From the NCBI RefSeq assembly GCF_001653715.1, contig NZ_LWHQ01000038.1, forward strand, positions 62,001-126,000: a DNA stretch of 64,000 nt, written 5' to 3'. The translations under genes were made by a program, and so were the position numbers. The first letter of the stretch is position 1; the number at the start of each line of letters is the position of its first letter. The notes under the pieces were generated by a model. That model did not search any database and was not told the DNA's origin. It was given only the letters and a program-made list of their open reading frames with translations. The stretch comes from Methylobacterium platani (GTDB lineage Bacteria > Pseudomonadota > Alphaproteobacteria > Rhizobiales > Beijerinckiaceae). Of the stretch, positions 1 through 64,000 are shown in pieces.

Positions 1-537
1 CGCCTTGAGGTAGTCGGGACGACGGTTGCGGTAGTCGATGTAGTAGGAGTGCTCCCACACGTCGACGCCGAGGATCGGCTTGGCGCCGTGCACCAGCGGG
101 TTCTCGCCGTTGGGGGTCTTCATGATCTCGAGCTTGCCGTTCTTCACGGCGAGCCAGGCCCAGCCGGAGCCGAACTGCGACACGCCGGCCTGGATGAAGT
201 CGGCCTTGAACTTGTCGGTGCCGCCGAGATCCTCGGCGATCTTCTTCTCGAGCGCACCCGGGATCGCGCCGCCGCCGTTCGGCTTCATCCACTGCCAGAA
301 GTGGATGTGGTTGTAGTGCTGGCCGGCGTTGTTGAAGAGCGGCTGGTTCTGGCCGTAGGAGGCCTTCACCACCTCCTCGACGCTCTTGCCGGCGAGCTCC
401 GAGCCCTCGAGGAGCTTGTTGCCGGTGTCGACATAGGCCTTGTGATGCTTGTCGTGGTGGAACTCCAGGGTCTCCTTCGACATGTAGGGCTGCAGCGCGT
501 CGTAGGCGTAGGGGAGTTCGGGCAGCGTGAAGGCCAT
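1..537 (-). CDS. sodB: Superoxide dismutase, Fe/Mn family (3' end cut by window edge)
   Basis: Converts superoxide to oxygen and hydrogen peroxide in the cytoplasm. The 179 codons visible start MAFTLPELPYAYDALQPYMS and contain the N-terminal metal-binding helix region (LEFHHDKHHKAYVDTGN), the glycine-rich block GGTDKF, the SGWAWL segment and the signature DVWEHSYYIDYRN carrying the metal ligands Asp and His. The ligands visible are the two family histidines near residues 27 and 77 and the DxWEH pair. The frame runs off the window start at RRPDYLKA, so about 20 C-terminal residues are missing. Fe/Mn specificity cannot be settled by eye. The divergent neighbour at 828 is a membrane protein and gives no functional link. 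Confidence 0.96.
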   Translation of the reverse strand, partial: MAFTLPELPYAYDALQPYMSKETLEFHHDKHHKAYVDTGNKLLEGSELAGKSVEEVVKASYGQNQPLFNNAGQHYNHIHFWQWMKPNGGGAIPGALEKKIAEDLGGTDKFKADFIQAGVSQFGSGWAWLAVKNGKLEIMKTPNGENPLVHGAKPILGVDVWEHSYYIDYRNRRPDYLKA

Positions 538-827
538 GGCGTGTCTCCGGATCGCATGGGTTCGGCGCGGCGGTTCCCGAGACGGCGCCGCCGCGGCACC
601 CGCGTCTACCTAAGTCGGCCCCGGGCCGGCGGCAACGCCGGTCGCCCATCCCGGGGCCCCATCCCGGACTTTGGTCCCCGGTCAAGCGCGGCGATTTTGC
701 AAAAGCGGCCGGCGTCGTTAAGTCTTGGCCGTCGCGGGCGGGCGGGACGGCGGTCCCGGACCGCCCGTTCGGCTGTCCCGAACCGGGTATGCCGCCCGCT
801 TCCGCGTCTCGCCAACCCGAGAGTCCG

Positions 828-1790
828 ATGATCGTTGCGTTGTTCGTGCTCGCCCTCCTGATGCTGATCGGCGGCGTCGCCGCGATCGTCCAGGGCATCC
901 CGTTCGTGCGGCTCGAGGTCGGCTGGACCATGGTGATCGCCGGCACCGTCGGGGCGAGCGGCGGCGCGGTGCTGCTCGGGATCGCCGCCGCGGTCGCGCG
1001 GCTCGGGCGCATCGAGCGCGCCCTGGCGGGCCGCCCGGCGGCCGTCTCGGCGGAACCGGGCGCGGAGGCCGCGCCGGCCCGCCCGGGCCGCAGCGAGCCG
1101 GTGATGCCGCCGGTCCCGCCGCCGATCCCGTTCCCGGCGGCCGCGCCGTCGGCTTCCGAGATGCGCCCGGCGGAGCCGACGGGGTTCGACGGCGGGGCGG
1201 CCCTCGCGGCCGGCGCCGCCGTCGCGGGAGCCGGGCTTGCCGCGAGCGAGCTGCGCCTGACCCGGGCCGAGGATGCGGACCTGCCGCACGCGGCGCCAGG
1301 CCCGATGGCGCACGACCCCGCGCCGCCGGAGGCCGGCCGTCACGAGCCGGCGCTTCACGTCCCGGTCGAGGAGCCGCGGCTCGAGGCCGTCGAAGCCCGT
1401 GCCGCCGAGATCCATGCCGCCGAGATCCATGCCTCCGAGATCCATGCCGCCGAGATCCACGCCGCCGACCCGCACGGGGCCGCCCCGCCGCCGCCCGCCC
1501 CGCCGGACGCGGAGCCCATGGTTCCGGCCGAGGTCATGCCGCCCGCATCCCAGCCCGTGCCTCCGGCGCCGGAGCCCGCCCGGGAGGAGCCGCTGCCCGA
1601 GGATGGTCCCGGCGAGCCGCCGGCCAAGACCGTCATCGGCACCTACGATTCGGGCGGCAACACCTACACGATGTATGCCGACGGCACGATCGACGCCGAG
1701 ACGCCGGCCGGGCGCTTCCACTTCGCCTCGATCGACGAGCTGAAGGCGTTCCGCAGCGCCGGCGGCGAGGGGACCGCACGCTCCGCGTAG
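828..1790 (+). CDS. Hypothetical membrane protein with AxEIH pentapeptide repeat
   Basis: Unrecognised protein of 320 residues. Two hydrophobic segments lie at about residues 2-24 and 33-55, so it is anchored at the N terminus. A long Ala/Pro/Glu-rich region follows, containing five copies of a 5-residue unit (AAEIH, AAEIH, ASEIH, AAEIH, AADPH) encoded at 1401-1475. The C-terminal 45 residues (TVIGTYDSGGNTYTMYADG and on) look like a small folded domain. I place the start at the ATG at 828 because the hydrophobic segment begins there; an upstream in-frame ATG at 789 would add 13 polar residues. Function unknown. Confidence 0.7.
   Translation: MIVALFVLALLMLIGGVAAIVQGIPFVRLEVGWTMVIAGTVGASGGAVLLGIAAAVARLGRIERALAGRPAAVSAEPGAEAAPARPGRSEPVMPPVPPPIPFPAAAPSASEMRPAEPTGFDGGAALAAGAAVAGAGLAASELRLTRAEDADLPHAAPGPMAHDPAPPEAGRHEPALHVPVEEPRLEAVEARAAEIHAAEIHASEIHAAEIHAADPHGAAPPPPAPPDAEPMVPAEVMPPASQPVPPAPEPAREEPLPEDGPGEPPAKTVIGTYDSGGNTYTMYADGTIDAETPAGRFHFASIDELKAFRSAGGEGTARSA
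1401..1475 (+). repeat. 15-bp tandem repeat, five units, in frame
   Basis: Four nearly exact 15-bp units with core gccgccgagatccat and a fifth degenerate unit. They encode the AxEIH repeats of the membrane protein at 828. Unit length is a multiple of three, so copy changes keep the frame. Confidence 0.85.
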
Positions 1791-1840
1791 CCGGCGTTAC
1801 GTCGAAGGGGCCGCGCACGCCGCGCCGGCCCGGCCGCCGC

Positions 1841-3622
1841 TCACAGCGTCGCCAGCGGATTGAGCGCGGCGTTGCGGGCCGGCAGCGGCGCCAGCATGGT
1901 CAGCGTCAGGCCGCCGGGGGCGTAGTCGATCGCGACCTCGGCCTGGACCTGGGTCGTGAGCACCCGCTGCAGCAGGCGCGAGCCGAAGCCCTGGCGGGTC
2001 GGCGGCGCCACCGCGGGGCCGCCGGATTCCCGCCAGTGGAAGCGCAGGCGCGGCCGGTCGTCCCCCGGCTCGACGCTCCAGCGGATCCGCACCTGTCCGG
2101 CCCGGTTGGACAGGGCACCGTACTTCGCCGCGTTGGTGGTCAGTTCGTGGATCGCCATGCCGATCGGTACCGCGACCTCGGAGGGCAGGTCGACCGCCGG
2201 ACCGTCGAGGTCGATCCGCCCGCCGGTGCCGGGACCCATCTCGCCGTCGGCATAGGGACGCAGCTCGTTCTCGAGCAATCCGCGCAGGGAGGCGGTCTGC
2301 CACACGTCCTCGGTGAGCACCGAATGGGTGTGGGCGAGGGACATGATGCGGCCGACGAAGGCTTCGTAGAAGCTGTCGATGCTCGATGCGGTCCTGGCCG
2401 TCGACCCGACGATCGCCTGCACGGTCGCGAGCGTGTTCTTCACCCGGTGGTGCAGTTCGCGGATCAGCAGCGACTGGCGCTCCTCGGCGAGCCGCCGGTC
2501 GGTGATGTCGGCGACGACGCCGATCAGGCGCTGCGGCAGGCCGGCCGGTCCGTCGCGCTCGAAGCGCCCGGCCATCTCGATCGTGCGCCATACCTCCGCG
2601 GCCGGGTCCTTCGCCGGGCCGTCCGTCGGGCGGCGGATGCGCGCCGTGGCGTGCAGCACCCCGTCGCTGTGGAGCGCCGCGGCCACGGCGGCGCGGAAGC
2701 CCGCCTTGTCCTCCGGGTGGACCACGCTGCGGAAGAACTCGCGCATGCTGATCGTGCCGTCCTGCGGCCGGCGGCCGAAGATCTCCCACATGCGCTCGTT
2801 CTCCCAGAGCGACTGGTCGTCGAGCACGTGCCATTCGAAGATGCCGAGGGCCGCCACGGTCGTCGCCACCCGCAGCCGCTGCTCGCGGTCGTGCAAGGCG
2901 CGGCGCGATGCCTCCCGGGCGGTGATGTCCTGCAGCACGCCGATCATGCCGGTGAGCGTGCCGTCGGGGGCCCAGGTCGCCTGACCGCGGGCGGAGATCC
3001 AGGCCTCCTGGCCGTCGCCGGCCCGGCGGAAGCGCATCTCGACGGCGTAGGGGATCGCCTTGGCGACGGCATCCTGGACCGTGGCGCGGACCCGTTCGAG
3101 GTCGTCGCGGCCGACCGCCTGCTGCAACGCGGCCCAGGCCGGCGTCGCGCCGGCCGGTTGGCCGAGGATCGCCGCGGCCCGATCCGACAGGACGACGCGG
3201 CCGTCGGCCGGGCTCCAGCTCCATTCGCCGAGGCCGGCGGAGGCGAGGGCGAGGCGGGTCTGCTCCGCCCGGGCCGTGGCGGCCTCGGCGATCGCCTCCA
3301 CGGCGACGATCCGGACCCCGTCCTGCTCGGCGCCCGCGCGAAGCCGCACCCGGACCGGCGACCCGTCGGCCCGGCGCCAGCAGCCGTCGCCCGACAGGTC
3401 GGGATCGGTCGCGGGGCCGTGCGGGTGCTCGATCTCGGCGATCGTGCGGCCGACGAGGTCTCCCGCGGCGAGGCCGAGCAGCGCCCCGAGGGCCGGGTTG
3501 GCGGCGGCGATGCGCCGGTCCGGTCCGGTCAGGCAGGCGAGGGCGACCGGCGCACCCGCGAAGGCGAGGCGGGAGAGGGAAACGTCCGGCAGGCCGGGGG
3601 CGGCGTCGGGCCTCTGGTCCAA
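1841..3622 (-). CDS. PAS-containing HWE-family sensor histidine kinase
   Basis: Cytoplasmic sensor kinase of 593 residues with no membrane segment. PAS-like domains lie at about 10-110, 115-245 and 250-385. The phosphoacceptor region near residue 388 reads LLIRELHHRVKNTLATVQAI, the HisKA_2/HWE-type H box, and the ATPase domain near 475-585 has the N box IHELTTNAAKYGALS and a C-terminal GFGSRLLQR. HWE kinases lack a classic F box, which fits. The start is TTG at 3622; no strong ribosome site is seen and a later start is possible. No response regulator is adjacent, so its partner is unknown. It converges with the gene at 828. Confidence 0.9.
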   Translation of the reverse strand: MDQRPDAAPGLPDVSLSRLAFAGAPVALACLTGPDRRIAAANPALGALLGLAAGDLVGRTIAEIEHPHGPATDPDLSGDGCWRRADGSPVRVRLRAGAEQDGVRIVAVEAIAEAATARAEQTRLALASAGLGEWSWSPADGRVVLSDRAAAILGQPAGATPAWAALQQAVGRDDLERVRATVQDAVAKAIPYAVEMRFRRAGDGQEAWISARGQATWAPDGTLTGMIGVLQDITAREASRRALHDREQRLRVATTVAALGIFEWHVLDDQSLWENERMWEIFGRRPQDGTISMREFFRSVVHPEDKAGFRAAVAAALHSDGVLHATARIRRPTDGPAKDPAAEVWRTIEMAGRFERDGPAGLPQRLIGVVADITDRRLAEERQSLLIRELHHRVKNTLATVQAIVGSTARTASSIDSFYEAFVGRIMSLAHTHSVLTEDVWQTASLRGLLENELRPYADGEMGPGTGGRIDLDGPAVDLPSEVAVPIGMAIHELTTNAAKYGALSNRAGQVRIRWSVEPGDDRPRLRFHWRESGGPAVAPPTRQGFGSRLLQRVLTTQVQAEVAIDYAPGGLTLTMLAPLPARNAALNPLATL

Positions 3623-3834
3623 GGCGGGTCAGTCCTGGTCATCGGCGGGCGGGGTGGCGGAGGTGCAGGGCCGATGGCCCCCGTGCCCTCCCGCGCGGCA
3701 TCCCGAGCCGACATGCCCCGCCCGGCCCGGCTTGGCGGTTCTGCGGGGAAAACCATGCCCGTCCGTGCGGTCGGCGGCAAGGTCGGTCGTTCGCGCTTCG
3801 CCCGCGCAGTGCGCCCGAGCACGCCCCGGCGCCG

Positions 3835-4368
3835 TCAGCGGGCCGGCATGTACCGGATCGCCGCGATCAGGATGCCGCCGAGCGCCACCAGCATGGCGCC
3901 GAGCTTGATCGTCATCCGCTGCTCGAGGAGCTTCAATTCCGACCGGACCGAGGTCGACTCGGTCCTCATCTCCGAGGGGACGGCGGCGAACTCGGTCTTC
4001 ATCTCCGAGCGGACCGCGGCGAACTCGGCTTTCATCTCCGCTCGGACCGCAGCGAACTCGCTCCGGGTCTCGACCTTGAAGGCCGCGATCTCCGAGCGCA
4101 CGGCGGCGAACTCGGCCTTCATCTCCGCTCGGACCGCGGCGAACTCGTTCCGGGTCTCGACCCTGAACCCTGCGATCTCCGCCCGGACCGCCGCGAACTC
4201 CGCGGTCACCGAACCTTCGAGGCCCTGCAGGTCGGCCCGGGTCGGCAGCCCACCCTGCACCGCCTCCGCGAAGACCTCCGACAGGCCCTCCGCCTGCTCG
4301 GCGGTGAGGTGGGCCCGCTCCCGGAGGGCGCGGGCGAATTTCAGGGTGTCGAAGGCGACGGCGGTCAT
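3835..4368 (-). CDS. Coiled-coil protein with C-terminal membrane anchor (DUF1640-like)
   Basis: 177 residues. The N-terminal 60 residues (DTLKFARALRERAHLTAEQAEGLSE) resemble DUF1640/CCDC90-type proteins. The middle is a heptad-like repeat of EFAAVRxEMKx units spanning roughly residues 65-145, predicted to form a long coiled coil. The C terminus (KLGAMLVALGGILIAAIRYMPAR) is one transmembrane helix. The repeat is also visible in DNA as a unit of about 33 bp between 3960 and 4200. Family members are tail-anchored coiled-coil proteins of unclear function. Confidence 0.72.
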   Translation of the reverse strand: MTAVAFDTLKFARALRERAHLTAEQAEGLSEVFAEAVQGGLPTRADLQGLEGSVTAEFAAVRAEIAGFRVETRNEFAAVRAEMKAEFAAVRSEIAAFKVETRSEFAAVRAEMKAEFAAVRSEMKTEFAAVPSEMRTESTSVRSELKLLEQRMTIKLGAMLVALGGILIAAIRYMPAR

Positions 4369-4430
4369 GCGGTCAGCCTAGCATGGGCCCGGGTGACGCG
4401 ACAGGAGCCCGCCGGGCGTCTGCCGTCACG

Positions 4431-5132
4431 TCATACCCGTACGAAGGTGAGGTAGCTCGGCCGTCGCCCCTCGGCCGTAGTCTTCGCTTCGTAGCGGGTG
4501 CCGGGCCATTCCGGCCAGGGCGTGGTCCAGTCGGCCGAGCGGGCGGCCGTCCAGCGCAGGGCCGGGCAGCGGGCGGCGCGTACCAGGGTCCAGCCGACGT
4601 AGTCGTCGATGTCGGAGGCGAAGCGGAACTCGCCGCCGGGGACGAGCACCCGGGCGATCTCGCCGAGCGCCTCGTCCGAGACGAAGCGGCGCTTGCGCTG
4701 CCGGCGCTTCGGCCATGGATCGGGATAGAGCAGGAACACGCGCCCGATGCTCGCATCGGGCAGGCGCGGCAGCAATTCCATCGCGTCCCGGTCCCAGAAC
4801 CGGACGGTGTCGAGGCCTTCCTCGTCGACGGTGCGCAGCAGCTTGACCACGCCGTTGACGAAGGGCTCACAGCCGATGATGCCGGTGCCGGGATTGAGCC
4901 GGGCCTGGGCGGCCAGATGCTCGCCGCCGCCGAAGCCGATCTCGAGCCAGGTCTCCGAGACCGGACGGGGAAACAGCGCCGAGGGGTCGAGGCGGCCGGC
5001 CTCGGGCAGGCGCAGCCGCGGCAGGAGGTCGGCGAGGCGCTCCTCCTGGCCGGGGCGCAGACGCTTGCCCTTGCGCCGGCCATAGAAGGCGCGGACGTGC
5101 CCGGCCTCCGCGTCGCTGTCGTGGTCGTCCAT
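4431..5132 (-). CDS. trmB: tRNA (guanine-N7-)-methyltransferase
   Basis: Methylates G46 in the variable loop of tRNAs using S-adenosylmethionine. The 233-residue protein has the SAM-binding motif LEIGFGGGEHLAAQ near residue 75, then the family signature LLYPDPWPKRRQRKRRFV. The start at 5132 is an ATG. It lies 58 bp downstream of metK on the same strand, and the gene that makes its methyl donor precursor is therefore in the same likely transcript. Length is normal for the family. Confidence 0.95.
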   Translation of the reverse strand: MDDHDSDAEAGHVRAFYGRRKGKRLRPGQEERLADLLPRLRLPEAGRLDPSALFPRPVSETWLEIGFGGGEHLAAQARLNPGTGIIGCEPFVNGVVKLLRTVDEEGLDTVRFWDRDAMELLPRLPDASIGRVFLLYPDPWPKRRQRKRRFVSDEALGEIARVLVPGGEFRFASDIDDYVGWTLVRAARCPALRWTAARSADWTTPWPEWPGTRYEAKTTAEGRRPSYLTFVRV

Positions 5133-5190
5133 GATGTCCCGGTGCCGAAGAGGGGGCGTGTGGACGCCCCGTTAGCACCGGGGCGGCGGA

Positions 5191-6369
<1,179 letters not shown>

Positions 6370-6468
6370 GGCGTGCGAGGCCCCCAGGGTCGCGTCGGGC
6401 GCGACACGACGGCCGATTGCTGCCCGACATTTTCGATCGCGGGGTTCTGGCAGCCGGAATCCCGAACG

Positions 6469-6918
6469 TCAATCCGACGGAGCGGAGTTGTTCTCTTTAT
6501 CGAACGTCTGTTGCCGCGAGAGCGCGCGGTCGACGGCGCGCACGAGGCTGCCCAGAGCCTGCCGGTGCTCCCGATCGAGATGGCTCTCGGCGGCCAGGGC
6601 CACCGCCTCGGCGAACCCGGTCCACCCGGCGAGGGCCTCCAGCGGCGCCTGCGGCCGGTCGCTGAGCCCGGACGGATGCCCCTCCCGGCCCGGCATGCCC
6701 TCGAAGAAGAAGCCCACCGGCACACCCAGCACCCGCGCCACGACGTCCAGGTCGGTGGCGCTCAGGCGATTGGCGCCCTTCAGGTATTTGCCGAGCTGGG
6801 AGAGCGAGACCTCGAGGGGGGCGGCAAGAGCCTCGCGGCTGAGGCCGGCCCGCAGGCGCCGCTCCTCGATGAGGCCGCCGATATGGACGTCGCGGTGATC
6901 CGCAGGTTTCCCGGCCAT
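6469..6918 (-). CDS. XRE-family helix-turn-helix regulator upstream of metK
   Basis: DNA-binding protein of about 149 residues from the ATG at 6918 (an ATG at 7035 would add 39 unconserved-looking residues). The HTH domain spans about residues 10-70: IGGLIEERRLRAGLSREALA, then LEVSLSQLGKYLKGANRLSA, typical of the Cro/CI fold. The C-terminal half is helical. Position directly upstream of metK on the same strand suggests a role in metK-trmB control or autoregulation; this is inference. Confidence 0.85.
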   Translation of the reverse strand: MAGKPADHRDVHIGGLIEERRLRAGLSREALAAPLEVSLSQLGKYLKGANRLSATDLDVVARVLGVPVGFFFEGMPGREGHPSGLSDRPQAPLEALAGWTGFAEAVALAAESHLDREHRQALGSLVRAVDRALSRQQTFDKENNSAPSD

Positions 6919-7225
6919 CTCCCGGCTCGCAGGTCTGCCCGCGTGTCGCGCCGCGGCGTGGAAGGCGACGGGAGGATTGTTGACTTCCAACGGTTGCGAT
7001 CGGGTAAATGCCCGCGCTTTGGGCGAACGCTTCATTCGTCATAGCGGATGAGGCGCTGGGCGACGGACGCCGCCGCAGCCGCCGGCACCGGCCGATACGC
7101 GGCGTTAACGCGGGGTCGCGAGGGTGCGGGACGATCCCCCCGGATCCGGCGGGGACGCCCCGCTCCCGCACGCGGCCGCGAACCCGTCGGCCGGTCGTCC
7201 CGGCGGCGGCGAACGGGGACGGACG

Positions 7226-7696
7226 ATGCTCTCGACCACCGACATCTGCCTGCGTCTCGGGGCCGCCGTGCTCGCCGGCGGGCTGGTCGGCCTCAATCGC
7301 GAGATGCATTCGAAGCCCGTGGGCGTGCGCACCCTCGGCCTCGTGGCGCTCGGCGCCGCCCTGGTGACCCTGGCCGGGTCCGGCTTCTCCGGCGACGGGA
7401 CCGACGCGAATGCGAGCCGGGCGATCCAGGGCACCATCACGGGAATCGGCTTCCTCGGGGCCGGCGTGATCGTGAAGGGCGAGGGCAGGCACGTCCACGG
7501 CCTCACCACCGCCGCGGCGATCTGGGTAACGGCGGCCCTCGGCATCGTCTGCGGCCTCGGCGCCTACCGCCCGCTGGCCCTCGCCACGGGGTTCCTCCTC
7601 GTCACCCTGCTGGTCGGCGGCGCCATCGACCGGGGCATCGAGGCGCGGCGCAAGCGGAAGACGCAGGAGCAACCCGGACCCGGCGGCACGGCCTGA
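7226..7696 (+). CDS. MgtC/SapB-family membrane protein
   Basis: 156 residues from the ATG at 7226, with hydrophobic helices at about 8-25, 38-55, 72-90 and 95-125. The motif GGLVGLNREMHSKPVGVRTLGLVALGAAL and the later GIGFLGAGVIVKGEGRHVHGLTTAAAIWVTAALG are the MgtC/SapB signature. Known members modulate virulence or Mg2+-limited growth by acting on other membrane proteins; the family name does not establish a transport role. It lacks the long C-terminal cytoplasmic domain of MgtC, so it is a short member of the family. Confidence 0.9.
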   Translation: MLSTTDICLRLGAAVLAGGLVGLNREMHSKPVGVRTLGLVALGAALVTLAGSGFSGDGTDANASRAIQGTITGIGFLGAGVIVKGEGRHVHGLTTAAAIWVTAALGIVCGLGAYRPLALATGFLLVTLLVGGAIDRGIEARRKRKTQEQPGPGGTA

Positions 7697-7756
7697 GCCC
7701 GGGCGCCTCTGTCGGCGAGGAGGTGGGGGCCGGCGCCGCGCGTCCCCGGCCGGCGA

Positions 7757-8017
7757 TCAGGTCCGGGGTTGCTTCAGGGTGCGGCTCAGGTCGATCAGCT
7801 CGCGCTGGACCTGCCCGTCGACGTCGCCCGGCGCGTCGCCGGCGATCGCCAGCACGATGCGCTGGCGGGCCGCATCGAGGAAGGCGGCGGCGTAGTCGCG
7901 GTCGCCGCGCAGGTAGAGCGATCCGAGCTTCTTCTCCCGCCAGCCGATCGAGATGATGAACTCCCCCGGCGCGACTTCCTCCAGTTCGATGCGAAGCGAG
8001 GTGTCGTCGTGCGCCAT
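7757..8017 (-). CDS. Hypothetical protein, 86 residues
   Basis: Small acidic soluble protein beginning MAHDDTSLRIELEEVAPGEF. It contains alternating hydrophobic stretches consistent with a beta sheet (EFIISIGWREKKLGSLYLRG) and a helical C terminus. No signal peptide, membrane segment or known motif. Codon use is like the neighbours, with strong third-position GC, which supports coding. Confidence 0.6.
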   Translation of the reverse strand: MAHDDTSLRIELEEVAPGEFIISIGWREKKLGSLYLRGDRDYAAAFLDAARQRIVLAIAGDAPGDVDGQVQRELIDLSRTLKQPRT

Positions 8018-8369
8018 GATACCGGGTTCGATCGTCGCGAGAGGTCCGGCCGGGGCCGGCCGGGATTCGCAAGCCCCATAGCGCGAATTCGGCCGCGGAG
8101 GTACCGCGATCTCGCCGGCCGGCTACGTATTTGCTGCCAGGCCGTTTCCGGCCCGAGGCCGCGGGATGCCGGCGCTCTCCGCTCGTCGGTCGGGCCCCGG
8201 TCGCGAACGCCCTTCGAGCACGCACGATGCCGCATGGCGATGGTCCGGCCGCCGATCCCGCCCCGACCGGATCGCCCCTTGGCGAGGCCGCCCGGGGGCG
8301 AACTTCGTGCGCCGACGGACGTAGTACCGGGATGGATGCGGGGCGACGGCCTCGCCGATCACGAGGGCC
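8018..8369. other. Intergenic stretch of 352 bp
   Basis: Lies between divergently transcribed small genes. I see no further reading frame with convincing composition, no RNA gene and no long repeat. It must hold the promoters of both neighbours but I cannot place them. Confidence 0.5.
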
Positions 8370-8756
8370 ATGGCCATGAGTTACGACACCGATGTTCCGC
8401 CGCACCTGTCGGCACAGCCCGCCGCGACACCGGCCCCGGTCGACGCCCCGAAGCCCAACACGGCGATGCTGAAGGGCGACATCGATTCCGGCCGCAGCGG
8501 CGACAAGGTCGAGGTGTTCGATCCCGGCATGGCGATGCTCGGAACCTGCGAGGAGGCTGGCGGCAACGCCCTGTCCCCGAAGGACATCGCCCGGGCCCGC
8601 CTCGCCGAGATCAAGGAACGGTGGCGCCTGTCGCCGCGCAAGCCCGGCTACGCGCACGACCGCGCCGATCCGACGCTCGTCCTCTATGTCGGCTTCATCG
8701 GCGTTGCCGGAGTGGGCCTCTCCGCCGCGATCTGGCTCGTCAGGGCCGCCGCGTGA
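8370..8756 (+). CDS. Hypothetical protein with C-terminal transmembrane helix
   Basis: 128 residues, beginning MAMSYDTDVPPHLS; the ATG two codons later at 8376 is an equal candidate. The N-terminal 100 residues are soluble and proline rich, including HDRADPT before the membrane part. Residues 106-125 (LVLYVGFIGVAGVGLSAAIWLV) form one helix, so it is a tail-anchored type protein. Function unknown. Confidence 0.6.
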   Translation: MAMSYDTDVPPHLSAQPAATPAPVDAPKPNTAMLKGDIDSGRSGDKVEVFDPGMAMLGTCEEAGGNALSPKDIARARLAEIKERWRLSPRKPGYAHDRADPTLVLYVGFIGVAGVGLSAAIWLVRAAA

Positions 8757-8795
8757 GCGTGGGCGAACCGCCTGCGCGTCCCGGGCCGCGGCGGT

Positions 8796-8815
8796 CCGCC
8801 CGGGCGACCGGGCGG
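8796..8815 (+). terminator. Hairpin terminator-like element
   Basis: Perfect 8-bp stem (ccgcccgg / ccgggcgg) with a gcga tetraloop, 40 bp after the stop of the gene at 8370. There is no clear run of T residues after it, so it is a weaker call than a textbook intrinsic terminator. Confidence 0.45.
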
Positions 8816-8843
8816 GCTTCGCCATGGCGCGCGGGCGTCTGGA

Positions 8844-8963
8844 TCACGCCCGCTTGAGTGCCAGCGCCGCCCGGAACGGGGCCGCCAGGAGGGTGAAGAC
8901 CGCGCCGACCGCGAGGACGAGGGCGACCGAGAGAAGCGCTCCGAAGATGCCGATGAACCGCAC
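8844..8963 (-). CDS. Small single-helix membrane protein, 39 residues
   Basis: The frame is open further upstream, but the part from the GTG at 8963 (VRFIGIFGALLSVALVLAVG) is a compact membrane peptide ending in a basic tail (RAALALKRA). A gagg Shine-Dalgarno-like site precedes this GTG by about 8 bases, which decides the start. Too short to identify. Could be a stray hydrophobic frame. Confidence 0.45.
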   Translation of the reverse strand: MRFIGIFGALLSVALVLAVGAVFTLLAAPFRAALALKRA

Positions 8964-9132
8964 GCTGCTGCCTCGCTGGATGGTCGTCGGACCGCGTCGC
9001 GGCCGTGTCGTCGCGCAGGAGGCACGGCAATAAAGGCGGCAGTGAGGTTTCGGGACCACGATCAAGCGGAAAACGGCGCCGTCCCCGCAAGTCACTTGTG
9101 CCAAGGCATCTGCGCCAGTCACCTGCACCAAG

Positions 9133-9471
9133 TCACCTGCCGCGAATCTCTCCGGGCGCCGCCCCCGGTTCCCGGGGTCGAGCCTCCGCCAGGGACCGCA
9201 CGAAGGCGAGCGCCTGCCGGCGCGCCTCGGGGTCCTCGATCGCCGTCCACAGCCGCAACAATTCTGCGGCGTCGTCCGCAGAGACGTCGTCGCGGGAGGT
9301 GTCGACGAACGCTGCGACCGGTCGGCCGACCGCGTCGGCGATGCGTGCGAGCGTCTTGCGGATCCTCGTCTGCTGGCTGTCCTTGACTGGGAGGTGTTTC
9401 ACCCGGTCGGTCTTCCTCTGCCGAAAAAGGCGTGGGAGAATGAGATCTGTCCGGTCCCGCCACCTTGACAT
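9133..9471 (-). CDS. Hypothetical protein related to XRE-regulator C termini
   Basis: 112 residues at most; a later start near VKHLPVKDSQQTRIRK is possible. The segment TLARIADAVGRPVAAFVDT is like the end of a Cro/CI helix-turn-helix domain, and AELLRLWTAIEDPEARRQA resembles the tail found after such domains in alphaproteobacterial regulators. The DNA-binding helices themselves are reduced, so this may be a partial regulator. Function uncertain. Confidence 0.55.
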   Translation of the reverse strand: MSRWRDRTDLILPRLFRQRKTDRVKHLPVKDSQQTRIRKTLARIADAVGRPVAAFVDTSRDDVSADDAAELLRLWTAIEDPEARRQALAFVRSLAEARPREPGAAPGEIRGR

Positions 9472-10315
9472 GAGACAAGCGATATCGGCCGCGGCGCTCT
9501 GTGTCGCGTCCCGTGAGGTGCCGCGGCCGCGCCGGCCCTGCGACCGATGTCGGCTCGTCCTGCCTCCACGCTACCGCCGCGACGTCTGTCCGCCCGGTCG
9601 CGGGCCGCGGGGGTCGTCGACCCGCATGTCCCGCAAAACATCCCGAGCATCCCGAACCCTCGAATCGACGGCGGCGTCGATCTCGTCCAAGTTGCCCGAA
9701 CCGGAGCGCAAGAGCATGGACGTCGATCGCCGGGTGTCGACGCGCGCTCCGTCATGGGACGCTATCGACTCACGTCGAGCATCTGGGGTCAAACTCTTGA
9801 TGCAGGGGCCGGGTCGCGCTGGATCGCGGGGACGTTGCGGTCGAGACGGCGATCCGGCTCTCCCAGGCACTCCCCGACTTCGGCGACGGCGGCCTGCCAT
9901 TGAGCGGTATGCGCCGTCGGATGCCCTCGAAAGGGCGGCAGTCCCGCGCCCGGAGGGGGCGAAAACGGGCACCGGACTGCCGCCGGCCGGGGCAGGCCGG
10001 AGCCTGCGGGCGTCCCGGCGGTCTAGCGTCGACTTCGTCTTTCGGGATGTGCGGGGGCACACGGAGCAGGGTGGATCGCTTCGCCCGGTCGGTGTCGAAG
10101 AACCGCAAGGCGAGCGGAAGCCCTTGCCGAGGGACCCGGCCGTGCGCCGGGCGGTGGCCCTGCGGGAGGCTCGACGACGGGCCGCACGAAAGTGGAGACG
10201 ATCTCGAAGCCGGCCCGGCCAGACCGGCGCGATCGTGGGACGGGCGCCGATGGCGGGGAGGCGGGTGTCGTGCCGGCTCCCGGCCCTGGCGAGCGGGAGG
10301 TGGCGGTCGCCGCGC
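9472..10315. other. 844-bp stretch without a confident gene
   Basis: Several frames are open because of high GC, and none is convincing over its full length. On the minus strand two fragments read like protein in different frames: FEIVSTFVRPVVEPPAG near 10200 and RFFDTDRAKRSTLLRVPPHI near 10050-10110. They could be pieces of one decayed gene with a frameshift between them. No RNA gene or long repeat seen. Confidence 0.4.
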
Positions 10316-17923: not shown

Positions 17924-19576
17924 ATGAACACCGATGCCCATGATCGGGCGGAGGGCCTCAGCGCGCACGCCATCATGCGTGGCGACGCCCCGGCCGCATC
18001 CCGCCGCGACCCCAACCCCTTCATCCCCCTAATCGCCCTCCTGGCGCTCCTCTGCCCGGTGACGCCCGACCTGCGTGAGCCGGACGAGGGACTCGACGCC
18101 GAGGACGACCGCTACGCGGGCATGCTCTGGTCCGCCTGCGCGATCCGCGACCATCTGCTGTCGTCGACGTGCGACTTCGCCGTGGCGCGCATCCAGGTGG
18201 CCACGCTGAGCGCCGCGGCCGCCCTGCTCGCCAAGAGCCTCGACGCGGAGCCGATGTCCATCCTCGACGTCTCCGCCGAGCGGGCCGTCACCGGCACCGT
18301 TCAGATCGCGCAGATCGCCGACGTCTGCCTCGCCGGATGCGGCGACCGCGATGCCCTGGTGCGGCTCGCGGAGGCCGCGGAGACGTGCGCCGCCCTGTGC
18401 GCGTCCGGCTACCAGGCGTTCGCCACCGGCGCCCGGCACATCCTCGCGACGCAGGAAGACCTGGGCGAGTGGCGTCCCGGGCAGCCGCCCATCCCCGTGA
18501 TCGGGACGGCGATCCAGGTCGGACGCAACGCGCTCGCCCGGCTTGAGCACGAGGGCGGCCGCGCCACGGAACGTCCCACGCACGCTGAGGAGATGGACGA
18601 CGACCGCGCGGGCATCGTGCGCCATACGCCGTCGGCGCCGAAGCCCGTCCCCGTAAAGCCGGCCCCGGCGGCCGCGCCGGAGCCGCAGGGGCCGGGCGTC
18701 GTCGTGTTCCCTGCCGACGTCGCCGAGGCCGTCGGCAAGGGTGACAACAGGCGCGAGGTCGAGCGCTTCCTCGGCAAGGCCCTCGGGGCCCGTCTGTCGC
18801 TCATCCCGGTCCCGGAGAACTGGGACTACTGGGAGAACGCGGTCAACACCGAGTCCCCGTGGCTCGCGCCGCTCACCCGGGCAGTGCGCCTTTCCCAGGG
18901 TAATCGCACGCACTGGGGGCATGCCGTGATCTGCGCGGTCGGGGCGCCGGGGTCTGGCAAGACGTACCACGCCCGCCGCATCGCCCAAGTCTCCAAGCTT
19001 CCGTTCGCGCGGATCAACTGCGAGGCCACCAGCGACAACGCCATGGGAGGCACCAGCATCCGCTGGCAGACCAGGCACCCGTCTTTCGTCGAGCGCCTTC
19101 TGGCGGGCGAGGGCAAGGCGAGCGGAATGGCCCTCCTGGACGAGTTGGAGAAAAGTGCCGGCGGACGTCGGAGCAACGGTGGGGACCCCCTCGACCTGCT
19201 GCACGGCTGGTTCGAAGTCGAGACGGCGCGCGCCTGGCGCTCGACATATCTCCTGTCGGAGGTCGACCTGAGCCACGTCGTGTTCCTGTGCACGGCGAAC
19301 AGCCTCGACGGCCTGCCGAGCAGTCTCGTCGACCGCATGACCGTCGTGAAGGTCAACGAGCCCGGTCCGGAGCACCTGCACCATTTGGCGCAGATCCTGG
19401 CGTTCGAGACATGCCGCCAGGCGGGCCAGGACATCGGGTTCGGCTGGCTGGAGGACATCGAGTTCGCCGCCCTGGCCGACGCCTGGCGGGGAGGCTCGAT
19501 CCGCCGCCTGCGCCGCTTGGTGGAGGCGGTTCTCCGGGCGCGTGAAAGCGGCCCCGCGGCGATGCCCCGCCACTGA
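17924..19576 (+). CDS. AAA+ ATPase, unassigned role
   Basis: 550 residues. The N-terminal 200 residues are helical with Cys-rich stretches, then a proline-rich linker (about 235-255), then an AAA+ core: Walker A GAPGSGKT near residue 340, Walker B MALLDELEKS near 402, and sensor-1-like FLCTANSLDGLPSSLVDRM. The core resembles Lon-type ATPase modules but no protease serine domain follows. The start has ggag at 9 bases. It lies 86 bp after the module 1 gene and leads a run of small genes to 21317, so it probably acts with them. Substrate unknown. Confidence 0.8.
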   Translation: MNTDAHDRAEGLSAHAIMRGDAPAASRRDPNPFIPLIALLALLCPVTPDLREPDEGLDAEDDRYAGMLWSACAIRDHLLSSTCDFAVARIQVATLSAAAALLAKSLDAEPMSILDVSAERAVTGTVQIAQIADVCLAGCGDRDALVRLAEAAETCAALCASGYQAFATGARHILATQEDLGEWRPGQPPIPVIGTAIQVGRNALARLEHEGGRATERPTHAEEMDDDRAGIVRHTPSAPKPVPVKPAPAAAPEPQGPGVVVFPADVAEAVGKGDNRREVERFLGKALGARLSLIPVPENWDYWENAVNTESPWLAPLTRAVRLSQGNRTHWGHAVICAVGAPGSGKTYHARRIAQVSKLPFARINCEATSDNAMGGTSIRWQTRHPSFVERLLAGEGKASGMALLDELEKSAGGRRSNGGDPLDLLHGWFEVETARAWRSTYLLSEVDLSHVVFLCTANSLDGLPSSLVDRMTVVKVNEPGPEHLHHLAQILAFETCRQAGQDIGFGWLEDIEFAALADAWRGGSIRRLRRLVEAVLRARESGPAAMPRH

Positions 19577-19586
19577 GGGCATCTCC

Positions 19587-19829
19587 GTGACGCTCCTCCA
19601 GCCTCCCAGCGACGCGGGCCAGCTCCGCGTCAGCAACCTGCTGCTCGTCTCGGCGCTCTCCCGCGCCGGCGACGACGCCCTCCTCGCCGACGGCGTCCGC
19701 GTCGTCGCCGACATGATGGCCCGCGTGGCCTCCGGCGAGCTCGACGCAAAGGCGGTCGCCGCCGACGCGGGCCGCCTCGCCCGCTCCCTTCTGCGGACCG
19801 GATCGCACCACGACCCGGCCTGCCACTGA
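19587..19829 (+). CDS. Hypothetical protein, 80 residues
   Basis: Starts with GTG at 19587 (VTLLQPPSDAGQLRVSNLLL), eight bases after a gaggg site and just behind the ATPase stop. Entirely helical in appearance (LLVSALSRAGDDALLADGVR VVADMMARVASGELDA). No motif recognised. Probably translated from the ATPase transcript. Confidence 0.6.
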   Translation: MTLLQPPSDAGQLRVSNLLLVSALSRAGDDALLADGVRVVADMMARVASGELDAKAVAADAGRLARSLLRTGSHHDPACH

Positions 19830-19857
19830 CCCCCCATCCCACCCGAAGGAGACCACG

Positions 19858-20343
19858 ATGACCGAACCAGCCAACACCAATCGTTCCTCTGAGAAGCGGA
19901 AGCCGGACGTCTCGGCGGACGACGTGCAGGCCCTGCGGGCGGTCTATGCCGCCCAGACCGCCGCAGCGCGCCGCATCAATGACGCGGTCAAGGCTGGATC
20001 GATCTGCCCCATCATGGGGCCGGCGCACCGGTCCCGGGCGTCCCAGGCGCTCGAACTCGCGATCAGGGGCGTGATCCCGCCGGCCCAGGCAACGCTCGAA
20101 ATCGCCAAGGCTGAGTTCGAGGCAATGGGCAGGACGCCGCTGCCGCTCGTCGATTGGGGGGGCATCCAAGCGGTCGTGTCCTGGGACGACGCGGTCCGGG
20201 AGCCGCCGAGGCCGCCCGAGCCGCCTCAGTGGCTGCACTACAAGGACCGGGACCACGATTTCCAAAGGGCTGAGCACGAGCGTCTCATGGACGAACCGAA
20301 TTACGTCGAGTTCGACGAGCCCGAGGGCGCCGATGCCGCCTGA
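19858..20343 (+). CDS. Hypothetical protein, 161 residues
   Basis: Starts MTEPANTNRSSEKRKPDVSA after a strong aaggaga site. Helical first half (DDVQALRAVYAAQTAAARRI), proline-rich centre (REPPRPPEPPQWLHYKDRDH) and acidic C terminus. No signal or membrane part. Unrecognised. Confidence 0.65.
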   Translation: MTEPANTNRSSEKRKPDVSADDVQALRAVYAAQTAAARRINDAVKAGSICPIMGPAHRSRASQALELAIRGVIPPAQATLEIAKAEFEAMGRTPLPLVDWGGIQAVVSWDDAVREPPRPPEPPQWLHYKDRDHDFQRAEHERLMDEPNYVEFDEPEGADAA

Positions 20344-20481
20344 CGCCATAGCCACCCCGGCCGCGCGAATACCGCGGCCCACCCCGACGGCGCCCCTCGG
20401 CGCCAGATCCGGCCAGGCCGGCATGCCCGTCCCCGGCGCGTCCCCCCGCGCCGCTGTCGTCATCCTCCCGGAACGCCCGCC

Positions 20482-20859
20482 ATGACCACCGAGAACCCGT
20501 CACCCGTGCACGTTTTTTGGAACAGGAACCGTTACGTCTGGTCCATCCGCCGCGGCGGCATCGTCGTCGACCGCCGCCCGTCCTTGGCGCTCGCCGGGTG
20601 CGTCATGCGCGCGAGCGAGGCGGGCCGGCTCCGCTGCCAGGCGGCGGCGCGTCGCGAGGTCGTGGCGACCATCGTCGGGACCCTGGCCGACGCCCCGCGG
20701 CCGGCCGACGCCATCCGCATCGGGTACCGCCCGACCGAGCCGGGCTTCCGGCGCCGCGACACGAACGAGATCGTCACCGGCGCCGCCGCCGTCTGGTTCG
20801 AGCCGGACGGCACCGCCTGGGCCCTCGCCCCCATCCCTTCCACGGAGACATGCCAATGA
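20482..20859 (+). CDS. Hypothetical protein, 125 residues
   Basis: Starts MTTENPSPVHVFWNRNRYVW. A short beta-like N terminus (HVFWNRNRYVWSIRRGGIVV) is followed by a helical basic segment and a second beta-like part. Its stop overlaps the next start (ATGA at 20856-20859), so the two are translationally coupled. Unrecognised. Confidence 0.65.
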   Translation: MTTENPSPVHVFWNRNRYVWSIRRGGIVVDRRPSLALAGCVMRASEAGRLRCQAAARREVVATIVGTLADAPRPADAIRIGYRPTEPGFRRRDTNEIVTGAAAVWFEPDGTAWALAPIPSTETCQ

Positions 20860-21317
20860 CCGCTGCCCGTTTCCTCGCCCTCGCCGCCGTCCTGCTCGCC
20901 GCCACCGTGCCGGTCGAGGCCGCCCGCCAGGCCCAGCCCGCGCCCGAGCCGCCGCCCTTCCCCCAGCACGACGACCGCTTCTTAATGTCGGTGCGCGGCC
21001 CGACCGAGGGCGGCCGCGCGGGATTCGCGCGGATCTACGCCTCCCCCGCCGGCCGGGACGGCTGGACGACGACGGTGACGTGCGGGACCGTAGACGTCCG
21101 GACCGGACGGGAGCGGATCTTGCTGCAGGCGCCGGGGACCGCCTACCGCGACCGGACCAGCTTCACGGGGACGTGGTCGCCCCTGGGCGGCGGCCGGTAC
21201 GGCGAGAACCAGATGCGGACATGGAGCGTGACCCGCCAGGACGGCCTGGACGTCGAGGTCGCGATGGCCGGGCCGTGCCCCCCGACGGGTGCTGGCGACG
21301 TCTCGTCGGGCGACTGA
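20856..21317 (+). CDS. Exported hypothetical protein, 153 residues
   Basis: Begins with a signal peptide (MTAARFLALAAVLLAATVPVEA) ending AxA, so it is periplasmic or secreted. The mature part is beta-rich (FARIYASPAGRDGWTTTVTC, RDRTSFTGTWSPLGGG). Two cysteines could form a disulfide. Coupled to the upstream gene. Function unknown. Confidence 0.68.
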   Translation: MTAARFLALAAVLLAATVPVEAARQAQPAPEPPPFPQHDDRFLMSVRGPTEGGRAGFARIYASPAGRDGWTTTVTCGTVDVRTGRERILLQAPGTAYRDRTSFTGTWSPLGGGRYGENQMRTWSVTRQDGLDVEVAMAGPCPPTGAGDVSSGD

Positions 21318-21377
21318 GGCCCTCGTGCGCTGGCGCTAAGCCGGGGATGCGCGATCATCCCTGGCGGAGGACCTGCC

Positions 21378-21533
21378 ATGGAACGGTCGCTCGCGACGAC
21401 GTGGATGCCGTGCGCCCTCGGGCTGGCGGTGGCGGGATGGGCCGCCGTGCGCACGCCACGTGTCGGTGTGAGCATCGCTGAGCATCAGGCTAACCTTGGC
21501 AGGCCGTTCGTCGGCTGGCGTCAGCCCCAGTAG
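21378..21533 (+). CDS. Small membrane protein, 51 residues
   Basis: Starts MERSLATTWMPCALGLAVAG after a ggagga site seven bases upstream. One helix (about 8-24), then a short soluble tail ending GRPFVGWRQPQ. Too short to identify, but the ribosome site and hydrophobic core favour a real gene. Confidence 0.5.
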   Translation: MERSLATTWMPCALGLAVAGWAAVRTPRVGVSIAEHQANLGRPFVGWRQPQ

Positions 21534-21635
21534 CGCGCCGCGGCCTCCCAGGACCACGGCGCAAGCGCCTGCAGGGCGAGCAGCTTTTCGCGCGCCGCGT
21601 CGAGGCGCTTGACGGCCGGGCCGAGCGCCAAGGGT
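21521..21635 (-). pseudogene. C-terminal gene fragment
   Basis: The minus strand reads LALGPAVKRLDAAREKLLAL followed by QALAPWSWEAAARYWG and a stop, with a stop codon immediately upstream, so only 37 codons remain. The composition is protein-like. It overlaps the end of the small gene at 21378. Origin not recognised; likely debris at an island junction. Confidence 0.35.
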
Positions 21636-21928
21636 CAAAACTCAATCAGCCTGACCGTGAGACGGGCTGCTGAGGGTGGAAGGCGGCTGCTCGGTGTGGG
21701 GGCACTAGGCGTCAGCAATGCGCCATGAGCAGACATTGGGTCCTTGCCTGGAAGCGGACGTTCCGTTTACGACTCAACCCGGGCGCCAGAAGCGCAGTCG
21801 GAGTTACTCCAAAGCAGCCATTCGTCAGCCGTCCCGCAACCTCGGCCCGGAGTGAGAAACAGTAGTTGGCCCCCCACCTAGAAACCGACGTTCAGCGCCA
21901 CTTTTGCAATGACCTTTGGTAACCCAGA
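21534..21928. other. Mostly non-coding stretch before the signalling island
   Basis: Apart from the gene fragment at its start, I see no supported gene. The sequence is less GC rich than the surroundings and contains short directly repeated words but no complete mobile element. Confidence 0.45.
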
Positions 21929-22477
21929 TCACGCGGCGACTAGGCGTGCGATCTCCGCCTTGGCCGCAGCTAGCTCGCGGCGCAGTTCGAGTTGCGCCAT
22001 CACCTGGGCGGCAAGCGCATGGAGGCCCTCGGCCTGCTCCTGGGGCAGCCCGTTTGGGCGCGGGAAGGTATCGAGCACGCACAGCGTCCCCAGCGTCAGG
22101 CCCTCCGGCGTGCGCAGTGGTGCCCCTGCGTAGAACCGGAGGTGCGGTCTGCCTGTCACAAGGCCGTTGTCGCGCGTGCGCGGGTCGGCTGTCAGGTCGG
22201 GAATGACCAGCAGATCAGCCTGGTGCAAGGCATGCGCGCACACCGATTGGCTTAGCGGCGTCTGGCCTGGGGCAAACCCCGAGCGCGCCTTGAACCACTG
22301 GTGGTCCTCGGCCACGAAGCTGATCAGCGCAGCGGGGGCGGCGCAAATCTGGCGTGCCAACAGCACGATCCCGTCGAACGTCCGTTCCGGGGCTGTACCG
22401 AGAATTCCGTAAGCATCGAGGGCCGCCAGGCGGTCGGCATTGGACACTGGGTGGGGCGGAAGAAAGCGGTCGATCAT
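21929..22477 (-). CDS. GAF-domain sensor protein, third gene of RHH-kinase operon
   Basis: 182 residues, a single GAF domain: [20 protein letters not shown], then FDGIVLLARQICAAPAALIS, HQWFKARSGFAPGQTPLSQS and GTLCVLDTFPRP. It is a paralogue of the N-terminal GAF domain of the kinase at 28322. The ATG overlaps the kinase stop (ATGA at 22474-22477). A stand-alone GAF domain could sense a small molecule and act on the kinase; that is inference. Cysteine at CAHAL recalls bilin-type GAF proteins, but binding is not shown. Confidence 0.85.
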   Translation of the reverse strand: MIDRFLPPHPVSNADRLAALDAYGILGTAPERTFDGIVLLARQICAAPAALISFVAEDHQWFKARSGFAPGQTPLSQSVCAHALHQADLLVIPDLTADPRTRDNGLVTGRPHLRFYAGAPLRTPEGLTLGTLCVLDTFPRPNGLPQEQAEGLHALAAQVMAQLELRRELAAAKAEIARLVAA

Positions 22478-24603
22478 CGAGCTTGGAGACGCACACAAGC
22501 AGCTGAAGGTTTCACGACGACCCGTTGCAAAATGCGGGCGAGCTGTTCGGCCGAGTAGGGCTTGTGCAGCAGCTCGAACCCATGGTCGTCCCTGCGGGCG
22601 AGCACGTGGCTGTAGCCTGACGCCAGCACCACCGGCAGGGCAGGCAGCCGCTCGCGCAGAATTTCGGCCAGGGCGACGCCGCCCATGCCGGGCATCACCA
22701 CGTCGGAGAACACCACGTCGAATCCGCCGCCGTCCACACCGAGGCGATCGAGCGCCTCCTCGGCGTTGGCGGCCCACTCGGTGACGTAACCAAGGTCCTG
22801 TAGGATCTGGGTGCAGAACCGGCCGACCTCAATGTTGTCCTCCACCACCAGCACGCGCTGCCCTGCGCCTACGGGGGACCCGAGCACATCGGCATCGCCA
22901 CTCGCCGTGCTGGCCGGTGCCATCGTCTCCTCGGGCAGGTAGAGCGTGAAGGTCGTGCCCTCCCCAAGGACGCTGCTCACGTTCACGTCGCCGCCGGACT
23001 GTTTGGCGAACCCGAACACCTGGGACAGGCCGAGGCCGGTGCCCTTGCCAACCTCCTTGGTCGTGAAGAATGGCTCGAAGATGCGGGCGAGCTGTTCGGG
23101 CGCGATACCGCTGCCGGTATCGGTGACCGACAGCACCACAAAGGCGGCCGGGGACGCCGCATGCCCACGGATCTGTGGCATCTCCTTCCCGCAGGCGAGG
23201 CGCAGGGCCAAGCGGCCCTCACCGTCCATCGCGTCACGGGCGTTGACCGCCATGTTGACCAGCGCGGTCTCGAACTGGCTCACATCGGCACGCGCGAAGC
23301 AGGGTTCGTCAGGCACGTCCACAGTCACATGCACCCGCGCGCCGGTCACGGTGTCGAGCATGTCCGCGATCCCGCGCAGCTTGCTGCCGACATCGAAGAT
23401 CTCGGGCTTGAGCGACTGGCGGCGTGCAAAGGCGAGGAGCTGGCCGGTGAGCTTGGCGGCCCGATCAACGGTTTCGGAGACGGCGTCGAGGTAGCGCACC
23501 TTGCGCGCCTCCGGCAGCTCCGGACGGCGCAGGAAGTCCACCGACGAGCGGATGATCGTCAGCAGGTTGTTGAAATCGTGCGCGACGCCGCCGGTCAGTT
23601 GGCCGATCGCCTCCATCTTCTGGGACTGGCGCAGCCTCTCCTCGGTCTCTGACAGTACGGCCGACCGCTCGGCTACCCGTTGTTCGAGTGTCTCGTTGAG
23701 TTCGCGCAACGCGACCGTTGCGCGGTTCTGTACGGTGACATCGTAGCCGCCGACGAAGATGCCGGTGAACACGCCGTCGTCGTTGCGGATCGGGTGATAC
23801 AGAAGATCGATGAAGCGGTCTTCGACCTCACCCCCGAGGCGGATTGGCATACCTCTGGCTAAGAACGGCTCGCCGGTCTCGTAGACCCCATCGAGCAACT
23901 CGAAGAAGCCTTGTCCCTCGATGTCCGGGAACACGTCGCGTATACCGCGCTCCAAGAAGCTGCGCTGACCCGCTATCGTCACGTAGGCTTCGTTGACATA
24001 TTCGTAGACGTGCGTGGGACCGGTCAGCACTGCCACGAAGCCGGGCATCTGTTGCAACAGTTGTCGGTGGCGCAGGTCGCTCGCGCGAAGGCTGTCCTCC
24101 AGCGCCTTGCGCTTGGTCGTTTCGGTGAGGATCGAGATGACCCCGCCGATGCCGTGGGGCGCGCTATCGTCGTCGATGGGACTGAACCCGTAGGTCCAAT
24201 ACGCATCCTCAAGACGGCCGTGCCGCATGATCGGGACGTGCTGGTCCTCGTACCACGTATGCCCGCCCCCGTTGCGGACCTTGGCGACCTCGGAGCCGAT
24301 CACCGGCCAGATTTCACCCCAGCTTGCGGATGCCGGGCGGCCAAGCGCGGAAGGATGGCGTTCCGGTCCCGCCGAGGGCACGAAGGCGTCGTTGTAGAAG
24401 AATGTCGCCTCCGGCCCCCAGAAGATGTGCATGGGGTGATGGCTGTTGAGGAGCAGGCGCACTGCCGTGCGCAGGCCTGAGGGCCAACCCTCGGGCTCGC
24501 CGAGCGGCGTCGTGGTCCAGTCGTAGGCGCGCATCAGCGTCGCCATCTCGCCCGCCCCGGCAAGGAAGTCGCGGCTACCTGACATCGGATCAGGCTCGAT
24601 CAT
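22474..24603 (-). CDS. PAS hybrid histidine kinase with receiver domain
   Basis: 709 residues, no membrane part. PAS at about 35-170 ([20 protein letters not shown]), PAS at 182-297, then DHp with phosphoacceptor in [20 protein letters not shown], ATPase domain with N box [14 protein letters not shown] and G boxes DTGSGIAP and [20 protein letters not shown], and a C-terminal receiver ([12 protein letters not shown], Asp in [11 protein letters not shown], Lys in LLHKPYS). All key residues look intact. The start overlaps the end of the ribbon-helix-helix gene by 14 bases. Its output partner is not evident. Confidence 0.92.
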
Positions 24604-24796
24604 GAGGGGGAGAGGTCCGCTGCGCTATCGCTTGCTGCGCGTTCGGGGCCTTATCCATCTCGGCGCGCTCGAACTCGCGCAGGGCGGCCCGCACGACCTC
24701 GCTGATGCTCGTGTAGCGCCCGGTGGCGACGCACCCTTGCAGGAACATTCGTAGTTCCGGGGGCACGGAGATGGTGATGGTTTCGCGCACGGCCAT
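24590..24796 (-). CDS. ParD-like ribbon-helix-helix protein without toxin partner
   Basis: 68 residues from the ATG at 24796: MAVRETITISVPPELRMFLQ, then ATGRYTSISEVVRAALREFE. The beta strand followed by two helices with the SISEVVRAALR motif is typical of ParD/CopG-type antitoxins. No ParE-type toxin follows; instead the gene runs into a histidine kinase. A TGTC-N8-GACA dyad lies 34 bp upstream, a plausible autoregulatory site. It may be a transcription factor of this operon. Confidence 0.82.
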   Translation of the reverse strand: MAVRETITISVPPELRMFLQGCVATGRYTSISEVVRAALREFERAEMDKAPNAQQAIAQRTSPPHDRA

Positions 24797-25123
24797 GCTT
24801 GATCGGTAGCATGTCCACACACTGTCTTACACGTGACAGATGCGTGATCCGGTTGCGGTCCTTACACCGTCCACTTCCCCGCAGGAGCGGATGTTGCAAC
24901 GCGCCGACACGAGCGTCCGAGTTGGGTCGGGCGCGGGACGGATACGATGTTCGCTCCTATGGATCGCCCCCGGCTGTCGACGGGTCATCGGTAACGCTCG
25001 GGTGGTCACGTTACCCGTCGGTTCTTACCCTCGGGGTGGCGCCCGTCCGATGGCGGGATTCCCAAGCGAAAGCCACGTGTCGATGTTGGGACCCCATGCA
25101 TCGATGACGTAGCCTCGGCCTGG
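24797..25123. other. Divergent intergenic region, 327 bp
   Basis: Separates the minus-strand RHH-kinase operon from the plus-strand PAS kinase. Besides the dyad at 24822 I see no gene. Promoters for both directions must lie here. Confidence 0.5.
24822..24839 (-). promoter_or_regulatory. Dyad upstream of the first ribbon-helix-helix gene
   Basis: Inverted repeat ctgtc-N8-gacag, centre 34 bp from the start codon. The same TGTC-N8-GACA spacing occurs upstream of the second ribbon-helix-helix gene. Confidence 0.55.
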
Positions 25124-26299
25124 GTGTATGCGCCTATCGCCGTAGCTTCGACTGCAAGACTGGGAGCCCCTCGCGTGGAGCGAGCCGCGAACCTCACCAC
25201 GGACGACTTCCGCGCCCTCGCCGACGCCCTGCCCCAGATGGCCTGGGTCGCCGAGCCGAACGGCGACATCATCTGGTACAACCAGCGCTGGTACGACTAC
25301 ACCGGCACCACCATCGAGCAGATGTTCGGCTGGGGCTGGCGCGACGTCCACCACCCCGATCACGTCGAGCGCGTCGTGGAGCGTATCAGCGAGGCGTTCC
25401 GGACCGGCGAGCCGTGGAAGGACACCTTCCCGCTCCGGGGCGCCGACGGCGAGTACCGCTGGTTCCTGTCGCTGGCACAACCCCATCGCGGGCCGGACGG
25501 GGCCATCCTGCGCTGGTTCGGGACCAACACCGACATCACCGAGCGCAAGGGACTGGAGCGCCGGCTCGCCCGCCACGCCATCGACCTGCGCCGCTCCAAC
25601 GAGGAACTGGAGCAGTTCGCCTACGTCGCCTCGCACGACCTCAAGGCGCCGCTGCGCGGCATCGAGAACCTCGTCGGTTGGATCGAGGAGGACCTGGAGG
25701 GTTCGCTGACCGGTGACGTCCAGACCAACATGGAGTTGCTCAAGAGCCGAGTACGGCGGCTCGACAGCCTGCTCGACGACCTCCTGGCCTACTCCAGGGC
25801 GGGACGTGCCGACGCGGCGACGGACATGGTCGACACGAAGGCGCTCGTCGAGGAACTCGCCGTCCTGGTCAGCCCTCCGAAAGGCTTCGCCATCGCGGCC
25901 GACGCTTCCTTGCCAACGTTGCGGGCGGCCCGGGCCCCGCTGACCCAGGCCTTGCAGAACCTGATCGGCAACGCCATCAAGCATCACGACCGGCCGGCCG
26001 AGGGGCATATCCGGGTCGAGGCCAAGCCTGCGGGGGACGCGGTCGAGTTCGTCGTGACCGACGACGGGCCGGGCATCCCCGAGCAGTTCCGCGAGCGTGT
26101 CTTCGGCATGTTCCAGACGCTCAAGCCCCGCGACGAGGTCGAGGGCAGCGGCATGGGGCTAGCCATCGTGCGCAAGTTGGTCGACCGCCAGGGCGGCAAG
26201 GTCTGGCTCTCCGACGGGCCCGACGGGCGCGGCTTGGCGGTGCATTTCACGTGGCCGCGCGACGGCCGGAAGGGACACGCGGATGGGCTCGACGGTTAA
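25124..26299 (+). CDS. PAS sensor histidine kinase (phytochrome-kinase type)
   Basis: 391 residues. PAS/PAC at about 30-145 (FRALADALPQMAWVAEPNGD, then TNTDITERK), DHp with QFAYVASHDLKAPLRGIENL, ATPase domain with NLIGNAIKHH, DDGPGIPE and GSGMGLAIVRKLVD. No receiver. The start at 25124 lacks a clear ribosome site; a GTG at 25175 with ggag upstream is a fair alternative. The next gene is a CheY-like regulator of the Rcp1 type, overlapping by 17 bases, so the pair is a likely two-component system. Confidence 0.9.
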   Translation: MYAPIAVASTARLGAPRVERAANLTTDDFRALADALPQMAWVAEPNGDIIWYNQRWYDYTGTTIEQMFGWGWRDVHHPDHVERVVERISEAFRTGEPWKDTFPLRGADGEYRWFLSLAQPHRGPDGAILRWFGTNTDITERKGLERRLARHAIDLRRSNEELEQFAYVASHDLKAPLRGIENLVGWIEEDLEGSLTGDVQTNMELLKSRVRRLDSLLDDLLAYSRAGRADAATDMVDTKALVEELAVLVSPPKGFAIAADASLPTLRAARAPLTQALQNLIGNAIKHHDRPAEGHIRVEAKPAGDAVEFVVTDDGPGIPEQFRERVFGMFQTLKPRDEVEGSGMGLAIVRKLVDRQGGKVWLSDGPDGRGLAVHFTWPRDGRKGHADGLDG

Positions 26300-26708
26300 C
26301 ATCCTGCTGGTCGACGACGACGAGGTCGACGTTCAGGGGCTCAAGCGCGCTTTCAAGAAGAGCAAGATCGGCAACCCGATCACGGTCGCCCGTGACGGCG
26401 TCGAGGCCCTGGAGATCCTGCGCGGCGAGAACGGGCATGCCAAGTTGCCGAGGCCTCACCTGATCTTGCTCGACCTGAACATGCCGCGCATGAACGGCAT
26501 CGAGTTCCTGGAGGCGATCCGCGCCGACCAGGACCTGCGTTCGGCGGTGGTGTTCATGATCACCACGTCGAAGGCCGACGAGGACAGGATGCGGGCCTAC
26601 GGCCACAACGTCGCTGGCTACATCGTCAAGCGCGACCCGGCCAACACCTTCATGGAAGCGGTGGCACTCCTGGAGCACTACTGGAAGGTGGTCGAGTTTC
26701 CTGCATAG
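26283..26708 (+). CDS. CheY-like (Rcp1-type) response regulator
   Basis: 141 residues, receiver domain only. Acidic pocket VDDDEVD, phosphoacceptor in ILLDLNMPRMNG, conserved Thr in MITTSKAD and Lys in YIVKRDP. The long insert-bearing form (RAFKKSKIGNPITVARDG) is typical of regulators paired with phytochrome-like kinases. It follows its likely kinase directly. Confidence 0.93.
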   Translation: MGSTVNILLVDDDEVDVQGLKRAFKKSKIGNPITVARDGVEALEILRGENGHAKLPRPHLILLDLNMPRMNGIEFLEAIRADQDLRSAVVFMITTSKADEDRMRAYGHNVAGYIVKRDPANTFMEAVALLEHYWKVVEFPA

Positions 26709-26716
26709 TCCCCATC

Positions 26717-27883
26717 GTGACGAACCCGACCCGCATCCTGCTGATCGACGACGACGCGGTCGACCGCGCGGCCGTGCGGCGGGCGCTCGCCAAGTCCGGC
26801 CTCGCCCACACCCTGACGGAGGCGGCCGGAGGCGAGGATGGCGAGCGCCTCGCCTCCGAGGAAACGTTCGACTGCATCCTGCTCGACTATCGCCTGCCGG
26901 GCATCGACACGTTCGCGCTCCTGAAGACCCTGCTGGCGGCCGAGGGCGAGGCGCGGGCGGTGCTGATGCTGACCGGCGAGGTCGACCCGGACCTGGCGAC
27001 GCGGCTGATGCGGACCGGCGCGCTGGACTACATCGACAAGGCCGAGGTCACGCCTTCCGGCCTGGCGCGGGCGATCCGCTTCGCCGAGGCACGGCGCGCC
27101 TTCCAGGCGGAACTCGCCGAAGCCCGTCGCGAGGCGGAGGCGAAGTCGCTCGAACTCGACACGCTGAACCGGCAGAAATCGCTGCTGTTCTCGATCATCG
27201 CCCACGACCTGCGCAACCCGTTCCAGGCGCTGCTCGGCCTGTCGGAAGTGCTAGGAAAGGCCGTCGCGGCGCGCGACCCCGCCTCCATCGAGCGCCGCGC
27301 CAAGGGAATCCACGAGGCGGCGACGCAGGCCTACGCCCTGCTGGAGAGCCTGTTCTCCTGGGCGAGCCTGCAGATGGACACGTTGGCGGTCACCCTCACC
27401 GACGTCGACCTCGGCATCCTGGCCGGAGACGTCCTGAAGGGAGCCGCCGAGGCCGCCTCGGACAAGGGCCTGAGCTTGGAAGCGTCCTGCGACCGCACGG
27501 TGGTGCGTGCGCAGCGGGACATGCTCGCCACGGTGTTGCGCAACCTCGTCAGCAACGCGATCAAGTTCACGCTGCCCGGCGGCACCATCAGGGTCGCCGC
27601 CCGGCGTGAGGGCGACGCGGTCGAGATCTCCGTCGCGGATACCGGCGTCGGCATGCCGCCGGGCAGGGTGGACGACCTGTTCAGGCTAGACCGGCGGACG
27701 ACGACGAACGGGACGGCGGGCGAGCGCGGGAGCGGCCTGGGCCTGCTGCTGTGCCGGGACCTCGTCGAGCGCCAGGGCGGCGTGCTCGAAGTCAGGAGTG
27801 CCATAGACCGGGGGACGACCTTCCTGTTCCGGCTGCCCGTATCCCGCACCGCGCACCTCGTATCGACCGCCACGGCATCCTGA
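26717..27883 (+). CDS. Receiver-histidine kinase fusion
   Basis: 388 residues, GTG start. N-terminal receiver (ILLIDDDAVDRAAVRR, Asp in CILLDYRLPG, DYIDKAE), a helical linker at about 125-155, then a kinase core: SIIAHDLRNPFQALLGLSEV with the phosphoacceptor His, NLVSNAIKFTLPGG, DTGVGMPP and GSGLGLLLCRDLVE. This order (receiver first) suggests it takes a phosphoryl signal and relays it onward. It sits 8 bp after the CheY-like gene, so the three genes form one relay. Confidence 0.92.
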   Translation: MTNPTRILLIDDDAVDRAAVRRALAKSGLAHTLTEAAGGEDGERLASEETFDCILLDYRLPGIDTFALLKTLLAAEGEARAVLMLTGEVDPDLATRLMRTGALDYIDKAEVTPSGLARAIRFAEARRAFQAELAEARREAEAKSLELDTLNRQKSLLFSIIAHDLRNPFQALLGLSEVLGKAVAARDPASIERRAKGIHEAATQAYALLESLFSWASLQMDTLAVTLTDVDLGILAGDVLKGAAEAASDKGLSLEASCDRTVVRAQRDMLATVLRNLVSNAIKFTLPGGTIRVAARREGDAVEISVADTGVGMPPGRVDDLFRLDRRTTTNGTAGERGSGLGLLLCRDLVERQGGVLEVRSAIDRGTTFLFRLPVSRTAHLVSTATAS

Positions 27884-28090
27884 CGGTCCGATCAGGCATG
27901 GCCTCGCAAGTCGAGTTTCATGGTTTCGCCGCCGGTGCAGGGGTGTCCCGTTGCCGGTGCGTGGTCGTCGCCATCCCAAGCAAGGTAAAGCGGCTGGCCG
28001 GTGAGCCCGGAGAAATCGAGTTTCTCGAAATCCGTTCCATGACGGTCTCGGCACCGACGCGACATCGTGCCCGTGCACGTCGTTGTGAGG

Positions 28091-28114
28091 CGGGTGTCGC
28101 GAGTGCGACACCCG
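28091..28114 (+). promoter_or_regulatory. Perfect 24-bp palindrome upstream of the second ribbon-helix-helix gene
   Basis: Ten-base arms (cgggtgtcgc / gcgacacccg) around gagt. Contains TGTC-N8-GACA like the dyad at 24822. Centre is 38 bp before the start codon at 28141. Confidence 0.65.
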
Positions 28115-28140
28115 AAAGTCGAGCTGTTAAAGGCTCCAGG

Positions 28141-28335
28141 ATGGCCGCCAAGCATTCTCGACACATCGCCCTGACCGAACCGCTGATCGCCTATGTCGAG
28201 GCCCAGGTCGCCAAGGGCGAGTACACCTGCATCAGCGAGGTCGTTAGGACGGCGCTGCGCCTGCTGATCGAGCGCGACGAGGCGAGAGCATTCCGCGGAG
28301 CCGCCAATCCCGAGGCTGCCCGTGACCGCGCCTGA
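28141..28335 (+). CDS. Second ParD-like ribbon-helix-helix protein
   Basis: 64 residues from the ATG at 28141 with ccagg upstream: MAAKHSRHIALTEPLIAYVE, then AKGEYTCISEVVRTALRLLI. Same strand-helix-helix plan as the protein at 24590, with the ISEVVRTALR motif conserved. No toxin gene adjoins it. Its last 14 bases overlap the start of the next kinase gene, mirroring the arrangement of the first copy. Confidence 0.82.
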   Translation: MAAKHSRHIALTEPLIAYVEAQVAKGEYTCISEVVRTALRLLIERDEARAFRGAANPEAARDRA

Positions 28336-31300
28336 GCAGGCCGCCCGCGATCCGGCCCGGCTTGCCGCCCTCGACGGATACGGCATCCTCGACACGCCGG
28401 CCGAGCAGGGTTTCGACGACATCGTGCTGCTTGCGTCCCGCATCTGCGGCACGCCGGTCGCCCTGGTCAGCCTCGTCGCCGGGGACCGCCAGTGGTTCAA
28501 GGCCCGCGTCGGCTTCGACCCGTGCGAGACCCCGCTGTCGCAATCGGTCTGCGCGCATGCCCTCCGACAGCCGGGCCTGCTGGTCATCTCCGACCTGACC
28601 GAGGACCCGCGCACGTGGGACAACCCCCTGGTTACGGGAGAGCCCCGGCTCAGGTTCTATGCCGGCGCCCGCCTGGAGACCCCCGACGGCATGCCGCTCG
28701 GCACCCTGTGCGTGATCGACGGGACGCCCCGGCCCGAGGGACTGACGCCTGAGCAGGCCGATTCCCTCCAGGCCTTGGCCCGGCAGGTCATGGCGCAGAT
28801 GGAGCTGCGGCGGTCAGCGGCCGTGCGCGACAACGCCCTGCGCCGGGTTCGCGAGAACGAGACCCGCCACCGGCAGATCCTCGACAGCGCCATCGACTAC
28901 GCGATGGTGACGTTGGACTTGGACGCCCGCGTGACCGGCTGGAGCGCCGGCGCCGAGGTCATCCTCGGCTGGTCGGAAGCCGAGATGCGCGGCCGGCCGG
29001 CCCACGTCTTCTTCACCGAGGAGGACGTCGCCGCGGGCATCCCCGAGGACGAGATGCGGGGCGCCAGGGAGAAGGGTCGCGGGAACGACGAACGCTGGCA
29101 CCTGCGCAAGGACGGCTCTCGGTTCTTCGCCGCGGGCGAGATGATGCCGTTGCACGCGGAGGACGGCGGGCTCGTCGGTTACCTCAAGATCCTGCGCGAC
29201 CGCACCGATCAGCACCTGGCCGGACAGGCGCTCGCGGAGTCCGAGGCGCGGCTGCGACAGGCGCAGGCGGCCGGCGGCGTCGGCCTGTTCACCGTCGACA
29301 TGGCCGACAACGTCCTCACGCCGACCCCGGAGTTCTGCCGCCTCTACGGGCTCCCCGAGCAGGCGAGCTACCCCGCGACGGCGTTCGAGGGACTGGTGAT
29401 CCCCGAGGACGCACACCTTGTCTCGACGGCGGAGAGCCGTCGGGAGGGCGGTCCGCCCCGGGACGTCGAATACCGCATCCGTCGTCCCGACACCGGCGAG
29501 CTGCGGTGGATCGCCCGCAAGGGCGAGATCGACCACGACCCGTCCGGCCGACCGGTCCGGTTCTCCGGAGTGGCACGCGACGTCACCGAGCAGCGCAAGG
29601 CCCGCGACGCGCTCGCGGTCAGCGAGAAACGCTACCGGACCCTGTTCGACAGCATCGGCGAAGGCTTCTGCGTCATCCGATTCCTGGACGGGCCTCGCGG
29701 ACCCCTCAGCGACTACGTGCATGTCGAGGCCAATCGCGCCTTCGCGCACCATCTCGGAATCGACGACGCGGTAGGGCGGACGTTGCGCGACATTATCCCC
29801 GACGAGGGAGCCGAGGGCTGGCTCGGGATCTACGGCGACGTGCTGCGCACCGGTGAGCCCGTCCGGTTCCAGCGCCAGTTCGCGCCGAACGGCCGTCACC
29901 TGGAGGTCGCCGCGCATCGCGTCGAGCCGGCCAGCCGCAGGGAGGTCGCGGTGCTGTTCACCGACGTCACCGCCCGCAAGGAGGCGGAGGCGGCCCTGCG
30001 CGCGAGCGAGGCGCTGGCGCGTGAGAACGTGCAGCGCGTCCAGTTGGCCCTCGCGGCCGGCGCGATCATCGGCACCTGGCTCTGGGACCTTCCCAACGAC
30101 CGTTTCACGGTCGATGCGGCGTTCGCCTGCGCCTGCGCCTGCGCCTGCGCCTTCGGCCTCGACCCCGCGCTCGGCAGGGAAGGCATCCCGCTCGCCCGGA
30201 TCGTCGAGACCGTCCATCCCGACGATCAGGCCGGATTGGCCGAAGCCATGAACGTCGCCATCGCGCGCGGGGGGCCCTACGCCCCCCAGTATCGCGTGCG
30301 CCGCGCCGATGGACGCTACTACTGGATCGAGGCGAACGGCCGGGTCGAGCATGCCGCCGACGGAACGCCGATGAGCTTCCCAGGGGTTCTCCTCGACGTG
30401 GAGGACCGGCGTGCGGTGGAGGCCGAGCGCGACCGCGTCGCCGCGGACCTGCGCGCCCTCAACGAGACGCTGGCGGCCCAGGTCGCCGAGCGCACCTATG
30501 AGCGCGACCGAATCTGGCACGTGAGCCGCGACATGCTCGGGGTCGCCGACGCGAACGGTGTCTGGGTGAGCATCAACCCGGCTTGGCACCGCATCCTGGG
30601 ATGGGACTATCATGACATCGTCGGCAAGACCTCGGAGTGGCTCGAACACCCGGACGACCGCGAGAGGACCCGGGCCGAAGTCGCGCACCTCGCCGCCGGC
30701 GGCCTGACGCTCGCGTTCGAGAATCGCTTTCGCGCCCGAGACGGCAGCTACCGTACGCTGTCCTGGACCGCCGTGCCGGTCGAGGGACTACTCTACTGCG
30801 TATCCCGCGACGTGACGCTGGAGAAGGAGCGCGCCGAGACCCTGCTCCAGGTCGAGGAGGCGTTGCGGCAATCGCAGAAGCTGGAGGCGGTCGGACAGTT
30901 AACCGGGGGCGTCGCGCACGATTTCAACAACCTGCTCACCGTCATCAAGTCGTCGACCGACCTGCTCAAGCGGCCGGACCTGACGGAGGACCGGCGGGTC
31001 CGCTACATCGCCGCGATCTCCGATACCGTCGACCGGGCAGCCAAGCTCACCGGGCCCTCCTCGCCTTCGCCCGGCGCCAGGCTCTGCGGCCGGAGGTATT
31101 CGACGCCGGCCGGAGCGTGAGGTCCATTGGCGAGATGGTCGAGACCCTGACCGGGGCCCGCATCGCCGTCTCGATCCGGGTCGGCGGCGAGCCTTGCCAC
31201 ATTCATGCAGACCCGAGCCAGTTCGACACCGCGCTGGTGAACATGGCCGTCAATGCTCGGGACGCCATGGACGGCGAGGGCCGCCTCGACATTTCGGTGG

Positions 31301-32013
31301 AGGCGGTGGGCGTCGTGCCGGCGATGCGCTCGCATCCCGCGCTGATCGGCGATTACGTCCGGATCGCGCTGTCCGACACCGGCTCCGGCATCCCGGCCGA
31401 GCAGATCGACCGGATCTTCGAGCCGTTCTTCACGACGAAGGGCGTCGGCCAGGGCACCGGGCTCGGGCTGTCCCAGGTGTTCGGGTTCGCCAAGCAGTCG
31501 GGCGGTGAGGTGAAGGTCGAGAGCGAGGTCGGTCGCGGCACCACGTTCGCCCTTTACCTTCCGCGGGCGGAAAAGGGTGAAGGTGGTGTCGAGGATGCGG
31601 TGCCGGCGGATGCAGTCGTCGACGGGCGTGGGACCTGCGTGCTGGTGGTAGAGGACAACCGGGACGTCGGAACCTTCTCGACCCAGACCCTGCAGGAACT
31701 CGGCTACGGCACGCACTGGGTCGCCGATGCCGACGAGGCCCTGGCGACCCTGGCCGCCAAGCCGGACACCTACGACGTGGTGTTCTCCGACGTGGTCATG
31801 CCGGGCATGAACGGGGTCGAGCTCGGGCGCGAGGTCCGGCGGTTGTATCCCGGCCTGCCGGTGGTGCTTACCAGCGGCTACAGCCATTTCCTCGCCCAGG
31901 AGAGCGACCACGGCTTCGAGCTCCTGCAGAAGCCGTACTCGGTCGAGGCGCTGTCGCGCATCCTCCGCCGCGCCTCCTCGAAGCCCCGGCGACGCAGGAA
32001 GGCGGCGGAATAG
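28322..32013 (+). pseudogene. GAF-multi-PAS hybrid histidine kinase, split by a frameshift
   Basis: The first frame (28322-31120, 932 residues, GTG start) has GAF at about 10-165, PAS-like domains at about 180-290, 300-425, 430-560, 568-695 and 720-840, and the DHp helix with [20 protein letters not shown]. After RAAKLTG (about 31050) the frame shifts and ends in 18 odd residues. The second frame continues with [15 protein letters not shown], the ATPase domain ([34 protein letters not shown]) and a receiver ([23 protein letters not shown]) to 32013. Comparison with the sister kinases indicates one base lost. This separates the phosphoacceptor from its ATPase. A sequencing error cannot be excluded. 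Confidence 0.85.
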
Positions 32014-32159
32014 CCGGGGCCGGGAAAACCCGCCGATGGACGATCCCGACTAACCGACCAGGAACAGCCACCTTTCGCCGACCCGGCGTGTGGCATCGCC
32101 GCCTATCTAACCCGCCCCGGACAGGTTAGAGGCTTTCGGAGATGGCTAGGATGATTTGA

Positions 32160-33034
32160 TGACGACAGACGGCGCCGAGGTCCTGAGCAAGACCGTCACG
32201 CAGGACGAGGCCGCCATCCTCGACGCCTGGAACGCGGCCCTGCGGGAGGGGACCTCCCTCCAAAGCGGCCGCATCCGCGAGGCCGAGCTCCAGACCCAGG
32301 TCAAGGCCGTGTTCGGCCAGCTCCGGGACGCGCTCGCGTCGGGCGGCCTCGACGCCGACGCGGTGGGCTTCGCATCCCTGCGCGAGACCCTCGCCGACAT
32401 CTCCCGCTCGCGGGCGATCCAGGGCTTCACCCCCACCGACACCGCCAACTTCGTCTTCTCGCTCAAGGAGCCGATCTTCGAGGCCCTGAAGCGCGCGTCC
32501 GGCACGGACGCGACGTCCCTCGCGGCCGGCATCTGGGCGGCGGGCAAGGTCCTCGACCGGCTCGGCCTTCAGACCATGGAGGTTTTCCTGGCGAGCCGCG
32601 AGGAGGTGATCGGGCGCCAGGGGCAGGAGATCGCCGAGCTCTCCACGCCCGTGGTGCGCCTCTGGGACGGCATCCTGGCGCTGCCGCTGATCGGCACCCT
32701 CGACAGCGCCCGCACCGGCGTCGTGATGGAGAACCTGCTCCAGGCCATCGTCGACGAGGAGGCCGAGATCGCCATCATCGACATTACCGGCGTCCCGACC
32801 GTCGACACCCTGGTGGCGCAGCACCTGCTGAAGACCGTCGCGGCGGCGCGCCTGATGGGGGCCGACTGCATCGTCTCCGGCATCAGGCCGCAGATCGCCC
32901 AAACCATGGTCCATCTTGGCGTGGAGCTAAACGTCGTCTCGAAGGCCAACCTGGCCGACGCCTTCGCGGTTGCCCTGAGGCGGACCGGCCGCAAGGTGGT
33001 GCGGCAGCAGGCGGCGGTCGAGGAGCGCCGCTGA
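32160..33034 (+). CDS. rsbR: RsbR-type stressosome co-antagonist
   Basis: 291 residues; the first codons are ATGATG-like and start choice is minor. The N-terminal 150 residues are a helical sensor domain of the RsbR kind (TQVKAVFGQLRDALASGGLD). The C-terminal STAS domain (STPVVRLWDGILALPLIGTL, then DITGVPTVDTLVAQHLLKTV) keeps the threonine next to the conserved DITGVPTVDT block that RsbT phosphorylates in relatives. First gene of the RsbRST set. Confidence 0.92.
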
Positions 33035-33038
33035 CGCC

Positions 33039-33440
33039 ATGGAGCGCATCCCGATCCTCAAGCTGGGTGGCGTGCTGATCGTCACCATCCAGGTCGACAT
33101 GCACGACCGCCTCGCGCTCGCCCTGGAGGAGGACCTCACGGCGATGATTGCGCGCACCGGCGCGCGCGGCGTCCTGCTCGAAATCTCGGCGCTGGAAATC
33201 GTCGATTCCTTCATCGGCCGCATGCTGGTGAGTATCGCCGCGGTCTCGCGCGTCCTCGACGCCGAGACCGTCGTGGCGGGCATGCGGCCCGCGGTCGCCA
33301 TCACGTTGGTCGAGCTCGGCCTGGAGCTCACCGGCATCAGGACCGCGCTCAACGTCGAGCGGGGCATGGCGCTGATCCAGGCCCGGATTTCCGAGGAGGA
33401 CGACGGACACGGGAGCGACCGTGACCGTCACGAAGACTGA
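33039..33440 (+). CDS. rsbS: RsbS-type stressosome antagonist
   Basis: 133 residues, a single STAS domain: MERIPILKLGGVLIVTIQVD, then LEISALEIVDSFIGRMLVSI. The serine in VDSFIGR corresponds to the serine phosphorylated by RsbT. Starts four bases after rsbR and overlaps rsbT by 20 bases, so the core complex is coexpressed. Confidence 0.93.
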   Translation: MERIPILKLGGVLIVTIQVDMHDRLALALEEDLTAMIARTGARGVLLEISALEIVDSFIGRMLVSIAAVSRVLDAETVVAGMRPAVAITLVELGLELTGIRTALNVERGMALIQARISEEDDGHGSDRDRHED

Positions 33441-33777
33441 GACCTTGCCCGTCAGATCCGGCGACGACGTCGTCCGCGTGCGCCAGCGCGTGCGTGCGCT
33501 CGCCGTGGAGATCGGCCTCGGCCTCGTCGACCAGACCAAGATCGTCACCGCCGCGAGCGAGCTCGCCCGGAACACCCTCGACTATGGCGGCGGCGGCGAC
33601 GTCCTCTTGGAGATCGTCCATGCCGGGATGCGAAAGGGCTTACGTCTGACCTTCGAGGACCAGGGGCCGGGCATAACCGACATCGAGCAGGCGATGACGG
33701 ACTGCTTCACCACCGGCCGCGGCATGGGGCTCGGCCTCGGCGGAGCGAAGCGGCTCTCTAACGAGTTCCACATCTAA
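33421..33777 (+). CDS. rsbT: RsbT-type switch kinase, shortened by an in-frame stop
   Basis: 118 residues, GTG start. ATPase motifs of the GHKL fold are present: SELARNTLDYGGGG (N box), FEDQGPGI (G1) and GRGMGLGLGGAKRL (G2). The protein ends ...SNEFHI at a TAA at 33775-33777, yet the same frame continues STPGSGTRVTIARWK to a TAG at 33823, exactly the expected RsbT tail with its last beta strand. A single base change in one codon explains this. Activity may be reduced, or the stop may be read through. Confidence 0.88.
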   Translation: MTVTKTETLPVRSGDDVVRVRQRVRALAVEIGLGLVDQTKIVTAASELARNTLDYGGGGDVLLEIVHAGMRKGLRLTFEDQGPGITDIEQAMTDCFTTGRGMGLGLGGAKRLSNEFHI

Positions 33778-33827
33778 TCGACGCCCGGTTCAGGCACGCG
33801 CGTGACCATCGCGCGCTGGAAGTAGCC

Positions 33828-34823
33828 ATGGACCGCGTCACCGTCACCGAAGCGAGCCAGGTTGCCGAGGCGCGGCGACGGGCCGTCGCCGCCGCGCAAT
33901 CCATCGGCTTCGACGAGACCGCGGCCGGCCGGGTGGCCCTGGTCGCGACCGAGCTCGCCACCAACATCGTCAAGTACGGGGTGCCCGGCGAGATCCTCGT
34001 CGGCACCTACGAGGATTGCACCGGCTCCGGGGTCGAGATCCTCGCCCTCGACAAGGGACCCGGCGTCTCGGACCTCGGGTCGGCCCTCCGCGACGGGCAT
34101 TCCACCGGCGGCAGCCCCGGAGAGGGCCTCGGCGCGGTGCGGCGGCTGTCCGACGCTTTCGACATCGCCTCCCGGCCCGGCGGAGGCACCGCGGTGATGG
34201 CGCGTCTGTCGGGCGTGCGGCCGGCCGCCTCGCAAGCACTGCCAGCCTTCGGCGCGGTTACGGTGCCACTCAAGGGCGAGACGGCCAACGGCGATGCCTA
34301 CGCGGTGCGCGAGCGGGCTGACGGCTGGACGGCCATCGTGGCCGATGGGCTCGGCCACGGGCCGGAGGCGGCCAAGGCATCCGAGGAGGCCCTTAGGCTG
34401 TTCCACCGGAACCAGGACAGGCCGCCGGCCACGATCCTCGCCGCCATCCATGCGGGTCTCTCCCACACCCGGGGCGGGGCGGTCTCCGTCGCGCGCTACG
34501 AGCGGGATCGGGAAACCGTCGCGCTCGCAGGCATCGGCAACGTGCTGGGGGCCGTCGTCTCCGGCACGGCGACCAAGCGAACGGTCAGCCTTGCCGGCAC
34601 CGCCGGTCATGCGGCTAGGCGCATCCAGGAGTTCGAGTACCCGATGCGGCAGGACGATCTCTTCGTGCTCTGCTCGGATGGCATCGCGACCGGATGGTCC
34701 CTCGACGCTTTCCCCGGCATCGCCGGGGCGCATCCGGCGCTCGTGGCGGGCCTGATCTACCGGGACTTCGCCCGGGTCCGCGACGACGCTACCGTCCTAG
34801 TCGTTCGGGACGCCGCCGCATGA
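33828..34823 (+). CDS. ATPase-PP2C phosphatase of the RsbX/SpoIIE type
   Basis: 331 residues. The N-terminal half is a GHKL anti-sigma-like ATPase domain (VATELATNIVKYGVPG, LALDKGPGVSDLG, GEGLGAVRRLSDAFD). The C-terminal half, from about residue 140, is a PP2C/SpoIIE phosphatase domain with metal-binding aspartates in IVADGLGHGPEA, LCSDGIATGW and RDDATVLVV. In stressosome systems such a protein resets phosphorylated RsbR and RsbS. It follows rsbT by 50 bp and overlaps the next gene as ATGA. Confidence 0.9.
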   Translation: MDRVTVTEASQVAEARRRAVAAAQSIGFDETAAGRVALVATELATNIVKYGVPGEILVGTYEDCTGSGVEILALDKGPGVSDLGSALRDGHSTGGSPGEGLGAVRRLSDAFDIASRPGGGTAVMARLSGVRPAASQALPAFGAVTVPLKGETANGDAYAVRERADGWTAIVADGLGHGPEAAKASEEALRLFHRNQDRPPATILAAIHAGLSHTRGGAVSVARYERDRETVALAGIGNVLGAVVSGTATKRTVSLAGTAGHAARRIQEFEYPMRQDDLFVLCSDGIATGWSLDAFPGIAGAHPALVAGLIYRDFARVRDDATVLVVRDAAA

Positions 34824-36736
34824 GGTGGCCGCTCCTCGCCACACAGGTCGAGCACGAGGACGACATCATCACGGTGCGCCAGCGCGTGCGCCGGCTGGCC
34901 GAGCGCCTCGGCTTCGAGGTCCAGGACCAGACCCGCATCGCCACGGCCGTGTCCGAGATCGCGCGCAACGCCTACGGCTACGCCGGCGGCGGCCGGGTCG
35001 AGTACGGCCTCGACGAGGAAAGCGGCGGACAGTCCCTCGTCGTCCGCGTCCGCGACCAGGGGCCGGGCATCCCCCACCTCGATGACGTCCTTCAGGGACG
35101 CTATCGCTCGACGACGGGCCTCGGCATCGGCATCACCGGCTCCCGCCGGCTGATGGACCGCTTCGAGATCGAGACCGAGCTCGGCAAGGGCACGCTCGTG
35201 ACCTTCGCCAAGCGGCTGCCGCACGGCACGATATCCTTCACCGGAAAGAGGCTCGCGAGCCTGGCGGAGGATGTCGCCCGGGCGCGGACCGAGGAACCGC
35301 TGGTCGCCTTGCGGGAGCAGAACCGCGAGCTACTGCGCAGCCTCGCCGAGCTCGCCGAGCGCCAGGAAGAGGCGGAGCGCCTGAACCGCGAGCTCGCCGA
35401 GACCAACCGCGGGGTGGTCGCGCTGCATGCCGAGCTGGAGGACCAGGCCGAGCGGTTGCGCCAGGCTGGGGCCTCGCTGGAGACCCAGGTCGCCGCGCGG
35501 ACGGCGGAGCTCGCTGAGGCGAACGCTCGCCTCGTCGCCGAGGCAGCCGAACGCGAACGGATGGAGCACGACCTGCGTCAGTCGCAGAAGCTGGAGGCCG
35601 TGGGCCAGCTCACCGGCGGCGTCGCGCACGATTTCAACAATTTGCTGACCATCATCAGGTCCTCTGTGGACTTCCTGCGCCGCCCGGACCTGCCCGAGGA
35701 CCGGCGCAAGCGGTACATGGATGCGGTCTCGGACACGGTCGACCGGGCCGCCAAGCTCACGGGGCAGCTTCTTGCCTTCGCGCGCCGGCAATCCCTCAAG
35801 CCCGAGGTGTTCGATGTCGGCGAGCGCCTGCGTAGCGTCGCCGACATGCTCGATACCATCACCGGTGCCCGCATCCGCGTGAGGGTCGAGGCTCCCGAAG
35901 GAGCCGCACTGGTACGCGCCGACGTCAACCAGTTCGAGACGGCGGTGGTGAACGCCGCGGTAAATGCCCGCGACGCCATGGACGGCGTCGGGACGCTGAC
36001 GATGCGGGTGCTCGTCGGGCAGCCCATGCCGTCGATCCGCGGCCATGGCGGCGCGCGCGGGCCGTTCGTGGCCGTCTCCCTAACTGACACCGGCGCGGGC
36101 ATCCCCGCCGACGTCCTCGGACGCATCTTCGAGCCGTTCTTCACGACGAAGGTCGTCGGGCGTGGCACCGGGCTTGGGCTCTCACAGGTGTTCGGCTTCG
36201 CCAAGCAGTCCGGCGGCGACGTCGACGTGTCGAGCGAGGTCGGGCAGGGCACGACCTTCACCCTCTACCTCCCCGAGGTCTCGGATGAGCCGGCCGAGAT
36301 GCCGGTCCCAGGCCCCGACGCCGGGGCGACGCCCTCCGGCCAGGGCCAACCGGTCCTGCTCGTCGAGGACAACCTGGAGGTCGGGCGCTTCTGCGCCCAG
36401 ATCCTGGAGGACCTTGGCTACGCGCCGGAATGGGTCGTCAACGCCGAGGAGGCGCTCGAACGCCTGGGCGCCGACGGCGCCGGCTTCCGGGCCGTGTTTT
36501 CCGACGTGGTCATGCCAGGCATGGGGGGCATCGAGCTCGCTAAGGCGCTCCGCATCCGAATGCCCACCCTGCCGGTGGTGCTGGCCTCGGGCTACAGCCA
36601 TGTCCTGGCGCGCGAGGACAGCCACGGCTTTGAGCTCCTGCACAAGCCGTACTCGGCCGCTCAAATCGGCCAAGTCCTGAGCCGGGTCATCGCGGCCTCT
36701 TGCACTCCCGTTGGCCGGAACGGACCGAAGCGGTGA
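34820..36736 (+). CDS. RsbT-like domain fused to a hybrid histidine kinase
   Basis: 638 residues from the ATG at 34820. Residues 1-130 form an RsbT-like GHKL domain (TVRQRVRRLAERLGFEVQDQ, AVSEIARNAYGYAGGG, VRDQGPGIPHL, GLGIGITGSRRLMDRF). A coiled coil at about 150-270 leads to DHp ([20 protein letters not shown]), an ATPase domain ([34 protein letters not shown]) and a receiver ([30 protein letters not shown]). It could receive a stressosome signal through the first domain and give a phosphorelay output. Confidence 0.9.
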   Translation: MRWPLLATQVEHEDDIITVRQRVRRLAERLGFEVQDQTRIATAVSEIARNAYGYAGGGRVEYGLDEESGGQSLVVRVRDQGPGIPHLDDVLQGRYRSTTGLGIGITGSRRLMDRFEIETELGKGTLVTFAKRLPHGTISFTGKRLASLAEDVARARTEEPLVALREQNRELLRSLAELAERQEEAERLNRELAETNRGVVALHAELEDQAERLRQAGASLETQVAARTAELAEANARLVAEAAERERMEHDLRQSQKLEAVGQLTGGVAHDFNNLLTIIRSSVDFLRRPDLPEDRRKRYMDAVSDTVDRAAKLTGQLLAFARRQSLKPEVFDVGERLRSVADMLDTITGARIRVRVEAPEGAALVRADVNQFETAVVNAAVNARDAMDGVGTLTMRVLVGQPMPSIRGHGGARGPFVAVSLTDTGAGIPADVLGRIFEPFFTTKVVGRGTGLGLSQVFGFAKQSGGDVDVSSEVGQGTTFTLYLPEVSDEPAEMPVPGPDAGATPSGQGQPVLLVEDNLEVGRFCAQILEDLGYAPEWVVNAEEALERLGADGAGFRAVFSDVVMPGMGGIELAKALRIRMPTLPVVLASGYSHVLAREDSHGFELLHKPYSAAQIGQVLSRVIAASCTPVGRNGPKR

Positions 36737-37265
36737 AGCTGCGCCGGAATGATGCCTTCGGCACCGCACGCGCAGTGCTGCAACCCGAACGATGATCGCG
36801 CTTCGGTCGGGTGCCAGTCGGATTACATTGAGCGGAGCGACCTCTATTCCGTCTAGTTCCAAGGGAGGAAGGCGGGCCTTCTCCGCGTCGTGCGATCGGG
36901 ATTTCCGTGCCACCGGAACGCCTGACTGCATGGCGATCATGAAACTGCCAGGGAACCTCGATTCCGGCATGCGAGCGATGATCGCCGCGACGGTACGTCC
37001 GACCTTGGCGCTCTTTTAGGGAAACGCGTGTCCATCGCCGCGTGCTAGGCGTGAGCATGCCCGGGAAGCACTTGCGCCACAACACATTGTCCTGCCTTCT
37101 CGCGGAGAAGGCGCGGCACCGTGCTGACAATCGCGACCGGACCTTGCACGGCGACTGCGTCCGAACCGCTCTCCGGCTCCCCAAGGCTCCGGACGGGGGT
37201 CGTCCGGATGCGCCGCCCTCGACGCGTGGAACGAACGCACCGACGCCAGAGACAGGTGGGACCCG
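36737..37265. other. 529-bp stretch without a supported gene
   Basis: Open frames here are extensions of antisense frames over the kinases. I see no RNA gene and no complete repeat. A ribosome site (aggtggg) for the next kinase lies at its end. Confidence 0.5.
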
Positions 37266-40106
37266 ATGAGCACCCACATCATCGAGCAGGGCAGCCAGGC
37301 CACCGCGAATTTTTACAACGACATCGATATCGGCTTTTGCATCATCGAGGTCGCCTTCGACGCGCCCAACCGCCAGGCCGACTACCGGTTCCTGGAGGTC
37401 AACTCCGCGTTCGAGGAGCATACGGGCCTGATCGACGTGACCGGCCGGTGGATGCGCAACCTCGCCCCGGACCATGAGCAATTCTGGTTCGACCGATACG
37501 GCAGCATCGCTCGTACCGGACGACCGGCCCGTTTCGAGTATTCGGCGCAAGCCCTCGGTGGTCGTCACTTCGAGGTCTACGCATACCGTACCGGAGACCC
37601 CGAGCAGCAGCGGGTGGCGGTCCTGTTCGCAGATATCAGCTTACGCAAACGTGAGGAGAGGCTCCGCACAGCACTGTTCGACCTGACAGACCGGCTCGCC
37701 GAGCAGGAAGACGTTGCGGCGCTCACGGACGTCGCCTGCGGTATCCTGGGCCGGACACTGGGCGTTCAGTTGGTCGGCTACGGCCTGGTCAATCCGGTGG
37801 CGGAGACCATCACGGTCGATCACGACTGGACAACCGACGGTGCTCAGTCGCTGGCCGGGATGCTCCAGTTCCGCGACTTCGGCTCGTACATCGACGACCT
37901 TAAGCGTGGCGAGACGGTCGTCGTCGAGGACGCCCGCACGGATCCGCGCACGGAAACGTTCGCGGCGGCCCTGGAGGAGCGCAGCGCGCGGGCGTTCGTC
38001 AACACTCCGATCTTCGAGCGCGGACAGTTCGTGGCGCTGCAATACGTCAGCACGGGCGAGCCACGCATCTGGATGGAGGAGGAACTCAGGTTCATCCGCG
38101 AGGTGGGGGTTCGCACGCGGACGGCAACCGCAAGGCGGCAGGCGGAAATGGCTTTGCAGGCCAGCGAGGCGCGTCAGCGCCACCTCTTGCAGCAGATGCC
38201 CAGCTTCGTCGGCGTCCTGACCGGACCCGACCACACGTACGCTTACGTCAACGACGCCTATGTACGGACGGCGGGTCCGCGCGCTTATCTTGGACGCAGC
38301 GTGCGCGACGTGTTCCCGGAACTGGCCGGTCAGGGTTTCTTCGAGCTCCTGGACCAGGTCTACGCCACCGGCGTGCCGTTCTCGGCCCGGACCACGCCGG
38401 TCCGTTTCGCTGGCGAGGACACGGACCGGTACATCGATTTCAGCTTCCAACCGACCCGGCGCGACGACGGTACTGTCACGGGCATCTTCGTCGGCGGCTA
38501 TGACGTGACCGAGCAACAGCGCACAGCCCTGGCGTTGCGGGAACTCAATGTCGACCTTGAGCGGAAGGTCACGGAGCGTGCCTTGGCGCGCGGCCGGACT
38601 TGGCAACTCAGCCCGGACATCATGGGCGTGATCAACGCGCAGGGCTACTTCGAGCAATCGAATCCCGCCTGGGCTACCGTCCTCGGTTGGTCGGAAGCGG
38701 AGGTCGCGAGCACGGTATTCTTTGACTTCCTGCATCCCGACGACGTAGCTCCGGCGCAGGAAGCCTGGGCGGCGGCGCTGAATCTCGGCCTGCCGGCGCT
38801 GAGCTTCGAGAACCGCTACCGGCACAAGGACGGGGGCTGGCGCTGGCTCTCGTGGGTCGCGGTGCCGGACGACGGCAAGGTCTACTGCTCCGCCCGCGAC
38901 ATCACCGCGGGCAAGGAGCAGGCGAACGCCCTGCTGCGGGCCGAGGACGCGCTGCGCCAGGCGCAGAAGTTGGAAGCGGTCGGGCAGCTGACCGGTGGCG
39001 TGGCCCACGATTTCAACAACCTGCTCACCGTGATCAAATCGTCCACCGACCTCCTGAAACGAACGAACCTGCCGGAGGAACGTCGCGTGCGCTACGTCGG
39101 CGCGATCTCGGACACGGTGGACCGGGCCGCCCGCCTGACGGGCCAGCTCCTCGCCTTCGCCCGCCGCCAGACCCTCAAGCCCGAGGTGTTCGCCGCCTGC
39201 GACGGCGTACGCGCGATCACGGAGATGGTCGGCACGCTGACGGGCGCGCGGATCAAGCTCGTGACCGACCTGCCGGAGGAGCGCGTCTTCATCAGCGCCG
39301 ACCCGAGCCAGTTCGACACGGCGCTCGTGAACATGGCGGTCAACGCCCGCGACGCGATGGACGGCGAGGGACAGATCACCATCATGGTGCGTCCGGCGGA
39401 TGCGATCCCTGCCATGCGCACCCACCCTGCCGTCGAAGGCCGTTTCGCCGCGATCTCGCTCAGCGATACCGGCACCGGGATCCCGGCCGACAGGCTCGAC
39501 CAGATCTTCGAGCCGTTCTTCACGACCAAGGAGGTCGGCAAGGGGACGGGCCTCGGCCTCTCCCAGGTGTTCGGCTTCGCCAAGCAGACCGGCGGCGACG
39601 TGATGGTGTCGAGCGTGGTCGGCGAGGGCACGACGTTTACGCTCTACCTGCCACACGTCGCCGCGGGGCAACGTGAGACGCCAACCAAGGCTCTTGAACC
39701 GGATGTCCTGACAGTGGGCCACGACACCTGCGTGCTCGTCGTCGAGGACAACGCCGACGTGGGCGGCTTTTCGGTACAGGCGCTGATCGAGCTGGGCTTC
39801 CGGCCGGTCCTCGCCGGCAATGCCGACGAGGCGCTGGCCGAACTTGCAACCGACGCGGGGCGCTTCGACGTGGTGTTCACCGACGTAGTCATGCCCGGCA
39901 TGAACGGCATCGACCTCGCCAAGGAGATCCAGCACCGGCATCCCGGCCTGCCCGTGGTGCTGACCTCGGGGTACAGCCACGTGCTGGCACAGGAAGGGAC
40001 CCACGGCTTCGAACTGCTGCAGAAGCCCTATTCGGCCGATGACCTGTCGAGGGTATTTCGGCGCGTGACGAGCCGGCGCCCGCATCCGACGGCACTGCCG
40101 AACTGA
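37266..40106 (+). CDS. PAS-GAF-PAS-PAS hybrid histidine kinase
   Basis: 946 residues, no membrane part. PAS at about 20-125 ([20 protein letters not shown]), GAF at 140-290, PAS at 295-425 (closely related to the second PAS of the kinase at 22474: [20 protein letters not shown]), PAS at 445-560, then DHp ([20 protein letters not shown]), ATPase domain ([35 protein letters not shown]) and a receiver ([30 protein letters not shown]). Key residues intact, unlike its frameshifted sister at 28322. Confidence 0.92.
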
Positions 40107-40119
40107 GCGCGCAACCCCG

Positions 40120-41835
40120 ATGCTGACCCAACGCATCCTGGCCCTGGTGGCGCTCGCCCTGACGCCCGCGCTCGCGATCCAGGGCTACAACGAGTACGCC
40201 CTGCGTACGTCACGCGATGCGGCGGTGCGGGCCGATGCGCTGGGCACCGCCCGGACCGTGGCCGCCGACCTGGAGCAGCTCGCGCAGAGCCTGCGTCAGG
40301 TGCTCGACCTCGTCGGCACCGAGGATGCCGTGCGGCGCAAGGATGCCGGCGCCTGCACCGCCTACCTCGGGGCGATCATCGAGCGGCTGCCGCAACTCAG
40401 CCTGCTCTCCGTCGCCGAACCCGATGGACGCGTCGTGTGCGACTCCCGCGGTTCCTCACCCGGGCTCTACTCGAACGCCGAGCGCGCCTACCACAAGCGC
40501 GTCTTGGCCAGCGACGACTTCGCGGTGGGCGACTTCGTGATCGGCGTGCGCACGCGTCAGCCGGCGGTGCACTTCGCACAGCCCGTGCGCGGGTATGACT
40601 ACCGCCTCACCGGCGTGGTCGTGGCCAGCGTCGACCTCGCCCGACTGTCGGAGCGCCTGCAGGCGGATCTGCGCTTCGCCATCACCACCCTGACGGTCAC
40701 CGACCCGGCGGGAACGGTCTTGGTGCGCCGACCGGATCACGCGGCATGGGTCGGGCGCAAGCTTTCAGGCGAGCGGCTGGCGCGGCTGATGCGAGCCGAC
40801 GAGACCACCCGTTCCGTCGAAGGTCTCGACGGACGTGCGCGCATCGTCGGTATCGCCAAGCCCGATGGCGCTCTCGCGGGATTCAACGTCATCGTCGGCC
40901 GGGACCGCGAGACGGCGTTCGCCGACATCGATGCCGCCACCTATCGCGGCATAGCCGTAATCCTGCTCGGTGCCCTCCTCGCGGTGCTGGCGACGCTTCT
41001 CGCGGGAAGGCGCTTCATCGAGCGGCCGGTGCGTCGCCTCCTGCGGGGCGTTGCCGCCTGGCAGGGGGGCGACCTCGATGTAAGGACCGGGATGAGCGGC
41101 CCCTCGGAGTTCGACCGCCTGGGCGCGGCGTTCGACGCCATGGCAACGACGCTTCAGGGCCGGGAGGATGACCTGCACGGCGAGATCGCCCGGGGACGGA
41201 GGATGCAGGAGCAGCAGACGACGATGCTGCACGAGTTGAACCACCGAGTGAAGAACACGCTGGCCACGGTCCAGTCGCTGGCACGCCAGGCACGCGGCGG
41301 CGAGGCGCAGGCGGCGCAACTGGAGGCGCGAATCCTGGCCCTGTCGAAGACGCACGACCTGCTGACCCGCGAGGACTGGACGGGCGCCTCGTTGCGGGAC
41401 GTGCTGGAGAACGAGCTGGCTCCTTACCGCACCGGCGCCGACCACATCACCCTGGACGGACCCGACGTGCCCTTGCCGCCACGCTACGCGCTCGCCATCG
41501 GCATGACGGTGCATGAGCTGGCGACCAACGCGGCCAAGTACGGGGCCCTGTCGGATGTCGGCGGGCAGGTCCGGGTCGCCTGGCGTCTCGTGCATTGCGA
41601 GGCAGGTGATCGACGCCTGCATCTCGACTGGCAGGAGAGCGGCGGCCCCCGGGTTGAACCACCGTCCAGGAGCGGTTTCGGCACGAGGCTGATCGCCGGC
41701 GGCATGCAACGGGAACTCGGCGGCGAGGTGCGTCTGACGTTCGATCCGACCGGGCTGCGCTGCCTTCTCGACGTACCCCTCCAGGGTAGCCAGACGAGCA
41801 TGCTGAGCCCGCTGACGGATGGGTTAATCCACTAA
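40120..41835 (+). CDS. Membrane-bound HWE-family histidine kinase
   Basis: 571 residues. A first membrane helix (LALVALALTPALAIQGY) and a second at about 267-290 (GIAVILLGALLAVLATLLAG) enclose a periplasmic sensor domain of the double-Cache type. HAMP-like linker follows (RRLLRGVAAWQGGDLDVRTG), then the HWE/HisKA_2 box LHELNHRVKNTLATVQSLAR and an ATPase domain with VHELATNAAKYGALSD and GFGTRLIAGG. Starts 13 bp after the preceding kinase. It is the only kinase of the island that clearly senses outside the cytoplasm. Confidence 0.92.
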   Translation: MLTQRILALVALALTPALAIQGYNEYALRTSRDAAVRADALGTARTVAADLEQLAQSLRQVLDLVGTEDAVRRKDAGACTAYLGAIIERLPQLSLLSVAEPDGRVVCDSRGSSPGLYSNAERAYHKRVLASDDFAVGDFVIGVRTRQPAVHFAQPVRGYDYRLTGVVVASVDLARLSERLQADLRFAITTLTVTDPAGTVLVRRPDHAAWVGRKLSGERLARLMRADETTRSVEGLDGRARIVGIAKPDGALAGFNVIVGRDRETAFADIDAATYRGIAVILLGALLAVLATLLAGRRFIERPVRRLLRGVAAWQGGDLDVRTGMSGPSEFDRLGAAFDAMATTLQGREDDLHGEIARGRRMQEQQTTMLHELNHRVKNTLATVQSLARQARGGEAQAAQLEARILALSKTHDLLTREDWTGASLRDVLENELAPYRTGADHITLDGPDVPLPPRYALAIGMTVHELATNAAKYGALSDVGGQVRVAWRLVHCEAGDRRLHLDWQESGGPRVEPPSRSGFGTRLIAGGMQRELGGEVRLTFDPTGLRCLLDVPLQGSQTSMLSPLTDGLIH

Positions 41836-42691
41836 GACAGTCGCAGCCTCGTTCTCCAATCGTAATCCCGAGGTCCCATGCGGCCGGGTCGGAAGGAGAC
41901 TGGAGCTGACCGTGCCGTCGCCAGGATGATCATCGGCCGCCGTCGAGGAAGGCTTCCTATCCCGTTAGGTCCGCGGACAAGATCATCCCAAGTTTCCGAA
42001 GGACGGACCGTCGGAATGCCATCGTCGACGTCCCTTGAACTGGTTTCATGTCCAGCCTCTTCGATCAAGACTGATCCTGTCAATCAGCCTAGTACAGGGC
42101 CAGCCAGTCAAGTCACTGCCGAAGCTAAGTTTTATATGTGTCACAACGTCAAAACGTTGAGGCCGCCGGACGGAGAATCATCATCTCAACAGCAGCTGTC
42201 GGGTTTTAAGCGGCTATTCAAGTGGTTTCGCCCATTGGTTCGCTGATGGCGCAGAGCAGTCGGCCGTTCGCTCGTATGGGGCGTCCGCTTTTCCGGTTTC
42301 GCCACCCGAAACCGGACTAGCTGGAAACCACCCAAGCCGGTCGCCCAAGCTTAGGCTGAACTGCCCGGAAGCGGACGTTCCCAATGCCTGCTTATGACCC
42401 AAAGCGGCTCCTCACAAACTATATCAGGAATGTCCGGTTGCGAGGATTTTCCAGACATTTGATTTCATGACAGGCTCCTTGACATTCGCTGCGTCGCCGG
42501 GCTCTGGCGTCAAGTGCATCAGCGCCGAAGGCTCTTCTGGCTGTCAGGAACGGGTCGTTTTTCTTACATGCCAGTTCATGTGATGGAATGACCGTTGGGG
42601 GCATGAGCCGCGCGAAGGCGCGCCATTCCCCTAGCTGTTCACGCGCTCGCTCTGCTCCTACCAAAGCCATCGAGCCGTTGACGGAGTGGGC
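41836..42691. other. 856-bp AT-richer intergenic stretch
   Basis: No supported gene. A short frame at 42136-42246 (MCHNVKTLRPPDGESSSQQQ and on) faintly recalls the start of DUF2277 proteins but is too short and diverged to call. The lower GC here suggests an island-internal junction between the signalling genes and the nickel locus. Confidence 0.45.
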
Positions 42692-43165
42692 ATGCAGCGC
42701 ATCACGATCACCATCGACGACGAACTGCTGGCAGCGGTGGATCGTCTCTGTACCGAACGCGGCTATGGTAGCCGCTCGGAGGCCGTGCGTGACCTCGTCC
42801 GCGATGCGGTCGCCCCATCCCAAGGCGATCAGGCGGGCGCTGCGCCATGCTACGGGACGCTGAGCTACGTCTACAATCATGGCACCCGCAACCTGGCGCG
42901 TCGTCTCACCGATGAAGGACACCACCACGGGGTGTCCATCGCCAGCATGCATGTGCATCTGACCAGAGACGATTGCCTGGAGGTTGCGGTGCTGCATGGA
43001 TCTGTGCCGGCCATGCAGGCTTACGCCGATCGCATCGTCACCCAGCGGGGTGTGCGCTACGGCCACCTGCACCTCATTCCCGAGAACAGCGCCGAGCCGG
43101 CCAACCAGCCGCACCCGCACCCGCACCCGCACCCGCACCCGCACGATGACAACGCTGACCACTGA
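42692..43165 (+). CDS. nikR: Nickel-responsive transcriptional regulator with His-Pro tail
   Basis: 157 residues from the ATG at 42692 (acggag upstream). N-terminal ribbon-helix-helix (MQRITITIDDELLAAVDRLC, GSRSEAVRDLVRDA) and C-terminal ACT-type domain with the nickel-site pattern VSIASMHVHLTRDDCLEVAV (His-x-His and Cys) and a preceding HHH. The tail carries five to six HP pairs encoded by hexamer repeats at 43110-43143, an extra metal-binding-like extension. It probably represses the downstream receptor when nickel is plentiful. Confidence 0.95.
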   Translation: MQRITITIDDELLAAVDRLCTERGYGSRSEAVRDLVRDAVAPSQGDQAGAAPCYGTLSYVYNHGTRNLARRLTDEGHHHGVSIASMHVHLTRDDCLEVAVLHGSVPAMQAYADRIVTQRGVRYGHLHLIPENSAEPANQPHPHPHPHPHPHDDNADH

Positions 43166-43187
43166 GGACCGCCGGCCACAGCCGGAG

Positions 43188-43215
43188 GTGTGAACTTTGC
43201 GTAGATTTCTCATAC
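43188..43215 (+). promoter_or_regulatory. NikR operator
   Basis: GTGTGA, 16 bases, TCATAC. This differs at one position from the known NikR operator GTATGA-N16-TCATAC. It lies between nikR and the TonB receptor gene, 8 bp before the first possible start of the latter. Confidence 0.85.
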
Positions 43216-43222
43216 GCGGGAC

Positions 43223-45430
43223 GTGCGAGGGGCACGCCTCGATGCCGCTTCTGGAACGCCATTGGCCCGCTCTACCTTGTCCTCTGCCCGCGGGGTGCGC
43301 CGATACAGCCTGCTCAGCTCCGCCAGCGTCCTGCTGATTGCCTCCCACGCCTGGGCCGCGTCGGCGGAGACCGAGACCGCCGACACCATCGCGCTCTCCG
43401 AGATCACGGTCGCACCGGAGGCACCGGCCGCCACGACCTCGGGCACACCTAACGCCAGCGCCGGCTATGTCGGCGGCGTCACCGGCGTCGGCGGTGCGCT
43501 CCGGCCTGTCGATGCCGCGAGCGCGGGCATCATCACGGGCGCGCAGATCAACAGCCGCCCGGTGACCCGACCCGGCGAGGTGCTGGAGGAAGTGCCGGGC
43601 CTCATCATCACGCAGCACTCGGGTGAGGGCAAAGCCAACCAGTTCTTCCTGCGCGGCTTCAACCTCGACCACGGCACCGATATCGCCATCAACGTCGACG
43701 GCATGCCGGTGAACATGCGCACCCATGCCCACGGCCAGGGCTACGCCGACCTAAACTTCCTGATCCCCGAGCTCGTCGGTGCGGTCGAGTTCCACAAGGG
43801 CCCGTACTTCGTGCGCGACGGCGACTTCGCCTCGGCCGGCTCGGTGCGGATCGACTATCTCGACAAGCTCAACCGCAACATCGCGCTGACGACGCTGGGC
43901 AGCTTCGGTCTCAAGCGAGCCCTCTCGGCCGCCTCGGCACCGCTCGGCGCGGGCAACCTGCTCGTGGCGGGCGAGGCGCAGACCTATGACGGCCCGTGGG
44001 TGGTGCCTGATACCCTCCGCAAGTTCAACGGCGTGGTGCGCTACAGCCAGGGTACGCCGCTCGACGGCTTTGCGGTCACCGGCATGGCCTACTGGGCCAA
44101 GTGGAATGCCACCAATCAGATTCCCGAGCGGGCGGTGGCGGAGGGGATCATCGGCCGCTACGGCACCCTCGACCCGAGCGATGGCGGCGATACCGGGCGC
44201 TTCTCGCTGTCGGGGCGCTGGAGCCAATCGGATGACAGCGGCATCACGCGGGCCTCGGCCTACGTGATCCGATACCAGATGAACCTCTGGAACAACTTCA
44301 CGTATTTCCTCAACGATCCGGTCAACGGCGACCAATTCCGCCAGCGCGACAGCCGCGTGCTCGGCGGCGGTGAAATCTCGCGCGTGTTCCAAAGCGACCT
44401 GTTCGGGCTCGCCATGGAGAACGAGATCGGCGTGCAGACCCGCACCGACGACATCCGGGTCGGCCTGTTCAACACGACGGCGCGGCAGTATCGCTCGACG
44501 GTACTGGACGACCGGGTGCTGGAGGCCAGCGCCGCGTTCTACTATGAGAACCGGGTGCGCTGGACCGACTGGCTGCGCACCAGCGTCGGCTTCCGGGCCG
44601 ACGGCTACTATGCCGATGTCCGCTCCGACACACCGGCGAATTCGGGTCGCGCCCGCGACGGCATCGTCAATCCGAAGCTCGGGGCGGTGTTCGGGCCGTG
44701 GCGCGACACCGAGCTGTACGTGAACTATGGCGGCGGCTTCCATTCGAACGATGCCCGCGGCGTCACGGCCACCGTCGATCCGGTCAGCCCGCTGTTCAAC
44801 GTGTCCCGCTCGCCGTTCCTGGTGCCCTCGACCGGCTACGAGGTCGGGATCCGCAACCGCTCGATCGCCGGGCTGGAAACCTCCCTGGCGCTGTTCCGGC
44901 TCGATTTCGCTTCCGAGAACCTGTTCCAGGGCGACACCGGCACCACCGAGCCGAGCCGGCCGACACGGCGGTTCGGTATCGAGTGGAGCAACCATTACGC
45001 CGTCACGCCCTGGCTGGCCCTGGAGGGCGACCTGACGATCACCAACGCCCGCTTCGCCGACCGCGACCCGGTCGGCCGGCGGGTGCCCGAAGCGCCGACC
45101 ACGATCGCGTCGGCGGGCATCACGTTCGGCGAAGGCCAGGGCTGGTTCGGCTCACTCCGATTCCGCTATTTCGGGCCGCGCCCTCTGATCGAGGACAACT
45201 CGGTGCGCTCGAAGCCGACCGCGCTTCTCAACGGCCGGGTCGGGTACAACTTTGATAACGGCGTCAGCCTCTCCCTCGACGTGCTGAACTTGACCAATGC
45301 CAAGGCGGATCAGATCACCTACTACTACGTGTCACGCCTGCCGGGCGAGGAGGCGGGCGGCGTCGCCGATCGCCACTTCCACTCGGTCGAGCCGACAGCC
45401 GTGCGGCTGACCCTTGCCGGCCGGTTCTGA
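43223..45430 (+). CDS. TonB-dependent outer-membrane receptor, probably for a nickel complex
   Basis: Up to 735 residues. A signal peptide lies at about 25-46 (VRRYSLLSSASVLLIASHAW A), so translation may begin at a later GTG or TTG (43298 or 43262) than the GTG at 43223. The plug domain includes RPGEVLEEVPGLIITQHSGE and FFLRGFNLDHGTDIAINVDG; the rest is a 22-strand type barrel ending in an aromatic C terminus (RLTLAGRF). The NikR operator just upstream points to nickel or a nickel chelate as ligand; known TonB receptors of this kind exist in Helicobacter. Confidence 0.9.
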   Translation: MRGARLDAASGTPLARSTLSSARGVRRYSLLSSASVLLIASHAWAASAETETADTIALSEITVAPEAPAATTSGTPNASAGYVGGVTGVGGALRPVDAASAGIITGAQINSRPVTRPGEVLEEVPGLIITQHSGEGKANQFFLRGFNLDHGTDIAINVDGMPVNMRTHAHGQGYADLNFLIPELVGAVEFHKGPYFVRDGDFASAGSVRIDYLDKLNRNIALTTLGSFGLKRALSAASAPLGAGNLLVAGEAQTYDGPWVVPDTLRKFNGVVRYSQGTPLDGFAVTGMAYWAKWNATNQIPERAVAEGIIGRYGTLDPSDGGDTGRFSLSGRWSQSDDSGITRASAYVIRYQMNLWNNFTYFLNDPVNGDQFRQRDSRVLGGGEISRVFQSDLFGLAMENEIGVQTRTDDIRVGLFNTTARQYRSTVLDDRVLEASAAFYYENRVRWTDWLRTSVGFRADGYYADVRSDTPANSGRARDGIVNPKLGAVFGPWRDTELYVNYGGGFHSNDARGVTATVDPVSPLFNVSRSPFLVPSTGYEVGIRNRSIAGLETSLALFRLDFASENLFQGDTGTTEPSRPTRRFGIEWSNHYAVTPWLALEGDLTITNARFADRDPVGRRVPEAPTTIASAGITFGEGQGWFGSLRFRYFGPRPLIEDNSVRSKPTALLNGRVGYNFDNGVSLSLDVLNLTNAKADQITYYYVSRLPGEEAGGVADRHFHSVEPTAVRLTLAGRF

Positions 45431-45463
45431 GACCCGAGTTCCCTACCTGATAAGGATCTTCGC

Positions 45464-45655
45464 ATGCGCACCCTCGCTGTCTCGATCGGATTGCTGACGG
45501 CTCTTTGGATCGGCTCTGCCGCGGCGCATGGCTGCCATCACGGGTGGCAGCAGGCCCCCGCGGAGGGCTGGCACAGCCACGGCCTCAAGTGCGATGCCCG
45601 CAAGGGCCTCGGCGTGTCGCGCCGCGGCAAGGGTCACGCCCGCCGGGCGGCGTAG
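45464..45655 (+). CDS. Small exported His-rich protein, 63 residues
   Basis: Starts MRTLAVSIGLLTALWIGSAA AHG with cleavage after AAA. The mature peptide begins HGCHHGWQQAPAEGWHSHGL and contains two cysteines and several histidines, then a basic tail. Found 33 bp after the receptor gene, so it likely belongs to the nickel operon and could bind nickel in the periplasm. A perfect hairpin terminator follows. Confidence 0.75.
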   Translation: MRTLAVSIGLLTALWIGSAAAHGCHHGWQQAPAEGWHSHGLKCDARKGLGVSRRGKGHARRAA

Positions 45656-45682
45656 CATCGAGGTTCGAAACGCGAGACCGTG

Positions 45683-45715
45683 CGGGCATCGGGTTCTCCG
45701 ATGCCCGTCGGTCGT
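45683..45715 (+). terminator. Intrinsic terminator of the nickel operon
   Basis: Perfect 10-bp stem (cgggcatcgg / ccgatgcccg) with a gttct loop at 45683-45707, then tcggtcgttt. It lies 28 bp after the stop of the His-rich protein gene. Confidence 0.75.
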
Positions 45716-45899
45716 TTCTAGAGCCGAGCAGCTTCGCCGCTTCGAGAGCCGCTCGACGCGTCGATCAAACAGTGCAACGGGCCCGGACCGGCACGGTCCC
45801 GGGGATGCTTGGGCCCTGGACTCAAAGCAGATCTCTGCCCCGTCCGAACCCGGGCAGACTGGATGCCGCCGGACGTGCGACGTCGGCCGGCCGCGGCGC

Positions 45900-46646
45900 T
45901 CATGCGTGCATCGCCAGCATCCAGACCGCCATGGCGACCATCATCAGGTTCTCGGTCAGCGAGACGAAGCCGAGCGGCACCTTGCTCGACCCGCCGACGC
46001 AGGCGCACTTGATCTCGCGCTTGTCGACGTAGACCGCCTTGAACACCGAGACGGCCCCGATCGTGCCGATGAACAGGGCAACCGGGATCGACAGCCAGTT
46101 CAGGGCTCCCGCGACCATGAGGATGCCGGCGAGGCCTTCCAGGAACGGATAGGCGTAGGCGTAGCGGACCCAGCGTTGGCCGAGCAGGTCGTAGCCCAGG
46201 AACATCGACGAGAAGCTCTCGACGTCCTGCAGCTTGAGGAGGGCGAGCACGCACATGCTGAAGGCGATGAACCACTCGGCCGCGCGCATCGTGAACGGCG
46301 TGCCGGTGACGGCATAGCTGGCCGCCAGCGCCATCAGCGCCGTCATGGAGAACACCGCGACGACCGGCGTGTAGGTCGTCGCGTTCGGGTCGTTCGCCAT
46401 CGTGCCGAAGCGACGGCGCAGGTCGTCGTAGCCCCCGACGCGCTCGCTGTCGATGAAGGTCTGGGGCGTCGACTTGACGTCGTGCTCGGCCTTGAAGCGG
46501 TCGGTCTCCTCGCGCGTGGTGAGCCAGTGGTCCTCGACCACGAAACCCTGACGTTCGAGCAGGTCCTTGGCCTTCAGCCCGTACGGGCAGAGGTGCTTGT
46601 CCATCACCATGCGGTAGAGGACGGCCTTCTGGGCGGTGGCTGGCAT
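45900..46646 (-). CDS. Glutaredoxin-MauE membrane fusion protein
   Basis: 248 residues. The N-terminal 80 residues are a glutaredoxin domain with an active-site-like CPYG (MVMDKHLCPYGLKAKDLLER) and TPQTFID. A MauE/DoxX-like membrane domain follows with helices at about 98-118, 125-142, 165-185, 190-207 and 225-245. A later ECKCAC-like motif (REIKCACVGGSSKVPLGF) is typical of MauE proteins, which help mature disulfide-rich proteins. Role here probably periplasmic thiol chemistry. Confidence 0.85.
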   Translation of the reverse strand: MPATAQKAVLYRMVMDKHLCPYGLKAKDLLERQGFVVEDHWLTTREETDRFKAEHDVKSTPQTFIDSERVGGYDDLRRRFGTMANDPNATTYTPVVAVFSMTALMALAASYAVTGTPFTMRAAEWFIAFSMCVLALLKLQDVESFSSMFLGYDLLGQRWVRYAYAYPFLEGLAGILMVAGALNWLSIPVALFIGTIGAVSVFKAVYVDKREIKCACVGGSSKVPLGFVSLTENLMMVAMAVWMLAMHA

Positions 46647-46715
46647 GCGAACTTCCTCAAGCAGTCGGTCGATATCGGGGGAAGCGGACCGGGATGAGCC
46701 CGGCCCGCCCGGTGC

Positions 46716-47108
46716 CTACCGGCCGTGCCGCTTCAGCCACGCCTCCATGTCGGCAATCTCCTTCTCCTGGTCGTCGATGATCGTCTGCGCCATCGCCCGG
46801 GTCTCGGGGTCCTTGGCGTGCGTCAGCGCGACCTTCGCCATGGCGACAGCACCCCTGTGGTGCGGGATCATGTGCGTGCGGAAGTCGACGTCCGGGTCGC
46901 CCGTATAGGCGACATCCATCTCCTTCATCATCGCCGCGTCGGCGGCCTTGAACTCGACGGTAGAGGCGGTGTCCTTCGGGTCCGGCTTCGTCTTGCCCAT
47001 CCCGTGCCCGGGCATGGAGCGATGGTCGTGCGACGCCTGCGCGAGGGCGGGACCGGCGAGGCCGGCCGAGATGAGGACGATGGCGGCGAAGGTGCGAGGG
47101 GCGGTCAT
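46716..47108 (-). CDS. Exported DUF305 (CopM-like) protein
   Basis: 130 residues from the ATG at 47108. Signal peptide to about residue 24 (IVLISAGLAGPALAQA). The domain has DVDFRTHMIPHHRGAVAMAK, the His-His pair conserved in DUF305, and a helical C terminus. Some relatives bind copper. A His/Met-rich stretch (SHDHRSMPGHGMG) follows the signal. A paralogue is encoded at 55904. Confidence 0.88.
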   Translation of the reverse strand: MTAPRTFAAIVLISAGLAGPALAQASHDHRSMPGHGMGKTKPDPKDTASTVEFKAADAAMMKEMDVAYTGDPDVDFRTHMIPHHRGAVAMAKVALTHAKDPETRAMAQTIIDDQEKEIADMEAWLKRHGR

Positions 47109-47195
47109 GGATCGGTCTCTGCTTCGAATGGGAATCAAATCGAACGGGGCCGCCCGGGACGCCCCCGGGTGAGGCCAGGGCGTGCGCGGACTTCG

Positions 47196-47306
47196 CCTAG
47201 TGCACTGACGCGGACGAACGCACCACGCCCGCTTTCGCCAAGTACCTGCAAACGCATCAGAAATCGCAATGAGCTATGTACGTTTTGAAGGCGTCAGTGC
47301 ACTAGG
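47196..47306. mobile_element. MITE-like element, 111 bp
   Basis: Perfect 16-bp terminal inverted repeats, cctagtgcactgacgc at 47196-47211 and its complement at 47291-47306. TA sits at the element ends, as in IS630/Tc1-type insertions that duplicate TA. It has no coding capacity, so it must be mobilised by a transposase elsewhere. It lies in the promoter region of the DUF305 gene. Confidence 0.75.
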
Positions 47307-47441
47307 AGGCGGGTCGGCCGCACCCGGGGCGGCGAGAGGCGGGATCGGCAGCCACGGGATCTCCCCGTGCCGGGAGGGCCGGAGGTGCACCGTCGATGCG
47401 GGCACAACTCGGGCGTTGCGCGCCTTCAGGCGCGCCTCAGC

Positions 47442-47891
47442 TCACGCGAAGGTTCGGGGAGGCCTGGGCAGGGCTTCGGGTCCGGCGCCGGTGCGAACGG
47501 GGGCGTCGCGCGGGACCAGCCTGACGGCCCGGAACGGGATCGGCGCCAGGGCGGGCGGGCCGGGCAGAATGCCGGCGGCACAGCAGGCCATCGTTCCGCA
47601 GCAGCGGACCCGGCAGGGGCCGGGGCAGCAACCATGGTCCCGGACGGGCGCGACGACGGTGATCCGGAGCGCGGTCTCCACGTAGGCCAGAGGCTCGGCA
47701 CGGGCGACATGCCCGGCAGGATTCGCGGCCGGAACCGCTGCCACCGAGGCGGTCCGCGTGTGCGTCGCAGAGCCGGGACCAGCGTGATGCGCGTGTCCCT
47801 TATGGGCTTGGGCTGCCGGCGGCACGAAGGCGGCGAGGATCAGGAGGATCACCGCCGCCAGCAGGCGCACGATCGGCCGATCGGGGATCAT
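47442..47891 (-). CDS. Exported cysteine-rich protein, 149 residues
   Basis: From the ATG at 47891: MIPDRPIVRLLAAVILLILA and FVPPAAQA, a signal peptide. The mature part has a His-rich start (HKGHAHHAG) and a dense cysteine cluster (GCCPGPCRVRCCGTMACCAA). Long Pro/Arg-rich tail. Probably periplasmic and metal- or thiol-reactive; not a recognised family. Neighbouring DUF305 and MauE-like genes fit a metal/thiol theme. Confidence 0.6.
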   Translation of the reverse strand: MIPDRPIVRLLAAVILLILAAFVPPAAQAHKGHAHHAGPGSATHTRTASVAAVPAANPAGHVARAEPLAYVETALRITVVAPVRDHGCCPGPCRVRCCGTMACCAAGILPGPPALAPIPFRAVRLVPRDAPVRTGAGPEALPRPPRTFA

Positions 47892-48040
47892 GAGGCTGGC
47901 TCGCACCTACTCCGGTCGCAGGATCATGCCCGTCTGCCGGGCGTGACCGTTCACCGGGAAGTTTGGTCGTGGGCTCGGAGTTTCAAGGGCCGGCGCACCT
48001 GTCCATCCGACGACCGGCATCGTCGTCGGCATGGTCGCAA

Positions 48041-48050
48041 TTATCGATAA
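48041..48050. promoter_or_regulatory. Possible LysR-type site upstream of the sulfite exporter gene
   Basis: Palindrome ttatcgataa in an AT-rich patch 90 bp before the start at 48142. LysR regulators bind interrupted dyads of this size and a LysR gene ends this locus, but the assignment is speculative. Confidence 0.3.
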
Positions 48051-48141
48051 CAACGAACAAAATCATCGTAACGTTCTGTTGGATCGAATGCTCGCGGATC
48101 GGCACGGTGGGGACAGATTAAAGCGACCCCGCGAGACCGTC

Positions 48142-49224
48142 ATGACCACCGCGACCCTCATCGCATCCCCCCTCGCCCCCCTGCGCCGCATCCTGCCCGG
48201 CCTCCTCCTGTGCCTCGCGGTGACCGGCGCCGCCCTCGCGCTCGAATCGGCCGAGGAGCACCTGTTCGGCCGCGCCTGGCTCGAGGCTTTGGTGCTCGCC
48301 ATCGTGCTCGGCACGGCTCTGCGCACTGCGTGGAACCCAGGTGCACGCTTCTTTCCAGGCATCGCCTTCGGGGCCAAGACGGTCCTCGAAGTCGCCGTCG
48401 TCCTGCTCGGCGCCTCGCTCAGCCTCGCAACCCTGCTGGCGGCCGGGCCTGGCCTCCTCGTCGGCATCGCCGTTGTGGTGATGGCGGCGATCGCGGCGAG
48501 TTACGGCATCGGCCGCGCCCTGGGGCTGCACCCCCGGCTGGCGATCCTCGTCGCCTGCGGCAACTCGATCTGCGGCAACTCGGCGATCGCCGCGACCGCC
48601 CCGGTGATCGGGGCGGACGGCGAGGACGTGGCCTCCTCCATCGCATTCACGGCGGTGCTCGGGGTGCTGGTCGTGCTCGGCCTGCCCCTGCTCGTGCCGC
48701 TCCTCGGCCTGTCGCCGATGCAGTACGGCGTGCTCGCCGGCCTCACCGTCTACGCCGTGCCGCAGGTGCTCGCCGCGACGGCGCCGGTGGCGGCGCTGAG
48801 CGTGCAGGTCGGCACCCTGGTCAAGCTGGTCCGCGTGCTGATGCTCGGCCCGGTGGTGCTGGCGCTCTCCCTCGGCGCGAGCCGACTGCGCGAGGAGACG
48901 GACGAGCCGGCCCCGCACGTCACCGCGGGGGAGCGTCCGAAGCCCGGCCGCGTCGCGATCCACCGCCTCGTGCCGTGGTTCATCCTGGCGTTCCTGGCGA
49001 TGGCCGGCCTGCGCTCGGGCGGTCTGATCCCGCAAGCCGCCCTGCCGCCGATCGCCGCGACCGCCAACGTGCTCACCATCGTGTCGATGGCCGCGCTCGG
49101 GCTCGGGGTCGACGTGCGCAGCGTCGCCGGCGCGGGACTGCGGGTCACGCTGGCAGTGGTCGCCTCCCTGCTCGCCCTCACCGCGGTCAGCCTCTGCCTG
49201 ATTCATATCCTCGGCATCGCCTGA
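48142..49224 (+). CDS. YeiH-family (UPF0324) putative sulfite/sulfate exporter
   Basis: 360 residues from the ATG at 48142, ten or so membrane helices. Family markers: GAKTVLEVAVVLLGASLSLA near residue 75, CGNSICGNSAIAATAPVIGA near 135, and the C-terminal GLGVDVRSVAGAGLR. YeiH-type proteins are usually next to a YeiE-type LysR regulator and linked to sulfite; both neighbours here support that. Transport direction is not proven for the family. Confidence 0.9.
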   Translation: MTTATLIASPLAPLRRILPGLLLCLAVTGAALALESAEEHLFGRAWLEALVLAIVLGTALRTAWNPGARFFPGIAFGAKTVLEVAVVLLGASLSLATLLAAGPGLLVGIAVVVMAAIAASYGIGRALGLHPRLAILVACGNSICGNSAIAATAPVIGADGEDVASSIAFTAVLGVLVVLGLPLLVPLLGLSPMQYGVLAGLTVYAVPQVLAATAPVAALSVQVGTLVKLVRVLMLGPVVLALSLGASRLREETDEPAPHVTAGERPKPGRVAIHRLVPWFILAFLAMAGLRSGGLIPQAALPPIAATANVLTIVSMAALGLGVDVRSVAGAGLRVTLAVVASLLALTAVSLCLIHILGIA

Positions 49225-49389
49225 CCGAGCGTCCTCGGACGACCGTTCCTGGCGCGCCGGAGGGAAACGATCTCTCCGACCGATCGGAACGAGCAGGACT
49301 TTCCATTGGAAACCTTTTCTCGTGGAAGATACTTTCCATCACCCAAGGACAGAGCGCGAGACGCTCGGCCCGGACCCGGAGGAACACCC

Positions 49390-50607
49390 TTGAGCCATTC
49401 TGCCATTCCCCGCCGCGCGATGCTTGCCGGTCTCGGCCTCGGCGGCCTCGCGGCCGCGGTGCCGGCCTGGGCTGCGGGCAAGGTCAAGCTCCCGCTGCCC
49501 GGCGGCCCCGACCAGCGCGACTTGACCACAACCTTCCCCGGCAAGGGGCCGATGATCCTGCAGCGGACGCGCCCGCCGCTCCTGGAGACGCCGTTCGAGG
49601 TGTTCGACCAGGGCGTGTTCACCCCCAACGACCGCTTCTACGTGCGCTGGCACTGGGCCTCGATCCCCACCGAGGTCGACGCGAACGCCTACCGGCTGAA
49701 GGTGCACGGGCATGTCGACCGGGAGCTGTCGCTGTCGCTCGACGAGCTCGCCCGGCTGCCGCGCTTCGAGATCGCCGCGGTCAACCAGTGCTCGGGCAAT
49801 TCCCGCGGCCTGTTCGAACCACGGGTGCCGGGAGCGCAGTGGGCCAACGGCTCGATGGGCAACGCGCGCTGGACGGGCGTGCGCCTGAAGGACGTGCTCG
49901 ACCGCGCCGGGGTGAAGGGTGGAGCGGTGCAGGTCCGCTTCAGCGGCCTCGACGAACCGGTCGTGGACGACGCGCCCGACTTCAAGAAGTCGCTCGACCT
50001 CGACCATGCCCGCGACGGCGAGGTCATGCTGGCCTACGCGATGAACGGCGAGCAGCTGCCGCTGCTCAACGGCTTTCCGCTGCGCCTGGTGGTGCCGGGC
50101 TGGTACTCGACCTACTGGGTCAAGATGCTGTCCGACATCGAGGTGCTGGACAAGCCCGACGACCAGTACTGGATGAAGACCGCCTACCGCATTCCGGACG
50201 TGCCGGGGGCAAACATCAAGCCCGGTCAGGCCGGGTTCAAGACGGTGCCGATCAACCGCATGGTCCCGCGCGCCTTCGTCACCAACCTGCGCGACGGCGC
50301 ACAGGCGACGGCCGGTTCGCCGGTCGCGGTCCGCGGCATCGCCTTCGGGGGCGATTGCGGGGTCAGAACGGTGGAGATCTCCGCCGACGGTGGCGCGACG
50401 TGGTCCTTGGGCAAGCTCGGAGCCGACGAGGGCCCCTACAGCTTCCGGCGGTTCGAGGGCGACCTGCCGGCTCTCGCGGCCGGCACCCACGCGATCAAGG
50501 TCCGCTGCACCAACACGAATGGGCTGGCCCAGCCGATGGAGCGGGTCTGGAACGGGGCCGGGTTCATGCAGAACGGCGTCGAAACCGTGTCGCTTCACGT
50601 CGCCTGA
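49390..50607 (+). CDS. sorA: Sulfite dehydrogenase, molybdenum subunit (SorA type)
   Basis: 405 residues, TTG start chosen because ggagga lies seven bases upstream and the export signal begins there (LSHSAIPRRAMLAGLGLGGL, twin arginine). The molybdenum-cofactor domain has the cysteine ligand in AAVNQCSGNSRGLFEP, and a C-terminal dimerisation domain (TVEISADGGATWSLGKLG). It oxidises sulfite to sulfate in the periplasm and passes electrons to a cytochrome c, which is encoded next. Confidence 0.92.
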   Translation: MSHSAIPRRAMLAGLGLGGLAAAVPAWAAGKVKLPLPGGPDQRDLTTTFPGKGPMILQRTRPPLLETPFEVFDQGVFTPNDRFYVRWHWASIPTEVDANAYRLKVHGHVDRELSLSLDELARLPRFEIAAVNQCSGNSRGLFEPRVPGAQWANGSMGNARWTGVRLKDVLDRAGVKGGAVQVRFSGLDEPVVDDAPDFKKSLDLDHARDGEVMLAYAMNGEQLPLLNGFPLRLVVPGWYSTYWVKMLSDIEVLDKPDDQYWMKTAYRIPDVPGANIKPGQAGFKTVPINRMVPRAFVTNLRDGAQATAGSPVAVRGIAFGGDCGVRTVEISADGGATWSLGKLGADEGPYSFRRFEGDLPALAAGTHAIKVRCTNTNGLAQPMERVWNGAGFMQNGVETVSLHVA

Positions 50608-50618
50608 GGGAGAGAGCC

Positions 50619-50957
50619 ATGGTCACATGCCGCACCGCGTTCCTGCTCGCCGCGCTCGCGCTGGCGTCCGCCCCGACATTCGCCGCCGAGGCGGCCGAGC
50701 CGATGCGCTTCACCTCGCAGCAGGTCGAGCTGCCCACCTCCGACCGCTTCTTCCCGGAGGGCCCCGGGGCGGAGGCCGCCAACAACAACTGCCTTGCCTG
50801 CCATTCGGCCGGGATGGTGCTGACCCAGCCCAAGTTGTCGAAGGCGCAGTGGACCGAGACCGTCAACAAGATGGTCCACGTCTACAAGGCACCGATCGAC
50901 GAGGCCGACGTGAAGGCCATCGTCGACTACCTCACGGCGATGAAGCCGCAGCCCTGA
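50619..50957 (+). CDS. sorB: Sulfite dehydrogenase cytochrome c subunit (SorB type)
   Basis: 112 residues. Signal peptide (FLLAALALASAPTFAAEA), one haem site NNCLACHSAG and a C-terminal region with MVHVYKAPIDEADVKAIVDY supplying a methionine near the axial position. Length and order after sorA match SorB. Accepts electrons from SorA. Confidence 0.9.
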   Translation: MVTCRTAFLLAALALASAPTFAAEAAEPMRFTSQQVELPTSDRFFPEGPGAEAANNNCLACHSAGMVLTQPKLSKAQWTETVNKMVHVYKAPIDEADVKAIVDYLTAMKPQP

Positions 50958-51063
50958 CGGTGCCGTGCCCGGCCCGCCGTCGCGACGGCAAAGCCGGGGG
51001 AGCACGCCGGGACCGATCCGGTCCCGGCACGTTGTCCCGCGATCCATCAGCCTGGAGACCCGC

Positions 51064-52143
51064 ATGTCGAGCTTGGCCGAGCGCAAGGCGCGCCTGATCG
51101 TTCACGGGGAGGCGCCGTACAATGCCGAGCCGCCCCTCGCGCGGCTGCGGGCCTCCTACCGCACGGCGGCCGACGACTTCTACGTGCGCTCGCACGGCGA
51201 CCTGCCGGAGATCGATGCGGACGGCTACCGCCTCCGCCTCGACGGCGCGATCCCGACGGCTTTGGAGCTGTCGCTGGAGAGCCTGCGGTCGCGCCATGCC
51301 GAGGTCACGGTGACGGCGACGATGCAGTGCGCGGGCAACCGCCGCGCCGACATGCGGGCGGTGGCGCCGGTCTCCGGCGATCCGTGGGACGGCGGCGCGA
51401 TCGGCACGGCCGACTGGACCGGTGTCCGCTTGGGTGACGTGCTGCACGAGGCCGGGATCGCCGAGGGTGCAGACCTGCACGTCGCCTTCGAGAGCCACGA
51501 CCTTGTCGAGGGCCGGCCCTACGGAGCCTCGATTCCGCTGGCCAAGGCGCTCGCGCCCGAGACCCTGCTGGCCTTCGCGATGAACGGCGCGCCGCTGCTG
51601 CCGGAGCACGGCTTCCCGCTGCGTGTCGTCGTGCCGGGCTTCGCCGGGGTGCGCAGCCCGAAATGGCTGAAGCGCATCACGGTGCAGGACCACCCGTCGG
51701 ACAACCCGATCCAGGCCGAGGACTACAAGCTGTTCCCGCCCGACGTGACGGCGGAGACAGCCGACCCCGCCCGAGGTCACACCATCAACACGATGCCGCT
51801 GAACGCGGCGATCTGCGAGCCGGCACGCGGGGCACGACTGGCGGCCGGGGCAAACACCGTACGCGGCTACGCGGTGTCGGGCGACCGCACCGTCGTACGC
51901 GTCGACGTCTCGGGTGATGGCGGGCGGACCTGGGCGCAGGCGGCGCTCGAGCATGATGCGCGGGCGCGCTTCGCCTGGACGTTCTGGACGCTCGACCTCG
52001 ATCTTCCCCCGGGCGAGCATGAGCTGGCGGTGCGAGCCTGGGACGAGGCCGGGCAGACCCAGCCTGCGCTGCCGGACGACACCTGGAACTACAAGGGCTA
52101 CCTCAGCGCCGCGTGGCACCGCGTGCGCGTGACGGTGGAGTGA
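51064..52143 (+). CDS. Second sulfite-oxidase-family molybdenum enzyme, cytoplasmic
   Basis: 359 residues from the ATG at 51064 (ggaga upstream), no signal peptide. Cofactor cysteine in TATMQCAGNRRADM, then GTADWTGVRLGDVLHEAG, MNGAPLLPEHGFPLRVVVPG and a dimerisation domain (RVDVSGDGGRTWAQAAL). Closer in layout to animal and plant sulfite oxidases than to SorA. Its electron acceptor is unknown; no haem domain is present, so it may use oxygen. Confidence 0.88.
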   Translation: MSSLAERKARLIVHGEAPYNAEPPLARLRASYRTAADDFYVRSHGDLPEIDADGYRLRLDGAIPTALELSLESLRSRHAEVTVTATMQCAGNRRADMRAVAPVSGDPWDGGAIGTADWTGVRLGDVLHEAGIAEGADLHVAFESHDLVEGRPYGASIPLAKALAPETLLAFAMNGAPLLPEHGFPLRVVVPGFAGVRSPKWLKRITVQDHPSDNPIQAEDYKLFPPDVTAETADPARGHTINTMPLNAAICEPARGARLAAGANTVRGYAVSGDRTVVRVDVSGDGGRTWAQAALEHDARARFAWTFWTLDLDLPPGEHELAVRAWDEAGQTQPALPDDTWNYKGYLSAAWHRVRVTVE

Positions 52144-52157
52144 ACGCCGGGAGGTAC

Positions 52158-52517
52158 TCAGATCTGCCACAGCGTCACGGCCGCGAGGCTCGCGACGGCG
52201 GAGAGCAGGAGCGCGATACCGAGGGTCAGGGCGCGGGGCATCATCCGCATCGGTGCCGACGCGAGGGATCGCCTCACAGCGTGATCGCGCCAGGCCGCTG
52301 CACAAAAACAGCCGAATGCGCAGGCAACGAGCGCCAGGGCCATGATCCGCAGCGGCCAGCCGGGCAGCACCTCCGACAGGAAGCGTTGCGCGGCCAAACC
52401 GACGCTCAGGAACGCGAGCCCGGTGCGCAGCCACGCGGCGTAGGTGCGTTCCGCGGCGAGCACCGTCCGATCTTCTGCCAGCCGCACGCGCGGATCGTCG
52501 GGGTCGACGCTGCTCAC
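52158..52517 (-). CDS. DUF202 membrane protein
   Basis: 119 residues with three membrane helices. The N-terminal LAEDRTVLAAERTYAAWLRT GLAFLSVGLA is the DUF202 (YidH-like) signature. Its start overlaps the stop of the LysR gene (ATGA at 52514-52517). Confidence 0.88.
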   Translation of the reverse strand: MSSVDPDDPRVRLAEDRTVLAAERTYAAWLRTGLAFLSVGLAAQRFLSEVLPGWPLRIMALALVACAFGCFCAAAWRDHAVRRSLASAPMRMMPRALTLGIALLLSAVASLAAVTLWQI

Positions 52518-53401
52518 GGCTCGGCTCCCCGGATCAGGTCGAGCAGGGCGTCCGCGGCCCGGCTGCGGTATCGCTCCTTGTGGCGCAGGACCCGGAAGGT
52601 GCGCGCCGGCAAACCGAGAGGCACGGCGACGAGCGTCCCGGTCCGCAAGGAGGGGGCGACCACCGCCTCCGACAGGACGCTCGCGCCGGCCCCCGCCGCG
52701 ACGGCGGCGAGCACCGCCTCGTTCGAGGGCAGTTCCAGCGCTACGGTGAGCGCGTCGGGCGCGAGGCCGGCGGCCGCGAGGGCGGATTCGAGGGCCGAGC
52801 GCGTCCCGGATCCGGGCTCGCGCAGCACCCAGGCCGCCGCGGCGAGGTCCGAGGGACCCGGCTGCGAGCAGCCGGCCAGTTCGTGCCCGGGCCGGACCAC
52901 GAGGACGAGCCGGTCCTCCGCGACCGGAAGGCTCGCGAGGCCGTCATCCTCGACGGCGCCCTCCACGAAACCGAGCTCCGCCAGCCCTGAGCGGACCGCT
53001 TCGGCGGCCTGGGCGGTGTTGCCGATGCCGAGCCGCAGGACGATGTCAGGATAGGCCGCCCGGAACGCGACGAGGTGGCGGGGCAGCCAATGACCCGCGA
53101 TGGTCTGGCTTGCCCGGATGGCGAGGGTGCCGCGGCGCAGGCCGCTCAGGTCGGCGAGCACCTGCTCGGCTGCCTCGGCGCGGGCGAGCACCGCGCGTGC
53201 CTCCGCGAGGAACAGGCGGCCGGCCTCGGTCAGCTCGATGCCCCGCCCGACCCGGTGGAACAGCTTGACGGCGTGCCGGCCCTCCAGGGCGGCGATGGCC
53301 GCGCTGACCGCCGACTGGACGAGGTTGAGCGCCTCGGCGGCCCGGGTGACGTGCTGGCGCTCGGCCACCGCCACGAAGATGCGCAGCTGGTCGAGGGTCA
53401 C
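52514..53401 (-). CDS. LysR-family regulator of the sulfite locus (YeiE-like)
   Basis: 295 residues. N-terminal winged helix (MTLDQLRIFVAVAERQHVTR AAEALNLVQSAVSAAIAALE) and a substrate-binding-type effector domain at about 90-290. The adjacent YeiH-type exporter suggests a YeiE-like sulfite sensor. Overlaps the neighbouring hydrolase gene (ATGA at 53398-53401). Confidence 0.9.
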   Translation of the reverse strand: MTLDQLRIFVAVAERQHVTRAAEALNLVQSAVSAAIAALEGRHAVKLFHRVGRGIELTEAGRLFLAEARAVLARAEAAEQVLADLSGLRRGTLAIRASQTIAGHWLPRHLVAFRAAYPDIVLRLGIGNTAQAAEAVRSGLAELGFVEGAVEDDGLASLPVAEDRLVLVVRPGHELAGCSQPGPSDLAAAAWVLREPGSGTRSALESALAAAGLAPDALTVALELPSNEAVLAAVAAGAGASVLSEAVVAPSLRTGTLVAVPLGLPARTFRVLRHKERYRSRAADALLDLIRGAEP

Positions 53402-54324
53402 GGCTTGCCGGGCTCGCCGAGAGCCTTGGCGAACAGGTCGCCGATCACCCGGTAGCCCGCATCCGACGGGTGGAGGTCGCGGGCCGGCGTGCAGTACAGC
53501 GTCAGGTCACAGAGCCGTGCGCGAGCCTCGCCGGTGCGGTTGAAGGCTGGGAAGATGTCAACGAGACCGGCGCCCGCCTCCGTGACCGCTGCAGCGATCG
53601 TGTGGTTCAGGGCCTCGACGAAGCGGTCGGTGTCTGGATCGGTGACGGCGAGCCAGTTGTAGTAGGTGCCGACCAGAATACGCGTCTTGGGTGCCGCCGC
53701 GCGCAGGGCGGACAGGATGCGCCGCAGGTTGGTCGCTGTGCGCTCCAGGGCGGGCGGTAAGCCAGTTGCGACGCAGTCCTTGAACCCGTGCCCCTCCGGG
53801 CAGCCGACCTGCACGGCCCTGAGGTCGTTGATGCCGATGTCGAGGGTGATCAGACCGACCGCGCCCGGATGGGCGGCGAGGTAGGCCGTCGCCGCCGAGA
53901 GCTGCGCACCGGCATAGGGCACGTGCAGCGGCAGCGGCGTGGTGCCGAACGGCTTGCCGGTCGTCGCGAAACCGCACGGCCCGTCGACGAACGAGGTCGT
54001 AGATTCGCCGGGGCATCCGAGGTCGACCAGCGTCAGGTCATGGGCCCTCTCGCGCAGATACGAGGTCAGCACCATGGCGTAGCCGGTGTCGAAGCTCCCA
54101 GGCCGGACGGTGCCTGCCGCGATCTGCTCCTTGAGCTTGCCGACCTGCAGGCCGTAGGCGAGGGAGTCGCCCAACGCTAGGTAGGTTTTGCCGGCCGGCT
54201 CCGCCCGCGCCGCAGAGCCGAGGAACAGCGCGCAGGCGGCGGCTCCCAAAATCCGCAAGAGCCCGCTCCGCACCAGCCCGTTCTGCGTCCGCCGTTCACG
54301 CGCCACACTATGCCTTACCGTCAT
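53398..54324 (-). CDS. Exported SGNH/GDSL hydrolase
   Basis: Up to 308 residues; the signal peptide at about 20-42 (LLRILGAAACALFLGSAARA) means an in-frame start near 54270 is possible. Block I LALGDSLAYGLQ has the nucleophile serine, block III is DIGINDL, and block V DLHPSDAGYRVIG supplies Asp-His. Likely an esterase or lipase acting outside the cytoplasm. No link to sulfite is evident despite the overlap. Confidence 0.88.
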   Translation of the reverse strand: MTVRHSVARERRTQNGLVRSGLLRILGAAACALFLGSAARAEPAGKTYLALGDSLAYGLQVGKLKEQIAAGTVRPGSFDTGYAMVLTSYLRERAHDLTLVDLGCPGESTTSFVDGPCGFATTGKPFGTTPLPLHVPYAGAQLSAATAYLAAHPGAVGLITLDIGINDLRAVQVGCPEGHGFKDCVATGLPPALERTATNLRRILSALRAAAPKTRILVGTYYNWLAVTDPDTDRFVEALNHTIAAAVTEAGAGLVDIFPAFNRTGEARARLCDLTLYCTPARDLHPSDAGYRVIGDLFAKALGEPGKP

Positions 54325-54384
54325 GACCGTCTCACCCTTCGCTCTTATGCTCGACGTAGGATGCAGGACCTCCCGAGCCCGGCG

Positions 54385-55182
54385 TTACTGCAGCCCGCTT
54401 CCCCGTCCACTCGCCTGGGCGTCGACCGCCTCGGCGACCCGCAGTAGCCGCGCTTCGTCCGTGCGCGCGGTCACCACGTAGGCCATCCCGGCGTCGATCC
54501 ACGAGAAGGCGGCAACGTCGCCCTCGCGGGCGTAGCGGAAGACGCCGCGTCCCCCGGCCGCGCCGGCGCGGCTGTAGAGCGTCAGGCGGGTGCCGCGGTC
54601 GTCGTCGTACATCAGCATCGCCGCCGGCTCGTCGCCGGCCGGCAGCAGGCGTCCGCCCATCAGGCGGAACCCTTGGGACTGCAAATCCGGCGCCCTGACC
54701 GGCCGGCCGACGCGCCGCGAGAGCCACTGCTCCAGATGCGGCGTCCCGTCGGCGCGGACCTCGACCGGGTGGACGGCCTCGACCACGTAGGTGCGGAAGG
54801 CCGAGACCGCCGCCTGCGTCATCGGCTCGACCGGCGGCGCCGCGGACGGCACCGTCCCGCGCCCGACCCACCCGGCCGCCCCGCCGAGGGCGAGGCACAC
54901 CATCGCGGCTGCCGCGCCCGGCAGCCAGCGGATGCTTCGGGCGGGACGCGGGCGCGCCAGATGGGCGACGCGCAGCCGGGCCGGGATCGGCTCGTCGGCG
55001 ATCGGGGCGAGGCGAGCCCGCAGGCGAGCACGGACCTGCCCATCGGCGGCGACCCGGGCCGCCGCGTCCGGGTGCCCGGCGAGCCAGGCCTCGACGGTGG
55101 CGCGGCGGCCGGGATCGAGCCGGCCGTCCACGAAGGCGTGCAGGTCGTCCTCGCCGACGGGCCGGGGGTCGGACGCGGTCAT
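54385..55182 (-). CDS. Anti-sigma factor, membrane-anchored
   Basis: 265 residues. N-terminal DDLHAFVDGRLDPGRRATVE AWL is typical of zinc-lacking anti-sigma domains that bind the sigma factor. One membrane helix at about 95-112 (LPGAAAAMVCLALGGAAGWV) is followed by a large periplasmic sensor part. ATG overlaps the sigma gene stop (ATGA at 55179-55182). It should hold the sigma factor inactive until a periplasmic signal. Confidence 0.9.
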   Translation of the reverse strand: MTASDPRPVGEDDLHAFVDGRLDPGRRATVEAWLAGHPDAAARVAADGQVRARLRARLAPIADEPIPARLRVAHLARPRPARSIRWLPGAAAAMVCLALGGAAGWVGRGTVPSAAPPVEPMTQAAVSAFRTYVVEAVHPVEVRADGTPHLEQWLSRRVGRPVRAPDLQSQGFRLMGGRLLPAGDEPAAMLMYDDDRGTRLTLYSRAGAAGGRGVFRYAREGDVAAFSWIDAGMAYVVTARTDEARLLRVAEAVDAQASGRGSGLQ

Positions 55183-55703
55183 TTCACCCTCCGCAGGTGT
55201 CCGGTGACGACGGTCGGTGCGAGGTCCAGGAAGGCGCGCATCCGGCCCCGCGCCCGGCTCAGGCGCGACATCACCGTGCCGACCGGCACGGCGAGCACCG
55301 CGGCGGCCTCGGCATAGGACATGTCCTCGACCGCGACGAGGAGCAGGACCGAGCGTTGGTCCTCGGGCAGGCCGGCGAGCCCGTCGAGCACGTCCCGGAC
55401 GCCGAGGGCGGCCCCGGGATCGGCGGAGGCGTCCGCGACGCCGTCGAGCAGCTCCGGGCCGACCTCGACGCCGCGGCGGCCGCGCACACCTTCGAGGTAG
55501 CGGTTGCGCAGGATCGCGAACAGCCAGGCGCGCAGGTCGCCATCCCTGCGGCGCTGCGGCCAGGCCCGGATCGCGCGTTCGAGGGCGTCCTGGACGAGGT
55601 CGTCGGCCGCCTCGCGCTCGCGCAGGAGCGCGACGGCGTAGCGCCGTAGCGCCGGGATCTGCGGCTCGATCAGGGCGGCGAGGTCGTCCAAGGCGTCCTC
55701 CAC
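55179..55703 (-). CDS. ECF-type RNA polymerase sigma factor
   Basis: 174 residues. Region 2 (LREREAADDLVQDALERAIR AW, DLRAWLFAILRNRYLE) and region 4 (LPEDQRSVLLLVAVEDMSYA, LAVPVGTVMSRLSRARGRMR) are both intact. Encoded with its anti-sigma factor. The upstream DNA carries GGGGGAATA and CGGCATCT elements that also precede the divergent DUF305 gene, so it likely drives both transcripts. Confidence 0.93.
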   Translation of the reverse strand: MEDALDDLAALIEPQIPALRRYAVALLREREAADDLVQDALERAIRAWPQRRRDGDLRAWLFAILRNRYLEGVRGRRGVEVGPELLDGVADASADPGAALGVRDVLDGLAGLPEDQRSVLLLVAVEDMSYAEAAAVLAVPVGTVMSRLSRARGRMRAFLDLAPTVVTGHLRRVK

Positions 55704-55757
55704 AAGAGCTTTCTCCGGGGCGGGCGGTGGCAGATGAATGCCGCGGCTTGCAACGAA

Positions 55758-55787
55758 AGATGCCGGATGAGGCGACGGTATTCCCCC
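55758..55787 (-). promoter_or_regulatory. Putative ECF promoter of the sigma/anti-sigma operon
   Basis: On the minus strand GGGGGAATA (55779-55787), 13 bases, CGGCATCT (55758-55765). The same pair with 12 bases between lies on the other side. Spacing suits an ECF -35/-10 promoter. The start codon is 55 bp downstream. Confidence 0.7.
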
Positions 55788-55840
55788 GGCCGGTCAAAAA
55801 AATCGCATCACGCAGCCGTGATCGACGCGTCCCACGTGGT

Positions 55841-55869
55841 GGGGGAATATCCAGTGCTCCCCGGCATCT
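55841..55869 (+). promoter_or_regulatory. Putative ECF promoter of the DUF305/beta-propeller operon
   Basis: GGGGGAATA (55841-55849), 12 bases, CGGCATCT (55862-55869), 34 bp before the ATG at 55904. Matches the minus-strand element in both boxes. Confidence 0.7.
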
Positions 55870-55903
55870 CTCCCGGCGTGACCTTCGAGAACCGGGAGAG
55901 ACG

Positions 55904-56305
55904 ATGCGCGGCGCACCGACGGCGATCCTGATCGCCACCCTGATGGCCGGCGGCCTGGCGGGCGGCGGCATGATGATGATGCGGACCGGGCACGCCGAGA
56001 GCGCGCCGGACGGCTTCGACGCGCTGATGGCCCAGTCGATGACCCGGATGCACGCCGACATGGCCGTGCCGCCCTCCGGCGATCCGGACCGGGACTTCGC
56101 CGCCATGATGATCCCGCACCACCAGGGCGCGATCGATATGGCGAAGGCCGAACTCGCCTATGGGCGCGACCCCGTCCTGCGCCGGCTCGCGCAAGGCATC
56201 ATCGTCGAGCAGGCGCAGGAGATCGAGGTCATGCGGCGCGCGCTCGCCGAGCGCCCGCCCGCCGTTCCCGCCACGCCGAAAGCTCCGGCCCCGCACCACC
56301 ACTGA
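55904..56305 (+). CDS. Exported DUF305 protein, second copy
   Basis: 133 residues. Signal-like start (MRGAPTAILIATLMAGGLAG GGMMMM), then DPDRDFAAMMIPHHQGAIDM AKAEL with the conserved His pair. His tail (APAPHHH). Paralogue of 46716. Under the putative ECF promoter and 36 bp before the beta-propeller gene. Confidence 0.9.
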   Translation: MRGAPTAILIATLMAGGLAGGGMMMMRTGHAESAPDGFDALMAQSMTRMHADMAVPPSGDPDRDFAAMMIPHHQGAIDMAKAELAYGRDPVLRRLAQGIIVEQAQEIEVMRRALAERPPAVPATPKAPAPHHH

Positions 56306-56341
56306 GCCGGCCGGCCCACACACCCAGCGAGACGACATCCG

Positions 56342-57781
56342 ATGCGACACCTCATTCCGGCGGCCCTCGTGCTCGCCCTTCTCGGCGGAACCGCGCTCGC
56401 GGGCCAGGCGCCGGGCCCCGCCTCGGCGCCCGACGTGCCGGTCGGGCCCGGCGACCGCTTCTATACCTCGGACCAGTTCTCCAATACGGTCTCGGTGATC
56501 GACCCCGCCGCCAACACGCTCCTCGGCGTCATCCGCCTCGGCGACACCACGCCCGCGAACCTGAGCCCGCTCTATCGCGGCCAGCTCCTCGTCCACGGCA
56601 TGGGTTTCTCGCCCGACCGCAAGACCCTGCTCGCGGTCTCGATCGGCTCGAACTCGGTCAGCTTCATCGACACCGCCACCAATACCGTGCGGCACACGAC
56701 CTATGTCGGCCGCTCGCCGCACGAGGCGTTCTTCACGCCGGACGGGCGCGAGGTCTGGGTCAGCGTGCGCGGCGAGGATTACGTGGCGATCCTCGACGCC
56801 GCGACGGGCAAGGAGACGGGCCGCATCACGGTGCCGAACGGGCCCGGCATGACGATCTTCTCGCCCGACGGCCGGTACGGCTACGTCTGCTCCAGCTTCA
56901 GCCCCGAGACGGTCGCGATCGAGGTCGAGAGCCGGCAGATCGTCGGGCGGATCAAGCAGGAGAGCCCGTTCTGCCCGGACATCGCGGCGACGCCTGACGG
57001 CCGCCAGGTCTGGTTCACCCTGAAGGATGTCGGCCGGGTCCAGGTCTTCGAGGCCGCGCCGCCGTTCAAGGCGCTGAAGACCATCGAGACGGGGCCGATC
57101 ACCAACCACGTCAACATCGCCCGCACCAGGGCCGGCCAGTTCGCCTACGTGACGGTCGGCGGCCTCAATCAGGTCAAGGTGTTCCGCACCGACGACTTCT
57201 CGCAGGTCGCGACGATCCCGACCGGCGCGCTCCCGCACGGCCTCTGGCCCTCGGGCGACGGGTCGCGGGTCTATGTCGGCTTGGAGAATGCCGATGCGGT
57301 CGCGGTGATCGACACCGGCACCAACGCCGTCACCGCGACGATCCCGATCGGCCAGGGCCCGCAGGGCGTGGCCTACCTGCCCGAGGCGGTCCCGGCGGGC
57401 GCGGGCGCCCCGAACCTGCAGCCCCTCGGCGCGGCCGGCCAGTCGAGCCGGCTGACCCTCGACGGGCCGGACGGCAAGCCGGCGACGCAGGTGACGTTGT
57501 TCGACCAGGGCGTGCTGCAGACGCTGCAGGCCGCGGTCACCGGGCTGACGCCGAAGAGACCCTACCTTCTCGCTCTCTCAGCCGACTCGAAGGGCGCCGG
57601 GCCGCTGGAGCCGCTCGCCGCCTTCATGACGAACCCTGCGGGCGCCGCCATCGTCAACGCGGTCGGACCGATCCGCCAGGTGACGCAGAACCCGAACGCC
57701 GCGGCGCGGCGCATCCTCGTGATCGTCGAGGGCAAGCCCGGCGAGACCGGCGCGACGGTCCAGGTCCAGGCCGCGCAGTAA
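56342..57781 (+). CDS. Exported YVTN-type beta-propeller protein
   Basis: 479 residues with signal peptide (AALVLALLGGTALAGQA). Repeats such as TVSVIDPAANTLLGVIRLGD, SVSFIDTATNTVR, YVAILDAATGKETGRITVPN and AVAVIDTGTNAVTATIPIGQ are YVTN propeller blades, about seven. The last 110 residues form a separate beta domain (QVTLFDQGVLQTLQAAVTGL). Such proteins often bind metals or partners in the periplasm. Second gene of the operon; a terminator follows. Confidence 0.9.
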   Translation: MRHLIPAALVLALLGGTALAGQAPGPASAPDVPVGPGDRFYTSDQFSNTVSVIDPAANTLLGVIRLGDTTPANLSPLYRGQLLVHGMGFSPDRKTLLAVSIGSNSVSFIDTATNTVRHTTYVGRSPHEAFFTPDGREVWVSVRGEDYVAILDAATGKETGRITVPNGPGMTIFSPDGRYGYVCSSFSPETVAIEVESRQIVGRIKQESPFCPDIAATPDGRQVWFTLKDVGRVQVFEAAPPFKALKTIETGPITNHVNIARTRAGQFAYVTVGGLNQVKVFRTDDFSQVATIPTGALPHGLWPSGDGSRVYVGLENADAVAVIDTGTNAVTATIPIGQGPQGVAYLPEAVPAGAGAPNLQPLGAAGQSSRLTLDGPDGKPATQVTLFDQGVLQTLQAAVTGLTPKRPYLLALSADSKGAGPLEPLAAFMTNPAGAAIVNAVGPIRQVTQNPNAAARRILVIVEGKPGETGATVQVQAAQ

Positions 57782-57790
57782 CGGTGCCGA

Positions 57791-57821
57791 GGGGGCGGTC
57801 GTCGGATCGCCCCCTTCCGTT
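57791..57821 (+). terminator. Intrinsic terminator after the beta-propeller gene
   Basis: Stem gggggcg (57791-57797) with cgccccc (57808-57814), extendable inward, followed by ttccgttt. Starts 9 bp after the stop codon. Confidence 0.75.
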
Positions 57822-57836
57822 TCGGGGGGGCCATCC

Positions 57837-57931
57837 TCACGCCCGGTAGGCGACCAGCACGGCGCCGGCGGCGATGAGCGCGATGCCGAGCCAGTTCGGC
57901 GCGGCCAGCCACTCGCCCAGGAACAGCCCAA
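57837..57931 (-). pseudogene. C-terminal remnant of an EamA/DMT transporter
   Basis: The minus strand reads GLFLGEWLAAPNWLGIALIA AGAVLVAYRA and a stop, the typical last helices of EamA-family transporters. Homology ends abruptly near 57932 where AT-richer sequence begins. The rest of the gene is absent, so an insertion or deletion joined foreign DNA here. Confidence 0.7.
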
Positions 57932-58529
57932 AATATACCCCCTAATATGCTCGGGCACCTGCTAAGCAATTACGGCCCTCGGAAGTCCGCTGTCGGACGG
58001 CGAGCGACCATTCGAACAGCCAGTGGCGAAGGTCTGGAAATGGCGCATAGCCGAACGAACCGAGGGTGCCTCCGATATCATGCGGGTGGTTCGGTCGACG
58101 CCTCCGAAGAACTGCGGAGGATCCATGCTCCCGCTCCGCTGCGACATAGCCACAGCCCTGCGTGTCGCGGCCGGATACCTGACGGGGAAGGGGAGGGGGC
58201 TTAGGACGACGAGAGGATCCGACAGACAATGGCGCGCAGCCGAACAAGCGGCATGCCAATATCTGGAGCGAAGCGGAACAGGCCATGGTGAACTACCGAG
58301 CCCATACGTCTTGCCTTGCCAATCCTCCGAAGGACCGCTTGGGGCGCATGACCCTGCTCTGTTGCGACACCGTCACGATCCGCATGTGGCGACGGATTTT
58401 CTGAACGAGCTGAGGAATTCGATGCGAGAACTACGATAATGCTCATAAAGCCACAACTTGCTGCGATGCTTTTCATTTAAAATAGTGGTTTCTCAGGCGC
58501 GCCGATAATCCAATGCATCTGCGCGAGGT
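57932..58529. other. 598-bp stretch of unknown content
   Basis: AT content rises toward 58500. Open frames are short and unconvincing. Short words such as agccgaac recur, but I see no terminal repeats or transposase remnant that would prove a mobile element. Confidence 0.45.
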
Positions 58530-59219
58530 CTATGCAACCTGCCCAAGACGCTCTGGAATGAAACCTGCTCGGATCTGCTTGGGCGTAGCTGGCCAGTGTG
58601 CGTTCCAGGCGCTATGAGCGCACTCTCGGCCGTCGTAGGCTTTTCGGCACAGCCGCGCGATCTGCTCTCCGGTCAAACGTCCGCGCTCCATAAGCGCATC
58701 GGCTATCGCCTTGATAGCAGCGGCCCCCGGCTTCGACTGCACTAAAGCGATGGCTCGTAATTCGGACAGCCGTAGTAGTGCTTGCTGCTCTTCGTATGGT
58801 AAATCCCAGGCATCAACCAAACACCGGGCATGGATCATGTCTTGTATGCCGCCTGCCAATATGCAGGCGTTCACCGACGCATGCCGATAGTGCGCTTCAG
58901 CTGTGATACCTGCGAAGCAATTAATAAGTTCGACATCTCGGTTGATGGCACTAAGGTAGTTGGAGTGAGTCTGTTCCTCTGCAGAGCCTGTGGTCAGCAT
59001 AGGCCCATACGGATAGCCATGAATGTCGTAGCCTTCGACTATGCCTTCGCAGCCGCTAATAACCACGCCCTTGCGGTTCCTTGCAGTCTTGCCAGCGCGG
59101 ACCTCATCAACAGTGAGGACTAAGGCACGATCCGTTTTATGTCCGAAGTACCATCGCGTCAACGCATGTCCGGCTTCGTGATGGCAGGTCAGCCGGCGAC
59201 GGCCTTTCGTCCGAGCCAT
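58530..59219 (-). CDS. Stand-alone M41-like zinc peptidase
   Basis: 229 residues. The zinc-binding helix near the start (RLTCHHEAGHALTRWYFGH, HEAGH) is the M41 motif of FtsH proteases, but no AAA+ domain is attached. A later acidic stretch (SAINRDVELINCFAGITAEA) resembles the M41 region that supplies further ligands. Lower GC than neighbours and position in the island indicate transfer. Could work with a separate ATPase such as the one at 17924, but this is only a possibility. Confidence 0.75.
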   Translation of the reverse strand: MARTKGRRRLTCHHEAGHALTRWYFGHKTDRALVLTVDEVRAGKTARNRKGVVISGCEGIVEGYDIHGYPYGPMLTTGSAEEQTHSNYLSAINRDVELINCFAGITAEAHYRHASVNACILAGGIQDMIHARCLVDAWDLPYEEQQALLRLSELRAIALVQSKPGAAAIKAIADALMERGRLTGEQIARLCRKAYDGRECAHSAWNAHWPATPKQIRAGFIPERLGQVA

Positions 59220-59537
59220 TTTCCTAAGTACTCCTGGGGGTAGCGTTCCGGAACATGCTGCACTAGATGCCCATACTTCATCATCATGTAGGATAAAACT
59301 TGAATATTGATTTACAGGGGCCGGTCGCCGGGGGGGCTTTGTTGACTATGATAGATGCTTTTTCCACGACGCTGCGGGCCAGGGACTCCGCTCACCGGCA
59401 AAACGGGGATCCACTGCCGAAACCGTATCACTCCCCTGAGCTTAGTACTTTCGGCCCCTCTTCAAGGGGGAAAGTGCGTGGTGGCGGAACCGCTCGACCA
59501 TGGGCCGAACCCGTGACTTCTGAGGCGGCCGGCGCCA

Positions 59538-59585
59538 GGCCCCGTAGCTCAGCTGGATAGAGCGGCCACCTTCTAAGCGGGTGGT
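59538..59585 (+). pseudogene. 5' fragment of a tRNA-Arg(TCT)-like gene
   Basis: Reads as a tRNA from the acceptor strand (ggccccg) through the D arm (gctcagctggatagagc) and anticodon loop (ttctaa) to about position 48, then departs. The anticodon stem pairs poorly, and no T arm or 3' acceptor strand follows. It cannot form a tRNA; a remnant of integration or rearrangement. Confidence 0.7.
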
Positions 59586-59724
59586 GTCCAACAGGCTGAA
59601 ACCCATTCCCGTCTGTAGAGCGGCCGCCGCGGCCAGGGCCTGAAACCGACCGTGGCTCACTCGTGGCTCACCCCGACGGGCTATCCGGGACCGTGCCGGC
59701 GCGGGTCGACGGACCGGGTAGGGG

Positions 59725-59759
59725 GCCCCTTGCGGCGCGCCGATTCGAGGTCGATCCTC
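59725..59759. repeat. 35-bp direct repeat, right copy
   Basis: Identical to 14478-14512 and in the same orientation, 45 kb apart. Confidence 0.85.
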
Positions 59760-59870
59760 GGCCCGTCGACCGCCAGCGTCAGGGTCCCCGGCAGCCGCCC
59801 AGTCCGGCCGGGGCGCCTCAAGGGCGGGAGCGCCGCGGTGGCGCCCGGGGACGTTCGCGAGCCCCGAAGC

Positions 59871-60021
59871 CGTCAGCCGGACCCCGGGCGTGGGAGAGCC
59901 GGCGCCATCGGGCCTACGGGCACGGTCCCCTCGGACGAGGGGTCAGGGTATCCCCCGAGAGCTTCGCCCCGAGGCCGATCCCGGCCGGACGGCCCCCGAA
60001 AGGGGGCCGCTCTCGTTTCAG
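59871..60021. repeat. Structured repeat block, right copy, with hairpins
   Basis: Near-identical to 14636-14780. Its first hairpin is longer (cccctcg-ga-cgagggg) and its second is ggccg-atcc-cggcc, where the left copy has other paired sequence. The last hairpin is the reverse complement of the left copy's. Change concentrated in stems while pairing is kept suggests the structure matters. Confidence 0.8.
59991..60008 (-). terminator. Hairpin at the end of module 2 minus-strand operon
   Basis: ggcccccgaaagggggcc, seven-pair stem, 21 bp beyond the stop of the last gene at 60029. Equivalent to the hairpin at 14750. Confidence 0.5.
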
Positions 60022-60028
60022 GGGTGCG

Positions 60029-60244
60029 TTAGGCTTTGAGCAGCACGGAAGCGCAGTGCTGCAAGCGGGCATGGTCGATGGCGTGGATCTGAGCGCCGCG
60101 CCCTGACGCGGTCAGCAGCACCCGGTCCATGACGGGCCCCTGAACCCGAACCTGGTACGCCTCGCGCCGCCGGCCGCGGCGGTCCTCGCGCACCCGGACG
60201 ACGTAGTGCTGGCCGACCTCGTAGACGACGTCGTCGAAGTTCAT
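60029..60244 (-). CDS. Module 2 hypothetical protein, 71 residues
   Basis: Starts MNFDDVVYEVGQHYVVRVRE. Basic beta-rich first half (RRGRRREAYQVRVQGPVMDR) and helical end. ATG overlaps the preceding stop (60241-60244). Last gene of the module 2 run. Unrecognised. Confidence 0.65.
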   Translation of the reverse strand: MNFDDVVYEVGQHYVVRVREDRRGRRREAYQVRVQGPVMDRVLLTASGRGAQIHAIDHARLQHCASVLLKA

Positions 60245-60690
60245 GGCGCGTCCTCGACCTTGATCACCTGCGAGACGGGCTCGTCCGACCACGGCAGGAC
60301 CTTCAAAGGCCGATTGAGCTCGTGCCGGATGCCATCCCGTATCCACCCCAGGATGCGCTCGGCCTCCTCAAGCGGGTAGGCGACAGGCGCCTCCTCGCCG
60401 TCGGCGTCGACCCGGAAGGGCTCGTAGGCGATGCGCGCCGAGGCCTTCGCCGAGTGGCAGACGCTGGTCCCCTCCGTGCCCATGTCGTCGAGGAGCTGCC
60501 ACATGGCGTCGGACAGGGCCTCGACCTGATCGCGCCGGGCGACCGCAGCCGCCAGGACGGTTCGGAGAGCGCCGATCTCGGCGGCCGCCTCCTGCAGCAG
60601 TTCGGGTGTCCGCCTCCCGAACCGTGGGAGGCCCTGCCAGTCGGGCTCGGCGGCCAGGCGCAGCCGCTCTTCGATGGTGCGCTCGGTCAT
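60241..60690 (-). CDS. Module 2 hypothetical protein, 149 residues
   Basis: Starts MTERTIEERLRLAAEPDWQG. A helical centre (ELLQEAAAEIGALRTVLAAA) and an acidic tail. Overlaps both neighbours by four bases. Such small proteins with ELLxEAAxEIxxLR are common in phage and island gene sets, but I assign no function. Confidence 0.68.
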   Translation of the reverse strand: MTERTIEERLRLAAEPDWQGLPRFGRRTPELLQEAAAEIGALRTVLAAAVARRDQVEALSDAMWQLLDDMGTEGTSVCHSAKASARIAYEPFRVDADGEEAPVAYPLEEAERILGWIRDGIRHELNRPLKVLPWSDEPVSQVIKVEDAP

Positions 60691-61031
60691 GATGCCCTCA
60701 CCTCGTCCCGCCAGCGCATGACGCTCCGCGGCGTGCAGCCGACCCTTCGCGCCGTCTCCCGAACCGACATCCCCGCCGCCAGATGGGCGAGGACCTCCGC
60801 GCGCCGTTCCGCCAGGTCGCCCCGGACCGTCCCGCCGTTCCAGCGGTGGACCGTGTCGACGTGGACCCCGATGGCGGCGCTGACGGCCTCGGCGGTCGCC
60901 CCTTCCGCGCGCATGGCGGCGGCCCGGTTCCGGAAGGCTCGCGGGTAGGGCTTGCCGGGAATCCTTCCGGCGAGGAGCTCGTTGCGGAAGTGCTGCTCCC
61001 GGTAGCCGTCGAAGCTGTCGACCCCGCTCAT
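60687..61031 (-). CDS. Module 2 protein with two helix-turn-helix motifs
   Basis: 114 residues. First HTH at about 48-68 (TAEAVSAAIGVHVDTVHRWN), second at about 88-110 (MSVRETARRVGCTPRSVMRW), of the Hin/transposase-related type. A likely DNA-binding protein, and the only clear one in either module. Candidate to bind the palindromes upstream of the modules. Confidence 0.75.
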   Translation of the reverse strand: MSGVDSFDGYREQHFRNELLAGRIPGKPYPRAFRNRAAAMRAEGATAEAVSAAIGVHVDTVHRWNGGTVRGDLAERRAEVLAHLAAGMSVRETARRVGCTPRSVMRWRDEVRAS

Positions 61032-61669
61032 GCTGCCTCCTTCGCCGGGACCGGCGTGCGACGGACGACCGAGGCGTCCCAGTCTAGGTAGCCCCCGATC
61101 AGGTCGATCCGGCCGAACGTGATGCCGTCCTTCTCGTCCTCGTCGACGGCGAGGTCGCCCTGCAGGGCGGTGCAGTCGATGGTCCGGATCGGGTCCTCAT
61201 GCGCCAGCAGCCACTCCCGGTCACCGACGCCCCGCCAGTTCATCAGCACCTGGCGCCCAGGGGCACCAGCGGGCCAGTCCCACGGAGAGAAGACCAGGCC
61301 CTCCGGCGTGGTGATGCGGTCGATGTAGTCGAGGTCGCCGACGTCGTAGAAGAAGCTGACCTGCCAGCTATCCCGGGCTTGAAGGGTTACGTCGCTCCCG
61401 TCGTCGAGATAGCCAGGCGGGTTGGCGCTCTCGACGATGTCGAGCAGGGTCCAGACGTCCGGCAGGCGCCCGCGGATGGCCTCAGAGGCGACCGCCTTGT
61501 CGAGCTCGGTCTTCTCACGCCAGGTCGGGCCCGCCGGCGTCGGCTCGGGCGTCACGCGATGGAACAACAAGGGCGTCTCTCCTGTGATGGACGGCCCGGC
61601 GTCGCGGTGGGCCTTCATGGCGGCGATGGCGCGCTCGGTCGCGGCGCGGATGCGGTCGACGTCAGCCAT
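61028..61669 (-). CDS. Module 2 hypothetical protein, 213 residues
   Basis: Starts MADVDRIRAATERAIAAMKA; the ATG overlaps the end of the upstream broken gene in the same CATGG context as at 16581. Contains DSWQVSFFYDVGDLDYIDRI and GLVFSPWDWPAGAPGR. Acidic, soluble, unrecognised. Confidence 0.7.
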   Translation of the reverse strand: MADVDRIRAATERAIAAMKAHRDAGPSITGETPLLFHRVTPEPTPAGPTWREKTELDKAVASEAIRGRLPDVWTLLDIVESANPPGYLDDGSDVTLQARDSWQVSFFYDVGDLDYIDRITTPEGLVFSPWDWPAGAPGRQVLMNWRGVGDREWLLAHEDPIRTIDCTALQGDLAVDEDEKDGITFGRIDLIGGYLDWDASVVRRTPVPAKEAA

Positions 61670-61868
61670 GGAAGGTCCCCACCTGCGGAAGGTCGGCGTC
61701 CCGGCCGACGATGCCCACGCTCACCCAATCGAACTTGGCCTACCCCTTGGGGCGGGCCGGGTCGTCGGTTCCTTGAGCGCAGTCGAAGCCGACGACGATG
61801 AAGGGCTCGGCGGTCGCTTCCTTCCGGTCGGCCGCCACCAGGTTGTCGAGTTCCTTGTCCGTCAGCAT
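61662..61868 (-). pseudogene. Module 2 small gene with internal TAG, homologue of 16574
   Basis: Starts MLTDKELDNLVAADRKEATA, reaches a TAG at 61740-61742 after 42 codons, then continues in frame to RDADLPQVGTFHG and a TGA at 61662. Both ends match the intact 130-residue gene of module 1, which shows the frame once continued. It also lacks the central region of that protein. Either a decayed gene or a 42-residue product. Confidence 0.7.
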
Positions 61869-61870
61869 GG

Positions 61871-63097
61871 TCAGGCCCCCCTCGCCGCGTCGAGGCAGAG
61901 TTCGGCGAGCCGGCGCCCGCGGGGGCACCCGGTGAACGTCGCGAGGCGATAGAAGCCCTCGGCCTCCCCCGGCTCGTGCTTGAAATACTCGACCTCGACC
62001 AGCACCAGGGCGTCCGGGTCGATGCCGTCCTCGCCGCACTCGTCGTACTCGGCGCCGGTCTGAAGCTCGATGGCAGTCCCGGCCGCGGCGGCGGGCGGCA
62101 GGGATGCGACCGGCTCGCCGGCGGCGTCGAGCAGGCGCCAGCCGTTCCGCTTCGCGGTCGCCATTGCCGCGCGGATGCCGAAGGCACGATCCCCGCGCAG
62201 GAGGGCGGCCCTGACCTTGGGCAGGAGGTACGCCTCGCCCGGGCTCCCGGCGGGCAACAGGGTCGCGTCCTCCGGGTCGATCTCGGGATAGGTCACGGTG
62301 AGCCGGCGGAACGATTGAACGTCGAGCCCGGTCTCCGCCGCGGCCGCCTGCAGCGCCTCCAGCGTGAGCGAGACCTTCGCGGTCACGATCCCGAGGCGGC
62401 GCCCTATGACCTCGAACCGGATGTCCGGGGTCGAACCAGCAACGGCGCCGCCGTCGACCCGCCGGCTGGTCCGGCGGACGTAGCCGGCGTGGGCGAGGTC
62501 CCCGAGGAACGCTTCGGGCTCCATGCCCTCACGGGCGAGGTGCTCGGACACCTGCTCGTCGGTCATGGCGCGCAGCCGGGCCCGGCGGGCCATCTCCCGC
62601 TCGGCCGCGCGGTCGGCCGCTTCTGCCTTCTCGGCCTTGTACCGACGGACCCAATCCTCGTGGGCCGCGATCTGCTGGGGCGTCATGCCGACGTAGAGGC
62701 GCGCGAGCTCGGCGACCTTCTCGTCGGACGCGTCGCAGGGCTTGGCTTCGCTGAACTCGGCCGAGATGTCGAAGCCGCCGTAGTACCCGTTGTGCTCGTT
62801 GTGGCTGGCGACGGTGAAGGTCCCGAGCGACGTGGACACGACGAGGAACTGGACCTCGTGACACCCGTCGTCGCCGTCGCCGGTCTCGGCGTCGCGAACC
62901 TCCAGGCCCCTGAACGAGGCGCCGCCGAAGTGCTGCAGGGTATCGTCGCAGGACAGGTACCGCCGCTCGCAGAACAGATCCGCCGCGTCCCAGACCTTGA
63001 GGCTTGAGCCGTCGGTGAACTCGAACCGCAGTACGTCGTCCTCGACCGCTACGGACGAGATGACCCTGCCGGATGCCCGGTGGACGTCGTCGCTCAT
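61871..63097 (-). CDS. Module 2 first gene, hypothetical protein, 408 residues
   Basis: Starts MSDDVHRASGRVISSVAVED at 63097 with ggaagggg upstream. The N-terminal half is beta-rich (VLRFEFTDGSSLKVWDAADL, HEVQFLVVSTSLGTFTVASH), then a basic coiled-coil (RRYKAEKAEAADRAAEREMA RRARLRAM) and an acidic C-terminal domain (DPDALVLVEVEYFKHEPGEA). It has no counterpart in module 1. Unrecognised. Confidence 0.72.
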   Translation of the reverse strand: MSDDVHRASGRVISSVAVEDDVLRFEFTDGSSLKVWDAADLFCERRYLSCDDTLQHFGGASFRGLEVRDAETGDGDDGCHEVQFLVVSTSLGTFTVASHNEHNGYYGGFDISAEFSEAKPCDASDEKVAELARLYVGMTPQQIAAHEDWVRRYKAEKAEAADRAAEREMARRARLRAMTDEQVSEHLAREGMEPEAFLGDLAHAGYVRRTSRRVDGGAVAGSTPDIRFEVIGRRLGIVTAKVSLTLEALQAAAAETGLDVQSFRRLTVTYPEIDPEDATLLPAGSPGEAYLLPKVRAALLRGDRAFGIRAAMATAKRNGWRLLDAAGEPVASLPPAAAAGTAIELQTGAEYDECGEDGIDPDALVLVEVEYFKHEPGEAEGFYRLATFTGCPRGRRLAELCLDAARGA

Positions 63098-63194
63098 GCT
63101 GATCCCCTTCCCGCTAGGGAGGGTACGGGGATCCCCGGATTCGCATAGGGGACGCGCCACAGGCGTTAACGGGATCGCAGAAAGCGCTCTCAGA

Positions 63195-63214
63195 GTGTCT
63201 TCTATAGACGACAC
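63195..63214. promoter_or_regulatory. Palindromic operator A, module 2
   Basis: gtgtcttctatagacgacac, symmetric except at one pair of positions. Shares GTCTyCTryAGAsGAC with module 1 but differs in outer and central bases. Confidence 0.7.
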
Positions 63215-63246
63215 GAAATCCGAGCCCCCTCGGGACCCGAAAACGA

Positions 63247-63266
63247 GTGTCTTCTACAGACGACAT
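63247..63266. promoter_or_regulatory. Palindromic operator B, module 2
   Basis: gtgtcttctacagacgacat, two bases different from operator A, 52 bp downstream of it (about five helical turns). Confidence 0.7.
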
Positions 63267-63447
63267 TTTCGGTCGTCGCGGGCCGGCCATTCGTTAACGC
63301 GGGCTCGCCGCGATGCCTGTCGTCAACTCGTAAATGAGCTACTCCGGGCCGCATGGCCCCGTCTGCAGCAGATCCGAGTTAATTGCCGCCCGCATTCGAC
63401 CGGTCCCGTTAACCACGCCGACCCCGGCCCGTGCTATCCCGGCGGCC

Positions 63448-63981
63448 ATGGAGATCGTGCTCGAATACCTGTCGCCGGAGAACTGGCCGCGCCCCAAGGG
63501 CTGGACAGTCGTCGGGCGCGTCGGAACCCTGGCCCTCGCGTTCGACCCTGCGCGGCAGCCCTTCCTGATCGGGGACGGCGAGCCGCATCCGCTCGACCCG
63601 GTCGAAGTCAACGCTGCCCTGGCGCCCGCCGTCGACGCCGCGGCGGATCGGCTCTGGCCGGGGGGATGGATGCCCTCGTTCGCGGAGGCGTTCGCCGTCG
63701 ACAAGCGCAGCCTGTCAGCGTCGCGCCTCGCCCGGCAGGGCCTGCCGCCCGCCGTCTTATTCGCGCTGGCGCACACGTCCTACAGCCACGCGCCCACGGC
63801 CCTGGGCGCCCTCCTGCTCGCCCTGGCGCGCTACACGGACCAAGTCTCCGCCGGCTCGCACTTCGACGAGCAGATTGAGGAGACGATGCACGAGGCAAGG
63901 AACGCGTCTGAGATCCTTCGATACGCGCGGCGTGGAAAACCTGTCTTCCCCGAGCGTCAGAAAGGACTCGTAAAGGAATAG
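63448..63981 (+). CDS. Module 2 divergent gene, LEYLSPENW family
   Basis: 177 residues starting MEIVLEYLSPENWPRPKGWT. Paralogue of 17301, with the first 60 residues strongly conserved and the remainder diverged except for RRGKPVFPERQ near the end (RRRGPVFPSRR in the other). The leader before the ATG is conserved as well. Unknown function. Confidence 0.75.
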   Translation: MEIVLEYLSPENWPRPKGWTVVGRVGTLALAFDPARQPFLIGDGEPHPLDPVEVNAALAPAVDAAADRLWPGGWMPSFAEAFAVDKRSLSASRLARQGLPPAVLFALAHTSYSHAPTALGALLLALARYTDQVSAGSHFDEQIEETMHEARNASEILRYARRGKPVFPERQKGLVKE

Positions 63982-64000
63982 GGGCTACGACCTGTCCCAA

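Follow-up and report, generated by a model that had tools for sequence, protein, structure and literature searches.

The predictions of TonB-dependent receptors under control of NikR or B12 riboswitches reportedly stem from Rodionov et al. (2006). Passages of PMC7689651 and PMC2773004 state that NikR sites are found at genes for nickel uptake and B12 riboswitches at genes for cobalt uptake. Examples of regulated nickel/cobalt TonB receptors in excerpts of PMC2773004, PMC7142613 and PMC7689651 are BLL6948 of Bradyrhizobium, Daro_1684 and META2_0097 of M. extorquens AM1; the Bradyrhizobium receptor is listed as a predicted nickel receptor (section of PMC7142613), and META2_0097 is named as a further candidate cobalt receptor (section of PMC2773004). 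An exported partner of such receptors is also known. According to parts of PMC12537917, the DUF4198 protein is exported, carries an N-terminal histidine, binds Ni(II) with a Kd of 18 nM and has TonB receptor and NikR_C genes as neighbours; the same parts state that nickel superoxide dismutase binds nickel through its N-terminal histidine. The icuA gene of M. extorquens codes for a TonB receptor and the icuB gene for a protein of 243 residues grouped with COG5266 (passages of PMC2732905 and PMC2773004), and overexpression of icuAB improves cobalt uptake (passage of PMC2732905). We infer that IcuB is a DUF4198 protein.

The locus studied here lies in a window, by which we mean the whole analysed stretch of 64,000 nt (contig C38:62001-126000 of a 7.02-Mb host genome, G000, from a plant-associated bacterium that its named relatives place in Methylobacterium). 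A sequence-only reading of this DNA had placed a NikR operator, a TonB receptor and a 63-residue exported peptide here. All parts are present (Table 1), but at 42692, the first position given, nikR begins and not the operator. The operator itself was found before the receptor, and the 63-residue ORF with a signal-like start followed by HGCHHGW was found behind it on the same strand. This ORF starts 33 nt past the receptor stop. Candidate start codons of the receptor are GTG at 43223, TTG at 43262 and GTG at 43295. No match to a sigma-70-type promoter was observed in 42400-45800. The hairpin downstream of the peptide gene is a possible end of the transcript; it is absent from a prediction of terminator-like sites, which gives one other site, at chance level. 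The tests for permease and ABC kinds brought up no inner-membrane nickel carrier next to the window receptor. A gene for a CopM-type metallochaperone (NCBIfam) is located near the peptide gene on the opposite strand, at 46716-47138.

Table 1. Features of the locus, in window coordinates
Feature	Position	Strand	Basis
nikR, Ni-responsive ribbon-helix-helix regulator	42692-43165	+	Pfam, NCBIfam, alignment with E. coli NikR (PDB 1q5v)
NikR-type operator GTGTGA-N16-TCATAC	43188-43215	+	Pattern search; conservation ahead of genus receptors
TonB-dependent receptor, predicted Ni/Co substrate	43223-45430	+	Pfam Plug, TonB_dep_Rec_b-barrel; gene context
Exported-peptide gene, 63 residues	45464-45655	+	ORF, dN/dS; no Pfam/NCBIfam match
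Signal segment of the peptide (predicted)	45464-45526	+	
Mature part of the peptide (predicted), HGCHHGW start	45527-45652	+	
Perfect 10-bp hairpin 3′ of the peptide gene	45683-45707	+	Read directly in the sequence

The NikR of the window is full length (NCBIfam NF002815, E 1.5e-50, 170.9 bits with a cut-off of 83) and contains the Pfam domains RHH_1 and NikR_C above cut-off (NikR_C, E 9.9e-22); with TIGR02793 it reaches 156.8 bits, which is under the cut-off of that model (175.45). Alignment with E. coli NikR (1q5v) extends over residues 1-131, with the HHH, HVH and DDC segments kept, and the C-terminal tail is rich in (His-Pro)n. The nickel ligands of E. coli NikR are H76, H87, H89 and C95, and the segments that hold them are retained. 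The palindrome is one mismatch away from the E. coli operator consensus. It is the sole place in the window that matches GTRTGA-N16-TCATAC with up to two mismatches, and the sole zero-mismatch place in the genome. Allowing one mismatch gave 9 strand-wise matches in the genome versus 4 for a reversed control pattern; the one-mismatch places adjoin unrelated ORFs and were rejected as further NikR operators. In shuffled windows, a search with two mismatches yielded a mean of 1.29 matches, and 38 of 100 shuffles reached the 2 strand-wise matches observed. Taken as a single site, the palindrome is weak evidence and not significant compared with shuffled windows. We accept it as a NikR box because it is conserved ahead of receptors across genomes.

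This conservation was assessed in a survey of the genus. The window receptor, which has plug and TonB-dependent barrel domains (Pfam), is present in 70 of 111 genus genomes (E ≤1e-100). Of 80 receptor or peptide loci gathered, 78 were classified, leaving out L147 and L148; two of the 80 places are receptor fragments followed by the peptide, and the fragments G283:C28 and G277:C279 are outside the set. A NikR box (at most two mismatches in the 400 nt upstream of the receptor) was found in 15 of the 78 loci, including that of the window, and a cobalamin riboswitch in 61 (11 by Rfam, 50 by motif search only). Two loci, L088 and L090, carry neither element. The two elements did not occur together in any of the 78 loci, and Rfam gave no riboswitch in the 15 boxed ones. 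Of the 15 boxed loci, 14 have a nikR relative nearby, compared to none of the 63 others; it lies within 400 nt in 13 of the 14 and about 3 kb off in L074 (51% identity). The boxed locus without nikR, L137, has a 28-nt box identical to that of the receptor on the AM1 megaplasmid, and no nikR was found in the stretches around either receptor (11.5 kb for the latter). Outside the genus, 20 of 23 rows were evaluated (G636, G647 and G471 were left out), with a box defined by at most two mismatches within 700 nt. Such a box precedes 11 of these 20 receptor relatives, 6 of them with a divergent nikR, and in seven other loci a NiCoT gene is located upstream.

The neighbouring genes also point to nickel or cobalt. 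A permease of the HoxN/HupN/NixA type follows the receptor in 8 loci, in 6 of them at most 51 nt from the receptor end, and the permease protein of L074 matches TIGR00802 with an E-value of 5e-126. Urease genes lie within 5 kb of the receptor in 5 loci; for G049 the identity of UreG and UreC was confirmed. The host genome itself contains a gene for the urease alpha subunit and has NicO-family genes on two contigs. Our nickel reading of the receptor is based on the pairing of nikR with the box, on the permease and urease neighbours and on the box outside the genus. The earlier proposal of a nickel operon with regulator and receptor thus held up, and by comparison across genomes it is well supported that the two form a NikR-controlled nickel unit of a known kind.

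The second receptor copy of the host genome, on contig C74 (L073), is of the riboswitch kind. In a FastTree phylogeny of 95 receptors, which was built without L137, L138, L147, L148, L178 and L179, 6 changes of the NikR label are required, and well-supported branches force no fewer than 4 of them. A direct comparison of L074 (NikR) with L075 (riboswitch) showed 91-97% DNA identity of the receptor in most 150-nt windows, whereas identity drops to 28-51% in the upstream regions. Control elements were thus exchanged ahead of a near-identical receptor, and nickel-type and B12-type control have been swapped several times before receptors of this kind. The C74 receptor is a chimera: its control is of the riboswitch type, and from about +1400 to beyond the peptide it is 95-100% identical to the NikR-type gene of G108. 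Structure modelling of the receptor with 3 sequences gave no usable fold (mean pLDDT 25.3). Four histidines of the receptor, H132, H150, H170 and H507, are conserved.

Judged from its sequence, the peptide starts with a putative signal peptide (residues 1-21), directly followed by HGCHHGW. A comparison of 7 peptides revealed that A19, A21, H22, G23, C24, H25, W28, G35, W36 and H37 are invariant, as are S38, H39, G40, C43 and parts of the basic tail. The invariance of A19, A21 and H22 fits a predicted cut at an AxA site that would leave His-Gly-Cys-His at the N-terminus. The copy on the AM1 megaplasmid has the same H, C, G and W positions and carries SRW instead of SRR. To quantify constraint, dN/dS was calculated by NG86 on the 42 codons of the mature part. 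In pairs with the window copy, dS ranged from 0.07 to 1.24, and dN/dS was 0.05 to 0.27 where dS exceeded 0.1; among all pairs dN/dS reached 0.38, with dS saturated in some of them. The peptide is a real gene under selection, with a dN/dS of about 0.05-0.4. Searches of Pfam and NCBIfam revealed no family for it at E ≤1, and no relative was found among PDB sequences (best E 1.2). Its AlphaFold model shows the signal segment as a helix and gives no confident fold for the rest (mean pLDDT 54.7). An identity like that of CbtB, a small cobalt protein, was rejected, as neither Pfam nor NCBIfam matched the peptide at E ≤1. Rich in metal-binding residues, the peptide probably binds nickel or cobalt.

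Strong matches to the peptide were obtained at 13 places in 10 of the 111 genus genomes. In addition, it occurs in two plasmid records, NZ_CP043628.1, at the same position as the G203 C2 place, and the AM1 megaplasmid, in which it comes after an intact-looking receptor that has a zero-mismatch box. The gene table of NZ_CP043628.1, incomplete by its own description, does not list the peptide. Beyond the genus no match was accepted in samples of 199 family, 397 order and 367 class genomes, which contain genus members; in the class sample, the single match at E ≤1e-4 was the host genome itself. A contig-level scan restricted to close relatives gave 7 peptide loci, all in Methylobacterium or Methylorubrum. 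In the samples searched, the peptide was thus found only in these two. Weak matches (E about 3e-4 to 0.01, compared to 8e-19 or better for the strong ones) were rejected; they account for 4 of 14 genus genomes (L035-L038), 3 of 6 family genomes (L024-L026) and 8 of 11 order genomes. Reading showed L024-L026 to lie in unrelated ORFs, and the remainder were excluded by score alone.

An intact-looking receptor precedes the peptide at 5 of the 13 places, namely at the boxed loci G000 C38, G108, G261 and G049 C4 and at the riboswitch locus G000 C74. At two places the receptor is broken or partial (G218, which is boxed, and G203 C1), and at four only a degraded or last-codon remnant is left (G203 C2, G202, G199 and G296). 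The copy in G298 is truncated and has lost its own signal sequence, and for G049 C8 no trace of a receptor was detected within 1.5 kb. Together, a broken, remnant or missing receptor lies ahead of the peptide at 8 of the 13 places, one of them with the truncated peptide. Seen from the receptors, the peptide follows 5 of the 15 boxed ones and is absent from 9, the last being cut by a contig end; it follows 1 of the 61 riboswitch receptors and was found at none of the 20 loci outside the genus. For the orphan copies L012, L014 and L015, no box turned up within 3 kb; L150 shows a match with two mismatches at 1533 nt upstream, and the other orphan copies offered less than 3 kb of sequence for the box search. 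The peptide is therefore not tied to NikR. Copies behind lost or broken receptors count against a strict receptor partner and favour a peptide that is useful on its own, or a recent loss of the receptor. These numbers divide what the sequence-only reading had suggested. The trio of box, receptor and peptide does recur in some genus genomes, although with the peptide behind a minority of boxed receptors, and an exported metal binder is plausible given the DUF4198 precedent, while a regular partner for nickel only is not supported by the distribution.

Taken together, we consider it fairly probable that the locus is a NikR-repressed nickel-acquisition unit in which the peptide serves as an exported metal-binding partner of the receptor pathway. 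When cytoplasmic nickel is scarce, NikR would leave its operator and, assuming repression and co-transcription, the receptor-peptide message would be made. Ni(II) or Co(II), as a complex, would cross the outer membrane through the TonB-dependent receptor, and the peptide would be exported by the Sec pathway and, if cut as predicted, mature to about 42 residues. Its His-Gly-Cys-His end and the WHSHG..C segment may bind the metal, which the peptide might buffer or hand over to an inner-membrane carrier. It could then be regarded as a miniature counterpart of DUF4198, a protein encoded behind other receptors of the genus. What the sequences show of this proposal is the gene layout, the conservation of the operator, the nickel/cobalt context and the constraint on the peptide. 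Counted against it are the scarcity of the peptide, its orphan copies, the AM1 and L137 loci without nikR, the lack of a promoter match and of a confident fold, the unexplained conserved basic tail and the lack of an inner-membrane nickel carrier beside the window receptor. A free N-terminal His-Gly-Cys could ligate Ni(II) by its amine, amides and thiolate. It is conceivable, though rather doubtful, that the peptide acts as a dedicated hook for Ni(II)/Co(II), built from the N-terminal histidine, amides and Cys3, and that the metal of the receptor is set by the repeatedly exchanged control element. Under this hook reading, the host genome would have placed the end of a nickel-type receptor, together with the peptide, under a B12 riboswitch. 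If it is true, few genetically encoded carriers of metal in a TonB pathway would be smaller than the peptide.

Other roles of the peptide have to be weighed against the acquisition unit. The intact peptide ORFs behind mere receptor remnants, the copy lacking any receptor trace and the low dN/dS in pairs with remnant or orphan copies would all fit a receptor-independent role in the cell envelope, in which the peptide buffers nickel/cobalt or acts as a sponge for detoxification and shares the operon only for regulation. We regard this as unlikely, since NikR repression would switch the sponge off at high nickel and almost every copy follows a receptor or what remains of one; moreover, the receptor losses cannot be dated, so the constraint may pre-date them. 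It is quite improbable that the peptide is not meant for nickel and instead binds copper or zinc or helps in receptor assembly. N-terminal histidines are also found in the copper proteins CopC and LPMOs (passage of PMC12537917), the CopM-type gene is nearby and the basic tail is not accounted for by metal binding. However, CopM is encoded on the other strand, orphan copies speak against a role in receptor assembly, and the recognised control ahead of the peptide operon is a NikR box or a cobalamin riboswitch. The position directly behind a TonB-dependent receptor, the small size, the export signal, the metal-binding type of residues and the lack of a confident fold would suit a secreted, ribosomally made metallophore that returns Ni(II) or Co(II) through the adjoining receptor. 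This seems very unlikely to us, because a Sec signal would keep the peptide in the periplasm, no dedicated exporter was recognised beside its gene and nine of the 15 boxed receptors do without the peptide.

Little is known about how nickel and cobalt are handled between the outer-membrane receptor and the inner-membrane carrier. The peptide, of about 42 residues and next to a regulated receptor, is accessible to chemical synthesis, which makes the hand-over step directly testable, and the natural swaps of nickel for B12 control offer a test of whether the receptor or its regulation decides the metal.

As for known systems, the receptor shares its control elements, and in some genomes its NiCoT neighbours, with the predicted nickel/cobalt receptors under NikR or B12 riboswitches. 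Unlike these, receptors of the window type have an exported peptide behind them in a few genomes. The receptor of the AM1 megaplasmid is, from number and position, probably META2_0097; as it stands under a NikR box, nickel would be the likelier signal for it. Repeated exchange of control elements within one genus, as found here, is not described in the literature passages available on such receptors. TonB-dependent nickel uptake over the outer membrane, as proposed here, resembles that by FrpB4 of Helicobacter pylori (passages of PMC7689651 and PMC6901981). The parts of PMC6901981 and PMC7908345 that were available contain no description of this operon, and the titles and abstract openings searched do not describe such a peptide behind a NikR-controlled receptor.

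The icuAB pair of Methylorubrum extorquens AM1 is like the window operon in combining a receptor with an exported partner in the same bacterial group. The difference is that IcuA-like receptors form a distant branch, with 25-29% identity to the window receptor, and a placement of IcuA within its branch was ruled out on this ground. In several genus loci icuA-like ORFs of 703 residues precede DUF4198, which is present in 41 of the 111 genomes; 6 of 31 DUF4198 loci have a distant receptor relative (25-29% identity) in the short stretch around them. Rfam gave no cobalamin riboswitch in 10 DUF4198 loci, several of which resemble icuAB, and a break of such a riboswitch by the ISMex4 insertions that lie upstream of icuAB (passage of PMC2732905) was dropped as an explanation. 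In all 12 DUF4198 loci whose ORFs were read, histidine directly follows an A-x-A site. Nickel superoxide dismutase has the N-terminal hook motif HCxxPC and the predicted mature peptide has HGCH, which likewise combines an N-terminal histidine with a nearby cysteine; we do not claim that they are related. The closest likeness is to DUF4198 (PF10670): DUF4198, and by prediction the peptide as well, has an export signal followed by a mature N-terminal histidine, and TonB receptor and NikR genes are neighbours of both. The DUF4198 domain is folded and has about 200 residues, whereas the window peptide has about 42, with conserved cysteines and no Pfam match. Behind the receptor, it appears to take the slot that DUF4198 or a NiCoT permease fills elsewhere. 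A NikR-regulated TonB nickel receptor and a secreted N-terminal-His nickel binder beside such receptors are of an already known kind; the exported peptide, undescribed so far in the literature searched, would add to them an exported N-terminal-His metal binder of much smaller size.

Across the 78 receptor loci (among L066 and L070-L146), the NikR box and the cobalamin riboswitch are mutually exclusive, and one has been exchanged for the other ahead of the same receptor family at least four times. A second receptor and peptide of the same genome (L073, at G000:C74:50000-63000) are preceded by a cobalamin riboswitch. This copy is recombinant, with a 5′ part of the riboswitch type and a 3′ part of the NikR type. 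FecBCD-like ABC-type importer genes were observed on either side of this receptor and peptide.

The His-Pro repeat tail of NikR (43110-43165 in the window) differs in length between relatives, and the nikR ORF comprises 159 residues in the window versus 149 in the loci L071 and L072. A diverged peptide copy with 52% identity and a TTG start was found at G049:C8:208549-208737 (L027), where no receptor was detected within 1.5 kb.

The opposite strand carries the genes listed in the table, the first two of them beside the operon. The 154-residue ORF, judged from its sequence, may encode a further exported protein with His as its first residue; searches against Pfam and NCBIfam gave no match for it.

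Opposite-strand genes near the operon
Feature	Window position	Strand	Relation to operon	Basis
Glutaredoxin-MauE fusion protein	45900-46646	-	adjoins	Pfam / NCBIfam
CopM-family metallochaperone	46716-47138	-	adjoins	Pfam / NCBIfam
154-residue ORF, signal-like start then HKGHAHHAG	47442-47906	-		sequence

At the locus L124, the receptor is preceded, at a distance of about 0.7 kb, by an ORF judged by eye to be HupE/UreJ-like, with His immediately past the signal. This ORF has urease genes on one side and the riboswitch-type receptor on the other.

Urease genes seem to adjoin the icuAB-like operon too, as is suggested by matches to the Rfam 5′ ureB RNA model in L219 (807-1104) and L221 (5479-5776), both matches lying alongside icuAB-like loci.
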